Part shown: piece by piece, positions 1-64,000 of the stretch
Layout: each line of letters starts with the position of its first letter
How positions within the stretch are numbered: the stretch's first letter is position 1
Source of the DNA: Vasconcelosia minhoensis LEGE 07310
Lineage (GTDB): Bacteria > Cyanobacteriota > Cyanobacteriia > Phormidesmidales > Phormidesmidaceae
Assembly (NCBI RefSeq): GCF_015207255.1
Contig: NZ_JADEXG010000012.1
Coordinates: forward strand, 1-64,000
DNA length: 64,000 nucleotides
Direction: 5' to 3'
Notes under the pieces: generated by a model
Databases searched by the model: none
The model's input: the letters and a program-made list of their open reading frames with translations, nothing else
What the model was told of the DNA's origin: nothing
Translations under genes and position numbers: made by a program

Positions 1-50
1 CCTCCACCCACTACCCCCTTACCCCATCACTCCCCAGCCCATCACCCTAA

Positions 51-464
51 ATGCGCCTCCGCAGCCGCAACACCCCCATCCCCACCATCGACCTCATCCC
101 CATGCTCACCGTGATGATGGGCGTTCTAGCATTCTTCGTAGTGCTCGCCGTCTCCCTCGGCAGCGAACAGCTGATCGAAATTCAGCTGCCGCCGGAGTCG
201 TCCGACCCGCCGCCCGCGGAGCCGATTGTCGCCGACCCGTTTATTGTCGAAGTGGATTCCCAGGGTCAGCGCCTGCTCAACCAGCAGCCGATTGAAGCCG
301 AGCAGCTGAATGCCGAAATTCAAGCCTATCTGGCCCGCAGTCCCGAGAATACGGTCTATCTGCTCCCCAGCCAGGAGCTGCCCTACGAAACGGTGATGCA
401 GTTTCTGGGCGAGATGCGGGCCGTCGGCGGCGATCGCGTTTCCCTAGCGATTGAGGAACCCTGA
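51..464 (+). CDS. ExbD/TolR-family biopolymer transport protein (first of a pair)
   Basis: A 137-residue protein with a short basic N-terminus, one membrane segment at about residues 15-37 and a periplasmic domain, the usual ExbD/TolR layout. These proteins pair with ExbB/TolQ in proton-driven motors that energise outer-membrane transport or envelope integrity. The aspartate that normally follows the proline in the membrane helix (P-x-x-D) is replaced by Thr20 (PMLT), while the next gene keeps it. The stop overlaps the next start by one base (TGATG), so the two are translationally coupled. An exbB partner would lie upstream of the window edge, if present. Family call is solid; the transported substrate is unknown. 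Confidence 0.88.
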   Translation: MRLRSRNTPIPTIDLIPMLTVMMGVLAFFVVLAVSLGSEQLIEIQLPPESSDPPPAEPIVADPFIVEVDSQGQRLLNQQPIEAEQLNAEIQAYLARSPENTVYLLPSQELPYETVMQFLGEMRAVGGDRVSLAIEEP

Positions 465-886
465 TGGCGCTGCGCTCCAGAGACCGACCGCGATCGCGGA
501 TTCCTGAAGTCAACCTCGTGCCGATGATGGACGTGCTGATGACGGTGCTGATCTTCTTTGTCGTGATCGCGATGAACCTGACCGGCGTACAGATCGCCGG
601 CGTCACCCTGCCCAGGTCGGTCGAAGGCACCGAAGAAGAGCTGATTAACCAGGCCGATATTGAACCTTTAGTCGTCGGCCTGACTGCTCAGGGCGAGCTC
701 ATCCTGGCGGGCGAATCGATTACCCTAGATCAGCTATCCCGCGAAATTCGCACCTACTTCGCCGCAAACCCGGAGGGCAACCTCATGCTCAAAGCCGACC
801 GCACCCTGCCCTACAAACAGGTCGCCGACCTGCTCACCGACCTGCGCAGCCTGGGCGGCAACCGAGTCACCTTAGCGGTGGAATAG
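464..886 (+). CDS. ExbD/TolR-family biopolymer transport protein (second of a pair)
   Basis: A 140-residue ExbD/TolR protein starting inside the stop codon of the preceding paralogue. The membrane helix spans about residues 18-40 and carries the expected acidic residue, Asp23 in PMMDVLM, which in the family takes part in proton passage. The periplasmic part shares with its neighbour the C-terminal pattern LPYKQV...LRSLGGNRVTLAV, so the two arose by duplication and probably form mixed dimers next to an ExbB ring. No exbB or tonB is visible in the window. A role in envelope energisation is inferred from the family. Confidence 0.9.
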   Translation: MALRSRDRPRSRIPEVNLVPMMDVLMTVLIFFVVIAMNLTGVQIAGVTLPRSVEGTEEELINQADIEPLVVGLTAQGELILAGESITLDQLSREIRTYFAANPEGNLMLKADRTLPYKQVADLLTDLRSLGGNRVTLAVE

Positions 887-916
887 CCCACCCACTACCC
901 ATCACCCCATCACCCC

Positions 917-1387
917 ATGAACCCCCACCACCTCACCCGCCTCCTCGACGCCCTCAAAGCCGCCGATGAAGGGATCCGCGAGCAGGCCACCGCCGAACTC
1001 TGGCATACCTGGTTTCACCAAAAGGGCGTCGCTGGCATTGAGCGTCTGGTCCAGAGCCAAACCCAGCTCAACGGCGGGGATGTCCGCTCTGCCGAAGCTG
1101 AGCTGACGGCGCTGATTCAGGCTCAGCCCGACTTTGCCGAAGCCTGGAATCGACGGGCGGTGCTCTACTACATACAGCAGCGATATCGAGACGCGATCGC
1201 CGACTGCCAGATGACCCTTGAGCTAGTGCCCTATCACTTTGGGGCACTGCACGGCTTAGGGCTATCCTACATGGCCCTGGGCCAATATGCCGCCGCTATT
1301 CAGTCCTTTCGCCAGGCGCTAGAGATTCAGCCCTTTGCCTCGGTGAATCAGCGGCTGATTTTAGAATGTACGGCCCAGCTGAGCTAG
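917..1387 (+). CDS. Tetratricopeptide-repeat protein
   Basis: A 156-residue soluble protein. Residues about 55-145 contain two to three TPR units, recognisable by AWNRRAVLYYIQQRYRDAI and LGLSYMALGQYAAAIQSF. TPR arrays are protein-binding scaffolds, so no enzymatic role is implied. It begins 30 bp after the second ExbD gene on the same strand, behind a C-rich CCCATCACC repeat, and may be co-transcribed with that pair. No signal peptide is seen. The partner is unknown. Confidence 0.8.
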   Translation: MNPHHLTRLLDALKAADEGIREQATAELWHTWFHQKGVAGIERLVQSQTQLNGGDVRSAEAELTALIQAQPDFAEAWNRRAVLYYIQQRYRDAIADCQMTLELVPYHFGALHGLGLSYMALGQYAAAIQSFRQALEIQPFASVNQRLILECTAQLS

Positions 1388-1457
1388 GCCACTCAAAAGG
1401 CCTGCTTCTATGGCACCCTGAAGGAAGTCACCCGACCTGAACCCCACCTACGGCACC

Positions 1458-2675
1458 ATGCAAACCCTGTCCTCACCTCCCGCTGCCGCCCCCGAAGCGG
1501 CTTTCGACACTAAAATTACCCGCCGCCGCACCCGTCCGGTGAAGGTGGGCGACGTCACGATTGGCGGCAGCGCCCCGGTCGTCGTCCAGTCGATGATCAA
1601 CGAAGATACGCTGGATGTAGAAGCGGCGGTCGCGGCGATTCAGCGGCTGCACGAACAGGGCTGCGAAATTGTCCGGGTGACGGTGCCCAGTATGGCCCAT
1701 GCCCGGGCGCTGGCGGATATTCGAACGCGGCTGTTACAGGACTATCAGCCGGTGCCGCTGGTGGCCGATGTCCACCACAACGGCATGAAAATTGCCCTGG
1801 AGGTGGCCAAGCACGTCGATAAGGTGCGGATTAACCCAGGGCTCTATGTCTTTGAGAAGCCTACTAGCGATCGCACCGAATACACCCCCGAAGAATTCGC
1901 CAAGATCGGCACTAAAATTCGCGAAACCCTGGAGCCGCTGGTGATTTCACTGCGCGACCAGGGCAAGGCGATGCGAATCGGCGTCAATCACGGTTCGCTG
2001 GCCGAGCGGATGCTGTTCACCTACGGCGATACGCCCGAGGGCATGGTCGAGTCGGCGCTGGAGTTTATCCGCATTTGCGAATCGCTAGAGTTCTACAATC
2101 TGGTGATTTCGCTCAAGGCCTCTCGGGTGCCGGTGATGCTGGCTGCCTATCGGCTGATGGTTCACCGGATGGACGAGTTAGGGATGGACTATCCGCTGCA
2201 TCTCGGCGTCACCGAGGCAGGCGATGGTGACTACGGTCGGATTAAGTCTACCGCCGGAATCGCGACGCTGCTGGCGGCGGGCATTGGCGATACGATTCGA
2301 GTGTCGCTAACCGAGGCCCCGGAGAAAGAAATCCCCGTCTGCTACAGCATTCTCCAGGCGCTGGGGCTGCGCAAGACGATGGTTGAATATGTTGCCTGTC
2401 CCTCCTGCGGCCGGACGCTGTTTAACCTGGAGGATGTCCTCCATAAGGTGCGATCGGCCACCAGCCACTTAACCGGACTGGATATTGCCGTAATGGGCTG
2501 CATCGTCAACGGGCCGGGGGAAATGGCCGACGCCGACTATGGCTATGTGGGTAAACAGGCCGGCGCGATCGCGCTCTACCGCGGTCGGGAGGAAATTAAG
2601 CGGGTGCCCGAAGCGCAGGGAGTCGAAGAGCTAATTAACCTGATCAAGGCCGATGGTCGCTGGGTGGATCCTTAG
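1458..2675 (+). CDS. ispG: 4-hydroxy-3-methylbut-2-enyl diphosphate synthase (flavodoxin/ferredoxin type)
   Basis: A 405-residue IspG/GcpE, the penultimate enzyme of the MEP isoprenoid pathway, which reductively opens the cyclic diphosphate to HMBPP using a [4Fe-4S] cluster; in cyanobacteria electrons come from ferredoxin. The cluster ligands are visible as Cys314 and Cys317 (ACPSCGRT) and Cys348 (GCIVNGPGE), with the glutamate of that motif as the fourth ligand in the family. The N-terminal TIM-barrel portion begins with [13 protein letters not shown]. Length is typical of the bacterial form. The product feeds carotenoids, the phytyl chain and the plastoquinone tail. Confidence 0.97.
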
Positions 2676-2812
2676 TTCACAGATCAGATCAGGAGTCGAA
2701 CAAGAGTCGAACAAGAAAAGCTTGAAGATACGAACAATCCCGCTTGACTCTAAAAAGTCTATGCTAGATTGGGCGTAGTTCCCCCTCTATAAACATTGGA
2801 TTTTCTTTGTCT

Positions 2813-4105
2813 ATGGTGATTACAAAGCGTGGCCTAGTGCTCGGCGCAACGGCACTAGCGAGTATGGCAGCTGTTGTGACGGGCGCGGGGATTCATCTCT
2901 CCCAGGGTCAGGCTTTCTTCAAAGAAAGTCCAAAAGAGCTGGTCGATGAGGTTTGGCAGCTGATCGACCGCGAATACGTCGATGGTTCCTTCAACGAAAC
3001 CGACTGGATTGAGGTGCGCTCGGAGTATCTGGGCCGCAGCTACGAGTCCCAGGAAGATGCCTACGAAGCCATTCGCGAAATGCTGGAGCAGCTGGAGGAT
3101 CCCTACACTCGATTCATGGATCCCCAAGAATTTCGCAACATGCAGATCGATACCTCGGGCGAACTAACGGGCGTCGGCATCCAGATTTCCCAGGACGAAG
3201 AGACCGAAGAAATTGTCGTCGTCGCGCCGATTGAGCAAACCCCGGCGTTTGAGGCCGGGGTGCGCCCTGGCGATGTTATCACTGCGATCGACGGCCAAAG
3301 CACGGAAGGGATGGACCTGAATCAGGCCGTTAGCCTGATTCGGGGGCCGGTGAACTCGCAGGTGACGCTAACCCTCAGGCGCGAAGACGAGTCGATTGAC
3401 TTTGAGCTGACTCGGGCGCAGATTGAGATCCACCCCGTCCGCTACAGCGTTAAGGACGGCCCTGAGGGAACCGTGGGCTACATTCGGCTTAACCAGTTCA
3501 GCGCCAATGCCGCAGATGAGATGCGCGAGGCCATTCAGGCGCTGGAAGAGCGCGATGTGACGGGCTATGTCCTCGACCTGCGCTCTAATCCGGGTGGGCT
3601 ACTCTACGCCAGCATTGACATTGCCGAAATGTGGCTTGAGTCTGGGACTATCGTTTCCACCGTAGACCGTGAGGGCATTACCGACGAAGAGGTCGCCCAC
3701 AACCGGGCACTGACGGATAAGCCCCTGGTTATCCTGGTCGATGGCGGCTCAGCCAGCGCCAGCGAAATTCTCTCCGGCGCGCTGCAAGACAATCACCGGG
3801 CTTCCCTAGTCGGTACAAAGACCTTTGGCAAAGGACTGGTGCAGTCAGTTCGGGGGCTGGCTGACGGCTCAGGGGTCGCGGTCACCATTGCCAAGTATCT
3901 CACCCCCAGCGGTCGCGATATCAACAAGCTCGGTATCGAGCCCGACGTCGTGCTTGAGCTTTCAGACGAGCAGCGCGACGTACTCGGCGAAGATCTGGAA
4001 AAAATCGGCACTGCCGAAGATCCCCAATATGTCGAAGCGTTAGACGTGCTTGGCGACGTCATCCGCAGCGGGCGTCAGTCGATCAGCAGCGCCCCCGAAA
4101 ACTAA
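2813..4105 (+). CDS. C-terminal processing serine protease (S41, CtpA/CtpB type)
   Basis: A 430-residue exported peptidase. An N-terminal signal or anchor (about 6-27) is followed by a helical lid region, a PDZ domain at about 110-190 (GVGIQIS...GVRPGDVITAIDG) and the S41 catalytic domain. The Ser-Lys dyad is assigned as Ser315 in GSASASEI and Lys340 in TKTFGKG, spaced 25 residues as in the family. Cyanobacterial members include CtpA, which matures the D1 protein of photosystem II; this one could be CtpA or a paralogue. I chose ATG 2813, six bases after an in-frame TTG. A strong terminator follows at 4152. Confidence 0.93.
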   Translation: MVITKRGLVLGATALASMAAVVTGAGIHLSQGQAFFKESPKELVDEVWQLIDREYVDGSFNETDWIEVRSEYLGRSYESQEDAYEAIREMLEQLEDPYTRFMDPQEFRNMQIDTSGELTGVGIQISQDEETEEIVVVAPIEQTPAFEAGVRPGDVITAIDGQSTEGMDLNQAVSLIRGPVNSQVTLTLRREDESIDFELTRAQIEIHPVRYSVKDGPEGTVGYIRLNQFSANAADEMREAIQALEERDVTGYVLDLRSNPGGLLYASIDIAEMWLESGTIVSTVDREGITDEEVAHNRALTDKPLVILVDGGSASASEILSGALQDNHRASLVGTKTFGKGLVQSVRGLADGSGVAVTIAKYLTPSGRDINKLGIEPDVVLELSDEQRDVLGEDLEKIGTAEDPQYVEALDVLGDVIRSGRQSISSAPEN

Positions 4106-4151
4106 GCGCCAATGCCTGTCTGAAGGGATTGCCCTGACGATTGAATTAACC

Positions 4152-4186
4152 TGCCCTATCTCAGCAGTGAGGTAGGGCAAGTTTTT
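4152..4186 (+). terminator. Rho-independent terminator after the S41 protease gene
   Basis: TGCCCTATCTCA (4152-4163) pairs with TGAGGTAGGGCA (4168-4179), with one T-G wobble, around a GCAG loop, and is followed by AGTTTTT. The position 47 bp after the protease stop and the T-run fit intrinsic termination on the plus strand. Confidence 0.85.
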
Positions 4187-4368
4187 GACGTGAAACGTCG
4201 AGTTGGACGGTGAATCTTATTTATCGGCTGAGACCGGAAAAGATAGCCTGTAGGTAGCCGGGTACACTTTTCACCCGCCGCCTGTTCAGATAATGCAGTA
4301 CAAATGTTTTATCAAAATCTCTGAACCAGCTTTACAGTAGGAATAGTTTGACCTATTGAGGTGGCGCG

Positions 4369-4581
4369 ATGGCGGAGTACCAGCGGGTTGAATATCGGAT
4401 TGGGAAGGACGGCAAGGTGACCGAAACCGTCCTCGACGGTCAGGGCGAAAGCTGTACCCTGGCGACGGCGGAGATGGAGCGTTCCCTAGGCCTGGTGGAG
4501 TCGCGGGAGCTGCTGCCCGAGTATACCGCCGAGGCGCAAAATGGGCTTGGGGTTGAGCAGACTCAGTCGGTTCAGGAGTAG
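4369..4581 (+). CDS. DUF2997 small protein
   Basis: A 70-residue protein with the pattern VEYRIGKDGKVTETVLDGQG followed by SCTLATAEMERSLG, which matches my recollection of the cyanobacterial DUF2997 family. That family often sits beside ycf35/DUF1257 genes, but no such neighbour is visible here. It stands alone between two intergenic regions, has no signal peptide or membrane segment, and its function is not established. Confidence 0.75.
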   Translation: MAEYQRVEYRIGKDGKVTETVLDGQGESCTLATAEMERSLGLVESRELLPEYTAEAQNGLGVEQTQSVQE

Positions 4582-4945
4582 CCAATGACTGCGGTACCGC
4601 TAGCGATCTCGCTCCTCCCCGAGCCTACCGCTAGCCTGATGACGCTGGGGTAGCCGTGCCGCCGGTGGGCCGTTCATAGCCGAGAAAAGCCTATTTTGCT
4701 TAGGGTACCCTGAACCATTGCCAGTTAGGACAGCTATTTAGCGCCGCGATCGCCAGCGCTGCTGGTCAAACCTGAATTAAACTTACGAACGAATGTACTA
4801 TTCGCCAGGTCTTTCATGGACAATGAGTCCATGAAAGACCCGTTACAGACTTGGAGATGCTAGGTACAATCAACTAGACTGAAAAATACAGATACTTCGG
4901 ATCGCCTCAGATTCGGGTCATGTTGCAGGCAGGGAGGCCCTCGTT
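4582..4945. other. Intergenic region with a perfect 14-bp inverted repeat
   Basis: No gene is supported in this 364-bp stretch. It contains a perfect stem: GGTCTTTCATGGAC (4808-4821), a 5-nt loop AATGA, and its complement (4827-4840). The right arm is followed by CGTTACAG, not a T-run, so it is not a typical terminator. The segment lies 105 bp ahead of the chaperone cassette and could be an operator or 5'-leader structure. Confidence 0.7.
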
Positions 4946-7438
4946 TTGGCTAAGCGTAAAGGGATTCGAAAGCAGCTTTCCCAGCTTTCAGCTACAGGTC
5001 AAACGCTGGAGAAGCAGGTCAATAGCCTGATCGAGCAGAAAAAGTTTTCGCAGGCGATTCGCAAGCTGCAGCAGGGGCTAAAGCGCGACCCCAACCAGCA
5101 GCTGGCGGTGAGTGAGGCCAACATCTGGCAGCAGCAGGGTGAGTATGAGCTGGAGCAGACCCGCTATCCTCAGGCGGAGTCTTCCTTCCGCCGGGCGATC
5201 GGCCTGGGGCTGCGGGGCGATTCTGACTATGGCCTGGCCAAAACCCTGCTGGCCCAGCAAAAGCAGGCTGCGGCCTTGGAAGGTATGCAGGCCGCCTTTG
5301 AAGACAAAACCCTGCCGAAAGATCTGGGCGGGTGCTACCTGAAGCTGCTGTTTCTGAATCACCAAGCCGATCTGGTTAAACAGCTGGTCAAAGCCCAGGC
5401 CAAGCGTTTCCAGGCTGCTCACCTGCACTGGGCCAGGGGGGCCCTAGCCCTTGAGTCAGGCGATCCTAAGTCTGCCCTATCTCACTTCAAGAAAATGGGG
5501 CAACCGGTCAGCCCCGACGACCATTTGATGGTTTGGGAAGCCTATGCCCGCCAGCGGGCAGGCGACTGGTCTCAGGCGGAAAAAGATCTGGAGATGACCC
5601 AGCCGTCATCTAGTTCGCCCTTTAGCTCACTATTTGGGGGGAGCCTTCGCCCCAAGCGGCACAAACACCCTGCGGAAGCGCGGCTGACGATGCTCCAGGC
5701 CACTCATACCGAGCGCAGTCTGTCTGACTTTGTAGATCTAGACGACCCCGAGCTGCCAGAGCGCGATGCCGCCTGGGCTTTAGCAATCCTACAGCTGGTT
5801 CGCGCAGAGAATTTCCACGACGCCGCCCATTTAGCCCTGGATCTGCCCGAGCAGACGCTGGCCCAATATCCCGAGCTCAAGGCCCTGTACCGACCGCTGA
5901 TGCTGCTAGCGGGAGATCAGGCCCGTCAGCAGGGCGAGCTGGACTGTACCGCCCTGTTTTTGGCTGACGTGGTCAACGAACCGGAGTTTGACCCCAAGGT
6001 TGCCCTGCATTTGTACAAGGCGCTAGAGCTGACCGAAGCGCACCATCAGGCAGAGCAGCAGCTGGAGCAGCTTTTGGCCTGGGTGCAGCAAGCGGCGAAA
6101 CAAGATCCCGCCGCCTGGCCTGAGTCGCGGCTGAGCTCGACTTTAGCCAAGCTGCACTGCTTGATAGCCGATAACCAGGTGGTGGCAGGGCGCGATCGCG
6201 AGGCCAGACGCAGCGTTCGCAAAGCGGAGCAGCTGGCCCCCAAGCACCCAGATGTGATTGGTCGGAAGGGGCTGGAGGCCGTCGCTAGCGGCGAAGCAAA
6301 AGCCGCAGTGCCGCTGCTGACCCAGGCGCTAGAGGCGGGCTGTCGCTTTCCCGAAGTTTACAGCGTGCTGCTAGAGGCTTTGGCAGCCGACCCGGATACG
6401 GCTAAAGCGGTCCGGCGCAAGTTTGGCAAGCATTTTGGCGATCTGGGAATCGAGACCGAAGTGGAGGTGCCCGCCTGGGTTGAGGCTCTGACCTTCCAAA
6501 ACTACACGGTGATGGAGCAGTTCGTCAGCGAGGAGAAGCGGGCTACGCCTGCCCTAGAGGCGCTGAAAATTTTTCTAGACTCGGCGGCGGACCGGCCCAG
6601 CAGCAGCCAGAAGGTGGCGCTGAACCAGGTGCAGGCGGTGCCGCAGTGGGAGGAGCTGCTGCGATCGCACCCCCCGGTTGAGCAGGTTGAGATCATCAAG
6701 GCGATCTATCTGGTTCTTCAGCAGCACGCTAGGCGCAATCAAAAAGGCATGGTGGCGCTGCAAGCCAACTATTTGGACAAAATTGCTCAGCTCTCGTCAC
6801 AGCAGGTGCCCGGAGCGGATATCGCCTACCTGATGATTCTGGCTCTGCGAACGACGCCGCAGGATCAGCTGGAACCGGTTGCCGCCCAGATCCTGAGCCG
6901 CGCTCGCCAACCGGCGACGACCCTGGCTCAGGCGCAGCTAGAGCTGTGTCGGTTTGGTCCCAACCGAACCCTCATGCCCTTGATTGAAGCCCAGCTCAAA
7001 CAGGAGCCCCAGCATCCGCAGCTGCTGCTGGCTAAGGCTAACCTGTACCCCAGAAATAGCGAAGAATACCAGACATTTTACGACCAGGGGTTTGAAATTG
7101 CCCGGCGGCTGCAAGATGCCGCTGCCCTGCAAGCCTTCCGGGAAGAAGACTGGTTTAAGGCTCAAGCGATGGCCGGTCGGGTCATGGGCGCTCAGATGGG
7201 TAAGCTGAATGACCCCAGCCAGATAGACGTCATTGATATGCTCACGCGCATGGCCCGTGAGGCGTTTGGCGTGGATATGCCGCCTGAGGTGATTGCCCAG
7301 ATGATTCCAGAGCTCGAAGCCCAGATGGATAGCGACTTTCTAGATGACGATGAGGATGAGTTTGAACCGATCTTTCTGCCGCTGCCGCCGCGCCGGGGCA
7401 AATCGTCGAAAAAGCGCAAGTCCTGGTACCAGCTTTAA
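4946..7438 (+). CDS. Large TPR-like protein heading the Hsp70 cassette
   Basis: An 830-residue soluble protein read from a TTG start. GGGAGG at 4932-4937 lies 8 bases upstream of the TTG and supports that start. Residues about 1-480 show repeated helical TPR-like units (for instance SEANIWQQQGEYELEQTRYP and ARREARRS-type helices). Residues about 480-740 are a second all-helical part. The C-terminus is strikingly acidic (DDDEDEFEP) and then basic (RRGKSSKKRK). It is followed by J-like, GrpE and Hsp70 genes on the same strand, so an adaptor or co-chaperone scaffold is the likeliest role. I do not know a characterised homologue. Confidence 0.8.
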   Translation: MAKRKGIRKQLSQLSATGQTLEKQVNSLIEQKKFSQAIRKLQQGLKRDPNQQLAVSEANIWQQQGEYELEQTRYPQAESSFRRAIGLGLRGDSDYGLAKTLLAQQKQAAALEGMQAAFEDKTLPKDLGGCYLKLLFLNHQADLVKQLVKAQAKRFQAAHLHWARGALALESGDPKSALSHFKKMGQPVSPDDHLMVWEAYARQRAGDWSQAEKDLEMTQPSSSSPFSSLFGGSLRPKRHKHPAEARLTMLQATHTERSLSDFVDLDDPELPERDAAWALAILQLVRAENFHDAAHLALDLPEQTLAQYPELKALYRPLMLLAGDQARQQGELDCTALFLADVVNEPEFDPKVALHLYKALELTEAHHQAEQQLEQLLAWVQQAAKQDPAAWPESRLSSTLAKLHCLIADNQVVAGRDREARRSVRKAEQLAPKHPDVIGRKGLEAVASGEAKAAVPLLTQALEAGCRFPEVYSVLLEALAADPDTAKAVRRKFGKHFGDLGIETEVEVPAWVEALTFQNYTVMEQFVSEEKRATPALEALKIFLDSAADRPSSSQKVALNQVQAVPQWEELLRSHPPVEQVEIIKAIYLVLQQHARRNQKGMVALQANYLDKIAQLSSQQVPGADIAYLMILALRTTPQDQLEPVAAQILSRARQPATTLAQAQLELCRFGPNRTLMPLIEAQLKQEPQHPQLLLAKANLYPRNSEEYQTFYDQGFEIARRLQDAAALQAFREEDWFKAQAMAGRVMGAQMGKLNDPSQIDVIDMLTRMAREAFGVDMPPEVIAQMIPELEAQMDSDFLDDDEDEFEPIFLPLPPRRGKSSKKRKSWYQL

Positions 7439-7499
7439 GATTTCGCTCTGGTTTACGCTCTGCTTTGATTTACGCTCTGCTCTGACTTAAAGGAATCCG

Positions 7500-7793
7500 A
7501 TGCAAGACCATTACAATCAGCTGGGGCTGACACCTGGGGCTAGCCCAGCTGAAATTAAAGCCGCCTATCACGCCAAGCTCAAAGCGTTCCCGGCCCACAG
7601 CCACCCCCGGGAGTTTAAGGCGACCCGAGCCGCCTACGAAGCCCTGCGCAAAGCTCCCCAGGCCGCCGATGACTTTTTCGACCTGAAGTCGTTTGCAGCA
7701 GAGCTCGACCCGGCCCTGCTCAAGCAGATCCAGCAGCGGGCCACAGCGGCGGTGGATGTGACTTTAGCAGATCTAATCCTACTGACCTTTTAA
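7500..7793 (+). CDS. J-domain-like protein with an altered HPD motif
   Basis: A 97-residue protein whose first 55 residues follow the J-domain fold: MQDHYNQLGLTPGAS, then IKAAYHAKLKAF (helix II), HSHPREF and RAAYEALRKA (helix III). Canonical J-domains have His-Pro-Asp in the loop to stimulate Hsp70 ATPase; here the loop reads HPR, lacking the aspartate. The gene sits between the TPR protein and GrpE, so it probably still contacts the cassette Hsp70, but ATPase stimulation is uncertain. A divergent, cassette-specific DnaJ is the best reading. The short C-terminal tail has no zinc-binding repeats. Confidence 0.78.
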   Translation: MQDHYNQLGLTPGASPAEIKAAYHAKLKAFPAHSHPREFKATRAAYEALRKAPQAADDFFDLKSFAAELDPALLKQIQQRATAAVDVTLADLILLTF

Positions 7794-7816
7794 GCTGCTT
7801 TCAGCAGCGAACCCAG

Positions 7817-8365
7817 ATGACGCGCTCTCCCCGAGAACTGGCCAACCAGAAAATTCAGCTCCGCCAGCAGCAGGAAAAGCTGCTGAAGGATCTGCTGGCG
7901 GTGGTCGATGCCCTGGATCGCGCTGCCGAGCATTGGCACCAGGCCGAGCAGGCCCAGGAGCAGCTGGCCTCGGCTCCCCGAGCGCAGCCCTGGTGGCAGC
8001 GCCAATTGCAGTACTGGTGGCAGTGGCTGGTCCAGCCCGATGCCGAAGCTGCCGAAGCTGACGAACCGTCCCCCACGGCCGAAGTGGTGACCAGCGCCCG
8101 AGCTGGTATCGACCTAATCCGGGAGTCAATGCTGACGGTGCTCAGCCAGCATCAGGTACTGCCACTGCCGGCTCAGGGGCAGCCGTTTGACCCTAGCCGC
8201 ATGTACGCCCTGGGGCAGCAGTCAGTCCCCAATGCAGCCCCCAATACGGTGGTGCAGGAAGTGGTGCGCGGCTATCTCTGGCAAGATCGGGTTTTGCGGG
8301 AGGCCCAGGTGATCGTCGCCGCTCCTGAAAAACCGCTATCGTCCGCTCCAGAGGTCTCTTCTTAA
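7817..8365 (+). CDS. GrpE-family nucleotide exchange factor
   Basis: A 182-residue GrpE-like protein. Residues about 5-50 form the long coiled-coil helix (LRQQQEKLLKDLLAVVDALD). The C-terminal beta-wing shows FDPSRMYALGQQ, NTVVQEVVRGYLWQDRVLR and AQVIVA, close to the GrpE signature for Hsp70 ADP release. The middle insert carries a W-rich segment (WWQRQLQYWWQW) not usual in GrpE. It lies 23 bp after the J-like gene and 40 bp before the Hsp70 gene. It is probably a paralogue dedicated to this cassette rather than the housekeeping GrpE. Confidence 0.88.
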   Translation: MTRSPRELANQKIQLRQQQEKLLKDLLAVVDALDRAAEHWHQAEQAQEQLASAPRAQPWWQRQLQYWWQWLVQPDAEAAEADEPSPTAEVVTSARAGIDLIRESMLTVLSQHQVLPLPAQGQPFDPSRMYALGQQSVPNAAPNTVVQEVVRGYLWQDRVLREAQVIVAAPEKPLSSAPEVSS

Positions 8366-8405
8366 AGGTATTTGCTGTAGATTGATCAAAAAGGGACAGA
8401 CATCC

Positions 8406-9971
8406 ATGGGAAAAGTTGTTGGCATCGATTTAGGCACAACTAATTCACTGATTGCGGCCCTCGACGAGGGGCAGCCCTGGGTCATCCCCGATGACGACGG
8501 AGAGCTGCTGCTGCCCTCCTACGTGGGGATGAGCGACGGCGGACAGCTGCTGGTGGGTCAGACCGCCCAGCGCCAGCATGCCGCTGCCCCCGAACGCACC
8601 GTCAAATCGATTAAGCGGCACATGGGGACGGACTACACCGTTACCCTGGCCGAGCGCAACTATCGGCCCCAGGAGATTTCTGCGATTATCTTGCGATCGC
8701 TCAAGCAGCGAGCAGAAACCGTCTTAGAAGACGACGTGATCCAGGCGGTAATCACCGTACCGGCCTACTTCACCGATGCCCAGCGGCAGGCGACTAAAGA
8801 AGCCGGAGAGATTGCCGGTCTTGAGGTGATGCAAATTCTAAATGAGCCAACGGCGGCGGCTCTGGTGTTTGATGCGAGGGCTGAAGAAACGGAAAATGTG
8901 CTGGTCTATGACCTCGGCGGCGGCACCTTCGACGTCTCGATTGTCGAAATTACTGGCGACGTCACCGAGGTGCTGGCCAGCCACGGCAATAACCGACTGG
9001 GCGGCGATGATTTTGACCGTCAGCTCCAGCGCCACCTGGCCGATCGGTTTTTGCAGGCCCACGATACTGAAGTGCCGAACGATGCCGCCACCCAGGCCCG
9101 GCTGCTGCAAGCCGCCGAGCAGGCCAAAATTGCCCTCAGCGAACATGCCTTTGCGCCAGTGCGGGTTCCTTTCCTGGTGAGCAAAGGGGAAACGGCGCTG
9201 CATCTGGATGTCGAAATCGCTCGAGAAGATTTTGAAAACCTGATCAGGCCCTACCTCAAAGAAACCTTGGAGGCGATCGATCGGGCCCTGAGCGATGCCA
9301 ATATGACGGCTGATGATATCGATCGGGTAATTTTAGTCGGGGGCTCCACCCGCATTCCGCTGGTGCAGCAGCTGGTGGAAGCGCACCTGCTCGACACCCC
9401 AGTTAACAGCTTTAATCCCGACCTCTGCGTGGGACTGGGGGCAGCCCTGCAGGCGGGAATTTTGGCCGGGGAAGCGATTGATTCGATTCTGGTCGATGTG
9501 ACGCCCCATTCCCTCGGCATCGCAGTCGTGATGGATACGCCCATGGGCCTGATGCCCGGCGTGTTTAGCACGATCATTCCGCGCAACAGCGTGATTCCAA
9601 CTTCGCAATCCCAGGTCTATTCCACATCCTCTGATATGCAGGAGACGGTAGAGGTTGAGGTTTTTCAAGGAGAAAACGCGATCGCGCGAGAGAATGTGCC
9701 GCTGGGGAACTTTCTAGTCGAAGGGCTGCCCCCCAAACCGGCAGGGGCGGTGGATGTTGAAGTCCACTTTGACTTTGACCTGAATGGCATCCTGACCGTC
9801 ACCGCGACCGAAAAAGGCAAGGGACAGAAAAACTCCCTGGTGGTCAACGATGCCGAAACCGGGCGGCTCTCTAGCCATGAGCTGAACCAGGCCCGAGAGG
9901 CGATCTCATCCCTATTTGATACCCCCATCGATGCCTCAGCGATCGCGGTTGACGCGACTGAAGAAGAGTAG
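8406..9971 (+). CDS. Hsp70-family chaperone lacking the C-terminal lid
   Basis: A 521-residue Hsp70. The nucleotide-binding domain (1 to about 370) has GIDLGTTNS, VPAYFTDAQRQATKEA, DLGGGTFDVSIVE and ILVGGSTRIP. A beta substrate-binding domain follows to about residue 490. Canonical DnaK is about 610-640 residues, so the helical lid and tail are missing, with only a short acidic end. ATG 8406 begins exactly at the conserved MGKVVGIDLG; an in-frame TTG at 8382 is less likely. As last gene of the TPR/J-like/GrpE/Hsp70 run it likely works with those partners. Its clients are unknown. Confidence 0.93.
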   Translation: MGKVVGIDLGTTNSLIAALDEGQPWVIPDDDGELLLPSYVGMSDGGQLLVGQTAQRQHAAAPERTVKSIKRHMGTDYTVTLAERNYRPQEISAIILRSLKQRAETVLEDDVIQAVITVPAYFTDAQRQATKEAGEIAGLEVMQILNEPTAAALVFDARAEETENVLVYDLGGGTFDVSIVEITGDVTEVLASHGNNRLGGDDFDRQLQRHLADRFLQAHDTEVPNDAATQARLLQAAEQAKIALSEHAFAPVRVPFLVSKGETALHLDVEIAREDFENLIRPYLKETLEAIDRALSDANMTADDIDRVILVGGSTRIPLVQQLVEAHLLDTPVNSFNPDLCVGLGAALQAGILAGEAIDSILVDVTPHSLGIAVVMDTPMGLMPGVFSTIIPRNSVIPTSQSQVYSTSSDMQETVEVEVFQGENAIARENVPLGNFLVEGLPPKPAGAVDVEVHFDFDLNGILTVTATEKGKGQKNSLVVNDAETGRLSSHELNQAREAISSLFDTPIDASAIAVDATEEE

Positions 9972-9991
9972 CTGACCGTTTCCCACTACCC

Positions 9992-10192
9992 CTAAGCGGG
10001 CTTACATTTTCCGGCTCGGATCAGGCCGACCCGTTTGGCGATCGCGTGCGCCTGGTCTTCAAACGGCCCCCAGCTTTCTGCTTTCTCAGCGTTGGCTAAA
10101 CTGTCGAGCTGGGACTGGGTTAAAAGCTGGCACTGCTCGTCCTCAGCCTTAACAACGTACCAGCTAGATTCTGCGTGTTCTGCGTTTTTCAT
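9992..10192 (-). CDS. Small conserved cyanobacterial protein
   Basis: A 66-residue soluble protein with SSWYVVKAEDEQC near the start and a well-kept C-terminal block, ESWGPFEDQAHAIAKRV then GLIRAGKC. I recall similar small cyanobacterial proteins with a WYVVK...WGPF...RVGLIRAGKC pattern; some databases label them transposase-related without sequence support. It converges on the Hsp70 gene with a 20-bp gap. No membrane segment or known domain is seen, and function is unknown. Confidence 0.7.
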   Translation of the reverse strand: MKNAEHAESSWYVVKAEDEQCQLLTQSQLDSLANAEKAESWGPFEDQAHAIAKRVGLIRAGKCKPA

Positions 10193-10269
10193 ATTCGTAT
10201 TTTGCGATGAAACAGCTCCAAAAATTTATTTTGGGGGTTGCTATCCTAGCATCAGCACCCGGCGGCGTT

Positions 10270-10320
10270 AATGATGCTAAAGGCGGTTTCTCGCTCTGCC
10301 CAACGGCAGATAGCATCATT
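10270..10320. repeat. Nested inverted repeat upstream of ubiD
   Basis: AATGATGCTA (10270-10279) and TAGCATCATT (10311-10320) are perfect 10-bp arms. Between them TCTGCC and GGCAGA can form an inner stem. The structure ends 80 bp before the ubiD start and has no T-run, so an operator or leader hairpin is more likely than a terminator. Confidence 0.55.
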
Positions 10321-10399
10321 GGCCTTCTCCCAGGTTGGCTCGGATAGTTTGGGCCATCTCACCCATAATGGAAAAGGGTTACCTTTACTTTTCTAAACG

Positions 10400-11911
10400 A
10401 TGGCGAAAGATCTGCGGGATTTTCTACAGCTGGTGGAGCAGCGGGGGCAGCTGCGACGAATATCGGCGCTGGTCGATCCAGACTTAGAAATTGCCGAGAT
10501 TGCCAACCGGATGTTGCAAACCGGCGGCCCGGCGCTGCTGTTTGAGCAGGTTAAGGGCTCGCCCTACCCGGTCGTCGTCAACCTGCTGGGGACGGTGGAG
10601 CGGGTCTGCTGGTCGATGCAGATGGAGCAGCCGCAGGAGCTAGAGGCCCTGGGCAAAAAGCTGGGGATGCTCCAGCAGCCGAAGCCGCCAAAGAAAATTT
10701 CCCAGGCGGTAGAGTTTGGCAAAGTCCTGTTTGACGTGGTCAAAGCCAAGCCGGGCCGCTCGCTGCTGCCGGTCTGCCAGCAGGTGGTCAAGCTGGGACC
10801 TGAGGTTGACCTGACGCAGATTCCGATGATCCGGCCCTATCCCAAGGATGGCGGCAAGATTGTCACCCTGGGGCTGGTGATTACTAAAGATTGCGAAACG
10901 GGGACACCCAACGTTGGCGTTTATCGGCTTCAGCTCCAGGCCAAAAATACGATGACGGTGCAGTGGCTGTCGGTGCGGGGCGGGGCGAGGCATTTGCGCA
11001 AGGCGGCGGAGCGGGGTAGGAAGCTAGAGATCGCGATCGCGATCGGCGTCGATCCGCTGATCATCCTGGCCGCCGCTACTCCTATCCCGGTGGACCTGTC
11101 AGAATGGCTGTTCGCCGGGCTCTACGGCGGTAAAGGTGTGCAGCTAGCCAAATGCAAGACGGTGGATCTGGAAGTCCCCGCCCGGTCAGAATTTGTCCTG
11201 GAGGGCATCATTACCCCCGGTGAAGTCGGGACGGATGGCCCCTTTGGCGACCACATGGGCTACTACGGCGATACCAACGAGGCCGCCCCACTGATCCGCT
11301 TTCACGCCGTCACCCATCGCCGCGACCCGATCTATCTCACCACCTTTAGCGGTCGCCCGCCGAAGGAAGAGGCGATGATGGCGATCGCGCTCAACCGCAT
11401 CTACACCCCCATCCTGCGGCAGCAGGTCTCTGAGATTGTGGACTTTTTCCTGCCGATGGAGGCACTCAGCTATAAGGCCGCCGTCATCTCTATCGACAAA
11501 GCCTACCCCGGTCAGGCGCGCCGCGCCGCCATGGCTTTTTGGACGGCGCTGCCCCAGTTCACCTATACCAAGTTCGTGATTGTGGTGGATAAAGACATTA
11601 ATATCCGCGACCCCCGGCAGGTGGTCTGGGCGGTGACCTCCAAGGTAGACCCCATTCGAGACGTGTTCATCCTGCCGGATAGCCCCTTCGACTCCCTCGA
11701 CTTTGCCAACGAGCGGCTGGGGCTGGGCAGCCGCATGGGCATCGACGCCACCACCAAGGTCTACCCCGAAACGGAGCACCCCTGGGGCGAAGCGCTGCGG
11801 TCCGACCCAGAAATCGCGGCCATGGTCGAACGGCGCTGGGCCGAGTATGGCCTGGCCGACCTGGTGATGGGGGAGGCCGACCCCAACGTGTTTGGCTATG
11901 ACATTCGCTAA
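10400..11911 (+). CDS. ubiD: UbiD-family (prenyl-FMN) decarboxylase
   Basis: A 503-residue protein starting MAKDLRDFLQLVEQRGQL, a typical UbiD opening, with LNRIYTPILRQQVSEIVDFF, IDKAYPGQARRAAM and the C-terminal LGSRMGIDATTK. UbiD enzymes use prenylated FMN made by UbiX for reversible decarboxylation of aromatic or alpha,beta-unsaturated acids. In cyanobacteria the expected substrate is the prenylated 4-hydroxybenzoate intermediate of plastoquinone synthesis; the chorismate lyase gene at 20084 makes that benzoate. No ubiX is in the window. Substrate is inferred from context and organism. Confidence 0.93.
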   Translation: MAKDLRDFLQLVEQRGQLRRISALVDPDLEIAEIANRMLQTGGPALLFEQVKGSPYPVVVNLLGTVERVCWSMQMEQPQELEALGKKLGMLQQPKPPKKISQAVEFGKVLFDVVKAKPGRSLLPVCQQVVKLGPEVDLTQIPMIRPYPKDGGKIVTLGLVITKDCETGTPNVGVYRLQLQAKNTMTVQWLSVRGGARHLRKAAERGRKLEIAIAIGVDPLIILAAATPIPVDLSEWLFAGLYGGKGVQLAKCKTVDLEVPARSEFVLEGIITPGEVGTDGPFGDHMGYYGDTNEAAPLIRFHAVTHRRDPIYLTTFSGRPPKEEAMMAIALNRIYTPILRQQVSEIVDFFLPMEALSYKAAVISIDKAYPGQARRAAMAFWTALPQFTYTKFVIVVDKDINIRDPRQVVWAVTSKVDPIRDVFILPDSPFDSLDFANERLGLGSRMGIDATTKVYPETEHPWGEALRSDPEIAAMVERRWAEYGLADLVMGEADPNVFGYDIR

Positions 11912-12049
11912 GGTGGTTGCTGGAGGCCCTTTCGCCTGTGAAATTTCGGCTCAGACGAAACCCGCGGCCCTGGTTTTCGACCCTGGTTCGCTGGCGGGGG
12001 TCGGTGATTCCTTGATCGCTTTTGGGAAGAGCGCAAGCTCCTGCGTGAG

Positions 12050-13747
12050 TCAACCCGAGTTAGGTCGTTTATTTACGAACGAGCCCTTAGATTCAGCACC
12101 GGCTTCAGCGCAGCTCACCGCACATCTGACAAACGCGAACCGGCCTCGCCCCAGAGAACGAATTACCCATGTTTCGCCCTCGTCCAAAAGCTGCACAATT
12201 CGTTTTGGAAAAGATCGCTTGAATCCGTAGGCATGCAGCACCGAACTCAGTCCTTGGGATAGGTTAAGCTGCTGGGCCTGAGTCGCCTGTTGGAGCGCTT
12301 CAAGTTCAACAATCACCTGATCGGTATTGGGCTGATATTGTTCAAAAAAGACATTTTCAATCAGCCGATCGTACTGTCTAAGCCGGGCAGCTTCAAACCC
12401 AAAATCAATCGAGATTTGCCGCGAAAAGCCCGGCCACTCTAGGACTAATACTTCTTCGCGCAGCTGTTCATTCGTCACCGATGACGTTCTTGTTCTAAAC
12501 AGATCGATTGATGAAATCTCATAGCCCAGCTCATCGGCAATCCCTGCGAGCAGCTCTCCCGTCCGAATCAGAACCTTCAGATAGGACGCCTGATCGCCTA
12601 CCACGTAGGCCAGCTGAGCGCCGGGCTTAAGCGCTGTTCTCAGCTCTGCCAGATGTCGCTTCATGCCGCCAAAGTAGAGCCGGGTGGCTCGATGATACTT
12701 GCGTTCAAAGCCAGAGGTCTTGCCTAGCTCAATTCGCTTGCGCTCGATTTCCTGAGCAATTCTGGCCACCCGACTTTCCGCGGCAATCAGCCGATCGTCG
12801 TCATCTTGGGCATAGACATTTCTCGAATTGGACCGCAGGAGATGATTTTTGACTGTTCTCAAGTCAGATTTGTTTTTCAAAAATCCCAGCAGTACGGACT
12901 CCAGTCGCGTAGTGCGAGTATAGTCTTTTTCATTCGGGTAGGGTGGAGAAGTAATCACCGCATCTATTGAGTTCGCAGCCAGAACAGAACAAGGGCTGCG
13001 GGCATCAGCGAGATGACAGATTGTGAGTGGGAAAGAGAGTTCTTTTAGCGCCGTCAAATCGTTTAGCATGGTCAGCACTTTGGCATACCAGCTTTCAAAT
13101 ACATCGGCATCTTCTTTTCGCTTTCGACGAACGCTGACCTCTGGCCCAAAGCGCAGATTGCTGGCTTCGTAGACGGCGACGTAAACCAGCGCTAGCAGTA
13201 GGAAGCCTCTGAGCTCAGCAACAGATTCAGCCTGAATAGTTTCAAGCAGCAGCAGGCACTTATGCAGCGGTAGTTCGCAGATAGAATTGGCCAAAACAAC
13301 AGACTGCTGTTCTGAAGTAAAGCTTTTTAGCGAAGTGGACTGACTGTATTGAATAGAGACTTGGTAGAGGATTCGTTCGGCGGCTCTTTTAACATCGCTA
13401 GTTTTAAGCTGCCAGCTCGTTTTCACCGTCGATGCAAAATGCGAGGTTGGGATCGCTTCGATGCCTACTGCGGCGACCGATTGCTTCTTTGCCTCGACCA
13501 GCGTAGTGCCCGTGCCGCAGAAGGGATCCAAAAGGGTGGCTCCTTTAGCTAGCTCAAATCGGTTCAGGTAGGTTCTCACTAAATGGGGCGGGAAGGACAG
13601 AATAAACCGATACCAGTCGTGAAAAGCTCTATCTGCAATGTGTAGCCGATTATTCCTGACGTCTTTGGGGTCGGCAATTTCTTCGTAGGTTTGAATCATG
13701 CTGGGGCTCAGAAATTGCACCGCTGTGCCGTCAGTCGCTTCCTTCAA
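12050..13747 (-). CDS. DNA amino-methyltransferase (N4-cytosine or N6-adenine), apparently without a restriction partner
   Basis: A 565-residue protein. Residues about 65-80 contain the S-adenosylmethionine motif DPFCGTGTTLVEAKK, and about residue 265 the catalytic motif TSPPYPNEKDYTR, so it is an exocyclic amino-group methyltransferase with motif I before motif IV. The SPPY form is frequent in N4-cytosine enzymes, but adenine cannot be excluded. No endonuclease gene adjoins it, so it may be an orphan methylase. TTG 13747 gives the longest frame; ATG 13699 (MIQTYEEIADPKD) is an equally plausible start. The region looks less GC-rich than its neighbours by eye, suggesting acquisition. Confidence 0.82.
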   Translation of the reverse strand: MKEATDGTAVQFLSPSMIQTYEEIADPKDVRNNRLHIADRAFHDWYRFILSFPPHLVRTYLNRFELAKGATLLDPFCGTGTTLVEAKKQSVAAVGIEAIPTSHFASTVKTSWQLKTSDVKRAAERILYQVSIQYSQSTSLKSFTSEQQSVVLANSICELPLHKCLLLLETIQAESVAELRGFLLLALVYVAVYEASNLRFGPEVSVRRKRKEDADVFESWYAKVLTMLNDLTALKELSFPLTICHLADARSPCSVLAANSIDAVITSPPYPNEKDYTRTTRLESVLLGFLKNKSDLRTVKNHLLRSNSRNVYAQDDDDRLIAAESRVARIAQEIERKRIELGKTSGFERKYHRATRLYFGGMKRHLAELRTALKPGAQLAYVVGDQASYLKVLIRTGELLAGIADELGYEISSIDLFRTRTSSVTNEQLREEVLVLEWPGFSRQISIDFGFEAARLRQYDRLIENVFFEQYQPNTDQVIVELEALQQATQAQQLNLSQGLSSVLHAYGFKRSFPKRIVQLLDEGETWVIRSLGRGRFAFVRCAVSCAEAGAESKGSFVNKRPNSG

Positions 13748-13857
13748 AATAGCTGATAATAGGCCAATTCACCCTGGGCAAGATCAATCGTACTAGGCCA
13801 GAGATCGCTTTTCAAGCAAAGACCCTGATTATTGATAAGGTATAGGGATAGTAACAG

Positions 13858-14100
13858 ATGACGATGAGCGCCATGGTTAGATTCTTACTGGTTTTGATTC
13901 CGGCTGTACTGGTGCTCGCGATCGCAATCCTCTCGGTCCAAAACGCCACCCCCGTCGCCCTCAGGTTTCTGACCTTTCGCTCCGTAGCGCTCCCCTTCGG
14001 CCTCTGGCTCAGCTTCGGCCTGGTGCTCGGCCTGGTCGGCACCGCCATCCTGCTCCTGCTCTTCCGCGACAGCCCAAAACGTCCCAATAGTCGTTACTAA
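13858..14100 (+). CDS. LapA-domain (DUF1049) membrane protein
   Basis: An 80-residue protein with two membrane helices (about 7-28 and 44-68) separated by ATPVALRFLTFRSVALPFG, followed by a short basic tail (SPKRPNSRY). This spacing and the QNATPVALRF stretch fit the lipopolysaccharide-assembly LapA/DUF1049 family. In enterobacteria LapA works with LapB in controlling envelope synthesis; the cyanobacterial role is not established. It stands alone, divergent from the methyltransferase gene. Confidence 0.8.
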   Translation: MTMSAMVRFLLVLIPAVLVLAIAILSVQNATPVALRFLTFRSVALPFGLWLSFGLVLGLVGTAILLLLFRDSPKRPNSRY

Positions 14101-14172
14101 GCTGTGTTCAGTACTGTAGAGTGCGTTGTAGCAATAGCCCAGCGCACCGCTATGTTTAGCTTTGATGCGTCA

Positions 14173-14766
14173 CTAAACCTTAATATCTATATCTTCTCCA
14201 GCCCAAAGCACCTGCTGTGCGGTTAGCTCTAGCGCTGGAAATACCTTAGAGACCAGACGAGTCTCCCCCTGGCAAACAGCTTCTTCGTACAGTCCGTCTA
14301 CGAGCGTCAGCACGATTACCTGAGCCTGTCCCGGATCCACAATCCAATATTCAGAAATTCCCCGAGCCGCATATTCGGAACGCTTATAGCGATAGTCTCG
14401 GGTTGAGTTCTCTTTTCCCGGCGAAACCGTTTCCACAACTAGGGCGGGCGGTGGCATGTCGCTGGTCGAAATACTTCGAGAAGCGCCCTTCAGAGCCGTA
14501 GCCAATTCCTCTGTCAGCACCATCAGGTCGGGAACCCGTACCGTTGCCCGAGAACCCGTCACAACAACCTCAGACCCCCGACGTAGCAGGCGTGGAGAGA
14601 TAAACTGAAGGAAGACACTCATCAAATATATCGCTATTTGATTGTTCAAGTCACTTTCGGACGGTATCTTCCTTAATTCTCCATGCTCCAGCTCATAGCG
14701 CTGGTCGGTGCCGTCATCAAAGTCAAGAAACTCTGCCAGGGTGAATTTTTTAGTCGTTGTAACCAT
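14173..14766 (-). CDS. Uma2-family (DUF820) putative PD-(D/E)XK nuclease
   Basis: A 197-residue protein with the order typical of Uma2: N-terminal FTLAEFLDFDDGTDQRYEL, VRVPDLMVL (catalytic aspartate region), ALVVETVSPG (glutamate) and RYKRSEYAARGISEYWIVD (lysine and core). The family is greatly expanded in cyanobacteria and is predicted to have nuclease folds; a biological role is unproven. It stands alone on the minus strand with no partner gene. A second, internally deleted copy lies at 32163-32440. Confidence 0.88.
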   Translation of the reverse strand: MVTTTKKFTLAEFLDFDDGTDQRYELEHGELRKIPSESDLNNQIAIYLMSVFLQFISPRLLRRGSEVVVTGSRATVRVPDLMVLTEELATALKGASRSISTSDMPPPALVVETVSPGKENSTRDYRYKRSEYAARGISEYWIVDPGQAQVIVLTLVDGLYEEAVCQGETRLVSKVFPALELTAQQVLWAGEDIDIKV

Positions 14767-15121
14767 GGCTGCCTTACCGGAGGATTGACTCTATAGCCCA
14801 TTTTAGCGGGCGTCCCCGCCCAGAATCAGGGTTTATAACCTGCATTAGCGCAGCGATGATGCACGGGGTCTGGCATACGCTACCAGCTTTTTGCTGACCA
14901 GCCAGATTGCCATGATCGGCACGCAGCGATCGCGATCGCTCGACTTCCCGGCCAAACCGGTCCTACCCCAGGGCGGACTGGTTGAAAGCCTGCAAGGGCT
15001 GGCGAATATACCGGCTGAGGAGGCTGCTGGCTAACTTTTAACCCCATCTGTGCCTCGGACTACAGACTGTACCGAGTTAGAAACATCACAATATTGCCGT
15101 TGTGGGTGATGGATTGACGAC
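14767..15121. other. Intergenic region, no supported gene
   Basis: This 355-bp region holds only a weak 40-codon frame on the plus strand (14912-15034, beginning MIGTQRSRSLDF) that I cannot link to any family. It could be a gene remnant. A HIP1-rich GCGATCGCGATCGC run lies inside it. No terminator or RNA gene is seen. Confidence 0.4.
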
Positions 15122-16285
15122 ATGGTACAGAATCGGCAGGGAAAGCTAGCAGATTGGTTTGAGGGGCTAAAGCGGCAGGTGGCGCGATCGCGGGTTTTCC
15201 TCAGGTTCGGGCTCATCGCTGTGCTAGCAGCGACGACTTTGGGACTAGTCGCCATCCGCAGCGAGGCCCAAACCCCGATTATGGTGCCTTCAACGACCGA
15301 CCATGTGATCTGGGGTGAGCTGTTCAAGCCCGACAGCGAGCCGATCATGCGGGTCAGCTCTGGCGACGTGATTCAGATGGAGACGATTTCCCACGAAGTG
15401 ATTCTGCCCGATCAGGGAAATACGGTTGATTTTCTGACCAAAGCCGGGATTAAAGCCTCAGACATTCTGTCCGACCAGCTTGCGGTCAAGGCCAGAGTTC
15501 CTAAGTCTGGCCCGGGTCCTCACGTAATCACCGGCCCGGTCTACGTCGAAGGGGCCGAACCCGGCGATGTGCTAGAGGTCAAAACGCTTCAGCTCGACTA
15601 TCGGGTGCCCTACGGCGTTATTTCCAACCGGCACGGCAAGGGCTCGCTGCCCAATGAATATCCCCAGGGTGACGCCCAAATCTACACCAAGGTGATTCCG
15701 CTCGATACAGCGCGGGAGGTCGGTATTTTCAGGCCCGAAAATGACCTGCCCGATTTAGAAATTCCACTCTATCCCTTCATGGGCATCATGGGCGTTGTCC
15801 CGGCCGACCCGGAAGAGACCGTGAACTCAGTGCCCCCCGGTGCCTACGGCGGCAATATCGACATCAAGCATTTAACCGCGGGCAGCAGCCTATATCTGCC
15901 CGTGCAGGTGCCCGGAGCGCTATTTTATTCTGGCGATCCGCATTGCGCCCAGGGCAATGGCGAAGTGGCGCTGACCGCAATCGAGTGCTCGCTGACGCCG
16001 ACCTTCGAGCTCACCGTTCACAAAGACATGTCGCTGAACGGCCCGGTGGGAGAAACGCCAGAGTCCTGGCTGGCGATTGGCCTCGATGAGGACTTGGACG
16101 AAGCGATGAAAGCCTCGGTGCGCGAATATTTACGCATCGTCAATGACCAGTATGGCTTGACCAAACCCGACGCCCTACTCTACGCCAGCGCCGCAATTGA
16201 TTTTGAAGTTTCGCAGGTGGTCGATATTGTTAAGGGCATCCACGGCGTCATTCCGAAGGCTGCTTTTGCCCCACTAGACAAATAA
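15122..16285 (+). CDS. Acetamidase/formamidase-family protein, membrane-anchored or exported
   Basis: A 387-residue protein. Residues about 22-48 form a hydrophobic signal or anchor (FLRFGLIAVLAATTLGLVA) after a basic N-terminus. The mature part matches the acetamidase/formamidase fold: VEGAEPGDVLEVKTL, FMGIMGV, GGNIDIKHLTAGSSLYLPV and DPHCAQGNGEVALTAIECS. Such enzymes hydrolyse short amides to ammonia and the acid. An exported location is unusual, because most members are cytoplasmic. Substrate is not predictable from sequence. It is followed by a possible frameshifted coiled-coil frame. Confidence 0.87.
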   Translation: MVQNRQGKLADWFEGLKRQVARSRVFLRFGLIAVLAATTLGLVAIRSEAQTPIMVPSTTDHVIWGELFKPDSEPIMRVSSGDVIQMETISHEVILPDQGNTVDFLTKAGIKASDILSDQLAVKARVPKSGPGPHVITGPVYVEGAEPGDVLEVKTLQLDYRVPYGVISNRHGKGSLPNEYPQGDAQIYTKVIPLDTAREVGIFRPENDLPDLEIPLYPFMGIMGVVPADPEETVNSVPPGAYGGNIDIKHLTAGSSLYLPVQVPGALFYSGDPHCAQGNGEVALTAIECSLTPTFELTVHKDMSLNGPVGETPESWLAIGLDEDLDEAMKASVREYLRIVNDQYGLTKPDALLYASAAIDFEVSQVVDIVKGIHGVIPKAAFAPLDK

Positions 16286-16730
16286 AAATCATCCAAATTT
16301 CTAGCCTGTCTCGACTGGAAACGACCGAAGCCGATATTTCTCAGCTAAAGATCGGTCTGATGCAGCTTCGAGTCAATCTTGAAACCCTGGGACAGGAGTC
16401 TAAGACGGGGTTTTCTGGGCTACGCAATCTTCTTCAGCACCTCGTTTGACCGCGATCGCAGCCCAGACCCAGCAGCTTGAAACTCGTTTGGGCTCCGCAG
16501 AGCAGACCTTAGGCTCAATCCAGCAGACCGTCAGCGAGCGGCTGGCGGCTGATGGGGCGGCTCGGGCCGACTGGAACCTTGACCTGCCCGAAGCAGGAAC
16601 GATTTCAGCAGTCGAGCCGGACGGGCCGCCGGACGGACCGCCAGACTGGCCGAATGATCATGAATCGACTCAGCCAGTCGAGCCAATGGAAAAATCGGGC
16701 AGCCTCCAGGCTTTAGAACGGGCCTTGTAG
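16286..16730 (+). pseudogene. Probable frameshifted coiled-coil gene remnant
   Basis: Two overlapping frames both read as coiled coil. The first, up to TGA at 16447-16449, reads SSLSRLETTEADISQLKIG and LRNLLQHLV. The second continues from 16446 with TAIAAQTQQLETRLGSAEQ and ends after a Pro/Asp-rich tail (EPDGPPDGPPDWP) at 16730. Joining them by a one-base shift gives one heptad-like stretch. There is no convincing start codon or ribosome site for either piece, so this is likely a decayed gene; a short real gene from TTG 16446 (94 aa) cannot be excluded. Confidence 0.45.
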
Positions 16731-16745
16731 AAAGCCCGCGGGCAG

Positions 16746-17507
16746 CTACTGCGGCCCTGGACTGCTGGGATAGTCATCGTCTGGGGCCGAAGGGTCACGC
16801 TGCTCCGGGCGTTCGTTGTAAGGACGCACGTTGAGTGGCCGGTCAGTGGGTCTTGGCGGTCGGTCAGCGGGCCGACCAGAGCGCTCAGATGGACGATCCG
16901 GCCGGACGGGTGGACGCGAGCCCGACGGTGGGCGGCGCGGCGGAGTATCTTCCCAGTAACCTGGAGGAGCCCCTGTACCCCTGTCAAACTGTCCTTCAGA
17001 CGGGCGGGGGCGACGCGGATCCTCGCTTGGTTTTAGGCGGCCCGCCGGCCGGCGGCGCGGGTCGTAGGGTGGGCTCTGCCGATACTCATCGCGATAGTCA
17101 TCGTCGTAGCCGTAGCGATCGCCGGAAATGCTGCGATCGCGGCGATCGTCGAACCGGTTCCAGTCGTCGATCTCAGCCCGGTAGACCCGGCTGACAGGTC
17201 GATCATCATCGACTAGCGGCGTCTGGCGCTTGGCCTGCTCGGTAGCAATGCCGCGCAGGCGGATACTCTCATAGGCAAAGAAAATAGCAGACGAGGCCAG
17301 CAGCAGCTGACCAAACTGCATAATCGGGTCGTAGCGCCAGCCGTTAAACAGCATGATCGCCCCCGCCCCTAGCGCCACCGCCGAAAAAAAGACATCGTAG
17401 TCGCGGGCCAGGTTGGGACGAAACTGGCGCAAAAAGTAAAGTGCCGCACCCGCAAGTGCGAGCGCGATGCCCAGAAAGCTGACAAAGTTGAGATTCGCGT
17501 TGACCAT
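16746..17507 (-). CDS. ycf66: Ycf66-family protein
   Basis: A 253-residue protein. The first 90 residues carry three hydrophobic segments and the Ycf66 block (LNFVSFLGIALALAGAALYF, GAGAIMLFNGWRYDPIMQFG, FAYESIRLRG). The remaining 150 residues are a low-complexity Arg/Pro/Asp-rich tail, likely cytoplasmic and disordered. Ycf66 occurs in cyanobacteria and some plastids, and its function is unknown. It lies next to psbX on the same strand, with about 195 bp and a 15-bp tandem repeat between them. Confidence 0.9.
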   Translation of the reverse strand: MVNANLNFVSFLGIALALAGAALYFLRQFRPNLARDYDVFFSAVALGAGAIMLFNGWRYDPIMQFGQLLLASSAIFFAYESIRLRGIATEQAKRQTPLVDDDRPVSRVYRAEIDDWNRFDDRRDRSISGDRYGYDDDYRDEYRQSPPYDPRRRPAGRLKPSEDPRRPRPSEGQFDRGTGAPPGYWEDTPPRRPPSGSRPPVRPDRPSERSGRPADRPPRPTDRPLNVRPYNERPEQRDPSAPDDDYPSSPGPQ

Positions 17508-17566
17508 TGAGTTTCTCCGTCTGGCGCTTTAATTCTAACCCGGGGCGACCCAGACTGTCTTTGGGG

Positions 17567-17601
17567 CGTTCGAGGTTGGGCCGTTTGAGGTTGGGCCGTT
17601 T
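17567..17601. repeat. 15-bp tandem repeat between psbX and ycf66
   Basis: The units CGTTCGAGGTTGGGC (17567-17581) and CGTTTGAGGTTGGGC (17582-17596) are followed by a partial third unit, CGTTTGA. They lie in the leader of ycf66, about 60 bp upstream of its start. The repeat may arise by slippage; a regulatory role is possible but not shown. Confidence 0.6.
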
Positions 17602-17702
17602 GACAGGGATGGCCCGAATAGCAGAAGGGGCCGCACCAAGATGCGTCCCCAAACGAGCAAATTCATTAAATTTAACTCAGGTGACTGGCTTAGGTCAGCG
17701 CC

Positions 17703-17822
17703 CTAGTCTCGCTGAACCTTGTCACGCTGACTCACAAACACGAGCCCAACCGTAACGGGAATCAGGACGATTACCGCTCCAGCCAGCAAACTTAGGAGAA
17801 AATTCATAAGAGAGGGAGTCAT
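17703..17822 (-). CDS. psbX: Photosystem II protein PsbX
   Basis: A 39-residue gene too short for most gene callers. It reads [17 protein letters not shown] then [18 protein letters not shown], one membrane helix after a short N-terminus and a charged C-terminal end (RDKVQRD). This matches PsbX in length and pattern (xLxxGAVIVxIPxTVGLxFxSQxDKxQR). PsbX is a peripheral single-helix subunit of photosystem II near the QB site and cytochrome b559. Location beside ycf66 is, as I recall, shared by other cyanobacteria. ATG 17822 gives the expected full length. Confidence 0.93.
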
Positions 17823-17944
17823 AGCTTTGCCACAGGGTTACTAAACGGTTACAGGCTAATAGTGAACTCGCAAAATCAACGAAACAGTTCCTCTACTATC
17901 TTATCGACATGTCGCAGACTTGAAAAGGTCTGGCTGACGGGCGG

Positions 17945-17984
17945 CTGCTCCCCGCTGACCTCTTGAGAGGTCAGCGGGGAGCAG
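17945..17984. repeat. Perfect 18-bp inverted repeat between psbX and yggT
   Basis: CTGCTCCCCGCTGACCTC (17945-17962), loop TTGA, and its exact complement (17967-17984) form an unusually stable hairpin. The plus-strand flank is TTCGAAAAATAAATG, with no clear T-run, and it sits 58 bp before the yggT start and upstream of psbX. It could be a leader element, a boundary or part of a small RNA. Confidence 0.7.
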
Positions 17985-18042
17985 TTCGAAAAATAAATGG
18001 GCATGACGCTAGAGTAGGGATATGTTGACCTAAAGAGACGCT

Positions 18043-18327
18043 ATGCCTACTGCCGCGATCGCCAGTTGGATTTTAGGGCCGCTGCTCAGCCTGCTGACGC
18101 TCCTATTCATTTTTCGGATTGTCCTCACCTGGTATCCCCAGATTGACCTCAGCCGCTTTCCTTACAGTCTGGTAGCCTGGCCAACGGAGCCCTTTTTAAT
18201 CCCGGTGCGAAAGCTGGTACCGCCAATTGGCGGCGTTGATATTTCTCCCGTCATCTGGGCAGGCATCGTCAGCCTACTGCGGGAGCTGCTGGTGGGACAG
18301 CAGGGCCTGCTGCGAATGTTGGCCTAG
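18043..18327 (+). CDS. YggT-family (Ycf19-like) membrane protein
   Basis: A 94-residue protein with two membrane helices (about 8-28 and 68-90) flanking the family block [20 protein letters not shown] and [20 protein letters not shown]. YggT/Ycf19 members in cyanobacteria and plastids are linked to thylakoid or cytochrome assembly and nucleoid distribution; the exact role of this one is not known. The 3' end overlaps the end of accC by 4 bp in convergent orientation. A perfect 18-bp hairpin lies in its leader. Confidence 0.9.
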
Positions 18328-19673
18328 GAGGGGTCCATCATCTGGCTAACAAAGTTGGTATAGATATCGCCCGTAATGAACTCGGGCCGGTCTAGTACTT
18401 TTTGGTGAAAGCTAATCGTCGTCGGTAGGCCGGTAATCGCACATTCCCTCAGGGCGCGCTTCATCCGGCGAATCGCCGTCGCCCGATTCGGCCCCCAGAC
18501 GATTAGCTTGCCGATCAGCGAATCATAGTAGGGAGGAATCTCATAGTCGGTGTAGACGTGAGAATCCATCCGCACGCCCAAGCCGCCGGGAGCTAGATAG
18601 CCACTAATCCGGCCGGGATGGGGGCGAAAATCGTGGTCTGGATCTTCGGCATTGATTCGGCATTCGATTGCGTGGCCCCGCAGTCTGACATCTTCCTGCC
18701 GCAGCGACAGCTTTTCGCCTTGGGCCACGCGAATTTGCTCCCCAATCAGGTCGATTCCCGTGACCATCTCCGTCACCGGATGTTCGACCTGAATGCGGGT
18801 ATTCATCTCCATAAAATAGAAGCTGCCAGAGCCGTCTACCAAAAACTCGACCGTGCCTGCCCCGACATAGTTAATCGATTTAGCAGCGCGCACAGCGGCC
18901 TCTCCCATCTGCCGCCGCAGATCGGCATTGAGGGCGGCGCTGGGCGCTTCTTCCAGCAGCTTCTGGTGTCGTCGCTGGATGGAACAGTCCCGCTCGCCCA
19001 GATGAATGACGTTACCGTAGGTATCCGCCAAAATCTGAAATTCGATATGGCGGGGGTTCTCAACAAATTTCTCTAGGTAGACGCCCGGGTTACCAAAGGC
19101 GGCTTCGGCTTCGCCCTGGGCAGCGAGGAGCATTTTGGTCATTTCAGCGCGATCGCGGACCAGCCGCATCCCCCGCCCGCCGCCGCCCGCTGTCGCCTTG
19201 ATGATAATCGGATAGCCAATTTCAGCAGCCAGCCGGGTCGCCTCAGCTTCGTCGGTCAGCAGGCCTTTACTACCGGGGACGGTTGGCACCCCGACGCGCT
19301 GCATGGTTGCCTTGGCGGTGGACTTATCCCCCATGGCGCGCATTGCAGCGGGCGAAGGACCGATGAAGGTTAGCTTGTGGTCGGCACAGATTTCGGCAAA
19401 ACGGGCATTCTCAGCCAGAAAGCCGTAGCCGGGATGAATGGCGCTAGCCCCCCGGGTCAGCGCTGCGGCAATAATGTTAGGAATATTGAGATAGCTCTTG
19501 CTGCTGGGCGCTTCGCCAATGCAGACCGCTTCGTCGGCAAGCTGAACATGCAGGGCGTGGCGATCGACGGTGGAATGGACCGCGACCGTGGCGATCCCCA
19601 TCTCTTCGCAGGACCGGAGAATGCGCAGGGCAATTTCTCCTCGATTGGCGATTAAGATCTTAGAAAAGCTCAT
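18324..19673 (-). CDS. accC: Acetyl-CoA carboxylase, biotin carboxylase subunit
   Basis: A 449-residue biotin carboxylase of the four-subunit acetyl-CoA carboxylase. It uses ATP and bicarbonate to carboxylate biotin on AccB, the first step of fatty-acid synthesis. Visible are the N-terminal [17 protein letters not shown], the ATP-grasp glycine loop [25 protein letters not shown] and the active-site [14 protein letters not shown]. Length equals the usual 447-450. The partners accA, accB and accD are not adjacent, which is common in cyanobacteria. Confidence 0.97.
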
Positions 19674-19874
19674 CGAGTAGGGGCTCGCACCGTCTGACTA
19701 CAGGCCGCATCTGATTGGGTTATGAAATAATCTGAATAATCATGATGGTAGCTGATCGTATCACGCGACTGAAGACTGAGGGCTGTTTCGATTGCGATCG
19801 CGGCTGCCCCAAGCTGCCCTTTTTGAGCTATGGTTAGAAACTGAATATTCGGCGCAATCAGGCGCTAGAGTTCT

Positions 19875-19956
19875 GCGGATGTGGTGGAATTGGTAGACAC
19901 GCACGCTTGAGGGGCGTGTGGCTCACGCCTTGCGAGTTCGAGTCTCGCCATCCGCA
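19875..19956 (+). tRNA. tRNA-Leu (anticodon GAG)
   Basis: The acceptor stem GCGGATG pairs with CATCCGC, with discriminator A at 19956. The D-arm region TGGTGGAATTGGTAGACAC is class-II leucine type, the anticodon stem CACGC/GCGTG holds loop TTGAGGG (anticodon GAG), a short variable arm follows, and the T-loop is TTCGAGTC. Total 82 nt. CCA is not encoded. A hairpin just downstream (19961-19985) may end the transcript. Confidence 0.95.
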
Positions 19957-19960
19957 TCGG

Positions 19961-19985
19961 GTGGTCTGGCCTAAGGCCAGACCAC
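19961..19985 (+). terminator. Hairpin following tRNA-Leu
   Basis: GTGGTCTGGCC and GGCCAGACCAC form a perfect 11-bp stem around TAA, starting four bases after the tRNA. The T-run of a classical terminator is missing, so it may act as a processing or weak termination signal. Confidence 0.55.
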
Positions 19986-20083
19986 GGTCCAAGCCATAGG
20001 CTAACGAAGGACTCATGGACGATGCAGGCAGCGGCTAGAAATACTATGATATTTCTAGAAAATGTAAACTTTTACAAATCGTT

Positions 20084-20734
20084 TTGACTTCAGTTCTGCA
20101 GCCTGCTTCCAATCCCGGGCAAACGGGCGATCCTCAATCTGCTGCTAAGGCCCAGGCCGATCTGGCCTGGCACGCCCTACGAGACCTTTGGCAGGGTGAC
20201 GAAAAATCGGTACAGCAGGGGCTGCCCCACGATCAGCTTTCGCCTGCCTGGCAAATTTTACTGCTTGGCGACGGCTCACCCACGCGACATTTGCAGCTGC
20301 TCACCCGAGAGCAGACTGAAGTGGATGTGATCGACATGTCTCGGGTCGGTGACCGGGACGATCGAGCCCCCGACCTAATTCGCGCCGTGCCAGGCCCGCA
20401 TCTGCGGCGTCAGGTTTGGCTGCGGACCGCCTCGGGGCAGCGGCTGGCCTATGCCACTTCCTGGTGGGAGGCCAGCCACGTCGATGAGTATCTGAAAAAT
20501 CGTTCACTGCCGGTCTGGGCCAGCTTGGCGCAGCTGCGCACAGAGCTCTATCGAGATGTGCAAGGGCTCCACTACGGCTATTCGGCTCCGCTAGAGCAGG
20601 CCTTTGACCAGCGAGGACCGTTTTGGGGACGTCATTATCTGTTCTGGCATCGCGGCAAACCCCTGACGCTGATCTACGAAGTGTTCTCGCCCTACCTGGT
20701 GCGCTACCTGGGGCCAATGCGTTCAGAAGGCTAA
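20084..20734 (+). CDS. Chorismate lyase (DUF98/UbiC-like, plastoquinone pathway)
   Basis: A 216-residue protein of the cyanobacterial chorismate lyase family, which converts chorismate to 4-hydroxybenzoate and pyruvate, the head-group precursor of plastoquinone. Recognised stretches are SPAWQILLLGDGSPTRHLQLL, with RQVWLRTASGQRLAYATSWW and RSLPVWASLAQLRTELYRD. It is longer than E. coli UbiC (about 165 residues), as cyanobacterial versions are. Translation appears to start at TTG 20084. It belongs functionally with the ubiD gene in this window. Confidence 0.85.
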   Translation: MTSVLQPASNPGQTGDPQSAAKAQADLAWHALRDLWQGDEKSVQQGLPHDQLSPAWQILLLGDGSPTRHLQLLTREQTEVDVIDMSRVGDRDDRAPDLIRAVPGPHLRRQVWLRTASGQRLAYATSWWEASHVDEYLKNRSLPVWASLAQLRTELYRDVQGLHYGYSAPLEQAFDQRGPFWGRHYLFWHRGKPLTLIYEVFSPYLVRYLGPMRSEG

Positions 20735-20745
20735 GGTTCAGAGCA

Positions 20746-21684
20746 CTAGGGTGAAGGCGGCGGTTCGGGCTGGTAGGAGCCCGGCATGTATTCCATCGGG
20801 GTGTACATTTTCTCGACCCAAATTTTGGCTCGCAGCGGGCCGTACTGCTGCCGCAGCGCATTTTCAACCCGCTCACCAATGACGCTGGCCATGCTGGCAA
20901 ATTCGGGGTGGAGGGCAATGTGCAGTTCGACCCAGACTTGGCGACCGACCATGCCCCGAGACAGAATCCGGGTACAGCGGGTGACGCCTTCTACCTGACC
21001 GGCCACCTGGGCGATCGCTTCAGGCGCGATCGCGGTCGGCCGCAGCAGCATCGGCAGCTGGGATAGCAGCATTCGCCAAAAGCTTCTGATTGAAAAACCG
21101 ACTAGCGCGATCGCCACCAGCGGATCAACCCAGCCGTAGCCGCGCCAGATCGCCACCAACCCTAGCAGCATCGAGGCCGTCAGCCAGGCATCTTGCAGCA
21201 AATGCTGGGAGTTAAGCCGTAGGGCCAGGCTGCCTAGGGTACGGTTCTGATAGGCAGACAGCAGCGCCAGCCCCAGCGTAATGACTACCATCGCCGTTAC
21301 CAGTTGAATCAGCGTTATCGTGATCTCGACTGGAAAGGGAACAGCGGACTGCTGCCAAAGCCCCTGCAGCTGGCCGATCGCCAGCAGCAGCAATGTCAAG
21401 TTTGAAAAGCCTAGAATCGCTGCTAGCAGAAGCGCTCCGGCGGCTTCACCACGACCATGACCCCAAATTTCGCGGCCCAGTGTGCGCTGGGGTGAGGCAA
21501 CCGCAATCAGGCTCAGGCTGGTGCTAAAAACATCGATTAGCGTGTGCAATGCTTCGGCTAGCAGGCTCAGGGAATGGCTAACCCAGCCCGCTGTGACCTC
21601 AATTGCTAAGACTAGCAGCGTTGCCCATAGGATTGCTAGCAGCAGGCGATAGCTGATGCGCCGCTGGTGTCCGCCCTCGTTCAT
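20746..21684 (-). CDS. Cation diffusion facilitator (metal efflux)
   Basis: A 312-residue inner-membrane transporter of the CDF family with six predicted helices and a cytoplasmic C-terminal ferredoxin-like domain. The metal site histidine/aspartate pairs are visible as HTLID in helix 2 (EALHTLIDVFS) and HLLQD in helix 5. CDF proteins export Zn2+, Co2+, Fe2+ or Mn2+ in exchange for protons. The C-terminus shows WVELHIALHPEFAS, typical of the dimer domain. It converges on the chorismate lyase gene. Metal specificity cannot be told. A second CDF lies at 59085. Confidence 0.92.
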   Translation of the reverse strand: MNEGGHQRRISYRLLLAILWATLLVLAIEVTAGWVSHSLSLLAEALHTLIDVFSTSLSLIAVASPQRTLGREIWGHGRGEAAGALLLAAILGFSNLTLLLLAIGQLQGLWQQSAVPFPVEITITLIQLVTAMVVITLGLALLSAYQNRTLGSLALRLNSQHLLQDAWLTASMLLGLVAIWRGYGWVDPLVAIALVGFSIRSFWRMLLSQLPMLLRPTAIAPEAIAQVAGQVEGVTRCTRILSRGMVGRQVWVELHIALHPEFASMASVIGERVENALRQQYGPLRAKIWVEKMYTPMEYMPGSYQPEPPPSP

Positions 21685-21723
21685 AGCCCACAGGCTAGCA
21701 CGGAACTTAGAAAACCCGTGTTT

Positions 21724-21796
21724 AAAAACAGAAAGGGCACCGACGACTGGCCGTGTTTCGTCTCGGTGCCCTGACTGGTTCGCTCCTCACACAGTC
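21724..21796 (-). ncRNA. Probable small RNA with own promoter and terminator (Yfr2-like?)
   Basis: On the minus strand a short hairpin GACTG...CAGTC (21796-21773) holds a loop containing GTGTGAGGAGCGAAC. Directly after it comes a terminator: AGGGCACCGA (21772-21763) pairs with TCGGTGCCCT (21743-21734) around a loop with CGAAACACGG, followed by TTTCTGTTTTT. Upstream lie ATGACA and TATAGT separated by 17 bp. Together they outline a transcript of about 72 nt. The first loop is complementary to the published Yfr1 core CTCCTCACAC, and the two-hairpin design recalls the Yfr2 family; that assignment is from memory. It cannot be a CDS leader because it ends before the transporter gene. Confidence 0.65.
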
Positions 21797-21799
21797 ACT

Positions 21800-21828
21800 A
21801 CTATACGAGGTATTGAAGAATTTGTCAT
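21800..21828 (-). promoter_or_regulatory. Promoter of the small RNA
   Basis: The minus strand reads ATGACA (21828-21823), 17 bp, then TATAGT (21805-21800). This is a near-consensus sigma70-type promoter whose predicted start near 21794 matches the beginning of the first hairpin of the RNA. Confidence 0.6.
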
Positions 21829-22037
21829 CCAAAACCCAGACTTTCAACGCTTTTTTTGACAAATTTTGACAAAAAATCCTCGCTCCGAAGCGGAAAGCTA
21901 GCGCTAGGTAAGCCTACCATGGGTAGCTGGCTCGGGGCCGAGTTCTGGCTGAAAAAGTCAAATTCGTACCCCATAGCCGGCGTCTAAATCCGGCAATTTA
22001 CGGAGAACGCTCAGAAGAGCAGGCGGGCGCCTCTGCG

Positions 22038-22062
22038 GCTGCGCTGCTTGCAGCAGCGCAGC
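22038..22062. repeat. 11-bp perfect hairpin in the 21.8-22.8 kb intergenic region
   Basis: GCTGCGCTGCT (22038-22048), loop TGC, AGCAGCGCAGC (22052-22062). It is not followed by a T-run on either side. The surrounding region 21860-22690 holds no gene I can support and is not RNase P RNA or tmRNA by eye; it may contain further regulatory RNA. Confidence 0.55.
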
Positions 22063-22691
22063 TAAATATGCAGAAATTCTAAGTCTGACCTGGAGCCGAT
22101 TGCGCTTTTGTTTATTTAGGCAGAGCTATCAAGTTTGGGGTGAGTATAGAGTCGCAAAAGGTTTGGCTAAGGCAACCTTTCTGAGATATTTTTTGGGTAG
22201 GACGGACTGAAGTCGCTATCTTTTCTTCTTAAGTAGATCGGGGCCTGGACCAATCCGTGAAAAAATGCAAAATCCTGCTTGCTGGCCCAGGTCTACCGAC
22301 CGGGCAGCTATTTCAAACCTTTCAGGCGCCACCTGGTGAGGAAAAATAGGCTTTATTCGACGGGATTCGAGGCAGCGCTCATGGCCTTTTTGCGCTACTC
22401 TACAAGGGAGTCTGAGCCGGTTAACCCGTCGCCATTTCTATGAACATCGGAAAAGCATCAAAGCACAAAAAATAGCGCCCCAAAAACCGGAAAACTGTAC
22501 TAATCTACTTAGAACAATTTAGCTGTATCTCTGACTCACAGGGTTGCCCCCCTCTGCAGCAGCTGTGCCCCCAGAATTTAATATAAATCGACCGTCTGTT
22601 ATCGCCTGAACTGCTTTATTTCATTGGCTTAGCTGTCTTTTAGACAGACCAGCTACATGGGCAGGGCTTGAGGTTTAGTTTGATCAGGTTG

Positions 22692-22705
22692 GTAAATATT
22701 TTTAC
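22692..22705 (+). promoter_or_regulatory. Perfect NtcA-type site GTA-N8-TAC
   Basis: GTA (22692-22694), eight bases, TAC (22703-22705) is the consensus for the nitrogen regulator NtcA. TACCCT (TAN3T) at 22721-22726 may serve as a -10 element, though the gap of 15 bp is shorter than the usual 22. It lies about 90 bp before a gene whose product has an NtcA-like DNA-binding end, so autoregulation or NtcA control is plausible. Confidence 0.5.
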
Positions 22706-22794
22706 ATCCCGAGCCCTGTATACCCTACTTCGCCCTACTTCGAATCATTCGAAGTACTTAATTGAATTGACGTGATCCTCGGTTTGGATATTAG

Positions 22795-23562
22795 ATGTCT
22801 CTCTATACCCTTGAACCTATCCCCGGCGTTTCCCCCATGTCTTCTCCTTCTCAACCGGATAGCGCTCGGCCTTTCTTGTCTTGGCAGCGGATTTCTGACT
22901 GGGCAAACGAACACTACCGCTGTCGGGACTTTAGCAAAGACGAGAAGATCCCCACTCGGGCTGGGTTGCTCTACTTGGTGCAGCGTGGCGCAGTACGCCT
23001 GGTGGGCAACGCCCAGGTCAGCGCCACCGTGAGGCAGAAGGGCTCAGCCGCCCGTATACCGCTGGTCGCAGCGGAGGAGGCGTTTCTCGGCTTTGTCGGA
23101 GCGGGACAGCCGTTTGAGATTGTAGCCCAGCCGCCTTTCACGCTCCAGAGCTTTTCCCACGTCGATCAGACCACCATCATCTGGCTCTACTGGAATGATT
23201 TAGATACCTGGCCCCATTTCCGTCGTGAGGTGCTGGATGCGTTTCGGCGGCAGCATCAGCGGAAGCTGCTTTGGCTTAGCACCCTGGGCCAGCGGCGGAC
23301 AATCGACCGGCTGCTGGGATTCTTAACCCTGCTGATCGATGAATATGGCGAATCTTGCGAGGCGGGTGACTATCTGCCGTTTCCCCTGACCCACGCTCAG
23401 ATTGGTAGCGCCATTGGCTCTACCCGAGTCACCGTGACCCGCCTAATGGGTAAGCTGCGCCAGCGGGGGCTGATTCAAAACCATGGTGAAAATCTAATCT
23501 GCATCCCGCCTGGCGCAAGCTGGTCTCAGCAGGCCCATACAAATTACGAATCGCTACCTTAG
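22795..23562 (+). CDS. Crp/Fnr-family transcription regulator, NtcA-like C-terminus
   Basis: A 255-residue regulator. Residues about 40-160 form a cyclic-nucleotide-like jelly roll with weak conservation ([29 protein letters not shown]). The C-terminal winged helix carries [20 protein letters not shown] then [11 protein letters not shown], very close to NtcA ([22 protein letters not shown]). The effector-domain residues of NtcA are not clearly kept, so I treat it as a paralogue rather than ntcA itself. Start at ATG 22795; ATG 22837 is an alternative. A perfect NtcA box lies upstream. Confidence 0.87.
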   Translation: [255 protein letters not shown]

Positions 23563-23612
23563 CGCATTGGATTTGAGCCGGTTGGATTCAAGCTGGTTGC
23601 GTCTGGCGGGGC

Positions 23613-25040
23613 TCAGTTAGTAGCGGGGATTAGATCAACTGGGACGAAGTCGTAGCCGTAGCCGGAGCGGCTGCCTTCAACCACTTTGACCAGCTGGGAA
23701 GGCTGATTGCGATCGCCCGACGCAAAGAATCGCACGGGCTGGGTCGCGCCCGCTGGATTGAACCCGGCAGCCTGAAGCGACGTCTGAATACCCTCGCGGG
23801 TCGGGTTGGACTGCAGGGCCGCGACCAGCGCCTGGGTAGCGTCGTAGGTCATCGCGGTACGCCAGCTCACATCGCCCCCCCAAAGCTGCCGTGAGGAGGG
23901 TACAAAGGGCGCCTGGGGCCGATCGAGAATATGCCAGGGCACCGCCACGACTAATCCTAACGCTCTATTGCCGCCGACCTCCAGAATTTTGGGATTGTAC
24001 AAACTGTCCCCACCCAGCATGGGAAGCTGCTGTCGGTTGACCGCGATCACCTGCAAGGCTTCGTCTAAAGTAGCGGTATTGGCAGCTAGCACTAGGACTT
24101 CAGCATCCTGCTGGAGGGCCTGGCGGACCAGCTGGCCAGCGTCAAAGTTATCGCTACTGAGGTCAAGCTCAGCCACCATGTCTCCCCCGTCGCTCAGCAA
24201 AGCCGTTGTAAATTCATTTTTGATCGAGCGGCTATAGTCGCTTTCAGACGTGAAGAATACCGCCGCCCGCTGTGAATCGAGGTCGGTCAGCATGTATCGG
24301 GCTAGGGCACTGGCCGCTAGGCGGTCGCTGGGTACCGTGCGGTAGATGTAGCGACCGGCGTTGGACAGACTGACGGCGGTGCTAGTCGGCGAGATCATCA
24401 CGAGCTCTCCGGCCTGATAGATGGGCGCAGCGGCTAAGGTTGTACTGCTGCCAAAGTGCCCGATCACCGCCAGAATATCGGGATCGTCTACCAGCAAACC
24501 GGCCAGCCCAGCGGCCACGTTGGGGTCATCGTCATCGCTGACAATCACCACCTCTAGCGGCACCCCGTTCACCCCACCCGCTTGATTGATCTCCTGCTGC
24601 GCCTGGGCAACGCCGCGTAAAATTTCCTGCGCGGGCTTGGGTTCGGTCCCGATCGGCACGGCCACGGCTAGGGTATAGGAGGGAGCCTGGCCAATCCGAG
24701 CATTGTTTAGATAGATTAGCGTTTCAGGATTGTTACGCTGGTTCTGGAGGGCCGCTTCAAACTGCTTAACCGCAGTCGCATAGTCTCCTGCGGCAAAGGC
24801 GTCCAGGCCCTGCTCGATAGTGGGCGTAACGCTGCCGGGCAGCAGCGACAGCTCTCCTCGACTGAGTCGCCCCGCTAAAACCTGCCGAGACACGGGGCGC
24901 ACCGGTGTGCCTGGCCGAAACAGGCCGGCCACGGCATCGAGGGGCAGCCGCGATCGCATCAGATATAGCCCGCTGGCCAGTAGCGCTAGGGTCACCAGTA
25001 GCGAGACGACGAGCGCCGGAATCTCGTTTCGTTTGGACAT
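23613..25040 (-). CDS. Membrane-anchored ABC-type ligand-binding protein with a TPR-like unit
   Basis: A 475-residue protein. One membrane segment (about 9-28) is followed by a short TPR-like helix pair (GLDAFAAGDYATAVKQFEAA) and then a periplasmic type-I ligand-binding fold of the branched-chain amino-acid receptor type: AVAVPIGTEPKPAQEILRGV, GVPLEVVIVSDDD, VIGHFGSSTTLAAAPIY and SPTSTAVSL. Such proteins either feed an ABC permease or act as sensors. No permease or ATPase is nearby; instead it lies 9 bp downstream of a protein kinase gene, suggesting a sensing role. Ligand unknown. Confidence 0.85.
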   Translation of the reverse strand: MSKRNEIPALVVSLLVTLALLASGLYLMRSRLPLDAVAGLFRPGTPVRPVSRQVLAGRLSRGELSLLPGSVTPTIEQGLDAFAAGDYATAVKQFEAALQNQRNNPETLIYLNNARIGQAPSYTLAVAVPIGTEPKPAQEILRGVAQAQQEINQAGGVNGVPLEVVIVSDDDDPNVAAGLAGLLVDDPDILAVIGHFGSSTTLAAAPIYQAGELVMISPTSTAVSLSNAGRYIYRTVPSDRLAASALARYMLTDLDSQRAAVFFTSESDYSRSIKNEFTTALLSDGGDMVAELDLSSDNFDAGQLVRQALQQDAEVLVLAANTATLDEALQVIAVNRQQLPMLGGDSLYNPKILEVGGNRALGLVVAVPWHILDRPQAPFVPSSRQLWGGDVSWRTAMTYDATQALVAALQSNPTREGIQTSLQAAGFNPAGATQPVRFFASGDRNQPSQLVKVVEGSRSGYGYDFVPVDLIPATN

Positions 25041-25049
25041 AGGCAGAGG

Positions 25050-26504
25050 CTAAATCAATCGAGACACTAGGCGGAAAATCAGGCGAAATAGAACCGCGAT
25101 CGCGACCGTACTCAGCCCTGCCAGGATGGCAAGCATTAGCACAGTCTGCATCGGCTGCCCGCCGCTGACCGGCAAAATCACCTGCTGCAGTCGCGGTAAC
25201 AGCAGCACAGCCGCACCGGAAATACCCGCAATTACTAATAAGTCTAACCGTTCGATAATCCGTCGCAGTTGCAGAATGATCAAAATGATCATGAGCCCTA
25301 GCCAGGTCCCGCTGCCTAGCAGAGTCGTACCCAGCAAGCTAAAAATTGCGATCGCCAATAGCCCACCTTCAACGCCGGTAAACGCCGCCGCCCCCAAGAA
25401 GGCCGGTAACGAGCTGAGACGGCTAGTGGGCAGCAGGGTGGCTGATGGCGCTGGCGGGGCAGTCGGTGAGGGGGAAGCCAGCGGCGACGGTGCAGCCGCG
25501 GCGGGCGACGGTGAAATCTGGGCTGGGAACGACGGATTGGGGACGGACATCTTACCGGCCTCGCGCGTTAGGGCAGCCAGCGCCTCATCGGCAGACTGAT
25601 AGCGACTATTTGGCGTGGCCTGGAGCATCCGATTGAGCACTGCCGCCAGACCCGGGCTCACCTGGTGCTGCTCCTGCCAGCGCCAGGTATGGGTGTAGCT
25701 ATCAAATAGCTCAGCCGTCGGCTGGTTCGTCAGCAGTACGACGCAGGTCACCGCCAGCGCGTAGAGGTCGGTCGAGGGAAATACCTGACCGCCAGACATC
25801 TGCTCCGGGGGGGCATAGCCGGTCGTATAGATACCGGTTGACTGACCCGACCCCGGTCCGACCGTGACCTGCTTCACCGCGCCAAAGTCGAGCAGATATA
25901 GCTCGTTATTGCGGCCTTTCATAATATTCGAAGGCTTGATATCGCGGTGGATTGTGCCATGCTGATGGACAAACGCCAGTACCTGCAGCATAGAGACCAG
26001 CACGGCCCTAACCGCCTTTTCGGACAGTGGCCCGCGGCGGTGGAGAATTTTGCCAAAATCCTCACCGTCGATAAATTCTTGGACTAAATAAAAATACTCT
26101 TCGCATTGGTCAGACCGCAAACTCGGCACTACCAGCGGAAAGAAAGCATAGAGATTGGGAATCTGCGGATGCTGATTCCCCAGCTGCTCTAGCACCTCAG
26201 CTTCGCGCTCGAACAGCATCTGGGCCATCTGCAGCTGCTTCGGCCCCAGGCTGGACGAGGGCTGAAATAGCTTTACAACACAGTGGCGCAGGGTTGGCGT
26301 GTAGCGATCGCGAGCTAGAAAAGCCGAGCCAAAGCCGCCCTGCCCCAGCAGCCGCTCCGACAGATAGCGACCGCTGAGAAACAGCTCCATGCCACAGCTC
26401 GTACAGTACTTTTGCTGCGCCTTTTTGAGAGCTGAGTGGTTATCAAGGTCGTCAAACTGATTGACCGGTCGAGGACAGCTCGGACGAGTGCAGTAAAGTT
26501 GCAT
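25050..26504 (-). CDS. Serine/threonine protein kinase with an N-terminal cysteine motif and membrane tail
   Basis: A 484-residue Hanks-type kinase. Residues 1-40 hold two cysteine pairs (CTRPSC and CTSC) that look like a zinc ribbon or a redox switch. The catalytic domain (about 47-310) shows the glycine loop LLGQGGFGSAF, a lysine in VVKLF, HRDIKPSNIM, LLDFGAVKQ and YAPPEQ. A Pro/Ala/Ser-rich linker leads to four C-terminal membrane helices (about 365-484). The arrangement resembles cyanobacterial SpkB-type kinases. It lies between rbcR and the ligand-binding gene with gaps of 27 and 9 bp, so the three are probably co-transcribed. Confidence 0.93.
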   Translation of the reverse strand: MQLYCTRPSCPRPVNQFDDLDNHSALKKAQQKYCTSCGMELFLSGRYLSERLLGQGGFGSAFLARDRYTPTLRHCVVKLFQPSSSLGPKQLQMAQMLFEREAEVLEQLGNQHPQIPNLYAFFPLVVPSLRSDQCEEYFYLVQEFIDGEDFGKILHRRGPLSEKAVRAVLVSMLQVLAFVHQHGTIHRDIKPSNIMKGRNNELYLLDFGAVKQVTVGPGSGQSTGIYTTGYAPPEQMSGGQVFPSTDLYALAVTCVVLLTNQPTAELFDSYTHTWRWQEQHQVSPGLAAVLNRMLQATPNSRYQSADEALAALTREAGKMSVPNPSFPAQISPSPAAAAPSPLASPSPTAPPAPSATLLPTSRLSSLPAFLGAAAFTGVEGGLLAIAIFSLLGTTLLGSGTWLGLMIILIILQLRRIIERLDLLVIAGISGAAVLLLPRLQQVILPVSGGQPMQTVLMLAILAGLSTVAIAVLFRLIFRLVSRLI

Positions 26505-26531
26505 AGGCCTTTACACGGCTGGCGTTAAGGC

Positions 26532-27560
26532 TCAACGGCTCACTTCGGCGGAGGAAGAATCGGCTGTCACCGTCTTAGCTTTAGCCGTCACCCGAGCCGC
26601 GCCGTTGTCCCGCTTAGCCTCTTTACTAAATTCTATTTGCTGGTTGGTGAACTGGGGCAGAATTTCTCGGGTAAAAGCTTCTGCCGCCTTCGACCGATAG
26701 CGATTGGGATTAAAGATCACCGATAGCGTTCGCTTCACCACTACGGCCTCGATTCGAGCCCGATGAATAGCCCCCATCTGCAGCTCCTTTTCGATTGCAG
26801 AAACAGACACAAAGGCCACGCCCAAGCCCGACTGCACCGCATTTTTAATCGCCTCGATTGAGTTCAGCTCCATTTCAATCTGCAGCCGCCGGGTTTCGAT
26901 GCCGCAGCGGGTCAGCACCTGGTCAATCACCTTGCGAATCGTGGACTGCGAATCGAGGGTAATGAACTTAAGCTTGTAGAGATCGCTCCTGGGAATCACA
27001 TCGCCACTAGCTAGAGGATGAAACACCGGCATGATCAGCGCTAGCTCGTCTTCGGCATAGGGAATCACCTCCAGCGAATCCTGCAGCTCGGGCGGTACCT
27101 CGCCGCCGATAATTGCCAGGTCGATCTGGCCGTTGGCGACACTCCAGGAAGTGCGGCGGGTGGAATGGACATGGAGCTGCACCGCCACGTCTGGATAGCG
27201 CTGCCGAAACAGCCCAATCATCCGCGGCAGCAGATAGGTGCCAGTGGTCTGGCTGGCCCCGACGATCAGCGTCCCGCCCTGGAGGTTTTGCAGGTCTTCG
27301 ATGGCCCGACAGGTTTCCTGACAGAGGCTTAGGATGAGGTCGCCGTACTCCAGCAGCAGGTGTCCCGCCTCGGTCAGCTGCGCCCGGCGACCGCCGCGAT
27401 CGAACAGCGGCACGTCGAGCTGACGCTCCAGGTTCTGCACTTGTAGACTGACCGCGGGCTGGGAGACGTATAGGCTGTCCGCAGCCCGCTTAAAGCTGCC
27501 CTCGGCGGCAATAGCCTTGAGAATGCGGAGCTGGTCGAGGGTGAAAGGGAGGTCAGACAT
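26532..27560 (-). CDS. rbcR: LysR-type regulator RbcR
   Basis: A 342-residue LysR regulator. The N-terminal helix-turn-helix ([20 protein letters not shown], then [17 protein letters not shown]) and the effector domain ([60 protein letters not shown]) agree closely with cyanobacterial RbcR/Ycf30. RbcR activates the RuBisCO operon and other carbon-fixation genes in response to Calvin-cycle metabolites. The C-terminus after residue 310 is a variable Lys/Ala-rich tail. No rbcLS genes are in the window. It heads the rbcR/kinase/ligand-binding run. Confidence 0.93.
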
Positions 27561-27948
27561 TGGGACTAAACCTGCATAGGTAAGAATTTAGGATGGTGGA
27601 ATCATCCTGAAAGCGGGGCCGGGGTCAGCCCAACTGATTCGCCAACTGATTCGAACGAGAACCTGGTGCACAAGCGCGGGGAGCACAAGCTAGCCGGGAC
27701 TTGTCAACAAACTAGAAGCAAAAACGACAATTGTGTATAGATTAATAACGCCAGCGCGGATCGAAGACTTTTTGAATTTACCAGGAATTGAGGGTGTTGC
27801 CCTAATTGATGGTAGCAGCCTGGCTTTTTTCACCGGCCAGTTCGTCGGAGAATAGCGCCATCCTGCGGGTTATCCCGGATGTTCGGGATTCTCAAGTTTC
27901 TGTTAAGGTAAATCAAATCTAGCAACCTACTCAGTTTTTCCACCGTCT
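27561..27948. other. Intergenic region between rbcR and hrcA
   Basis: These 388 bp separate divergent rbcR and hrcA and carry their promoters. A 40-codon gene remnant sits at 27733-27855. I looked for the CIRCE element (TTAGCACTC-N9-GAGTGCTAA) before hrcA and did not find it; a weak repeat ATCCCG-N6-CGGGAT lies at 27872-27889. Confidence 0.6.
27733..27855 (+). pseudogene. Truncated remnant of a cyanobacterial roadblock-like protein
   Basis: A frame from GTG 27733 to TAG 27855 encodes 40 residues: RIEDFLNLPGIEGVALIDG is the beginning of a conserved cyanobacterial family (about 130 residues as I recall), but the frame then departs (SSLAFFTGQFVGE) and stops. The 3' two-thirds are missing. It is probably a deleted copy. 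The match is from memory, so confidence is moderate. Confidence 0.4.
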
Positions 27949-29043
27949 ATGGAAAAGCCGGTTCAGCTCAATGCTCGACAGCAGCGCGTCCTCTGGGCGA
28001 CGGTGCGCCACTATGTGATGACGGCTGAGCCCGTCGGGTCTAAGTCGCTAGCGACCGGCTATGATTTGCAGGTCAGCTCCGCCACTATCCGCAACGCGAT
28101 GGGGGTGCTGGAGCGTTCTGGACTGCTCTACCAGCCCCATACCTCAGCCGGGCGAATTCCCTCAGATTCGGGCTACCGCTTTTATGTCGATGACCTGCTA
28201 GAGCCGTCGCCTTCCCTGACTCGCCAGGTCGAAGCTGCCCTGACCGAGCGCTTGGACTGGGAGGGCTGGAGCGTAGAAGCTCTGCTGCAAGAGACAGCCC
28301 AGGTGCTGGCTCGGCTCAGCGGCTATATCGCGCTGGTAACGCTACCCCAGACCCATGCGGTTTGCCTCCAACACCTCCAGCTGGTGCGAGTTGAAGGCGA
28401 TCAGATTTTGCTGGTGGTGATGCTGGACGCTTACAGCACCCGCTCCATCCTAGTGCAGTTTCCCAAGGCGACCAGCCAGGCTGGGAAAGAGCAGCTCGAT
28501 CGGGAGTTGCAGATTCTCTCTAATTTCCTCAATCATCGGCTTCGGGGTAAACCGCTGTCGGCCATTGTCGATCTGGAATGGGCTGAGCTAGACCGGGCCT
28601 TTCAGCACTATGCCGAAACGCTACAAGGGGCGATCTCGGGACTTGCCCAGCGCACTCGGAGTACGCCTGCTAGCCAGATTGTCTTCAGCGGTCTGGCCGA
28701 AGTCCTACGCCAGCCTGAGTTTGCCTCTGATCAGCTGCACGACCTGATCTATCTGCTGGAGGACGGTCGCGACCAGCTCTGGCCGCTGATTGCTGCCGCT
28801 GGCGAACCCGCCGCCGAGCCGCTGCGAATTTGGATTGGGGCTGAAAATCCGCTGGAACCGATGCAGACCTGCGCCCTCGTGTCGGCGGTTTACAGCAAAG
28901 ACCGCAAACCGCTGGGCAGCGTCGGCCTGCTGGGGCCAACCCGCATGCTCTACGAAAACGCGATCACGGCCGTCGAGTCCGCCGCCGCCTACCTGACTCG
29001 CGCGGTGACCCAGGGCTTTCGTGGACTAAACAGCGGCACCTAA
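27949..29043 (+). CDS. hrcA: Heat-inducible transcription repressor HrcA
   Basis: A 364-residue HrcA. The winged-helix N-terminus reads LNARQQRVLWATVRHYV, VGSKSLATGY and VSSATIRNAMGVLERSGL, followed by HTSAGRIPSDSGYRFYVD, a family hallmark. The C-terminal GAF-like domain ends with GSVGLLGPTRMLYENAITAV. HrcA binds CIRCE operators before groESL and dnaK operons and is re-activated by GroEL. No CIRCE is visible in this window, including before the Hsp70 cassette, so its targets lie elsewhere. Confidence 0.95.
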   Translation: MEKPVQLNARQQRVLWATVRHYVMTAEPVGSKSLATGYDLQVSSATIRNAMGVLERSGLLYQPHTSAGRIPSDSGYRFYVDDLLEPSPSLTRQVEAALTERLDWEGWSVEALLQETAQVLARLSGYIALVTLPQTHAVCLQHLQLVRVEGDQILLVVMLDAYSTRSILVQFPKATSQAGKEQLDRELQILSNFLNHRLRGKPLSAIVDLEWAELDRAFQHYAETLQGAISGLAQRTRSTPASQIVFSGLAEVLRQPEFASDQLHDLIYLLEDGRDQLWPLIAAAGEPAAEPLRIWIGAENPLEPMQTCALVSAVYSKDRKPLGSVGLLGPTRMLYENAITAVESAAAYLTRAVTQGFRGLNSGT

Positions 29044-29063
29044 TGGCTAAAATTCAATAGGCT

Positions 29064-29648
29064 TCATTGGCGGGCCAGCAGCCGGGCTGCCAGCGCTCCG
29101 CCAATGAAGCCAAACAGATGCCCTTCCCAGGAGATGCCTGGCTGCCCTGGCAGTACGCCCCAGACAATGCCGCCGTAGAGGCTGATCACCAGAATGGAAA
29201 ACGCGATCGCCACTAGGCTGCGCTCAAAGTAGCCCCGCATCAGCAAAAAGCCGAAATAGCCAAAGAGGATGCCGCTCGCGCCAATATGGGACGTGTTAGC
29301 CGCCCCAATCAGCCAGGTCCCCAGGCCGCCAACCAGCGCAGACAGGACAGTTACCACCAGCCAGTCGCCAGTCTCGCGCAGCATCACCAACCAGCCTAAA
29401 ACCAGCAGCGGCAGCGTATTGGCTGTCAGATGCTCAAAATTGCCGTGTAGAAACGGGGCAAATAGGATGCCCCAAAGCCCAGCCAGCTGACGTGGGCGAA
29501 TGCCGTAGCGATCGAGCCGACCGCCAAAGATAACCCAGTCGATAATCTCGACGAGCCACAGCAGGGCCACAAAGCCGAACAGGGCCGTCGCCTGGGTTTT
29601 GGCCTCGCTTAGCAGGGACGGTTTGGCGTCTGCCTCTCGCATTCCCAA
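29064..29648 (-). CDS. Rhomboid-family intramembrane serine protease
   Basis: A 194-residue protein with six membrane helices. The catalytic serine is in SHIGASGILFGYFGF (GASG) and the paired histidine in GHLFGFIGGALAA, the usual rhomboid dyad. LAPFLHGNFEHLTANTLPLL matches the helix-2 HxxxN region of the oxyanion site. Rhomboids cleave transmembrane substrates; none is known here. It follows hemH by 11 bp on the same strand and is probably co-transcribed. ATG 29648 or 29642 could be the start. Confidence 0.92.
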   Translation of the reverse strand: MGMREADAKPSLLSEAKTQATALFGFVALLWLVEIIDWVIFGGRLDRYGIRPRQLAGLWGILFAPFLHGNFEHLTANTLPLLVLGWLVMLRETGDWLVVTVLSALVGGLGTWLIGAANTSHIGASGILFGYFGFLLMRGYFERSLVAIAFSILVISLYGGIVWGVLPGQPGISWEGHLFGFIGGALAARLLARQ

Positions 29649-29659
29649 ATGCGACCTCC

Positions 29660-30823
29660 TTAAAGTAGTCCGACCAGATGCAGCGGGCCATGGCCGCTGA
29701 CGATTTCCAACAGTAATGCTAAGAATCCCAGCATTGCTAGGCGACCATTCCAGACTTCAGCAACCGGCGTCATCCCCCAGGCCGACTTGTCCTGGGGGTA
29801 GATTTTGACCGGCTTGTCCGGCTGCACCACGTCTGAGAAATGCTGGGGCGGCGATGCTAGGGACTCCCTCACCATAGCGGCCAGGTCGTCGATGAACCCC
29901 GCATGGGTGTTCATCGCTGGTACTCGCTGAAACCGCTCAATCCCAGCGGCCTCGGCTAGCTCACGATACTCGATGTCAATTTCTTGCAGCGTCTCGATAT
30001 GCTCAGAGACAAAGCTAATCGGAACCACCACCAGGTCTTTCACACCCTGCTCGGCCAGTGCCTCAATGGCATCTTCGGTATAGGGCTGGAGCCATTCGAT
30101 TGGGCCAACTCGGCTCTGGTAGGCCAGGGTATGGGCATTGGGCCGGTTCAGCGCCTGCATAATCAGGTCGGTGCAGTGCTCGATTTCGCGCTGGTAGGGA
30201 TCGCCCGCTTCGGTGACGTAGCTGACGGGGACGCCATGGGCGCTGAAGAAGATATGGGCCTGGTCAGGATTGGGCAGCTGGTCTAGGGACTGAGCAATCA
30301 GGTCGGCCATCGCCCGGACATAGCCGGTGCGGCTATACCAGGAAGGAATTACCGTGTAGTCAATCTGACTAAGGGCGGGGTCATCCTGCCAGAGCTGCTC
30401 GAGAAGGCGAAAGCTGGAGCCGCTAGTGCTGATTGAAAACTGCGGATAGAGGGGCAGCACCACCAGCTGCTCAATGCGATCGCGCTTGATATGGGCCACC
30501 GCTTCTTCAGTAAAGGGATGCCAGTAGCGCATGCCGATGTAAACTTTAGCGTCCTGCCCCTGCTGCGCCAGGCTTTGTTCCAGCGCATCAGCCTGCTGCT
30601 CGGTGATCTGGCGCAGGGGCGAGCCGCCGCCGATCTGCTGGTAGTTGGCCCGGGACTGCTTGGCTCGACGGGTCGAAATCAGCCAGGCCAGAGGCTGCTG
30701 GAGCGCTGCAAAGGGCAGGCGGATAATTTCTGGATCGGAAAACAGATTGAAGAGAAACGGGCGTACATCTTCCGGCTTCTCTGGCCCACCCAAATTCAGC
30801 AGTAAAACCCCTACACGGCCCAT
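29660..30823 (-). CDS. hemH: Ferrochelatase with C-terminal light-harvesting-like helix
   Basis: A 387-residue ferrochelatase, inserting Fe2+ into protoporphyrin IX to make haem. The catalytic part (1 to about 320) shows [42 protein letters not shown] (active-site histidine) and [18 protein letters not shown] linker leads to a single chlorophyll-binding-type helix, [20 protein letters not shown], as in cyanobacterial and plant enzymes, where it regulates activity and membrane organisation. Length matches cyanobacterial HemH. Confidence 0.97.
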
Positions 30824-31010
30824 GGCAAATCGCGTATCCTTGTGCGCAGTTTTAATCTTCTTTGCTTAGCTTAACAACTAACCCCTAACCTTGAAAGATT
30901 GCATTTTGTAGAATCGCCCGGGTTGAGCCAGGCCGCCCCGCCACAAACCCAATCGATCGGCGAACAAAGGCGAATAAAATAAATAGGCTGCTGCCACCGA
31001 CCTAACCTCT

Positions 31011-32159
31011 ATGACCGCATCCCATCCGCTCGATCTGGCCCTTGCCCAGGTGAACCAGCGGCTGAAGGCCGCCCGCCTGGGTCTGAAAATCGACCGGCGC
31101 GGCGATAGGCTCAGCCTGCGGGGTACGCTACCGCCTCGGCCGGGCAGCCCTAAGCTGCGATCGCACCAGCAGCGCATTCCTCTAGGCTTGCCTGCGACTA
31201 AAGCGGGCCTGAAGCAGATCGAGCAGGAGGCCAAGCTGATTGCCGCCCGGCTGATTCAAAACAGCTTTGACTGGCGCGACTACCTCGGTCCGGTGGCTGT
31301 CCTGCACCGGGCTGGGGCGAATTTGGAGGAGCAGATCGCCGCTTTTCAGCAGCAGTTTTTTGCCGAACGGCCGCTGGGTAACGCTTCTGCCCGCACCACC
31401 TGGGAAAAAGCCTATGCCCCCTATTTACGGAAGCTTGCCGCGATCGCGGCTCAGCACCGCGCCTATAGCCTGCCGGAGGCGATCTACGCCACCCTTCAGA
31501 GCACCCGGGCGAACAGCCGCAGCCGCCAGGTCTGCTGCACCGCCCTGAATGCGTTTGCGGAGTTTCTCAACCTGGCGCTGCCGACCGAGCTGAAGGCGTA
31601 TTGGGGCCGCTATGGCAGCAGCCAAACCCAGGCGCGATCGCTGCCCACAGACGAGCAGATCTTAGCCACCTATGCCGAAATTCCCAACCCAGCCTGGCAG
31701 TTTGTCTACGGCATGATGGCCACCTACGGGCTGCGCAACCACGAGGTTTTTTTCTGCGACTATCGGGCGTTGAAGAGCGGCGATTCTGAGGCCATCATCG
31801 AAGTTCAGGAAACGACTAAAACCGGACTGCACGATGTTTGGCCCTTTTACCCCGAGTGGGTGGAGCGGTTCAACCTGCGCCAGGTCAACCTACCGCCGGT
31901 CAGCACCGACCTCAGCCGCACTACCCTCCAGCGGGTCGGACAGCAGGTCTCTACCCAGTTTCGCCGCTATCAGATTCCCTTCTCGCCCTACGACCTGCGC
32001 CACGCCTGGGCCATCCGCACCATCCATATGGGTCTGCCCGACACCGTCGCCGCCAAGATGATGGGCCACTCCGTCCAAATTCACAACCGTACCTACCACC
32101 GCTGGATCAGCCGCCGCGACCAGCAGGCTGCGGTTACAACAGCTTTGAGTAGGTCATAA
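31011..32159 (+). CDS. Tyrosine recombinase/integrase-like protein
   Basis: A 382-residue protein with the tyrosine recombinase set: arginine in ATYGLRNHEVFF, lysine in TTKTGLHD, HAWAIR (the H-x-x-R box, preceded by PYDLR), GHS and the nucleophile tyrosine in HNRTYHRWI. The N-terminal half is a basic, arm-binding-like domain (RRGDRLSLRGTLPPRPGS). No attachment-site duplication or cargo is evident around it, and it sits between housekeeping genes, so it may be a conserved chromosomal recombinase rather than part of an active island. Confidence 0.85.
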   Translation: MTASHPLDLALAQVNQRLKAARLGLKIDRRGDRLSLRGTLPPRPGSPKLRSHQQRIPLGLPATKAGLKQIEQEAKLIAARLIQNSFDWRDYLGPVAVLHRAGANLEEQIAAFQQQFFAERPLGNASARTTWEKAYAPYLRKLAAIAAQHRAYSLPEAIYATLQSTRANSRSRQVCCTALNAFAEFLNLALPTELKAYWGRYGSSQTQARSLPTDEQILATYAEIPNPAWQFVYGMMATYGLRNHEVFFCDYRALKSGDSEAIIEVQETTKTGLHDVWPFYPEWVERFNLRQVNLPPVSTDLSRTTLQRVGQQVSTQFRRYQIPFSPYDLRHAWAIRTIHMGLPDTVAAKMMGHSVQIHNRTYHRWISRRDQQAAVTTALSRS

Positions 32160-32162
32160 AAC

Positions 32163-32440
32163 TCAGCGGCCCCATATATCCGAGACGTTTAGCTCAAAGC
32201 CCGGCATGGCTTCGCCTAAATTCACCTGGTTAGGATTGCTCAAAACTTCAGCTCCTCTATCCGGTCGGTAGATTTCAACCGTCTTTTGCTGCAGATCGAT
32301 CATCACCCCGAGCTGGTCCCCGTTGCGAATAACTGCTCACGACTGACCACGGGCTTCAAACCCATCGGCCAAGCGACAGTAACTGTTTTTTGTTCTCCCG
32401 ATGCAGAACTTTGCCGATCTATCTTTTGAGCAGAGGTCAC
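32163..32440 (-). pseudogene. Uma2 (DUF820) gene with large internal deletion
   Basis: On the minus strand a GTG at 32440 opens a frame with an Uma2-like N-terminus (LKPVVSREQLFAT). At about 32330 the homology jumps, in another frame, to the C-terminal end: NGDQLGVMIDLQQKTVEIYR, PDRGAEVLSNP, LPGFELNV-like MPGFELNVSDIW, stopping at 32163. Roughly the central 100-120 codons, with the catalytic residues, are absent. The joined piece is therefore a dead gene. An intact relative lies at 14173. Confidence 0.6.
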
Positions 32441-32533
32441 GATGACGAAGTCGCCTTTTTACCGGTGGCTATCAGAATAGACAGCGCACTTTATCAGTCT
32501 AGCGACGATTTTCTGACTTCAGGTATCGGAGAG

Positions 32534-33298
<765 letters not shown>

Positions 33299-33372
33299 TT
33301 AATTGCGCAGCCCAATTACTGTAAACTTTCGAGGGGAAGCGGGGCAATTACGAATGTTAATACTGAGTGTCA

Positions 33373-33741
33373 TTACAAGGCTTCAATCTTGACAAGGCCA
33401 CCTGCAATGGTGTCTATCTTTAGTTTATATTTGTAAAGCATTGCCATTCCAATCAAAGGTTCGGCTTCTGAGCCAGCCACATCGACTTTACGGTACTGCC
33501 CGTCCCAGATGACATCAACCGAAAAAAGGTCAAACAGGACTTCACTGCCATCCCCTAACGTCCCAATGTCAGACGCTCTCCAAGGCAACGATAGGGTTGA
33601 AATGATGTCAGGCGGCAGGCTAAGAAATCCACTGAATCCGGTATCTATCACAGCATCAATCAGCTGTCTCTGTCCGTTGCTATTTCCGACAACGAGTGGA
33701 ACTATGGCTTCACAACGGGGATTTACAACGCCGTAAATCAC
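33373..33741 (-). CDS. Clan AA (retropepsin-like) aspartic protease
   Basis: A 122-residue protein with the aspartyl-protease core: AVIDTGFSGFLSLP (active-site Asp in DTG), then a long beta stretch, and the second conserved block PLIGMAMLYKYKL. At this length it must dimerise to form an active site. It starts at GTG 33741, one base inside the stop of the upstream gene (TAGTG), so the two are translationally coupled. Similar single-domain proteases are common in cyanobacteria, often paired with a small partner; substrate unknown. Confidence 0.82.
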   Translation of the reverse strand: MIYGVVNPRCEAIVPLVVGNSNGQRQLIDAVIDTGFSGFLSLPPDIISTLSLPWRASDIGTLGDGSEVLFDLFSVDVIWDGQYRKVDVAGSEAEPLIGMAMLYKYKLKIDTIAGGLVKIEAL

Positions 33742-34010
33742 TATTTTTTCAAACTCTTTGACCCAAAGTGGTAAACCGCCCGGTGCCCAATCCGAATAAC
33801 CCAGGGTTGAGCCTCGGGATAGCGCTCGAATAATCGGTCGGTTGCAGGGATTACGGTGTTATCGACTTCAAAAGCACCCGTCTCAATGTCAATGGCAACA
33901 ATTCTGCCCTCGTTGCCTGCTTCCACCTGCGCCCGGATGCCCGACTCGTAGAGGTCTTGTCCTCGTCTGTACATTTCCTCTTTGCTGTAACGGCGTTGGC
34001 GAACTGACAT
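33741..34010 (-). CDS. Small partner protein coupled to the aspartic protease
   Basis: An 89-residue basic protein (MSVRQRRYSKEEMYRRGQDL; GRIVAIDIETGAFEVD; ERYPEAQPWVIRIGHRAVYH). It overlaps the following protease gene by one base. Pairs of this kind recur in cyanobacterial genomes as I recall and have the size and overlap of toxin-antitoxin modules, but no toxin or antitoxin motif is recognisable. It might be the substrate, an inhibitor or a DNA-binding regulator of the pair. Confidence 0.7.
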   Translation of the reverse strand: MSVRQRRYSKEEMYRRGQDLYESGIRAQVEAGNEGRIVAIDIETGAFEVDNTVIPATDRLFERYPEAQPWVIRIGHRAVYHFGSKSLKK

Positions 34011-34295
34011 ATCAAATCTGCTGCTGCTTACCTTGCCATCATTGTAGCTAGTAGGATAATGAATCAGTCTAAAAATGGCACATTCCCAAGCTTCAAAACA
34101 TTAATCCATTGTCCGATGAAAGGCTTAAGCATCGTAATCCGTTTGGGATGTGGCACCGAAGTCACATTCTTAGAGCATATTTCAAATACCGTAGATGAAG
34201 TATTGTAAATCCCTAAATTAATCGGAAGCGAACCCCACATCTCTCAAGCGGGCTACTAGCATGGGAAGAAGGTTTTTACTTCGAATAGCACGCCC

Positions 34296-34616
34296 ATGGC
34301 AGTCAAACAGCAGTTCAATAGCTTCGATGAGATGGTCAGCGGTTCCGAGCAGCCGCTGCTGGTCGATTTTTATGCCGATTGGTGCGGCCCCTGCCAGATG
34401 ATGGCGAAAATCTTGGATCAGGTCAAGGCGCAGGTGAAAGGTGAGGTCAAAATTGTCAAGATCGACACCGAGCGCTATCCACAAATTGCTTCCCAGCATC
34501 AAATTCACGCTCTGCCGACGCTGGTTTTGTTTAACCAGGGACAGCCCATCGACCGGATTGAGGGTGTTCTGACCGCAGAGCAGCTGGTCAGCCGGATTCG
34601 CGAAAAAATCGGCTAG
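34296..34616 (+). CDS. Thioredoxin, probably y-type
   Basis: A 106-residue thioredoxin with active site WCGPCQMM, cis-proline in HALPTLVLF and the usual end GVLTAEQLV. The glutamine after the second cysteine is typical of y-type thioredoxins of cyanobacteria and plastids; m- and x-type have other residues. It reduces disulphides in target proteins such as peroxiredoxins, fed by ferredoxin- or NADPH-thioredoxin reductase. An 11-bp inverted repeat follows before folK. Sub-type assignment is from one residue pattern. Confidence 0.92.
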   Translation: MAVKQQFNSFDEMVSGSEQPLLVDFYADWCGPCQMMAKILDQVKAQVKGEVKIVKIDTERYPQIASQHQIHALPTLVLFNQGQPIDRIEGVLTAEQLVSRIREKIG

Positions 34617-34625
34617 GGCAACCGC

Positions 34626-34672
34626 AGCTAACTCAGATCGGCAGCCCAACGCAGCCTAATCCTGAGTTAGCT
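34626..34672. repeat. 11-bp inverted repeat between thioredoxin and folK
   Basis: AGCTAACTCAG (34626-34636) and CTGAGTTAGCT (34662-34672) are perfect complements with a 25-nt loop. No T-run follows. It could be a weak terminator, attenuator or processing site between the two genes. Confidence 0.55.
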
Positions 34673-34696
34673 TAGGAAGAGTGTTCTAGCTGAGTG

Positions 34697-35215
34697 ATGA
34701 CGGCGCTTTCAAATCAAACTATCGACTGCGCGATCGCGCTCGGCAGCAACCTAGGCGACTCTAGAGCTACCCTGCTCCAAGCCATCGAGCTGATTGACCA
34801 GACCGAGGAGGTTGAGGTAAAGGCGCGATCGCGGCTTTACCAAACGGCAGCCGTTGGCCCGCCCCAGCCCGACTATCTGAATGCCTGCGCCCTGTTGCGG
34901 ACCACGCTGCTTCCCCATGCTCTGCTGAGTCAGCTGCTGGCCGTCGAAACGTCCTTTGGCCGAGTCCGGCGCGAACGCTGGGGTCCGCGCACCCTCGACA
35001 TTGACCTGCTGCTGTACGGCGACTGGGTAATCGAGCTGCCGGGCCTCAGCGTGCCCCATCCCCGCCTGCATGAGCGCCCCTTTGTGCTGGTGCCGCTGAG
35101 TGAGATTGCGCCAATGTGGCAGCATCCGCTGTTGGATAAGTCGCTATTCCAGCTGGCGGAGGCGGTTGGCAATGAGGGCGTCGCTCGGCTGGAAGCGGAT
35201 GAGCCAGAGCGGTAA
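34697..35215 (+). CDS. folK: 2-amino-4-hydroxy-6-hydroxymethyldihydropteridine diphosphokinase
   Basis: A 172-residue HPPK. IALGSNLGDSRATLLQAI, YLNACALLRTTLLPHALL and RRERWGPRTLDIDLLLYGD are the family signatures; the last contains the metal-binding DID. It transfers pyrophosphate from ATP to the pterin in folate synthesis. The frame can start at GTG 34694, but the adjacent ATG 34697 is preferred. It is followed by the NUDIX gene after 42 bp on the same strand. Confidence 0.95.
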   Translation: MTALSNQTIDCAIALGSNLGDSRATLLQAIELIDQTEEVEVKARSRLYQTAAVGPPQPDYLNACALLRTTLLPHALLSQLLAVETSFGRVRRERWGPRTLDIDLLLYGDWVIELPGLSVPHPRLHERPFVLVPLSEIAPMWQHPLLDKSLFQLAEAVGNEGVARLEADEPER

Positions 35216-35257
35216 GATAGGGCCAGTTTTGCTCCAGCTACAGGACTGTGACCCGCT

Positions 35258-35809
35258 ATGCCAACTGGACAGGAACCGCCCCAGCTGCTTAAAAATCGGC
35301 TTTTCTACGCCGGTCGCAAGTTCAACTTTGAGGTCTCTCGCTTTCGCCTGCCCAATCAGGTCGTCGGCGATTGGGAATGTATCCGCCATCCCGGCGGAGC
35401 GCTGGCAATTCCAGTCACGAGCGATGGGCAGCTGGTGCTGGTACGGCAGTACCGCTTTGCTATGCAAGGACGGCTGCTGGAGTTTCCTGCTGGGACCATC
35501 GAAGCGGGCGAAACGCCGCTGACCACGATTCAGCGGGAAATTGAGGAAGAGACCGGCTACCGGGCCAAAAACTGGCTGTCTCTGGGCAAATTTCCCCTGG
35601 CGCCGGGCTATTCCGATGAAATTATCTACGCCTACCTGGCTCGCGACCTGGAAAAGTTAGAGACGGCGCCAGCGCTAGATGTCGATGAAGATCTGGAGGT
35701 GCTGCTAATGACGCCAGCTGAGCTAGAGCGGGCCATCCAGGCGGGGGAAGCCGTCGATGCCAAGTCAATTGCCAGCTTTTTGATGGCGCGATCGCACCTG
35801 AACCTCTAG
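35258..35809 (+). CDS. NUDIX hydrolase (ADP-ribose pyrophosphatase-like)
   Basis: A 183-residue protein with a complete NUDIX box: GTIEAGETPLTTIQREIEEE then TGYRA (G-x5-E-x7-R-E-x2-E-E-x-G). The preceding VLVRQYRFAMQGRLLEFPAG and following LAPGYSDEIIYAYLA are typical of ADP-ribose pyrophosphatases, which cut ADP-ribose into AMP and ribose-5-phosphate. Other nucleoside-diphosphate substrates are possible. It lies directly after folK, perhaps in one transcript. Confidence 0.9.
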   Translation: MPTGQEPPQLLKNRLFYAGRKFNFEVSRFRLPNQVVGDWECIRHPGGALAIPVTSDGQLVLVRQYRFAMQGRLLEFPAGTIEAGETPLTTIQREIEEETGYRAKNWLSLGKFPLAPGYSDEIIYAYLARDLEKLETAPALDVDEDLEVLLMTPAELERAIQAGEAVDAKSIASFLMARSHLNL

Positions 35810-36114
35810 ACCTGATGGGTGTATTTCACACCCCGATAGGTCAGCTCTACGGTTTGGTGAGCATGGGGCCGCAGCCAAGAGACAGAATAGGGATGACCAA
35901 AATGCCGCCAATTGCAATAAAAGGGAAATTTTGTGTGACTAGATACAGTTTATATCTGGAAATATGCATTGCCTCCATTTTATTCACAAGTTAACAGAAG
36001 CGGGGGCAAAATGAGGCGATTGGGCCTAGATCCGCGCCTGCAGCAGCATTGCTTTATCGAATGAGCCCTTTAAAATTGCTGTAGGCGATAACGATATAAA
36101 GGATTTTTGCGTTC
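35810..36114. other. Intergenic region with a possible DUF4278-like remnant
   Basis: No intact gene is seen in 305 bp. On the minus strand a frame closing at TAG 35807-35809 ends VELTYRGVKYTHQV, which looks like the start of a DUF4278 unit, preceded by about 30 further open codons but no start codon. A small hairpin (GGGTGT/ACACCC) overlaps it. I regard it as decayed or coincidental. Confidence 0.3.
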
Positions 36115-37563
36115 ATGGCTGACCTGGTTCTGTTCTGGCACCGGCGAGATCTGCGCCTCAGCGATAATTTGGGTCTAGCGGCGGCGCGCGATCGTAGCGC
36201 CAAACTGATCGGCCTGTTCTGCTTAGACCCAGGCATCCTAGAGGCAGATGACGTCGCACCGGCCCGGGTAGCCTACATGATTGGCTGTCTGGAAGCGCTT
36301 CAGGACAGCTACAAAGCCGCCGGGAGTGAGCTGCTGATTTTACAGGATAACCCGATCAAGGCCATTCCCAAGCTCGCCGCGGCCCTGGGTGCCGTCGCCG
36401 TTTATTGGAACCGGGATGTGGAACCCTACTCCCGCCAGCGAGACACGGACGTGGCTCAGGCGCTGAAGGAAAAGGGGATTGAAATGCATACGAAAACCTG
36501 GGACCAGCTGCTGCACGCGCCGGGCGAGGTTAGAACTCAGGCTGGCGACCCCTACACGGTCTATACCCCCTTCTGGCGCAACTGGATCGGCCAGGCTAAG
36601 CCAGAACCCGTGCCCGCCCCGAGCAATTTAACCGGGCTCAGCCCCAAGGAAAAATCTACGGCCAAGGAGGCCGGAGCGACTGAGCTGCCATCGGCCAAGA
36701 CGCTGGGATTTACCTGGGACAATGGATTTTTGCTCGACCCCGGTGAAGCACCAGCGCTGGCCCAGCTAGAAAACTTTTGTGAAGATGACCGCGAGATCGC
36801 GGCCTACGATCAGCAGCGCGATTTTCCAGCCATTCCCGGCACCTCCACCCTAAGCGCCGCCCATAAGTTTGGCGCGATTGGCATTCGCACGGTCTGGGCC
36901 GCTGCCGATGCGGCCTACAGCCGCTGCCGTAGTGACGAAACCCATGCCAATGTCCGCGTCTGGCAGCAGGAGCTGGCCTGGCGCGAATTTTACCAGCACG
37001 TCATGTACTTTTTCCCAGAGCTAGCCGAAGGCCCCCACCGGGAGCAGCTGAAGGATTTTCCCTGGGACAATGACAAGGATCTTTTCCAGGCCTGGTGCGA
37101 AGGTAAAACCGGCTACCCGATCGTCGATGCCGCCATGCGCCAGCTCAACCAGACCGGCTGGATGCACAACCGCTGCCGGATGATTGTCGCCAGCTTTTTG
37201 AGCAAAGACCTGATTATTGACTGGCGCTGGGGCGAGAAGTACTTTATGCAGCATCTCTATGACGGCGACCTCTCAGCTAATAATGGCGGCTGGCAGTGGA
37301 GCGCTTCCAGCGGCATGGACCCCAAGCCGCTGCGGATTTTCAACCCCGCTAGCCAGGCCAAAAAATACGACCCCGAGGCCGAATACATACGCGAATGGCT
37401 GCCGGAAATTCGCCACCTCGACACCCAAATGCTGGTGACGGGCGATATTCCAGCAGAGGAGCTAGAGGGTACCGGCTATCCCGCCGCGATCGTGAATCAC
37501 AAGGAACGACAGGCCATCTTCAAGGCGCGATATAGCGCCCAGAAAGATAAAGTGAAGCGCTAG
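36115..37563 (+). CDS. phrA: Deoxyribodipyrimidine photolyase (class I CPD)
   Basis: A 482-residue photolyase that repairs UV-induced pyrimidine dimers with blue light. The N-terminal antenna domain starts DLVLFWHRRDLRLSDNLGLA. The FAD domain has QELAWREFYQHVMYF, WCEGKTGYPIVDAAMRQLNQ, GWMHNRCRM and NNGGWQWSASSGMDPKPLRI. Length and pattern are near the Synechococcus (Anacystis) enzyme, which uses 8-hydroxydeazaflavin as antenna; that cofactor is an inference. ATG 36115 is the natural start. Confidence 0.95.
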   Translation: MADLVLFWHRRDLRLSDNLGLAAARDRSAKLIGLFCLDPGILEADDVAPARVAYMIGCLEALQDSYKAAGSELLILQDNPIKAIPKLAAALGAVAVYWNRDVEPYSRQRDTDVAQALKEKGIEMHTKTWDQLLHAPGEVRTQAGDPYTVYTPFWRNWIGQAKPEPVPAPSNLTGLSPKEKSTAKEAGATELPSAKTLGFTWDNGFLLDPGEAPALAQLENFCEDDREIAAYDQQRDFPAIPGTSTLSAAHKFGAIGIRTVWAAADAAYSRCRSDETHANVRVWQQELAWREFYQHVMYFFPELAEGPHREQLKDFPWDNDKDLFQAWCEGKTGYPIVDAAMRQLNQTGWMHNRCRMIVASFLSKDLIIDWRWGEKYFMQHLYDGDLSANNGGWQWSASSGMDPKPLRIFNPASQAKKYDPEAEYIREWLPEIRHLDTQMLVTGDIPAEELEGTGYPAAIVNHKERQAIFKARYSAQKDKVKR

Positions 37564-37583
37564 GCAAAAAAGGGTAAAGGGAG

Positions 37584-37655
37584 GCCAGTGCTAACACCGA
37601 CACCCCCTTCATCAACGCGAACTGGAGTCACTCATCAAGCCAGCTTAAACTGCTG
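37584..37655 (+). repeat. Partial copy of the 3' part of the structured RNA
   Basis: GCCAGTGCTAAC, CATCAACGC and GAGTCACTCA recur in the same order and orientation as at 38562-38640, followed in both by a CCAGC...GCTGG hairpin. This copy starts 21 bp after the photolyase stop and could act as its terminator region. The 5' half of the RNA (38452-38561) is not repeated here. Confidence 0.6.
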
Positions 37656-37667
37656 GTGCCTTTTATC

Positions 37668-38234
37668 CTAGCGCTTACTGACTCGCCAGGCTACCTCCCC
37701 GCCGGAGCGATAGCCCGCTCGGGTGAAGACAAACCCCGCCTCGTAAAACTGATAGTCAAAGCGCTCAATTTCCTTAGGCGGCAGATCGAGCAGGTAGGCA
37801 ACTTCTGAAGTTTTGAGCTGCCAGCCCTTTTGAGCAACCTCCTCAAGCGCCCGATAGTAGGCAAGGGGGTCAGGCTCGGGGCTGGGTGGCTGAAATCGAG
37901 AGGACATTTCAGCCATGATCGCCCGCACCAGACCAACAATATCCGGCGGGGTCACAGACAGACCTGAGGACAGATTGGGCGACTGTCCTGGATTCTTTCC
38001 GGACTGGGCTATCCCCATGCGGTCAATAAACTCTGCGGTCGTCCCGCCACTGTTGATAAATCGATGGAGTTCATCCAGCAACCCGACCTGCTGGGCATTG
38101 ACGAAGGAGCGATTTCCGACCTTCTGAGGTTGGATGCCGAGCGCTCCCATGCGCGTATAGACCGCACTCCTAGCCAGCTCGTATCGGGCGGGGAGCTGAC
38201 TTACCGGAAGCCGATCGAGTTCTCCGTTGCTCAT
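37668..38234 (-). CDS. MerR-like helix-turn-helix regulator
   Basis: A 188-residue protein. The N-terminal LPVSQLPARYELARSAVYTR followed by MGALGIQPQKVGNRSFVN is a winged-helix DNA-binding domain of the MerR type. The C-terminal domain (YYRALEEVAQKGWQLKTSEV, then LLDLPPKEIERFDY) is unfamiliar. ATG 38234 is chosen because a promoter (TTGTCC-N18-TATAAT) and two GTCCTAAGGAC boxes lie upstream of it and inside the longer TTG-started frame. Autorepression through these boxes is likely. It faces a structured RNA gene with the same boxes. Function beyond regulation is unknown. Confidence 0.78.
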   Translation of the reverse strand: MSNGELDRLPVSQLPARYELARSAVYTRMGALGIQPQKVGNRSFVNAQQVGLLDELHRFINSGGTTAEFIDRMGIAQSGKNPGQSPNLSSGLSVTPPDIVGLVRAIMAEMSSRFQPPSPEPDPLAYYRALEEVAQKGWQLKTSEVAYLLDLPPKEIERFDYQFYEAGFVFTRAGYRSGGEVAWRVSKR

Positions 38235-38239
38235 CCCAC

Positions 38240-38294
38240 GTCCTCTGGACTGTCCTAAGGAAACATTATATCTATACTGTCCTAAGGACAACAA
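38240..38294 (-). promoter_or_regulatory. Promoter and operators of the MerR-like gene
   Basis: The minus strand carries TTGTCC (38294-38289) and TATAAT (38270-38265), 18 bp apart. Palindromic boxes overlap them: TGTCCTAAGGACA (38278-38290) over the -35 and GTCCTAAGGA (38252-38261) at the predicted start site. A degenerate box GTCCTCTGGAC (38240-38250) precedes the start codon. This geometry suits repression by the encoded regulator. Confidence 0.7.
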
Positions 38295-38400
38295 AGATAG
38301 ATGAATTCTATATAAAAATTAGTCTCTACCGCTTTACATTGGCAGGCTACAGCGATCTGCCAGCTCTACCATCCGTCAAACGTTTTGGAAAAAGCCAGTT

Positions 38401-38445
38401 GTCTTTAGGACAATCCTCAGGACAATCCTCAGGACGTGCTATAGT
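38401..38445 (+). promoter_or_regulatory. Three tandem operator boxes and a -10 element before the structured RNA
   Basis: The 12-bp units GTCTTTAGGACA, ATCCTCAGGACA and ATCCTCAGGACG (38401-38436) repeat the palindrome of the regulator gene promoter. TATAGT follows at 38440-38445 with a poor -35, as in activated promoters. Transcription would begin near 38452. Confidence 0.65.
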
Positions 38446-38451
38446 AAAAGC

Positions 38452-38651
38452 GTAAAGACTTGAGGGCTCAGGGAGAGCGACCTCCACTGGTGGGTCAAGC
38501 TCCTGCTGGCGAGTATTCGCCAGAGCGGTTGAAAGTCCGTCACCTTAACAACTGAGGTGATGCCAGTGCTAACTTCAACACCCCTCTCATCAACGCTAAC
38601 GAAACCGAGTCACTCAACTGGAGCCAGCAGAGTTTGCTGGCTCTTTTTTTT
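38452..38651 (+). ncRNA. Structured non-coding RNA of about 200 nt, unknown family
   Basis: It extends from a promoter with operator boxes to an intrinsic terminator. Visible stems: CTGGCGA/TCGCCAG (38506-38512/38517-38523), TCACCT/AGGTGA (38540-38545/38555-38560) and a long-range pair CACTGG/CCAGTG (38485-38490/38563-38568) enclosing both. GGTTGAAAG at 38527-38535 equals the end of several cyanobacterial CRISPR repeats. No substantial reading frame is supported. The 3' part is duplicated at 37584. It may be a tracrRNA-like relic or a new regulatory RNA; no effector genes are near. Confidence 0.55.
38621..38651 (+). terminator. Rho-independent terminator of the structured RNA
   Basis: GAGCCAGCA (38621-38629) pairs with TGCTGGCTC (38635-38643) and is followed by eight T residues (38644-38651). 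It is a classical strong terminator on the plus strand. Confidence 0.88.
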
Positions 38652-38687
38652 GCTTTAAAGCTCTGTCAAGCTGCCTTCTACGGAAAT

Positions 38688-38712
38688 TGTCCTCTAGATA
38701 ATCCAGAGGACA
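38688..38712. repeat. Extended inverted repeat with the GTCCT/AGGAC core
   Basis: TGTCCTCT (38688-38695) and AGAGGACA (38705-38712) form 8-bp arms around a 9-nt spacer. The core resembles the operator boxes on the other side of the RNA gene, so it may be another binding site for the MerR-like regulator. Confidence 0.55.
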
Positions 38713-38768
38713 GTCCAATGAGCATGCTATATCTAGGATTTATTTCGCCAACCCCTTCAGTCATTCCC

Positions 38769-38798
38769 CAAAAAAGGGCAGCCCGTGACGGCTACCCT
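38769..38798 (-). terminator. Rho-independent terminator of the HtrA gene
   Basis: On the minus strand AGGGTAGCC (38798-38790) pairs with GGCTGCCCT (one G-T pair) and runs into TTTTTT. It lies 29 bp after the htrA stop. Confidence 0.8.
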
Positions 38799-38826
38799 AA
38801 CCCTAAGAGGTACTGAAAGCAATAGG

Positions 38827-40044
38827 CTAGCGGCGGCTGGTTTCCGTCGGGAAGGCGCCAGGCCGGACGGCTAGATCTACCGTGCGTCCGCCCCGGCTGA
38901 CCGAAACCTGGAGCGTATCGCCGACGCGAGTGTCCTGGACAATCTGCTGGACTCGTTCAGCCGTATCGACCGGGTCATCGTTCATCCGCAGAATGACGTC
39001 GCCGACCTGAAAACCAGACTGGGCCGCAGGCGAATTGCGAGCAATGCCCAAAATCACCACGCCCGAGTCGGCCTGTAGGTTTAAATTAGCGCGGCGATCT
39101 TGGTTGATCTGCTGCCGCAGCTCTGGCGTTAGCGTCCGCATTTGGATTCCCAGATAGGCATGCTCGACTCGGCCGTTGGCAATCAGCTCCTGAGCAACTT
39201 CCTGCGCCGCTTGAATGGGGATGGCAAAGCCCAGCCCCTGAGCGCCGCCAATAATCGCCGTATTCATCCCAATCACCTCACCGCGCTCGTTTAGCAGCGG
39301 TCCGCCGGAATTGCCCGGATTAATCGCGGCGTCGGTCTGAATAAAGCTGACTCGCTTATCGGGCACCCGCACCTGAGCACTGGTGCGGCCCGTAGCGCTG
39401 ATGATGCCAGCCGTGACGGTATTGTCCAGGCCCAGCGGGTTGCCGATCGCGATCGCCCATTCCCCCGGTCGTAGGCTCTCCGAATCGCCCATCGGCACCG
39501 TCGGCAGGTCTGTCGCCTCGACTCGGATCACAGCGACGTCGGTCAGGGAGTCCGTACCCAACACCTCACCCCGTAGCTCGCGCCCGTCCTTCAGCGTAAC
39601 GGTGACCTGGTCTGCCCCGGAAACGACGTGAGCATTGGTCAGAATGGTGCCGTTGCCATCGATGATAAAGCCCGAGCCGGTGCCCCGCTCAACGCGCTGA
39701 GTGGGCTGCTCCGGAACGCCCATATCGCCAAAAAAGTCTCGAAAGAAGGGGTCGTTAAACACCGCTGGACGGCGCCGCGTCACCGTCCGAGAAGAATCAA
39801 TCCGAACCACCGCTGGCCCCACCCGCTCAACCGCCGCGGCGATAAAGTTGGCATCGCCGGTGAGTAGGCGGCTGGTACCAGCGGGCGCTTGGCTGATGAG
39901 AGCCGGACTAGTCGAATCGGCCATGACAGCAACTGAAGGCAAAGATCGCCCAGCTGCTAGAAAAATCGTACCGGCACCAGCCGCAGTGACGAGCAAATAG
40001 GACCATGGCGACCGAACCAATTGCGAATAGGGGTGCTTCATCAT
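38827..40044 (-). CDS. HtrA/Deg-family trypsin-like serine protease
   Basis: A 405-residue periplasmic or lumenal protease-chaperone. A signal or anchor at about 12-32 (SYLLVTAAGAGTIFLAAG) precedes the trypsin fold with histidine in LTNAHVVSGAD, aspartate in SLTDVAVIRVE and serine in NPGNSGGPLLN. One PDZ domain (about 300-395: GVVILGIARNSPAAQSGFQV) follows. Cyanobacteria usually have HtrA, HhoA and HhoB, which share stress protein quality control and photoprotection; which one this is cannot be fixed. A tight terminator follows. Confidence 0.94.
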   Translation of the reverse strand: MMKHPYSQLVRSPWSYLLVTAAGAGTIFLAAGRSLPSVAVMADSTSPALISQAPAGTSRLLTGDANFIAAAVERVGPAVVRIDSSRTVTRRRPAVFNDPFFRDFFGDMGVPEQPTQRVERGTGSGFIIDGNGTILTNAHVVSGADQVTVTLKDGRELRGEVLGTDSLTDVAVIRVEATDLPTVPMGDSESLRPGEWAIAIGNPLGLDNTVTAGIISATGRTSAQVRVPDKRVSFIQTDAAINPGNSGGPLLNERGEVIGMNTAIIGGAQGLGFAIPIQAAQEVAQELIANGRVEHAYLGIQMRTLTPELRQQINQDRRANLNLQADSGVVILGIARNSPAAQSGFQVGDVILRMNDDPVDTAERVQQIVQDTRVGDTLQVSVSRGGRTVDLAVRPGAFPTETSRR

Positions 40045-40223
40045 TACCTTGATAGATCAGCGCGCTCAAACGCTGAGGGCATCTACTTGTCTTATATCGC
40101 TACACTGTGACAGCTGTGTGAAAACGACGTGACAATTCCACAACAGGTCTGCCTAATCGGGAATTATTTTCTGACTCACAGGTCACAGTTCAGAAGCAAC
40201 GATTCACCGTATCTTCTTAAAAC

Positions 40224-40466
40224 TCAGCCAACGTCGAAAAACCCCAACTTTAGCCGTTCGGGGTTAAATTCTCTAGGTAGAATATTTCCGGGATGTCCAT
40301 ATATAGATTTGTAGAATTTTTCTGTCTCCATATCTAGTACTCTGAATAGATCACTGGGATTCAAGCAGGGGTCATACTGGGATTGGGACTGCTGGGTAGC
40401 ACCCAGACCCATGGAGAGCAGAGCAGCTAGCCCGATGTTGGAACTAGTTCCCATAGGTTTGAGCAC
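40224..40466 (-). CDS. Small hypothetical protein, possibly exported
   Basis: An 80-residue frame upstream of and divergent from dnaA. The N-terminus ([20 protein letters not shown]) could be a weak signal peptide; the mature part is polar with one cysteine ([15 protein letters not shown]). Codon use looks ordinary, but the start lies only 20 bp from the proposed dnaA start, leaving little room for promoters. I do not recognise a family and the frame may be fortuitous. Confidence 0.35.
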
Positions 40467-40485
40467 TGTAGAGGTAGGGTTAGTC

Positions 40486-41853
40486 GTGGATAAGGCTGTA
40501 GAGGGTCTTTGGGATCAGGTTTTGGGACGACTGGAAGGGCAGCTCAGCGGGCCGACCTTTGAAACCTGGATCAAGCCCGCCCGCGTACAGGCGCTTTCGG
40601 AGAGCCAGCTGACGCTCTCAACGCCCAATCCTTTTGCCCGCAACTGGCTCCAAAAGCACTATCTGCAGACGATTGCCAGCGCCACCAGCGAAGTGCTTGG
40701 GCATCCGATTGAGATTGTGGTGACGGTGACCAACGATGTCGCAGCGCTGCCACCGCCGCCCCTACAGGCCTCTGAGCTAGTCACGAAACCGGCCGACTCA
40801 CAGCCAGCCAAACCCAGCTCAGAATCAGCCGACCTGAATCCCAAGGCCGTCTTTTCCCGATTTGTGGTAGGGGCAAACAACCGGATGGCCCATGCCGCAG
40901 CTTTAGCGGTCGCCGAGTCACCGGGTCGCGAATTCAATCCGCTCTTTCTCTGCGGCGGAGTTGGGCTGGGCAAAACCCACCTGATGCAGGCCATTGGCCA
41001 TTACCGGCTGGAAATTGAAAAAAAGGCCCGAGTCGCCTACGTCTCGACCGAGCAATTTACCAACGACCTGATTTCGTCCATTCGTCGAGACAGTATGCAG
41101 CGGTTTCGAGAGCAGTACCGAGCCGTCGATATTATTCTGGTGGATGATATCCAGTTCATCGAAGGGAAAGAGTACACCCAGGAAGAATTTTTTCACACCT
41201 TTAATACGTTGCACGAAGCCGGGCGGCAGATTGTGCTGGCTTCGGACCGGCCACCGAATAAGATTCCTCGACTTCAGGAGCGACTGTGTTCGCGTTTCTC
41301 CATGGGTCTGATTGCCGATATCCAGCCGCCGGACTTCGAGACGCGCATGGCGATTTTGCAAAAGAAGGCGGAGTACGAAAACGTCCGCCTGTCGCGGGAA
41401 GTGATTGAGTATATTGCGGCGTCCTACACCTCGAATATCCGCGAGCTGGAGGGAGCGCTGATTCGCGCGATCGCATATATCTCGATCTCCGGCTTGCCAA
41501 TGACGGTCGATAACCTGACGCCAGTGCTGAATCCCCCGTCTGAGCGGATTGAAGCCTCGCCTAAGTCAGTGATTGGGGCGGTATCAGCAACCTTCAAAAT
41601 TTCGATTGATGATCTCAAGAGCAATTCTCGCCGCCGCGAGATTAGCTTAGCCCGTCAGGTGGGCATGTACCTGATGCGCCAGCACACCGACCTCAGCCTG
41701 CCTAAAATTGGCGATGAGTTTGGTGGCAAAGACCACACTACGGTGATGTACAGCTGCGACAAAATTGCTCAGCTGATCAAGCGTGACCTCAACTTAGCGC
41801 AGACGATTCGTCAGGTCAGCGATCGCATCACATTGAGCAGCCGCAACCCTTAG
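40486..41853 (+). CDS. dnaA: Chromosomal replication initiator DnaA
   Basis: A 455-residue DnaA from GTG 40486. Domain I shows [20 protein letters not shown]; a short linker follows; the AAA+ domain has Walker [15 protein letters not shown] and Walker [14 protein letters not shown]; domain IV ends with the DnaA-box-binding [15 protein letters not shown]. An in-frame ATG at 40411 would add 25 residues unlike known DnaA, so GTG is preferred. The protein opens oriC; the DnaA-box cluster lies directly downstream before dnaN. A bidirectional terminator follows. Confidence 0.95.
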
Positions 41854-41890
41854 CTAGCCGTCCCTATTGGCCGTCACATAGCCAGCGAAT

Positions 41891-41918
41891 AAAAAGCCCT
41901 GCCTAGGCAGGGCTTTTT
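41891..41918. terminator. Bidirectional terminator after dnaA
   Basis: A perfect palindrome: AAAAAGCCCTGCCT followed by its complement AGGCAGGGCTTTTT. A GC-rich stem with T-runs on both strands is typical of intrinsic terminators; it insulates dnaA from the origin region. Confidence 0.88.
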
Positions 41919-41939
41919 ATATGTAAAAAATGAATAAGA

Positions 41940-42160
41940 ATTTCACATTTTCCCCTGTGGAAAACCTGCCTTTTCTTGTGGAAAACGGGTTGACACGGCG
42001 GGGAAAAGGATCGCTTTAAAGTGGAAAAAAACTTTACTTTGCAGGGGCTGTGGAATACAGACGGACTTTTCCACATCTTTTCCACAGGCTTAAAAACGCC
42101 AAACCATTTTAGCTCAGGTCGGTTTAAGCTACACCTCCACAGTTTCCACAGGCTCTACTA
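41940..42160. other. oriC: Replication origin (oriC) DnaA-box cluster
   Basis: Between dnaA and dnaN lie exact TTTTCCACA boxes on both strands: reverse boxes at 41956-41964 and 41977-41985, forward boxes at 42067-42075 and 42078-42086. One-mismatch boxes are at 42020-42028, 42049-42057 and 42142-42150. The forward and reverse sets face each other about an AT-rich middle (GTGGAAAAAAACTTTACTTT). Gene order dnaA-boxes-dnaN and box number are those of bacterial oriC. Some cyanobacteria depend little on DnaA, so activity is inferred, not shown. Confidence 0.85.
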
Positions 42161-42304
42161 CTCCGATCTAAAAGTCTTTTAAAGCAAAGAAATTATAGAA
42201 GTAGTCAGAAAACATCGAACTAAATCCGCGTTGAAGGGAGCAATCAGGGGTGTTACGATTGGCTTCCAAGCCGCCTTGACTCTCGAGTCTTCTTCAGCAT
42301 TCCC

Positions 42305-43444
42305 ATGAAATTTAGCTGCACCCAGATCGACCTCAATGCCCATCTATCGCTAGTCAGCCGGGCCGTTTCATCTCGTCCCAGCAAGCCCGTGCTGGGAAAT
42401 GTGCTGATCGAAGCTGAGCCCAGCCTGCAGCAGGTCACCCTGATCGGGTTTGATGAAACCCTGGGAATCCAAACCGCTTTTCCAGCTGAGGTCGAACGGG
42501 GTGGAAAGTTAACCGTTCCGGCTAAGCTGCTTGGGGATATCGTTTCGCGACTGCCGAATGAGACGATTGAGGTGAGCGAATCTGAGTCTGAGCCCGTCGT
42601 TACGCTAGATTGCTCCTCGGGTCAGTATCGAGTCAGGGGCATAGAGGCGGACGACTATCCCAATCTGCCTTTAGTCGAAGCGGGGGAAGCGGCTAGTTTG
42701 TCCGCCGAAGCGCTGCTAGAAGGGCTGCGAGGTTCTCTATTTGCGACTAGCGGAGATGAGACAAAACAGGTGCTGACCGGGGTTCACCTGGCCACTAACA
42801 CCGATAGCTTAGAATTTGCCGCAACCGACGGCCATCGGCTAGCTGTAGTCCAGACCGTAGACGCTGACAGCCGGGCCGCCTCAAACCGTCTAGATATGCG
42901 GGTGACGATTCCAGCAAAGGCGCTGCGAGAGCTAGAGCGAATGCTACAGATGTACCAGGAAACTGAGCCGGTGACCCTGCGCTTTGACGATACGCAGGTC
43001 GTTTTTGAGCTGGGCCAGCAGCGGATAACGACGCGCCTACTGGAGGGTCAGTATCCTGACTACCAAAGACTCATCCCCCATCAGTTTACGCGGCAGCTGA
43101 CCCTCGACCGTAAGCAGCTGCTATCTTCCCTCGAGCGGATTGCCGTCATGGCCGACCAGCGTAATAATATTGTTAAGCTGACTCTGATCAGCGGCGATCA
43201 GTCCTTAGCGCTGTCGGTAGAAGCCCAGGAGGTCGGCAGCGGGCGCGAGCGGCTGCCAGCCCAGGTCACCGGCGAAGACCTGGAAATTGCTTTCAACGTC
43301 CGCTATCTCCTGGACGGGCTGAAAGCACTGCCAAGTACAGAAGTACAGCTTCAGTGCAATACAGCTACTAGCCCATCTATTCTCACACCGCTCAGCGGCA
43401 GCAAGATGACCTACCTCGTGATGCCAGTGCAAATTCGCAGCTAA
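42305..43444 (+). CDS. dnaN: DNA polymerase III beta subunit (sliding clamp)
   Basis: A 379-residue clamp with three repeated domains. It starts MKFSCTQIDLNAHLSLVSRA and ends SKMTYLVMPVQIRS, the usual clamp terminus; FAATDGHRLAVV and LLEGQYPDYQRLIP are clamp signatures. The dimer encircles DNA and tethers the replicative polymerase. It lies after oriC in the standard arrangement. Length is that of the family (about 366-380). Confidence 0.97.
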   Translation: MKFSCTQIDLNAHLSLVSRAVSSRPSKPVLGNVLIEAEPSLQQVTLIGFDETLGIQTAFPAEVERGGKLTVPAKLLGDIVSRLPNETIEVSESESEPVVTLDCSSGQYRVRGIEADDYPNLPLVEAGEAASLSAEALLEGLRGSLFATSGDETKQVLTGVHLATNTDSLEFAATDGHRLAVVQTVDADSRAASNRLDMRVTIPAKALRELERMLQMYQETEPVTLRFDDTQVVFELGQQRITTRLLEGQYPDYQRLIPHQFTRQLTLDRKQLLSSLERIAVMADQRNNIVKLTLISGDQSLALSVEAQEVGSGRERLPAQVTGEDLEIAFNVRYLLDGLKALPSTEVQLQCNTATSPSILTPLSGSKMTYLVMPVQIRS

Positions 43445-43648
43445 AGTCGGTTGGCTGGGTTAATCGCTTCTATTTCCTTCTATTTCTAAATTGGGCTAGA
43501 AAACTTAACCCGCCAGTCGGGAATACTGGGCAGGACATTACAGTGACCCAATCTCACTATGGATATGGCCCTGATTACAATCGTTTTTGGTAGGGTACTG
43601 GTGCTTTTCACCAAAGAGGTTCTGAAATAAGCCCAGAGGCGAAGGGGC

Positions 43649-44089
43649 TCAACTAGCCGCTCGGGTACCGAAAAAGTCAATCCGATAGTCGGTGATTTTG
43701 ACGCCGGTTTGAGCCTCGACCTGACGGATAATCTCGGGGGGTAGCTCAATCTTGATATCAATAATTTGAGCAGTGTCGGTGCAGTTTACATGACTGTGGG
43801 ACGAGTTAATATGTCCATAGAGCCGCCCGTTGGAACGCTCGACACATTCAATAATGCCCTGGTCAGAAAGGGCTTCAAGGTTTTGATAGACCGACGTATG
43901 GCCAATATTCTGGCCTTGCTGATTGAGCCGGTCATAAATTTCACGGGCGGACAGGTGCTCCTTAACCTGCCACAGGAGCTCTAAAATATAGCGGCGCTGA
44001 CGACTCAAACGCATGCCCAACACCTGACAGCGTTCGACGGCATCGTCTAGAGATAGGATAGGTTGAAGGTCAGAAGCCGGGCTATTCAT
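43649..44089 (-). CDS. Fur-family regulator, PerR-like
   Basis: A 146-residue Fur-family protein. The winged helix is QRRYILELLWQVKEHLSARE then IGHTSVYQNLEALSDQGIIE. The metal site has HINSSHSHVNCTDT with only one of the usual cysteines, and no C-terminal CxxC pair is present. The C-terminal LPPEIIRQVEAQTGVKITDY is typical of cyanobacterial PerR-like proteins (Slr1738 type), which sense peroxide through a metal-bound site. Iron or zinc sensing cannot be excluded. It stands alone, 205 bp after dnaN, convergent. Confidence 0.88.
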   Translation of the reverse strand: MNSPASDLQPILSLDDAVERCQVLGMRLSRQRRYILELLWQVKEHLSAREIYDRLNQQGQNIGHTSVYQNLEALSDQGIIECVERSNGRLYGHINSSHSHVNCTDTAQIIDIKIELPPEIIRQVEAQTGVKITDYRIDFFGTRAAS

Positions 44090-44274
44090 GGAAGAAGTGA
44101 GAGAGCAATGAGTTTAACTAAGCTTCAACTCAGCGCTGGAACCTGACCAGCAGCAAAGCTCGCCAGAGAATGAATTAAATCATAGTCATTCCACCTTAGC
44201 TCGAAATCGATGGGATTGTCCACGCGAACAGCGGTGCTATCGGGCTGATCAGCCGCAACGAGCAGCTTACCCAA

Positions 44275-45648
44275 TTACTCAGATGAGTTAGACAAGTCCT
44301 GTCGGAGGAACTGATCAACCAGTCCGTCTAACTCCGCATGAGACTTCTCTCCCGGTTTGAGTCCTAACTGATCAACAGCCTGCTCCGAGGTATTGGTCGT
44401 TAGCTGTGGCGAGAACGAGGCTAGCTCAGACTTGGATTCGAGCTGGCTGTGCTCGCGAGGGACCGCTGGTAGCTCCGCAGATACGGTTGAAGTCCGAACC
44501 GACGCCTTCAAGTCAATGCCGGGCAGCTGAAAAATATCGCCTGATTCGTCAGCGGGAGCAGGCTGCTCGGCGCTGGCTGGCCCTTTAGTATCAGGAACCG
44601 ATACGGCAGCGCTTGATGGGGGTACAGCTGATGCTTCTCCCCGAGCCGTATTTGCCTGATCAAAGGCCCCTAACGCCGCCGCGATCGCGTCGATCCGGCG
44701 CTCCTGGTCGCGGCTGATGCTGTAAATATTATTGCCCAGACCCGGCGCGTTCCAGCGCTGGGTGTCGGGGTCAATGTAGGCCCGAGTCCGGGCATAGAGG
44801 ATGGCCTCGCGATCGCTCATGCCAAGCTGATAGGCCTCTGCCAGCCGCTCAATATAGCCGCCGCGGTCAAGCGCCGCCAGCGGCGCTTGATTGGCCAGGT
44901 CCAAACCGTTGAGCTTCTCATCCAGAGAAAGTTTGAGACCGTTGGCCTGAGCTTTCCGATCGAGCGTTTTTGCCTGACTTTGAAGCCGCTGGAGCTGCTT
45001 GGCATCGGCTTCTTCCGGCGACCTCGCCCCGTGCTGATAGGAGAAGGTCCCCAGGTTCCAAACACCGTTTCCTGGGTCGGTATGGCCGTAATAGGCGCGG
45101 TTGCGATCGCCGTTAACAGACCGGGTGCCTTCAGCACTCCCGACTGTCCGGGCGACTAGGGAATCAGACCCGCCGTTGAAAATCCATCTATCGTCTGGCG
45201 CTGCTTCCGATGGGTTGGCTGACCCTAAAGAGGCTGGGACGACGGCCTGCTTTTCTGCTGGGGTGACCGCTGCGACCGTCGCCAGCTCAAATTCAAGCCC
45301 GACTGAGGCCTTGGATAGTCTCGCCGGCGGGGGCGTCGCCGCCCTGGGCGCACTGGCAATGGGCGGCAGTACAACACTTTGGGGAACTGGCGAAGGCGGT
45401 GTCAGGTTTGCCAGGGACTGGCCGGTGCTAACCGGCGGCTGACTGGCAGCGGGCGGCACTGGCAGCGGTTTCAGCGCTCGCTCGGCAGGTTTCGACGCTG
45501 CCGCCAGAGCTGGCTTGGGATTGGGGAGGGAGACAGCAGCCGATGGCAGACTGAAATCTAGCTCAGGGCTGCTAGCCTTAGTGGCTAAGGTCGGGCTGAG
45601 CCAGGCCACGAGTAAGCTGACCGCAAAGATAAATGGCGATTTTAGCAT
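44275..45648 (-). CDS. Exported protein with a lysozyme-like-looking central domain
   Basis: A 457-residue protein with a signal peptide (FIFAVSLLVAWLSPTLATKA), a 120-residue Pro/Ala/Ser-rich linker, a compact domain at about 165-345 and a second low-complexity tail. The domain begins VARTVGSAEGTRSVNGDRNR, then AYYGHTDPGNGVWNLGTFSY and a helical part with ARTRAYIDPDTQRWNAPGL. The EGT...G-x-Y-G-H pattern and size vaguely recall cell-wall lysozyme-type folds, but I cannot confirm it. It is last of four minus-strand genes of unknown role. Confidence 0.65.
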   Translation of the reverse strand: MLKSPFIFAVSLLVAWLSPTLATKASSPELDFSLPSAAVSLPNPKPALAAASKPAERALKPLPVPPAASQPPVSTGQSLANLTPPSPVPQSVVLPPIASAPRAATPPPARLSKASVGLEFELATVAAVTPAEKQAVVPASLGSANPSEAAPDDRWIFNGGSDSLVARTVGSAEGTRSVNGDRNRAYYGHTDPGNGVWNLGTFSYQHGARSPEEADAKQLQRLQSQAKTLDRKAQANGLKLSLDEKLNGLDLANQAPLAALDRGGYIERLAEAYQLGMSDREAILYARTRAYIDPDTQRWNAPGLGNNIYSISRDQERRIDAIAAALGAFDQANTARGEASAVPPSSAAVSVPDTKGPASAEQPAPADESGDIFQLPGIDLKASVRTSTVSAELPAVPREHSQLESKSELASFSPQLTTNTSEQAVDQLGLKPGEKSHAELDGLVDQFLRQDLSNSSE

Positions 45649-45701
45649 GGCAGCAAAGGCGCTGAGGCGAGTTAGCAGGGTTGAATAAGGCTGCGGGCAA
45701 C

Positions 45702-46346
45702 CTATTTGACCGGGTCGGGCAGGGCTGAGCGAATTCCCGGACTGAGGGCACGTTCTAGAATGCCGGTCGAGGGCTCTACGATGATCCAGGTGCCGCTGGG
45801 CTGACGCCTTAGGGTTGCGAAGTTGAGATAATCTCCACTCCCCAACGACTGGCCGGCTCGAACGGAGCCAAAACGGGTTCCGGTTAGACCGCAGAGCCGA
45901 AACAGATAGGCGGGTACTTCAGGCGTCGAATAAATGGCGCAGCTGGCTTGCTCTGCCGGTTCTATCTCGCCATCGAATGGGGCGTGGAACTTGCTGCCCG
46001 CCAGCTGGATGGTCACATCTCCCAGCCCCCCAGTCACCACCCGTCCGCCAACTTCGTCGCCTGGCTCCAGTTCCCAGGTTTGCTGTAAGTTGACTACCCG
46101 AGCCGGGCGAGCTTGGGGCTGTCGGCAGCCGCTGAGCAAAAGCAGGCTGCTGCATAGCGCCACCAGTAAGCTCCGGAATTTCGTCCAGGTAGAAAAGAAG
46201 GTCGAGCTGTCAGTCGGCTTGATTCTGCCGGAGCCGCGACCGCGGCCAGGTTTGATGCTCCGAGAAGCCAGCCAGCGGGTTGGCCGGATTCTGCCAGAGC
46301 TGCGATTAGAAGCTAAAACGATAGCCTGCATATTCATCGTTCTCAT
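45702..46346 (-). CDS. Putative lipoprotein
   Basis: A 214-residue frame. A lipobox-type signal, LLVALCSSLLLLSGC, lies at about residues 60-74, so the mature lipoprotein would start at the cysteine and contain about 140 residues (WELEPGDEVGGRVVTGGLGD; FDGEIEPAEQASCAIYS; RLCGLTGTRFGSVRAGQSLG). The 60-residue N-terminal extension is basic with a duplicated SGRIxPT stretch and overlaps the upstream gene by 41 bp; no better start codon is present between. Function unknown. Confidence 0.65.
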   Translation of the reverse strand: MRTMNMQAIVLASNRSSGRIRPTRWLASRSIKPGRGRGSGRIKPTDSSTFFSTWTKFRSLLVALCSSLLLLSGCRQPQARPARVVNLQQTWELEPGDEVGGRVVTGGLGDVTIQLAGSKFHAPFDGEIEPAEQASCAIYSTPEVPAYLFRLCGLTGTRFGSVRAGQSLGSGDYLNFATLRRQPSGTWIIVEPSTGILERALSPGIRSALPDPVK

Positions 46347-46719
46347 AGAGGATGACTAAGGTCGTCTTGGGATCGAACTCCAGGGGGTAGGCTTCACGCT
46401 CTGCTTCGACTCCAGAGCGCACTTTCAGCATGGGCAATGTACAGTAGGGCTGCTTGACAACCTGTCTGACCCTCGCTTTAGAATCGCGCTCAGGAATCGT
46501 TAGCAGCTGGGCCAGCTGAGCTCGCGAAAGCTTGGCACCAGCTTCCACGACCGATTCACATTGCCGGGTAGGATTGCTGACCGGCACAGTCGGCTTGCTT
46601 AAAAAAGTTTTCATCCCTTGAAAGTCAAAGAGCAGCCCGACCAGAGCGAACATCAGCCCGCCTGCGAGCAAAGGCTTTACAGACCACTGGGAGGTCTGCG
46701 AGGGGGAAGTTTGGACCAT
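46306..46719 (-). CDS. Conserved membrane-anchored protein, unknown
   Basis: A 137-residue protein with one N-terminal membrane segment (about 15-31, PLLAGGLMFALVGLLF) and a soluble domain with paired cysteines (RQCESVVEAG; QPYCTLPML). The end, AYPLEFDPKTTLVILYENDE followed by YAGYRFSF, is a recognisable cyanobacterial pattern, but no function is known to me. It overlaps the lipoprotein frame that follows and belongs to the same minus-strand run. Confidence 0.65.
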   Translation of the reverse strand: MVQTSPSQTSQWSVKPLLAGGLMFALVGLLFDFQGMKTFLSKPTVPVSNPTRQCESVVEAGAKLSRAQLAQLLTIPERDSKARVRQVVKQPYCTLPMLKVRSGVEAEREAYPLEFDPKTTLVILYENDEYAGYRFSF

Positions 46720-46820
46720 TGTTTGAAAGACCTCGTAGGCGTTGACACAAGTAAATGGGGACTAGGAAAAGGGCTCGACTAACCGTGACAAGAATTGGGC
46801 CAGCTGGCTGAGATGGATTG

Positions 46821-47807
46821 CTAGATCAGGCCACCGACTAGGACACCCGCGATCGCAATCAGCAGTCGGTAGCTCAAACCCGCGCTGGGGTAAGGTGTCA
46901 GCAGCGTGCGGTAGAGCGCGATTGCAATTAGCGTCAAAACCACCATCACTGCGGGCAGCCATAAAACCGGGTAGGCCTGTAGGACCAGGTCAACCCCCAG
47001 CCGAACAATGGCTGCCCCGCTGAACCAGATAGCCCCGTCTAGCCAGGTAAATGCTGCTGGTTTTGGCCGCCGACCGGTCTGAGATTTACGCGCAGGTCGC
47101 TTGGGCCGCAGCCGCGATCGCAGGCATTTTTCCCAGAGCTGTCTGGCCTGGCTGAAGGCGCTAGGCCAGCGGCGAGACGATGACCGTCGAGACATTGCTG
47201 GGGAGAGGGGCTGAGCAAAGGGGCGATGGCTGAATCCCATGCTGCGCTCCCGTAGCGCCTGAGCATTGTCCGCAGCGTCGTATTCGGCCTGGTAAAAGTC
47301 TACGGTGCGATAGCTTAGCTCAAGCTGACCAGTCAGGTCGCAGTTGACCTGAGGGATGGCAGCCGACTCGCATTCACGACAAAACTGGGCGATCGCGGCT
47401 GTCGCTGGATGAGTCCATAACCCTCGGTCGAGCAGGTCGGTCTCAGCCCTAGTGGCTAAGGTCCTAAGCGCTGATAAAGCGGCAGCCTGCTGTTGAGAAA
47501 GCCGGTTGACCTGGTCGATCTGCCCCTGGAGTTGGGCCGTAGCCTGGGCAATGATGCGCTCAGCTGGAACGGTGGGGGTCGCTCTCAATGCTGCGCTGGG
47601 AATAGCGGCTTGGCTAGAGCGCTGCTTTAGGGCAGAAATTGCCGCCGCGTTTTCAGCGACCATAAACGGCGGGCTGGCAGATTGTGCTGCTCCAAACTGT
47701 TCCAGCTGTGAGGGCGACCAGGGCAAAGCTTCACTTTCCGGAGGTTCGGCTTTGAGTGATTGCAGCTTTTCTCGAATAGCTTGCAGTTCCATATCGGTTT
47801 CGTTCAT
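46821..47807 (-). CDS. Coiled-coil membrane protein, unknown
   Basis: A 328-residue protein. Residues about 1-20 and 80-120 have coiled-coil character (ELQAIREKLQSLKAEPPES; LQGQIDQVNRLSQQQAAALS). A basic Arg/Ser/Lys-rich stretch at about 200-245 precedes three C-terminal membrane helices (to residue 328). It starts the run of four envelope-type genes of unknown role and is divergent from the MlaE permease gene. No family recognised. Confidence 0.65.
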   Translation of the reverse strand: MNETDMELQAIREKLQSLKAEPPESEALPWSPSQLEQFGAAQSASPPFMVAENAAAISALKQRSSQAAIPSAALRATPTVPAERIIAQATAQLQGQIDQVNRLSQQQAAALSALRTLATRAETDLLDRGLWTHPATAAIAQFCRECESAAIPQVNCDLTGQLELSYRTVDFYQAEYDAADNAQALRERSMGFSHRPFAQPLSPAMSRRSSSRRWPSAFSQARQLWEKCLRSRLRPKRPARKSQTGRRPKPAAFTWLDGAIWFSGAAIVRLGVDLVLQAYPVLWLPAVMVVLTLIAIALYRTLLTPYPSAGLSYRLLIAIAGVLVGGLI

Positions 47808-48139
47808 AGGTTGCTGAGCAGCAAAGCCAAAGGCGGGGGATAAGCTATCCCCGCACTTGTTTGGTACAAATGTACTATACCCAAATAAACCCTAACTGCG
47901 CAACTTTTTTTGGAGTCAATTCCACGAATCGGACTTGTCAGCTGGGAAGGCCATCCGAAAGACTGCGGATAGTAGGTTTAAAGAGATTCAGCGGCCTAAG
48001 CGGGGCGATGGCGTTGATTTATGTCCCAAAAATTCACACTTGCTTTAATAAAATTCAGAAGAATAGCGGTTGTAACTGAAATTAAATTCATTAATCGGGT
48101 TTACTGGTATTGGCGATTGTGTCGAGGAGCCCTATTTTG
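47808..48139. other. Divergent intergenic region
   Basis: These 332 bp separate the coiled-coil membrane gene (minus) from the MlaE-type permease (plus). GTACAAATGTAC at 47866-47877 is a perfect 6-bp-arm palindrome. A plus-strand frame of 72 codons (47861-48079) shows no family features. I see no RNA gene. Confidence 0.45.
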
Positions 48140-48991
48140 ATGGTCAAGGCGTTTAGGGAGAAAACTGAGATTTGGCAAAGGTTCTATGCTCCCCCATCGC
48201 GGTTGCATCCTGAAGTCGCTCGGAATTCTGAAGCGGAGGCTGATAACCCGGTCTACCACTCTTCGATGGCCATTTTGCTGGCCGGTCAGGTGATGGTGCG
48301 GCTAATCCGGGGCCGCTGCTGTAGCCGAAATATCATGCAGCATATGATTGCAGCGGGGCCTCGCTGCCTAGCCCCGGTGGTGATGACCAATATCTGCGCA
48401 GGCCTGATTTTTGCCATTCAAAGCGCTCGCGAAATGAGCCGATTTGGCGCAATTAGCGCTCTGGGCGGCGCTTTTGCGGCGGCCTACTGTCGTGAGCTAG
48501 CGCCTTTGCTGACGGCGGGAGTGCTGGCCTGTCAGGTCGGCTCTGCTTTTGCCGCTGAGATCGCCTGTATGAAAGTGACCCAGCAAATTGACGCGCTCAA
48601 AGTTTTCAAGACCTGTCCAGTAGAATATTTGGTTGTGCCCCGGGTGCTGGCCTGTAGCGTTATGCTGCCGGTATTATCGATGATCGGCTTGTTTGTAGGT
48701 ACCGCTAGCGGGGCGCTGATTACAACGCAGCTTTATGGCGTTACTCTGGCGAGCTTCCTCGACGGTATGCATTATTTTTTGAGCGTCACTGATATCATAG
48801 CCGTGATCGGCAAGGCCACCCTGTTTGGCGGTGTGATTGCGATCGCAAGCTGCAGCCGCGGCCTCACCTCTGCGCTTCATGGACGCGGCGTTGGCGAGTC
48901 GGCGACTTCAGCTGTGGTCACAGCCTGGGTCGGACTGTTTACCATTGACCTGATTATCTCGCTACTGTTTTTCCGCGGTGCAGCTTTGTAA
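48140..48991 (+). CDS. MlaE-family lipid ABC transporter permease
   Basis: A 283-residue permease with five to six membrane helices and the MlaE block: SAREMSRFGAISALGGAFAA, YCRELAPLLTAGVLACQVGS and FAAEIACMKVTQQIDALKVF. Partners are an MCE-domain protein and an ATPase; neither adjoins. The transporter moves phospholipids (or galactolipids in plastids, TGD1) across the envelope. ATG 48140 is supported by GAGGAG at 48124-48129; the in-frame TTG 48110 is less likely. A terminator follows at 49101. Confidence 0.88.
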   Translation: MVKAFREKTEIWQRFYAPPSRLHPEVARNSEAEADNPVYHSSMAILLAGQVMVRLIRGRCCSRNIMQHMIAAGPRCLAPVVMTNICAGLIFAIQSAREMSRFGAISALGGAFAAAYCRELAPLLTAGVLACQVGSAFAAEIACMKVTQQIDALKVFKTCPVEYLVVPRVLACSVMLPVLSMIGLFVGTASGALITTQLYGVTLASFLDGMHYFLSVTDIIAVIGKATLFGGVIAIASCSRGLTSALHGRGVGESATSAVVTAWVGLFTIDLIISLLFFRGAAL

Positions 48992-49100
48992 GCTTGAGAC
49001 AGCTGAAACCGCGATCGTCATACCTTTGATAACTTGCTGCCACACCGCTGCCATACCGCCCAGTCATCCTTTTAAATAGGAGTGATGTTCCTCACAAACT

Positions 49101-49140
49101 AAGCCAGAAGTACCTGTTTTTAAGGGTTTCTGGCTTTTTT
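49101..49140 (+). terminator. Rho-independent terminator after the MlaE permease
   Basis: AAGCCAGAA (49101-49109) pairs with TTTCTGGCTT (ending 49136), with the inner GTACC/GGG pairs, and is followed by TTTT. It separates the permease from the convergent kinase gene. Confidence 0.75.
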
Positions 49141-49147
49141 ATTGGAT

Positions 49148-51895
49148 TCACTCAAGAGCCTGACTAATCGGAATTTCTATCCAAAACTCTGTGCCCTGGT
49201 CCGTTGCAGAGTTACACCAAATTCTGCCACGGTGGGTTTGGGTGATAATCTGGTAGCTAATTGAAAGGCCCAGTCCGGTCCCTTGCCCAACTGGCTTGGT
49301 GGTAAAGAAAGGGTCGAAGAGCTTGGCCCTGACTTCTGCTGAAATCCCAGTGCCGTTATCTGTTACGCAGAATACAATCCGCGCGTTGGCAGTGATCTGA
49401 GTTCGAAGATGAATTTGAGGCCTATCCGTCAACTGAGTCTCATTGGGCTGAGGTCGCAAAGGACAGGTGGAGGCCTGAGCTGGAGTCGCTGCGAAGTTAT
49501 CATCTAGGGCATCGATGGCATTGCTCAGCAAATTTAAGAAAACCTGATTGAGCTGGCTGGCATAGCATTCGACCAGCGGTAGGGAGGCGTAATCCTTCAC
49601 GACCGCAATTTCAGGTCGGTGGGAAGTCTGTTTGAGTCTGCTTTTCAAAATTAGCAGCGTACTCTCCAGTCCCTGATGAAAATCAACCCGTTTTAGCTCA
49701 TACTCATCGAGCCGGGAAAAGTTTCGCAAACCTAGCACAAGTTCACGAATCCTCTCTGTGCCTTGCTGCATCGATGCAAATACTTTGGGATAGTCTTCTT
49801 TCAGGTAGGGTAAGTCAATCTGCCTAAGCAAGGCTTCAACTGCGGGGGAAGGCTTTGGAACCGAGGCCCGATAGCCTTGGACCAGGTCAATCAAGTCCAG
49901 CATGTAAGATTGGGCATGGGAGATGTTGCCATGAATAAAGTTGACTGGATTATTGATTTCATGAGCAATTCCGGCAACCAGCTGCCCCAAGCTCGACATT
50001 TTTTCGGTTTGAATGAGCTGGGCCTGGGTCTCTCGCAGTCTGGTCATCGCTTGGGCCAGCTGTTGAGCCTGCTGCTGGGCTCTGTTTGCTGCAGTTTGGG
50101 CTTCTTTGTAGAGAGCAGACTGGTCAATGGCAATGCCCACCTGGTCGGCAATGTCTTCCAGCAGCTCAACTTCGTGGCGCTGCCAGCGTCGCAGCTGATG
50201 AATTTGCTGACAGGTCAAAAGGCCCGCTCGCTGAGGGCTGACGTCAACCAAGATAGCGATTAAAGACCGGATGCCTGCGGCCTGTAGAGCCAAGCGATAG
50301 GGCTCTGGCAGCTGGCGATCGCGCTCAATATTATCAATCAGAAGTGGCTGTCGCTGGATCAGTCCAGGCTCAAAAAAATAGGACTTGAGCGCATTGGCAA
50401 TGGGGTCGTCAGTCAGCTCAAACCAGTCCGGGCTGATGGTACCCGCCTGGTGGCTAGGGGCGATTTGGACCGCATCAGAGCTAATCTCACAGCCGTAAAA
50501 CTGGCAGCAGTCCACTTGGAGCAGCGCATAGATTTCTTGAACGGTCGTATTGAGAACGGTATTGAGGTCTAAAGAGCGGCGAATCTGGCTAGAGAGGTTA
50601 CGTCTCAGCAGCTCCATTCGATCGGATAGGGTTTGCAGCTGCTGGTTAGCCTCGGCCAGCTGGCGAGATTTCTGGTCAAGTTCGCAGCTGTATTGAATAG
50701 ACTGAGAGACCTCAGCCAGCATATCGATGATCAGTCCACGACCGTTGGTGCTGTAGGTTTCAGCTCCCAGCCAGGGCTGAGGTAAAGTGACCTGAGGGCT
50801 AGAAAAGACAATCTCGAACTGACCTGTGGGCAAAATTTGGCCAATGTGGAAGGGCTTCTGGAGATGGTGATTGCGGGATAGGGTCACCTGTCCGCTGGGC
50901 GCGTTGAAGGTTTGGCCACAGGCGGCAGCTCTTACGGCTGCGGGCGCTATAGACTGGGCCTGCTCCACGGCCTGCTGCCAGAGATAGACCTGGGTGTAGG
51001 CTGCTTCAATCGGATCGCTGGTCACGCGCTGGGCTCCGTAGCGAGCTTGAAAGCGTTGAATAAAGTCGCGATTGGCAGCGGTATCCAAGCTTTGAAAATA
51101 GCTCCAGGCCGCGTAGTGACCGGCGGCGACCGGGCCAATTTCCTGGGCTTCCTGCTCGGAAACGCTCATTGCCATAATCGGCAGCTCGTCGTCATTTAGC
51201 CCGGCGGCATGATATTGCTGATAAAGATAGATGTTGGCATCACCGTTGACCGTGCTGAAAATCACATCCGGTTGGACCTGCCGAATGTCCTGGATAATTT
51301 CCTGGAAGTCTTTCTGCCCCAGGGGGGGATAGACTTCACCGACAAGGCTACCGCCCAGCTGATTCAGCTGAGCCTTAATGACCTTATTGGAAACTCTCGG
51401 AAAAACGTAGTCCATCCCGAGCAGATAGAAGCGATCGCGCCCCTGCTCCAGCAGCCATTTCACGGCGGGCTCCACCTGCTGATTGGGACAGAGCCCGGTA
51501 TAGAAAACCTGCGGCGAGCACTCCAACCCTTCATACTGGACGGGATACCAGAGCTGGGCGTCGAACGCTTCTAAAACCGGTATAGCTAGCTTGCGACCGG
51601 TCGATGACCAGCCGCCAAAAAAAGTCGTGATCCCGGCCTGCGCCAGCTCGCGCACCTTCTGCTGGAAGGTGGCCGGGTCAGAAGCGCTGTCTTCGACGAT
51701 GGGACAAATTTGCTGCCCCAGGACGCCGCCCGCCTGGTTGATTTCCGCGATTGCCATCAGCGCCGCATCCCTCAGGGGTGCTTCGCCAAGCGCCAATGTG
51801 CCAGTCAAAGAATGCACAATGCCAACGCGGATTCCCTCAGCTTGAGCTTGTTTAGACCCGTTCAACATTGCTTTTTGTGCATGGTCACTATCCAA
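49148..51895 (-). CDS. Sensor histidine kinase fused to an amide/urea-type ligand-binding domain
   Basis: A 915-residue protein. Residues about 20-385 are a type-I ligand-binding fold of the UrtA/AmiC/FmdD kind (VGIVHSLTGTLALGEAPLRD; FGGWSSTGRKLAIPVLE; LWYPVQYEGLECS; QVQPDVIFSTVNGDAN). A coiled coil, a GAF domain (about 450-600), a second coiled coil and a histidine kinase core follow: His645 in AGIAHEINNPVNF, N-box FLNLLSNAIDALDD, DNGTGIS and GQGTGLGLSIS. No signal peptide or membrane helix is visible, so the ligand would be sensed in the cytoplasm. No response regulator is adjacent. Confidence 0.9.
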   Translation of the reverse strand: MDSDHAQKAMLNGSKQAQAEGIRVGIVHSLTGTLALGEAPLRDAALMAIAEINQAGGVLGQQICPIVEDSASDPATFQQKVRELAQAGITTFFGGWSSTGRKLAIPVLEAFDAQLWYPVQYEGLECSPQVFYTGLCPNQQVEPAVKWLLEQGRDRFYLLGMDYVFPRVSNKVIKAQLNQLGGSLVGEVYPPLGQKDFQEIIQDIRQVQPDVIFSTVNGDANIYLYQQYHAAGLNDDELPIMAMSVSEQEAQEIGPVAAGHYAAWSYFQSLDTAANRDFIQRFQARYGAQRVTSDPIEAAYTQVYLWQQAVEQAQSIAPAAVRAAACGQTFNAPSGQVTLSRNHHLQKPFHIGQILPTGQFEIVFSSPQVTLPQPWLGAETYSTNGRGLIIDMLAEVSQSIQYSCELDQKSRQLAEANQQLQTLSDRMELLRRNLSSQIRRSLDLNTVLNTTVQEIYALLQVDCCQFYGCEISSDAVQIAPSHQAGTISPDWFELTDDPIANALKSYFFEPGLIQRQPLLIDNIERDRQLPEPYRLALQAAGIRSLIAILVDVSPQRAGLLTCQQIHQLRRWQRHEVELLEDIADQVGIAIDQSALYKEAQTAANRAQQQAQQLAQAMTRLRETQAQLIQTEKMSSLGQLVAGIAHEINNPVNFIHGNISHAQSYMLDLIDLVQGYRASVPKPSPAVEALLRQIDLPYLKEDYPKVFASMQQGTERIRELVLGLRNFSRLDEYELKRVDFHQGLESTLLILKSRLKQTSHRPEIAVVKDYASLPLVECYASQLNQVFLNLLSNAIDALDDNFAATPAQASTCPLRPQPNETQLTDRPQIHLRTQITANARIVFCVTDNGTGISAEVRAKLFDPFFTTKPVGQGTGLGLSISYQIITQTHRGRIWCNSATDQGTEFWIEIPISQALE

Positions 51896-52104
51896 ATGCT
51901 AAGCCATCTCAGCGGCTCCGATTAGAATACCCGCAAAGCTGGCAGAACATAGGATGACCCGCGCTTTCTTATACCGGGTGTCTATCAATCCTCTACATTG
52001 AAAATTAGTTTCCAGATAATATGACTTAGCCGCTGAAAGAACTTGATTTAATTCAGGCGAATGGGCAAGCTAAAGAGCGCATCTTCTTTGGAGAACGAAC
52101 AACT

Positions 52105-52491
52105 GTGCTGGATTTCATCACGCTGCCTGACGCCCTATCGCCGCTGGCTCCCTATTCCCACGCGGTCAGAGCGGGAGACTTTTTGTTTGTAACCGGGCAG
52201 CTGTCAGAGGATCCGGAAACGGGCAAAGTCGTCCAGGATTCCATCGAGGTGCAAACCCGGCAGGTCATGGAAAACCTCAAGCGAGTGCTGACCCATGCCG
52301 GTACCGGGTTTGACAAAGTGGTGATGGCCCGGGTATTTGTCACCGATTTTCGCTATTACGAAGTCGTCAACCAGGTCTATGCTGAGTATTTTAAGCGCGA
52401 TCGCTTACCCGGACGCACAGCGGTCGGCGTGACAGGCCTGGCCGGGTATGGCGATGTCGAGATTGACCTGGTCGTCTACTGCGGCGATTGA
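52105..52491 (+). CDS. RidA-family (YjgF) imine deaminase
   Basis: A 128-residue RidA. ALSPLAPYSHAVRAGDFLFV, TGQLSEDPETGKVV, the arginine in RLPGRTAVGVTGL and the final DVEIDLVVYCGD match the family. RidA hydrolyses reactive enamine/imine intermediates from PLP enzymes and prevents their damage. It starts at GTG 52105 and stands alone. Confidence 0.92.
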   Translation: MLDFITLPDALSPLAPYSHAVRAGDFLFVTGQLSEDPETGKVVQDSIEVQTRQVMENLKRVLTHAGTGFDKVVMARVFVTDFRYYEVVNQVYAEYFKRDRLPGRTAVGVTGLAGYGDVEIDLVVYCGD

Positions 52492-52505
52492 GCCCTGAAA
52501 ATCTT

Positions 52506-52524
52506 AGGTTAGTTGACCTAACCT
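52506..52524. repeat. Inverted repeat after ridA
   Basis: AGGTTAG (52506-52512), loop TTGAC, CTAACCT (52518-52524). It lies 15 bp after the ridA stop without a T-run, possibly a weak terminator. Confidence 0.45.
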
Positions 52525-52614
52525 GTCACTGCTTTGAACGCTTCTGTGACCCAGTCACCTGCCTCCTTTAGATTTTGCCGGAGGGGCGGCTGCGTATTCA
52601 AAAAGTCAAGAATC

Positions 52615-52863
52615 CTATGCGCAGGGCTGATTCCAACAGCGCTCTAGCCTCTCAATCTGCTCGCTGCGGGAGGCCATCACCTGGCGCGTAACGCTCCAGA
52701 GCTGCAGGGCCGCGATCGCGCTTTTCACCTGCACCCTGAGCGGCTGGCCGCGCTCACACCAGCAAGGGATAGAGAGCTCTTGCAGCCGATGATAAATGCT
52801 CCAGCGATCGATTGGATCGACCTGCATGAGTTCGCTGAGTTCGCTGGGGGAAAGGGATTCCAT
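52615..52863 (-). CDS. Small hypothetical protein with possible DNA-binding helices
   Basis: An 82-residue protein: LSPSELSELMQVDPIDRWSI, YHRLQELSIPCWCERGQPLR, then a helical end with SRSEQIERLERCWNQ. The LSELM...D...YHRLQEL pattern could be a winged-helix-like fold. Three to four cysteines are present (CWC, RCW, QPC). No known family comes to mind. A sibling small gene lies 102 bp upstream on the same strand, and both may share a transcript. Confidence 0.6.
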   Translation of the reverse strand: MESLSPSELSELMQVDPIDRWSIYHRLQELSIPCWCERGQPLRVQVKSAIAALQLWSVTRQVMASRSEQIERLERCWNQPCA

Positions 52864-52965
52864 AGGATATAAGCGCCAGAAAAAAGAAGGGCAGGTGACT
52901 TAGCCGCACCTGCCCAGTTGAGAGGAGAACCCATTTGGGCCAGAGTGAACGCTAAGGCTCAGACT

Positions 52966-53226
52966 TCAAAGCTGCCAGGTTGGCCAGAGACGACTGTAGA
53001 AGCCGGTCTGAATCGGCGAAGATCGCTTTGAGACAATCTGCCAATGTCCCCCGCGATCGCGCTTCAGCGCGACCCGGTCACCGATGCTCAGCCTGCCGAT
53101 GTCGGGACTAGCTGCCCGCCATAGCCCCAGCTCTTGGCCGTCTACTGTTTTGAAGACGGTATAGACGCGATCGCCCCGTCTGGTCGGACAAAATTTGAGT
53201 GAAACTACTTGCGCTTCGGTCAGCAT
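52966..53226 (-). CDS. Small hypothetical protein, beta-rich
   Basis: An 86-residue protein: AQVVSLKFCPTRRGDRVYTV, FKTVDGQELGLWRA, GDRVALKRDRGGHWQIVSK. The short beta strands and GDxVxL pattern suggest an OB- or SH3-like barrel, possibly nucleic-acid or protein binding, but that is a guess. It is upstream of and co-directional with the other small gene and divergent from the FAD enzyme. No known family. Confidence 0.6.
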   Translation of the reverse strand: MLTEAQVVSLKFCPTRRGDRVYTVFKTVDGQELGLWRAASPDIGRLSIGDRVALKRDRGGHWQIVSKRSSPIQTGFYSRLWPTWQL

Positions 53227-53536
53227 GGCTTGGCGGCTTGACAGGGTCTGATTAGCACTGTCTGAGGTAAGGAGAGTCTATAGCTGCGCTAAGCAATTGA
53301 GAATAAGTCTCAAAAGCAGAACGTGAGTTTACTCTAATCTCAGTTGAGATACATTGTCAATAATTTGAGCTGATTTTTAAGTTACTCATCCCCTCCGCAG
53401 ACAGCATACGGAAATTTTTAAGAATTTTCCCAATCGACGTCGCTAGTGACTATGATTTTTCTGGAGACTTTCAAGATTTCCTAACGTTGTCTGTGCTCAG
53501 ATTTTTTAAGAATTTACCCCATTGCCAAAAGTGACT
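53227..53536. promoter_or_regulatory. Divergent regulatory region with TGAGA palindromes
   Basis: Two perfect palindromes stand out: TTGAGA-N5-TCTCAA (53297-53313) and ATCTCA-GT-TGAGAT (53337-53350). A third, GAGT-TT-ACTC, lies between. The first resembles iron-box sequences bound by Fur-type proteins (GAGAAT-like halves). A direct repeat TTTTTAAGAATTT occurs near 53417 and 53502. These could control the FAD enzyme gene or the divergent small genes. Confidence 0.5.
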
Positions 53537-55579
53537 ATGGTTCGCCGTCCTATCCGCCGCTATTCAGCTCGTTTCCTAAGTGCTTTGGTTGCAATTTCAT
53601 CCCTGGCTATCCCTGGCAGAAGCTCAATCGCAGAAGCTGCGCCGCCGCCGGATGAGACCGTCGAATGCGAGCTGCTGATTGTCGGCAGCGGCCTGGCTGG
53701 GGCAGCGACTGCCTATGAAAGCCTTTTGGCTGGGCGCACCGTTTGTATGACGGAGCTGACGGACTGGGTCGGCGGACAGATTTCGTCCCAGGGCACCTCG
53801 GCCCTGGACGAGGCCAAACGCCAGCGAGAGCTGCTGTTCTACGCAGCGGGCTACAAGGAACTGCGGCAGCGAATCGAGGAATTCTACGGTCGCCAAAATC
53901 CGGGTGGGTGCTGGGTCAGTGCCTCCTGCTTTTTGCCTCGGGATGCTCACACTATTCTGACTGAGCAGCTGGAGGATGCAGCCGAGGAGGGTGGGGGTGA
54001 GCTCAAGTGGTTTCCCTCAACCGTAGTGAAGGAGCTGGAGCTGAGTCCAGACGGGCGTATGCTGGATGGCGCGATCGCCATCCAGCATACGCCTGCCCCG
54101 GGCATCCCACCGCTCAATACTGAACCGCTATCCCAAACGTTTGAAGACGCCTACCGCTACGAAGATTCCGAGCGATTTACTAAGTCCGTCATTCGCTTTG
54201 TCCCACCCGCCGCTGACTCAGCGGGTCCGGCAGACTGGTATGTTGTCGAGGCGACGGAAACTGGAGAGATCGTTGCCCTAGCAGGCGTTCCCTACCGGCT
54301 CGGGCTGGACCCGCGCTCCTATCTCAACCCCTCTTCGCCGACGGCGACCGGCGACCCTTACTGCACCCAGGGCTTCACCTACACCTTTGCCATGGAGCGC
54401 ACCGAGGAGCCCCAGCCTCAGGATATGCCGTCCTACTATCCCCAGTACGAGCCCTATTTCAGCTACGAGCGTCCCCGAGAGAGCGGCGATTACTTCGACT
54501 ATGTCTTCACCTATCGCCGGATTTTGGCCCCCAAGCCGCGCCCCGAGGAAAAAATGTTCGGTGTGTCGGCGGTTAAGCCGGGAGACATCTCCATGCAAAA
54601 CTGGACCTGGGGCAATGACTATCGCCCCGGCACGCCGTTTGACAATCTGGTCTATAACCCTGAACAGCTCGCCCTGACCGGTCAGCTGGAGCCGGGCGGC
54701 TGGCTCGGCGGTCTGCGGGTTGAGTCTCTGGAGAAAGCTGAAGAAAACGCCTATAGCTATTACTATTGGCTGGTCATGGGAGACACCGATTCGCAGCTCG
54801 GTGCAGGCGTGAAAGAGCCCCATCCCAGCCATCGGTTTATTTCTGGCCTAGATGCTCCGATGGGGACGGCCCATGGCCTCTCCAAGTATCCCTACATTCG
54901 CGAGGGGCGACGGATTGTCGGGCGGCCATCCTACGGCTTTCCCCAGGGCTTTGCGGTGAATGAAATCGACATTTCCCGGGCCGAATACCGCGATCAGTAC
55001 TACCAAAACACCCTGAGCCGCTATGACTATCTAAACCTCTGGTGGGCGCTGGCCGGTTTGGAAGCGACCGCCGCGATTGACAACCAAACTGATCCAGCCG
55101 ACGTCATGCGGCGGACCCGCTCCACCATCTACCCCGACGCCGTCGGGATTGCCCAATACGCCATCGACTTTCACCCCTGTCTCACCCTGACCCCGCCGGA
55201 AACGCCAGGCAATACCGAGCGAGAAAATATTCGCAAGGCTCACGGCCAAGCCTATCCCGGCCAGATTCCGCTGCGGGCGATGATTCCACAGAATATTGAT
55301 AATCTGCTGGTTGCCGGTAAATCCATCGCCACCAGCAATATCGCCGCCGCCGCCTACCGGGTCCACTCTTTTGAATGGTCGGTCGGGGCCGCTGCTGGGA
55401 CGACCATTGACTTTGTGCTTGACGAAGGCATACTGCCCTATGAGCTCGTCGATCAGCTCCCCAGCCGCGAACCAGAACTGGAAAAGCTCCAACAGCGACT
55501 CCAGCAAAACGAAAACCCCACGGCTTTCCCCGACACGTCTATCTTTAACCTGGATTGGGAAGATTGGCGAGTTTGGTAA
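53537..55579 (+). CDS. Exported FAD-dependent oxidoreductase
   Basis: A 680-residue protein with a signal peptide (RYSARFLSALVAISSLAIPG) and an FAD-binding Rossmann motif LIVGSGLAGAATAYE at about residues 48-62, then VCMTELTDWVGGQISSQGTS, the pattern of the FAD_oxidored (pfam12831) group. The C-terminal half has LLVAGKSIATSNIAAAAYRV, closing the FAD site. Substrate unknown. ATG 53537 is preferred to TTG 53522. An 18-bp palindrome lies inside the gene at 54054-54093. Export suggests a lumenal or periplasmic role. Confidence 0.9.
   Translation: MVRRPIRRYSARFLSALVAISSLAIPGRSSIAEAAPPPDETVECELLIVGSGLAGAATAYESLLAGRTVCMTELTDWVGGQISSQGTSALDEAKRQRELLFYAAGYKELRQRIEEFYGRQNPGGCWVSASCFLPRDAHTILTEQLEDAAEEGGGELKWFPSTVVKELELSPDGRMLDGAIAIQHTPAPGIPPLNTEPLSQTFEDAYRYEDSERFTKSVIRFVPPAADSAGPADWYVVEATETGEIVALAGVPYRLGLDPRSYLNPSSPTATGDPYCTQGFTYTFAMERTEEPQPQDMPSYYPQYEPYFSYERPRESGDYFDYVFTYRRILAPKPRPEEKMFGVSAVKPGDISMQNWTWGNDYRPGTPFDNLVYNPEQLALTGQLEPGGWLGGLRVESLEKAEENAYSYYYWLVMGDTDSQLGAGVKEPHPSHRFISGLDAPMGTAHGLSKYPYIREGRRIVGRPSYGFPQGFAVNEIDISRAEYRDQYYQNTLSRYDYLNLWWALAGLEATAAIDNQTDPADVMRRTRSTIYPDAVGIAQYAIDFHPCLTLTPPETPGNTERENIRKAHGQAYPGQIPLRAMIPQNIDNLLVAGKSIATSNIAAAAYRVHSFEWSVGAAAGTTIDFVLDEGILPYELVDQLPSREPELEKLQQRLQQNENPTAFPDTSIFNLDWEDWRVW
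54054..54093. repeat. Perfect 18-bp-arm palindrome inside the FAD enzyme gene
   Basis: GGCGTATGCTGGATGGCG (54054-54071), loop CGAT, then its exact complement (54076-54093). The centre contains the HIP1-like GCGATCGC. It encodes GRMLDGAIAIQHTPA in frame without disturbing the protein. Confidence 0.9.
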
Positions 55580-55681
55580 GCTTCCTGTTAGAAACGGAAT
55601 TCTGATGGATACTCAGTCAAAAACTGTCCATCAGCTTGGAAGTTGTAGATGCAACTTCTCGATTTTGAATGAGGCGTGACT

Positions 55682-55783
55682 ATGGCAGACACGGATAGCT
55701 GGCAAAACTGGGTTGTGGTGATCGGCTATCTATCTTTTACGCTGCTAATCCTGTGGCGAGTTTTGCTGACGCAGCGACGCTAG
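55682..55783 (+). CDS. 33-residue single-helix membrane protein
   Basis: ATG 55682 to TAG 55783 encodes MADTDSWQNWVVVIGYLSF then TLLILWRVLLTQRR: one membrane helix (about 10-27) between a short acidic N-terminus and a basic end. GAGG at 55670 lies at proper spacing. The size resembles single-helix subunits of photosynthetic or NDH complexes, but I cannot match any. Its end overlaps the end of the deaminase gene by 4 bp, convergent. Confidence 0.5.
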   Translation: MADTDSWQNWVVVIGYLSFTLLILWRVLLTQRR

Positions 55784-57141
55784 GGTTGGATGAGCGCGAT
55801 CGCGGCCTGCCGATGCCGTGACAGCAGCTGGGTCATATCTACCGTTGTCAGTCTGCCCTGGTCTACCACCCGCTGGCCGTTGATAAAGCTGTAGGCTACC
55901 TGGCTAGCGTGACAGAAAATTAGGGCTGCGACGATATCCTGCTGAGTCCCGGCAAACTCGGGGCGATCAATATCAACGGCGATGAAGTCCGCCGACATCT
56001 GGGGAGCTAAGAAACCAATGTCGTCTCGCCCCAGTACCCGAGCCCCGCCCCGGGTAGCAATGTCCAGCACCTGGCGGGCAGTCATCGCCCCCGCGTCCTC
56101 TTCCCGTACGCGGGCCACCAGAAACGCCTGGCGAGCCTCCTGGAGCAAATTGGTCGCGTCGTTAGAGGCGGCCCCATCTACGCCCAGGCCCACGGGCACT
56201 TGACGAGCCAGCATCTTACGAATCGGCGCAATGCCGCTAGCCAGCCGCATGTTACTACAGGGGCAGTGAGCGACACCGGTACCCGTCCGACCAAATTTAT
56301 CGATGGCGTCGTCGCTCAGCTTGACGCAGTGGGCATGCCAGACATCCTCACCGAGCCAGCCCACCGACTCGGCATATTCGCCGGGGCGCATACCAAACTT
56401 TTCTAAGCTATAGCTGACGTCGGAGCTATTTTCTGCTAGATGTGTATGCAGCCGGACTGCTGGGTAGCGCCGGGCCATCTCTGCCGACTCGCGCATCAGC
56501 TCCTGGGTGACAGAAAAAGGCGAGCAGGGCGCTAGGGTCATCCGCAGCATGGCATGGCGGCTGGCGTCATGGTACTGCTCAATCAGCCGCTCAGAATCTT
56601 TGAGCACATCGGCTTCGTCCTCCACCAGCGAATCCGGTGGCAGACCGCCCTGGCTTTTACCGACGCTCATGCTGCCCCGGCTGGCATGAAAGCGCAGCCC
56701 GACTTCCTGCACCGCCCGAATTTCGTCGTCTAGAGTGCAGTCGTTGGGATACAGGTACAGATGGTCGCTCGCTGTCGTGCAGCCAGACAGGACAAGCTCC
56801 GCCGCTGCCAGCTGAGCGCTGACGAAGAGTCCTTCTGCGGTCAGGTTAGACCAAATCGGATAGAGCGTATCCAGCCAGCCAAACAGGTCGCTATTTTGCG
56901 CAGCGGGGACAACGCGGGTGAGGTTTTGGAAAAAGTGATGGTGAGTGTTGACCAGCCCGGGCAAAACAATATGGCGGTCCTGCAAGTCCAATACTTCGTC
57001 AGCCGTAGATGGCAGCGCCTCGGTCGGCCCAACCTGCTCGATAACGCGATCGCGCACAAACAAAGCCCCATGACGTATTTCACGGCGCTGCTCATCCATC
57101 GTAATCAGCGTATGAATATTGCGGACGAGCAGAGTAGACAT
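55780..57141 (-). CDS. Amidohydrolase, probably 8-oxoguanine deaminase type
   Basis: A 453-residue metal-dependent deaminase. The metal site shows NTHHHFFQNLTR, HTHLAENSSD (with the glutamate) and LGVDGAASNDA. The block AQNSDLFGWLDTLYPIW and SGCTTASDHLYLYPN match 8-oxoguanine or isocytosine deaminases (Pa0142-like), which release ammonia from oxidised purines; chlorohydrolase-like (AtzB/TrzA) relatives share the fold. Substrate should be confirmed. ATG 57141; divergent from moaE. Confidence 0.87.
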   Translation of the reverse strand: MSTLLVRNIHTLITMDEQRREIRHGALFVRDRVIEQVGPTEALPSTADEVLDLQDRHIVLPGLVNTHHHFFQNLTRVVPAAQNSDLFGWLDTLYPIWSNLTAEGLFVSAQLAAAELVLSGCTTASDHLYLYPNDCTLDDEIRAVQEVGLRFHASRGSMSVGKSQGGLPPDSLVEDEADVLKDSERLIEQYHDASRHAMLRMTLAPCSPFSVTQELMRESAEMARRYPAVRLHTHLAENSSDVSYSLEKFGMRPGEYAESVGWLGEDVWHAHCVKLSDDAIDKFGRTGTGVAHCPCSNMRLASGIAPIRKMLARQVPVGLGVDGAASNDATNLLQEARQAFLVARVREEDAGAMTARQVLDIATRGGARVLGRDDIGFLAPQMSADFIAVDIDRPEFAGTQQDIVAALIFCHASQVAYSFINGQRVVDQGRLTTVDMTQLLSRHRQAAIALIQP

Positions 57142-57271
57142 AGGCTTCGGAGGTTAGCAATCATCCAGCTATTGGGGCGAACCTTTGCCCTATCGGTCAC
57201 GATAGGGGGCATTCGCTAGCTTAAGTCACGATAGGCCGATCTAAAGTATTAGAAAGTATACGTAACGACCT

Positions 57272-57760
57272 ATGACCGTTGGCCTTCCTTTCAATCCCAG
57301 CATTCAGGCCCGGCCCAATGCGGACGACCATTTCGCCATCACGTTTGCACCGCTTTCTCTAGAAACGGTCTATCAGCTGGCCGATGATGCGGCCAATGGC
57401 GCAGTTGTGGTGATGAGCGGCATGGTCCGAAACCAGACTGACGGGCTGCCCGTTGTGGCGCTGGAGTATCAGGCCTACGAGCCGATGGCGATGCAGGTAT
57501 TTCGGCAGATTGCGGCAGAGATCCGCGATCGCTGGCCGGTCACCCACGTGGTCATCCACCACCGTATTGGTAAGCTCACTGTAGGCGAAATTAGCGTCCT
57601 GGTTGCCGTCGGCTGCCCCCATCGGACGGAAGCTTTTGCCGCCTGTCAGTACGCCATCGATACGCTCAAGCACAATGCCCCCATTTGGAAAAAGGAGCAT
57701 TGGCAGGACGGTTCCAGCAGCTGGGTGAATATCGGCGCTTGTGAGCAAGCTGATGAATAG
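57272..57760 (+). CDS. moaE: Molybdopterin synthase catalytic subunit
   Basis: A 162-residue MoaE. The usual blocks are GAVVVMSGMVRNQTDG, LEYQAYEPMAMQVFRQIAA, HRIGKLTVGEISVLVAVGCP and HNAPIWKKEHWQDGSSSWV; the lysines in KKEHW are catalytic. With MoaD it converts precursor Z to molybdopterin, needed for nitrate reductase. moaD is not adjacent. ATG 57272. Confidence 0.95.
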   Translation: MTVGLPFNPSIQARPNADDHFAITFAPLSLETVYQLADDAANGAVVVMSGMVRNQTDGLPVVALEYQAYEPMAMQVFRQIAAEIRDRWPVTHVVIHHRIGKLTVGEISVLVAVGCPHRTEAFAACQYAIDTLKHNAPIWKKEHWQDGSSSWVNIGACEQADE

Positions 57761-57823
57761 TATTTAGGGCTACTAGCATCAGACGATCATGACTGAGGCA
57801 ATGTGCAAAGTCAGTTTTAAGAT

Positions 57824-58267
57824 TTGAACCGTCATGGCGCAGTTAAGCTTGGTGATTTCGGCTGTACAGCCGACGGTGGTGTTGTGCTGACAACGTTGTC
57901 CATCGACGGCTTGAGAGATCCTGCCTCAATCTGGGTACGCTGTATATTAAGTGACTTAAGAGATAAGAAGATGCGTAATTATACGGCTGTTTTAGAGGAG
58001 ACAAACCCCAAAAAATTGAGAAGTAATTTTGATGATCTTCCCATCCAACAGTTACTACAAACTTGTCAGATATCGACTCCAATCGTTGATGGCGTGAGGA
58101 AACTGATTCTGGAGTTAGACAACCCCGAGCGGCTGCGATCCCTAAACGGGTGCTTCTCGCAGATTGCGGTGGCGGCACGTGACCTTGGGTTCTACAGCGT
58201 GATTTTTCAGTCTGTTGGCAAACGCTCAATTGAAATCCGCGGGGAGGAAGCGGCTGGGGTGACTTAG
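57824..58267 (+). CDS. Hypothetical protein
   Basis: A 147-residue frame from TTG 57824. A later ATG at 57971 (MRNYTAVLEETNPKKLRSNF) gives 98 residues and may be the true start. The C-terminal part, LIQ-like IQQLLQTCQISTPIVDGVRK then LNGCFSQIAVAARDLGF, reads like a natural helical protein. An antisense frame overlaps but is basic and proline-rich and looks fortuitous. No family recognised. Confidence 0.5.
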   Translation: MNRHGAVKLGDFGCTADGGVVLTTLSIDGLRDPASIWVRCILSDLRDKKMRNYTAVLEETNPKKLRSNFDDLPIQQLLQTCQISTPIVDGVRKLILELDNPERLRSLNGCFSQIAVAARDLGFYSVIFQSVGKRSIEIRGEEAAGVT

Positions 58268-58293
58268 GTCGGGGCCATTGCTGCTCTGATTGC

Positions 58294-59079
58294 CTAATAT
58301 TCAACCACCACCGGCGTATGATCGCTGGGCTTTTCTAGCCTGCGCGGCTCGACGTCGATAGTGCATTCAGTCGCCCGTTCGTAGAGCGGCGGGGAAAGAT
58401 AGTGATGGTCAATCCGCCAGCCCATATTGCGGCGAAAGGCGGCGGTGCGATAGTCCCACCAGCTGTAGTGGCCGCCAGCCTGGGTAAACTTGCGAAAGGC
58501 GTCAGCCAAACCCAGCGAGAGCACGTCGCTCAGGGCCTGACGCTCGATCGGAGAAGACATAATGTGTTTTTCTTTGCCTTCAGGATTGTGAATGTCTTTG
58601 TCTTCTAGAGCCACATTGAAATCGCCGCAGATATGAAGAGCCGGGTTTTCAGCCAGAAGCTGGGCCAGATACTGCTTCAGCAGGGCCAGCCAGCGTAGCT
58701 TATAGCCATATTTTTCGCTCCCGACCGACGAACCGTTGGGCACGTAGAGGTTGACGATGCGAATGCCGTCCAGCACACCGCTGATCACCCGTTTCTGGTC
58801 GTCAAGGTTACCTACCGTCTCGGGAGCCAGGACTGCGCTGAAGCCTAGACCAACCGATTCAAGCGGCTGACGGCTAATCAGGGCGACGCCGTTGTAGGAC
58901 TTTTGACCGTAGATGTAGGTGTGGTACTCCAGCGCTTCAAACGCCGATTTTGGAAAGTCTGCGTCGATTACCTTGGTTTCCTGGAGGCAGAGCACATCTA
59001 CGGGATGCGCAGACAGCCAGTCAGTGACCTGATCCAGGCGAGTACGGACGGAGTTGACGTTCCAGGTGGCAACTTTCAT
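58294..59079 (-). CDS. xthA: Exodeoxyribonuclease III
   Basis: A 261-residue AP endonuclease/3' exonuclease. MKVATWNVNSVRTRLDQVTD, CLQETKVIDADFP (catalytic glutamate), GDFNVALEDKDI, WRIDHHYLSP and DHTPVVVEY are the family signatures. It incises abasic sites in base-excision repair. It lies 5 bp downstream of the metal exporter gene and is probably co-transcribed. Confidence 0.96.
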   Translation of the reverse strand: MKVATWNVNSVRTRLDQVTDWLSAHPVDVLCLQETKVIDADFPKSAFEALEYHTYIYGQKSYNGVALISRQPLESVGLGFSAVLAPETVGNLDDQKRVISGVLDGIRIVNLYVPNGSSVGSEKYGYKLRWLALLKQYLAQLLAENPALHICGDFNVALEDKDIHNPEGKEKHIMSSPIERQALSDVLSLGLADAFRKFTQAGGHYSWWDYRTAAFRRNMGWRIDHHYLSPPLYERATECTIDVEPRRLEKPSDHTPVVVEY

Positions 59080-59084
59080 AAAAA

Positions 59085-60065
59085 CTAGACTGTACTAGAC
59101 GAAGCCGGGGGAATCAGCTCCTGTATTTTAGGCTCTGCACTGCCTGGAACCGGCATGACCGTAGCCGTCATCATTTGAATCACGGTGTCGGTAATGCCAA
59201 AGTCCTGCCGCAGCATGGATTGAATACTCAGCAGCAGGCCGTCTCGCTGGAGGCCCTGGGCCGTGACTGCTAGCGCCACCGTCAGCGCCACCTGGCCCGG
59301 CGCAATCGTCCAGAGCCGCAGCTGGCTGACGTCCACAACGCCGCCTGTTGCCCGTAAACGATCGCGAATCTGCTCTGAGCTGAGCTGCCGAGGGGCACGC
59401 TCCAGCAAAATTTCCAGACTCTGGCGAATGAGCGGAACCGCGCCGGAGAGAATCAGCCCGGCAACCCCCAATCCAATTACGCCGTCAGCCCAGTACCATT
59501 GGAACTGCCAGATCGCGATCGCGGCCACTGCCACCCCCAGACAGCTCACCGCATCCGCCAGCATATGCAGAAACGCCCCGCGCAGGTTCAGGTCCTGCTC
59601 GGCGTGGCGATGGATTAAAAAGGCATTGAACCCATTCACGATCAGCCCAACCGCTGCCGTAATCGCCATCGGCCCGCTGAGAATATCAGTCGGGGGCGAC
59701 TGTACCTGCATCAGCGCCTCCCAGCCGACCCATAGCCCCACAGCCAGGAGTAAAAGCCCATTGGCCAGAGCAGCCAAAATCTCCACCCGACGGTAGCCAA
59801 ACGGCGCTTGCTCAGTTGCAGGCCACTGGGAGACCCAAACGGCAAATAGCGAAAGCCCAATCGCGACCACATCGGCGAGCATATGCCCGGCATCGGCCAG
59901 TAAAGACAGGCTATGGCTTTGCCAGCTCACCCAGAGCTCAATGGCGGAGAAACTACCGACCAGCACCAGCGCCGTCCACAGCGCCCTGAGCTTGCCCGGC
60001 ACCGCTGCTGGGCTACAGTCACAGGCGGCCGAGTGGGAGTGCAAATGCATATGCGATCGCGGCAA
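59085..60065 (-). CDS. Cation diffusion facilitator, zinc-exporter type
   Basis: A 326-residue CDF with a His-rich start (MPRSHMHLHSHSAACDC), six membrane helices and both HxxxD pairs: DAGHMLADVVAIG and FLHMLADAVSCLG. The twin HMLAD sites and N-terminal histidines are characteristic of ZitB/CzcD-type Zn2+ (Co2+, Cd2+) exporters. The C-terminal cytoplasmic domain ends before residue 326. It precedes xthA by 5 bp. A second, unrelated CDF lies at 20746. Confidence 0.94.
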   Translation of the reverse strand: MPRSHMHLHSHSAACDCSPAAVPGKLRALWTALVLVGSFSAIELWVSWQSHSLSLLADAGHMLADVVAIGLSLFAVWVSQWPATEQAPFGYRRVEILAALANGLLLLAVGLWVGWEALMQVQSPPTDILSGPMAITAAVGLIVNGFNAFLIHRHAEQDLNLRGAFLHMLADAVSCLGVAVAAIAIWQFQWYWADGVIGLGVAGLILSGAVPLIRQSLEILLERAPRQLSSEQIRDRLRATGGVVDVSQLRLWTIAPGQVALTVALAVTAQGLQRDGLLLSIQSMLRQDFGITDTVIQMMTATVMPVPGSAEPKIQELIPPASSSTV

Positions 60066-60150
60066 AACAGCTGTCCCATTATCTTCGATAGTGCCTAGTC
60101 CTGCAAAATCGCTAAGATCGACGGGTCTCTACTATTTCTTTTCTATTTTC

Positions 60151-60417
60151 ATGGACGCACCTGAAGGCGAAGCCCTAATCAAAGAAACCTGCCGCCGTAT
60201 TCGAGTCGCTCGCAAGCTCTGGGATGCCCACAAAAATGCGGCCTGTCGCCATGAACGAGAAAAAGCCCTAGCGCTCTACAATCAGCTGACGAAAGCCCAG
60301 AAAGATCAGATTCCCCAGCAGCTCAGGGTATGGCTACGCTACCGCAGCGAGAAATACTTTGGCCCTCACCAAACCCCACCGGGCAGCCGCCACCGCTCAT
60401 CCAAAAAGCGCCGCTAA
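60151..60417 (+). CDS. Conserved cyanobacterial small protein
   Basis: An 88-residue basic protein: LIKETCRRIRVARKLWDAHK, NAACRHEREKALALYNQLTK, IPQQLRVWLRYRSEKYFG and a basic tail (SRHRSSKKRR). I recall close relatives across cyanobacteria but no function. ATG 60151 is chosen because a longer frame from 59941 overlaps the divergent transporter gene. No membrane segment. A nucleic-acid-binding role is conceivable from the basic tail. Confidence 0.75.
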   Translation: MDAPEGEALIKETCRRIRVARKLWDAHKNAACRHEREKALALYNQLTKAQKDQIPQQLRVWLRYRSEKYFGPHQTPPGSRHRSSKKRR

Positions 60418-60509
60418 ATCCCCATCACCGAGTCCCTAACCCAATAAACTCGCTGTAGGGGACGTGGGAACCAAGCCCCTATCCATCTACTCCATCACTC
60501 CCCTACCTA

Positions 60510-61586
60510 TTACCCCACCAGCCCTCGCACAACATCCGCCAGCTTCTGAGCGCTATCAGCTGTAGCCAATCCCTCTGCCGCCGCACCCATCGTAGCCAGC
60601 TGAGCGGGTGATTGAATCAGCTCTAGCACCATTTCTTGAAGCTGCTCTGCCGATAGCGACGATTGCTGCTGGAGCCGGGCTGCCCCAGCAGAGACAAAGG
60701 CCTGAGCGTTGTAGGTCTGATGGTCCTCCGCCGCGTAGGGATAGGGAATCAGGATAGAGGGCGTGCCGGTAATCGCCAACTCGGTCAGCGTCCCTGCCCC
60801 AGCCCGGCTAATCGATAGGTTGGCCCGACGAAAAAGCGCTGCCATGTGAGGATAGAAAGGGCGATGAATATACTGCGGATGGCTGAGGCTATTGGCGTCA
60901 GGATCGCTGTTGCCAGTGAGATGTACAATCCAGGCTCCCGCCTCAAACCAGGCAGGAGCGGCCTGACGCACGAGCTGATTGACGGCGACGGCTCCCTGAC
61001 TGCCGCCAATCACCACAATCACGGGAGCATTGTCTGGAATTTCCAAATCTAGGGGCTCAGCGGCTGTGAGGAACTGCGATCTTACTGGTGTACCCACACA
61101 AATCGTTTTAGCCTTGGGTAGATAGCTCGTGGCGGCTTCAAACCCGACGGCAACGATGCTACAGCGGGGGCTGAGCCAGCGAGTCACCTTCCCCGGCAGC
61201 GCGTTTGACTCGTGCAGCACCGTCGGCAGTCCTAACGTGCGGGCAGCAATGATGGCCGGTGCTGCGATATAGCCTCCGGTGGTGAATACAGCCTGGAACC
61301 CTCCCCGCTGTAACAGTCGGCGAATTTGGATAATCGAGCTAAAAAACTGCTGACCCAGTCGCAAGATGCTGAACCCAATCCGGCCCTGCACTCCGCCCAT
61401 GCGGACCTGGTGCAGCGGATACTCTTGAGGAACGAGCTCAGTTTCTAATCGGTCTGGAACCCCGAGCCATTCGATGCTGTAGTCGGGGAGCTGCTGGGCC
61501 AGCGCGATCGCGGGAAATAAATGCCCGCCTGTCCCGCTCGCCGCAATCAGCAGCTTGGCTGATGAGGTAGACTGCTTCGCACCCAT
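60510..61586 (-). CDS. murG: UDP-GlcNAc:undecaprenyl-pyrophosphoryl-MurNAc-pentapeptide transferase
   Basis: A 358-residue MurG, making lipid II for peptidoglycan at the inner face of the membrane. GTGGHLFPAIALAQQLPD is the N-terminal loop, HESNALPGKVTRWLSPR and VIGGSQGAVAVNQLVRQAAP follow, and the UDP-GlcNAc site includes ISRAGAGTLTELAITGTPSI and PYPYAAEDHQTYNA. Length is typical. It is not in a mur/fts cluster here, as in many cyanobacteria. Confidence 0.96.
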   Translation of the reverse strand: MGAKQSTSSAKLLIAASGTGGHLFPAIALAQQLPDYSIEWLGVPDRLETELVPQEYPLHQVRMGGVQGRIGFSILRLGQQFFSSIIQIRRLLQRGGFQAVFTTGGYIAAPAIIAARTLGLPTVLHESNALPGKVTRWLSPRCSIVAVGFEAATSYLPKAKTICVGTPVRSQFLTAAEPLDLEIPDNAPVIVVIGGSQGAVAVNQLVRQAAPAWFEAGAWIVHLTGNSDPDANSLSHPQYIHRPFYPHMAALFRRANLSISRAGAGTLTELAITGTPSILIPYPYAAEDHQTYNAQAFVSAGAARLQQQSSLSAEQLQEMVLELIQSPAQLATMGAAAEGLATADSAQKLADVVRGLVG

Positions 61587-61735
61587 AAAATCTCTCGTAT
61601 TGAGCTGACTAGCCTATCACGACCAGACTTTTCAAGTCTTCAATCGCAGGCCTACACGAGTTTTCCTATTCAGGTTAACGTGGGTTTAGATATAATCCGC
61701 TGTTAGCCGAAAACTGTACCTTAGGATCCCGAATT

Positions 61736-62515
61736 ATGGCTCGACGTCAACCCTGGCATTTGCTCTCTAGCTTGCTGTTTGGCCTGGTTTTGAGCGGGGG
61801 GCTGCATTTCAGGGTTGAGGCCGCTGAGCCAGATACGGCTCCGGCGGAGCTGGTTGGCACTTTGGAACAGCTAGAAACGGCTGCCAATGCGCAGGATATA
61901 GCAGCAGTGATGCAGCTTTACAGTCCCGACTTCAGCAGCGACGATGGGTTTACGCCAGAAAGCCTCCAGGCTGCTCTGCAAACGCTTTGGGAGCGCTATC
62001 CGGAACTCATCTATCGGGTGGAACTAGAGTCCTGGGACGAAGCCGACGGCGGCTACGTGGTAGAGACAGTCACCTATATCGAAGGTATGCAGTCTGGGAC
62101 GGAGCGGGACGCCGCTCTAAAATCGGTGATTCGCTCACGGCAGCGTCTGGAGTCGGGACAGGTGGTTTCTCAAGAGACGCTGTCTGAGCGCAATCAGCTC
62201 ACAGCAGGCGAAAATCCGCCGACGGTGACGGTGATTTTACCGGAGCAGGTCGCTCCGGGAGCTAGCTACGACTTTGACGCCATCGTAGAGGAGCCCCTGA
62301 ATGACCGCTATCTGCTCGGCGCAGCGATTGAGGAAGGCACCACCGCGACTGACTTTTTCACCGGCCGACCGATTGAGCTAGAGCTACTGTCTGCTGGGGG
62401 CCTGTTCAAGATTGGCGATGCTCCTACAGATTCCGACAGCCGCTGGGTATCGGCGCTGCTGATTCGAGAAGATGGGATGACGGTAGTTACTCGACGGCTG
62501 CGGGTCGCAGAGTAG
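61736..62515 (+). CDS. Exported protein with an NTF2/SnoaL-like domain
   Basis: A 259-residue protein with a signal peptide (LLSSLLFGLVLSGGLHFRVE, then AEPD). Residues about 40-150 fit an NTF2-like cone: ELVGTLEQLETAANAQDIAA, VMQLYSPDFSSDDG, TLWERYPELIYRVELESW. The C-terminal part (about 160-259) is beta-rich and unlike the family. Function unknown; such domains bind small ligands or proteins. It converges on purQ with a 5-bp gap. Confidence 0.75.
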   Translation: MARRQPWHLLSSLLFGLVLSGGLHFRVEAAEPDTAPAELVGTLEQLETAANAQDIAAVMQLYSPDFSSDDGFTPESLQAALQTLWERYPELIYRVELESWDEADGGYVVETVTYIEGMQSGTERDAALKSVIRSRQRLESGQVVSQETLSERNQLTAGENPPTVTVILPEQVAPGASYDFDAIVEEPLNDRYLLGAAIEEGTTATDFFTGRPIELELLSAGGLFKIGDAPTDSDSRWVSALLIREDGMTVVTRRLRVAE

Positions 62516-62520
62516 CGCCG

Positions 62521-63219
62521 CTAGACCAGCGCCAGAGCAGTTTTTAGCACGCTCTCAAACAGAGTCAAGCCGTCTGTGCTACCCAGCAGGGGATCAGAGG
62601 CTCGCTCTGGATGGGGCATCATTCCCAGAACGTTGCCACCTCGGTTGCAGATTCCAGCAATGTTCTCCAGCGACCCGTTGGGGTTGCTCTGGGGGCTGAC
62701 GCTGCCCTGCGGGTCGCAGTAGCGAAACAGAATCTGCTGCCGATCTTCCAAGGAGGCCAGGGTATCGGCATCGGCGTAATAGCTGCCTTCACCGTGGGCA
62801 ATGGGCAGGCTAATGGTCTGGCCTTTTGTATACTGCTGAGTAAAAATCGAGTCGGCCTGCTCTACCCGGAGTGAAACGCGATCGCAGATAAAATGCAGAT
62901 CCCGGTTTCGCACCAGTGCCCCCGGCAGCAGCTTCATCTCGGTCAGCACCTGAAAGCCGTTGCAGATTCCCATTACCGGTTTGCCCTGCTGAGCGTGTTC
63001 ATGAACCGAGCGCATGGCGGGCGAAAACTGCGCGATCGCGCCGCAGCGCAGGTAGTCACCATAGCTAAACCCGCCCGGCACCACGACAATATCAATATCT
63101 GAAAGGTCGCTGTCTTCATGCCAGACCATCCGCGTCGGCTGCTGGAGCAGGTCTCGGGTGACATAGGCGACATCGCGATCGCAGTTCGACCCCGGAAAAA
63201 CCACAATGCCGAATTTCAT
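62521..63219 (-). CDS. purQ: Phosphoribosylformylglycinamidine synthase, glutaminase subunit
   Basis: A 232-residue class-I glutamine amidotransferase. MKFGIVVFPGSNCDRDVAYV, VVPGGFSYGDYLRCGA and the nucleophile cysteine in GICNGFQVLTEMKLL are clear; the histidine/glutamate pair is in MMPHPERASDP. It delivers ammonia to PurL in purine synthesis. The start overlaps the end of purS by 4 bp, so the two are translationally coupled. purL is not in the window. Confidence 0.97.
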   Translation of the reverse strand: MKFGIVVFPGSNCDRDVAYVTRDLLQQPTRMVWHEDSDLSDIDIVVVPGGFSYGDYLRCGAIAQFSPAMRSVHEHAQQGKPVMGICNGFQVLTEMKLLPGALVRNRDLHFICDRVSLRVEQADSIFTQQYTKGQTISLPIAHGEGSYYADADTLASLEDRQQILFRYCDPQGSVSPQSNPNGSLENIAGICNRGGNVLGMMPHPERASDPLLGSTDGLTLFESVLKTALALV

Positions 63220-63482
63220 ACCGCTGCCAGCTCCTCAAGTTCAAAGCGATAGTTCTCAATCACCGGGTTGGCCAATAGCTGATCGCAGATGCGGTCGAGC
63301 TGCTGAGCAGCGGCATCGGCGCTGTTCGCCGTCAGCGACAGCTCAATATACTTGCCGATGCGCACCCGCTCCACGTTGTCATAGCCCATGTGGGTCAGCC
63401 CAGACTGGACCGCTGTGCCCGCCGGATCGAGGACTGACGGCCGCAGGGTGACGTATATTTTGGCCTGGTAGGTTTGTGCCAC
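63216..63482 (-). CDS. purS: Phosphoribosylformylglycinamidine synthase subunit PurS
   Basis: An 88-residue PurS: YQAKIYVTLRPSVLDPAGTA, VQSGLTHMGYDNVERVRIGK and the C-terminal NPVIENYRFELEEL. It bridges PurQ and PurL in the three-part enzyme of Gram-positive and cyanobacterial type. It overlaps purQ by four bases. Confidence 0.95.
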   Translation of the reverse strand: MAQTYQAKIYVTLRPSVLDPAGTAVQSGLTHMGYDNVERVRIGKYIELSLTANSADAAAQQLDRICDQLLANPVIENYRFELEELAAV

Positions 63483-63614
63483 GGTAGCTTGCAGGAGAAA
63501 GGCTGCTTCGATCCTATCGCATTCAGCTCATTCCCAATGCTGCCTTAAATGCTGCCCAATGCGTTTAGAGGCTCTCCTCGCTTAAGCTAGAAGTAGTGAT
63601 TAGACAGGAGACCC

Positions 63615-64000
63615 ATGACAGCCCGGCGTACGCGCAGTCAAGAGCAGGTTCTGAGCGTTTTACAGCGGCTGAAGCAGGCTATTTCAGCCCAGGATCTCTA
63701 TGTCGAGCTGAAGCAGGCTCAGGTCAGTTTAGGGCTGGCTACGGTCTACCGCGCCCTGGAGGCGCTGAAGTTGGCTGGAACCGTCCAGGTGCGTACCTTG
63801 CCCAGTGGCGAATCGCTCTACAGCCTCAGTCACGAGGACAGCCATCATCTCACCTGCCTGCGCTGCGGCAGCTCGATTCTGGTCGAGGAATGCCCGGTCC
63901 ACGCCTTAGAGGCCCACCTCAATCAGTCCCACCAGTTTCAGATTTTCTACCACACGCTGGAGTTTTTTGGTCTGTGCGAACGCTGCCAGCAGGAAGACGC
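63615..64000 (+). CDS. Fur-family regulator, Zur-like (truncated by window edge)
   Basis: An open frame of 128 residues running off the right edge. It has the winged helix QEQVLSVLQRLKQAISAQDL and LGLATVYRALEALKLAGTVQ, the metal region EDSHHLTCLRCGSSI and a second cysteine pair, CERCQ. Two CxxC motifs are typical of Zur/Fur proteins with structural zinc. Zinc-responsive control is the likeliest role by resemblance to cyanobacterial Zur. The remainder lies beyond the window. Confidence 0.85.
   Translation, partial: MTARRTRSQEQVLSVLQRLKQAISAQDLYVELKQAQVSLGLATVYRALEALKLAGTVQVRTLPSGESLYSLSHEDSHHLTCLRCGSSILVEECPVHALEAHLNQSHQFQIFYHTLEFFGLCERCQQED

Follow-up and report, generated by a model that had tools for sequence, protein, structure and literature searches.

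A Yfr2-family small RNA gene in the cyanobacterium Vasconcelosia minhoensis LEGE 07310 and its predicted pairing with the single Yfr1 of the same genome

The minus strand of the window (the whole 64,000-nucleotide stretch of Vasconcelosia minhoensis LEGE 07310 DNA that was analysed) carries, at 21828-21724, a free-standing small RNA (sRNA) gene of the Yfr2 family with a predicted RNA of ~70 nt (Table 1). The locus has both a promoter and a terminator, and both are conserved. In the encoded RNA, the GAAACACGGCCA loop caps a 13-bp stem with the T run next to it (fold z -2.5, 2 of 200 shuffles being as good), and CAG pairs with the 3′ CUG in the window fold and in relatives. The sole Rfam match above cut-off in the window is a tRNA gene at 19875-19956 (+). 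A plus-strand R1 match at 21718-21780 (24.7 bits) was set aside as the reverse of the yfr2 hairpin.

Table 1. Features of the yfr2 locus and its neighbours, in window coordinates.
Feature	Position	Strand	Basis
-35 box ATGACA	21823..21828	-	promoter scan; TGACA here in 118/169 non-redundant relatives vs 0-8 in control windows
-10 box TATAGT	21800..21805	-	17-bp spacer; 7 nt before GTGTGAGG
Inferred transcription start	21792..21793, about +/-2 nt	-	promoter geometry of 169 relatives
Anti-Yfr1 motif GTGTGAGGAG, single-stranded 5′ tail	21783..21792	-	motif search, alignment, co-folding
CGAAC: unpaired C, then GAAC predicted to extend the duplex to Yfr1 GUUC	21778..21782	-	co-folding
CAG, 5′ side of basal helix, pairs with 21729-21731	21775..21777	-	alignment; 97.6% of cells paired
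Main stem, 5′ arm AGGGCACCGAGAC	21760..21772	-	8/13 pairs changed on both sides
Apical loop GAAACACGGCCA, 12 nt, nearly invariant	21748..21759	-	alignment of relatives
Main stem, 3′ arm GTC-G(bulge)-TCGGTGCCCT	21734..21747	-	alignment, covariation
CTG (basal helix) and T run, rho-independent terminator end	21724..21731	-	sequence, alignment of relatives
Divergent Crp-type regulator gene, conserved neighbour	22795..23562	+	upstream in 71/102 subtype loci with enough flank
Downstream cation diffusion facilitator (CDF) gene	20746..21684	-	Pfam Cation_efflux, TIGR01297

The yfr2 promoter matches at 10 of 12 positions and is the sole promoter-like site in 400 bp (0.2 expected). Because the distance from the -10 box to GTGTGAGG is mostly 6 or 7 nt (range 6-11) in the 169 non-redundant relatives, the start is placed at the first G of GTGTGAGG or one base earlier, and the predicted ~70-nt primary transcript would begin at GUGUGAGG. 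A sequence-only reading of this DNA had described a promoter, two hairpins and a terminator on the minus strand, with a Yfr1-complementary motif in the loop of the first hairpin. The promoter, main stem-loop and T run stand, whereas the first hairpin (GACTG/CAGTC) was rejected as a conserved element: its 5′ arm (GACTG, 21796-21792) spans about -3 to +2 relative to the inferred start, five pairs of this type can form at no more than 7 of 169 loci, one of them the window's, and the predicted fold from 21795 or later lacks it. Given the lack of conservation of this hairpin and the position of its 5′ arm at the start site, the anti-Yfr1 motif is assigned instead to a single-stranded 5′ tail. Further upstream, a direct repeat of TTGTCAAAATTTGTCAAAA with a 10-bp period (21854-21872, minus strand, ~60-80 bp before the inferred start) was discarded as a regulator site, being absent from relatives. 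In some members of the family (e.g. L030, L035, L045), but not in the window, a recurrent ATAAGAAAA(A/T)CT is located upstream of the -35 box, ~30 bp away.

The Yfr2 RNAs of Synechocystis are abundant and short, 65-80 nt in length. A long stem with a 12-nt GAAACA(C/A)GG loop has been described as a Yfr2 trait, and in the Synechocystis copies the loop is equally long and the 5′ end is unpaired (PMC2662882). With the family (Yfr2-5 of Prochlorococcus, Yfr2a-c of Synechocystis), the window's RNA shares the single-stranded 5′ GUGUGAGGAG, the long stem with this 12-nt loop, the one-base bulge three pairs below the loop (position -4; an unpaired 3′-side G that the Rfam consensus also shows), its own promoter and a Yfr1 in the same genome. 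It belongs to a subtype that differs from the rest of the family in its apical helix (GAC/GUC instead of GUC/GAC), in CGAACC after the motif, in the basal CAG:CUG helix, and in usually being single-copy in a genome and often having fixed neighbours. Yfr1 (RF01116) is the partner RNA carrying the complementary motif and not a homologue of Yfr2.

The covariance search proposed in the sequence-only reading was run against all of Rfam. Cyano-1 (RF01701) was the best match at the locus, full length and with the same structure, at 37.7 bits (E 6.9e-5 for 600 bp), slightly under the gathering score of 41 bits. No Rfam family competed with it, RF01116 gave no match at the locus in this search, and the high score to another RNA family that had been named beforehand as the case against the assignment was not seen. 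Because the score is under the cut-off, the locus is placed in Yfr2 by its anatomy and not as a formal RF01701 hit. RF01701 matches only here in the 5.26-Mb genome, and in 56 of 59 genomes (own plus relatives), with the cut-off reached in just 22. Within the window's family, most of the subtype's copies fall in the range 37-41 bits, and the missed cut-off therefore seems to reflect a limitation of the Rfam model; the threshold misses most subtype copies there. A viral Yfr2 was also considered and dropped: the sole match in viral_contigs falls within a coding gene and is not matched by any Rfam family.

Stem conservation was evaluated in an alignment of 45 orthologues (42 distinct) with 16 common pairs. 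Among the distinct orthologues, 9 of the 16 stem pairs have changes on both sides; double-changed cells number 62, compared with 16.8 in shuffles, and 99.3% of cells are paired, compared with 92.4%. The 5′ tail and the 12-nt loop are the most conserved parts of the alignment. The subtype model built on it gives 98.7 bits in the window, a score that is high by construction because the window is among the sequences that built the model.

Finding yfr1 elsewhere in the genome had been proposed as a check, and a single gene was found by RF01116 (52.7 bits, cut-off 38) at G000:C107:106909-106975, between guaB-like and trxA-like ORFs. The guaB-trxA interval is the usual Yfr1 site. ACTCCTCACAC is present once in the genome, inside this Yfr1 gene; RF01116 matches in 58 of 59 genomes (own plus relatives), and GTTCACTCCTCACAC is found in 30 of the 31 Yfr1 sites read. 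Pairing was modelled by co-folding in place of RNAduplex, whose energies are uninformative because the long self-stems dominate. The predicted duplex places Yfr2 GUGUGAGGAG-C-GAAC on Yfr1 GUUC-A-CUCCUCACAC, with 14 pairs and one C·A mismatch, and leaves the own stems of both RNAs intact; the complementarity first proposed, over 10 bases, is thus borne out and extended. The interaction energy is -21.5 kcal/mol, compared with -5.2 +/- 2.8 when Yfr2 is shuffled, -9.6 +/- 2.8 when Yfr1 is shuffled and -10.7 +/- 2.2 when the 5′ tail is shuffled (0 of 400 as good in each case), and an in silico GAGG to CUCC change weakens it to -5.5. The model indicates that this Yfr2 is very probably able to capture the Yfr1 of the same genome. 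Together with the Cyano-1 match and the presence of Yfr1, the predicted duplex supports the Yfr2-type design originally proposed.

GAAC is kept in 16 of the 19 readable among 20 low-scoring subtype hits, where the adjacent CAG is often changed; its invariance across the 169 sequences follows from the pattern used to select them, and only these 20 hits sample it fairly. The C that faces A persists even though a U is predicted to pair better (-25.5 vs -21.5), and therefore selection does not act on pairing strength alone. No compensatory Yfr1-Yfr2 changes were found among the relatives compared, where they could not show because the core of Yfr1 hardly varies; one relative has an altered motif, GTGTGGGGAG in L062 (genome G048), together with an unchanged Yfr1 in L101. 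The exact GTGTGAGGAG occurs once in the window and is one of 4 in the genome, one of them being the antisense strand of yfr1. The two other sites, L270:1501-1510 (-) and L271:1501-1510 (+), are located immediately before or within ORFs; the L270 site, immediately before one, is a possible Yfr1 target.

Yfr1-Yfr2 pairing in Prochlorococcus MED4 has been documented by pull-down, reporter and competition data, and Yfr2 relieves Yfr1 repression in the reporter system; this sponge effect has been observed for Prochlorococcus RNAs only, partly in an E. coli reporter (PMC6778093). The Yfr2 of Nostoc PCC 7120 binds Yfr1 in EMSA, an experiment that addresses binding only (PMC6974561). We consider it highly likely that the window's gene is the genome's single Yfr2 and works as a sponge or antagonist of Yfr1. 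A sigma70-type promoter would drive a free-standing sRNA of ~70 nt, whose tail, 5′-GUGUGAGGAG-C-GAAC-3′, would pair in the cell with Yfr1 5′-GUUC-A-CUCCUCACAC-3′ and draw Yfr1 off its mRNA targets; the 3′ stem-loop would serve as terminator, and its nearly invariant 12-nt loop probably binds another RNA or a protein.

That loop could also be the main business of the RNA, with Yfr2 acting directly on mRNAs or binding a protein and Yfr1 titration being secondary. Its conservation and the 302 mRNAs that co-purify with Yfr2 in MED4 (PMC6778093) speak for this view, whereas the 5′ tail is equally conserved, the predicted Yfr1 pairing extends over 15 positions, and in vitro competition for Yfr1 favours Yfr2 over an mRNA target (PMC6778093). 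We regard the loop as the primary function as rather unlikely; a loop role and Yfr1 titration are not mutually exclusive.

The subtype model matches 173 of 195 genomes of the window's class, part of them only with weak scores of about 60 bits or less, which stem from the other subtype. The class genomes without a match, among those listed, all fall into a single small-genome family, probably the marine picocyanobacteria. The subtype is present in most cyanobacterial lineages outside that family, usually once per genome. RF01701 itself matches in 65 of 146 sampled genomes of the phylum, all 65 in the window's class; the 20 listed genomes without it (61 more are beyond that list) all come from other classes. 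A scan of 84,980 species found the subtype pattern in at least 117 stretches, and among the matches listed nearly all have cyanobacterial titles, one being a MAG labelled Gracilibacteria. Tandem RF01701 clusters occur in one family (f32), e.g. in genome G112 at contig C48:46228-47001, and the f32 genomes with such clusters also carry the window's subtype elsewhere.

yfr2 genes have been reported to lie at unconserved loci (PMC6778093, introduction), to which the window's subtype looks like an exception. Neighbours were counted at 102 loci with at least 2 kb upstream and 102 with 2 kb downstream, a set in which a few genomes appear twice, Nostoc-like genomes are over-represented and only the window's subtype is covered, as other-subtype loci were too short to serve as control. 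A divergent Crp-type gene lies 0.4-1.8 kb away in 71 of 102 loci; a DALR-like gene, named so by reading of its sequence, lies on the same strand just upstream in 65; one or both are present in 79; and a convergent HAD hydrolase follows downstream in 53. Judged by NCBIfam cut-offs, the Crp-type neighbour qualifies as neither NtcA nor PtrA. The window has no DALR-like gene and instead, as in a minority of relatives, has a CDF gene downstream. The ~0.9 kb at 21860-22790, where many relatives have the DALR-like gene, holds no ORF of 60 aa and looks like a lost gene.

The CDF gene is a possible read-through target, and the locus might accordingly be viewed as an actuaton, with promoter and sRNA mainly starting a longer read-through transcript that sets cation-efflux gene expression and the sRNA as a by-product. 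Its ATG at 21684, on the same strand, is 39 nt from the T run, the promoter scan found no second promoter between yfr2 and the CDF gene, a CDF gene is also downstream in a minority of relatives, and Synechocystis Yfr2b and Yfr2c are likewise linked to downstream genes (PMC2662882, PMC5386190). We nevertheless find this unlikely: at the 53 loci with the convergent HAD hydrolase, where no leader role is therefore possible, the sequence and stem of the RNA are unchanged. A mere terminator or chance hairpin next to a chance 10-base match to Yfr1 is extremely improbable, since the terminator-like hairpin at the end and a match that by itself is present 4 times in the genome come with orthologues that keep a covarying stem, a fixed motif and a fixed promoter through most of the class.

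The Yfr1-Yfr2 partnership is already known, and the gene is a good fresh example of low surprise. The modestly new aspects are the breadth of the subtype across the class, its frequent fixed neighbourhood (Crp-type, DALR-like, HAD hydrolase) and the copies missed by Rfam. Rather tentatively, the subtype may represent a vertically inherited, syntenic 'orthologue' branch of Yfr2, carried by most lineages other than the probable marine picocyanobacteria; its Yfr1-binding tail would span 15 positions and keep one C·A mismatch, and it might be linked in regulation to the divergent Crp-type neighbour. If so, the role of this branch would differ from that of the multicopy Yfr2 genes so far studied, which lie at unconserved sites. 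For the biology of the group, the gene shows that a putative Yfr1 and Yfr2 sponge pair is encoded in a Leptolyngbya-like cyanobacterial lineage, by a subtype often missed by standard annotation. What remains of interest is the synteny of the subtype, the longer duplex and the retained mismatch; the near-invariant C·A and the fixed neighbourhood offer handles on why the Yfr1-Yfr2 pair is kept.
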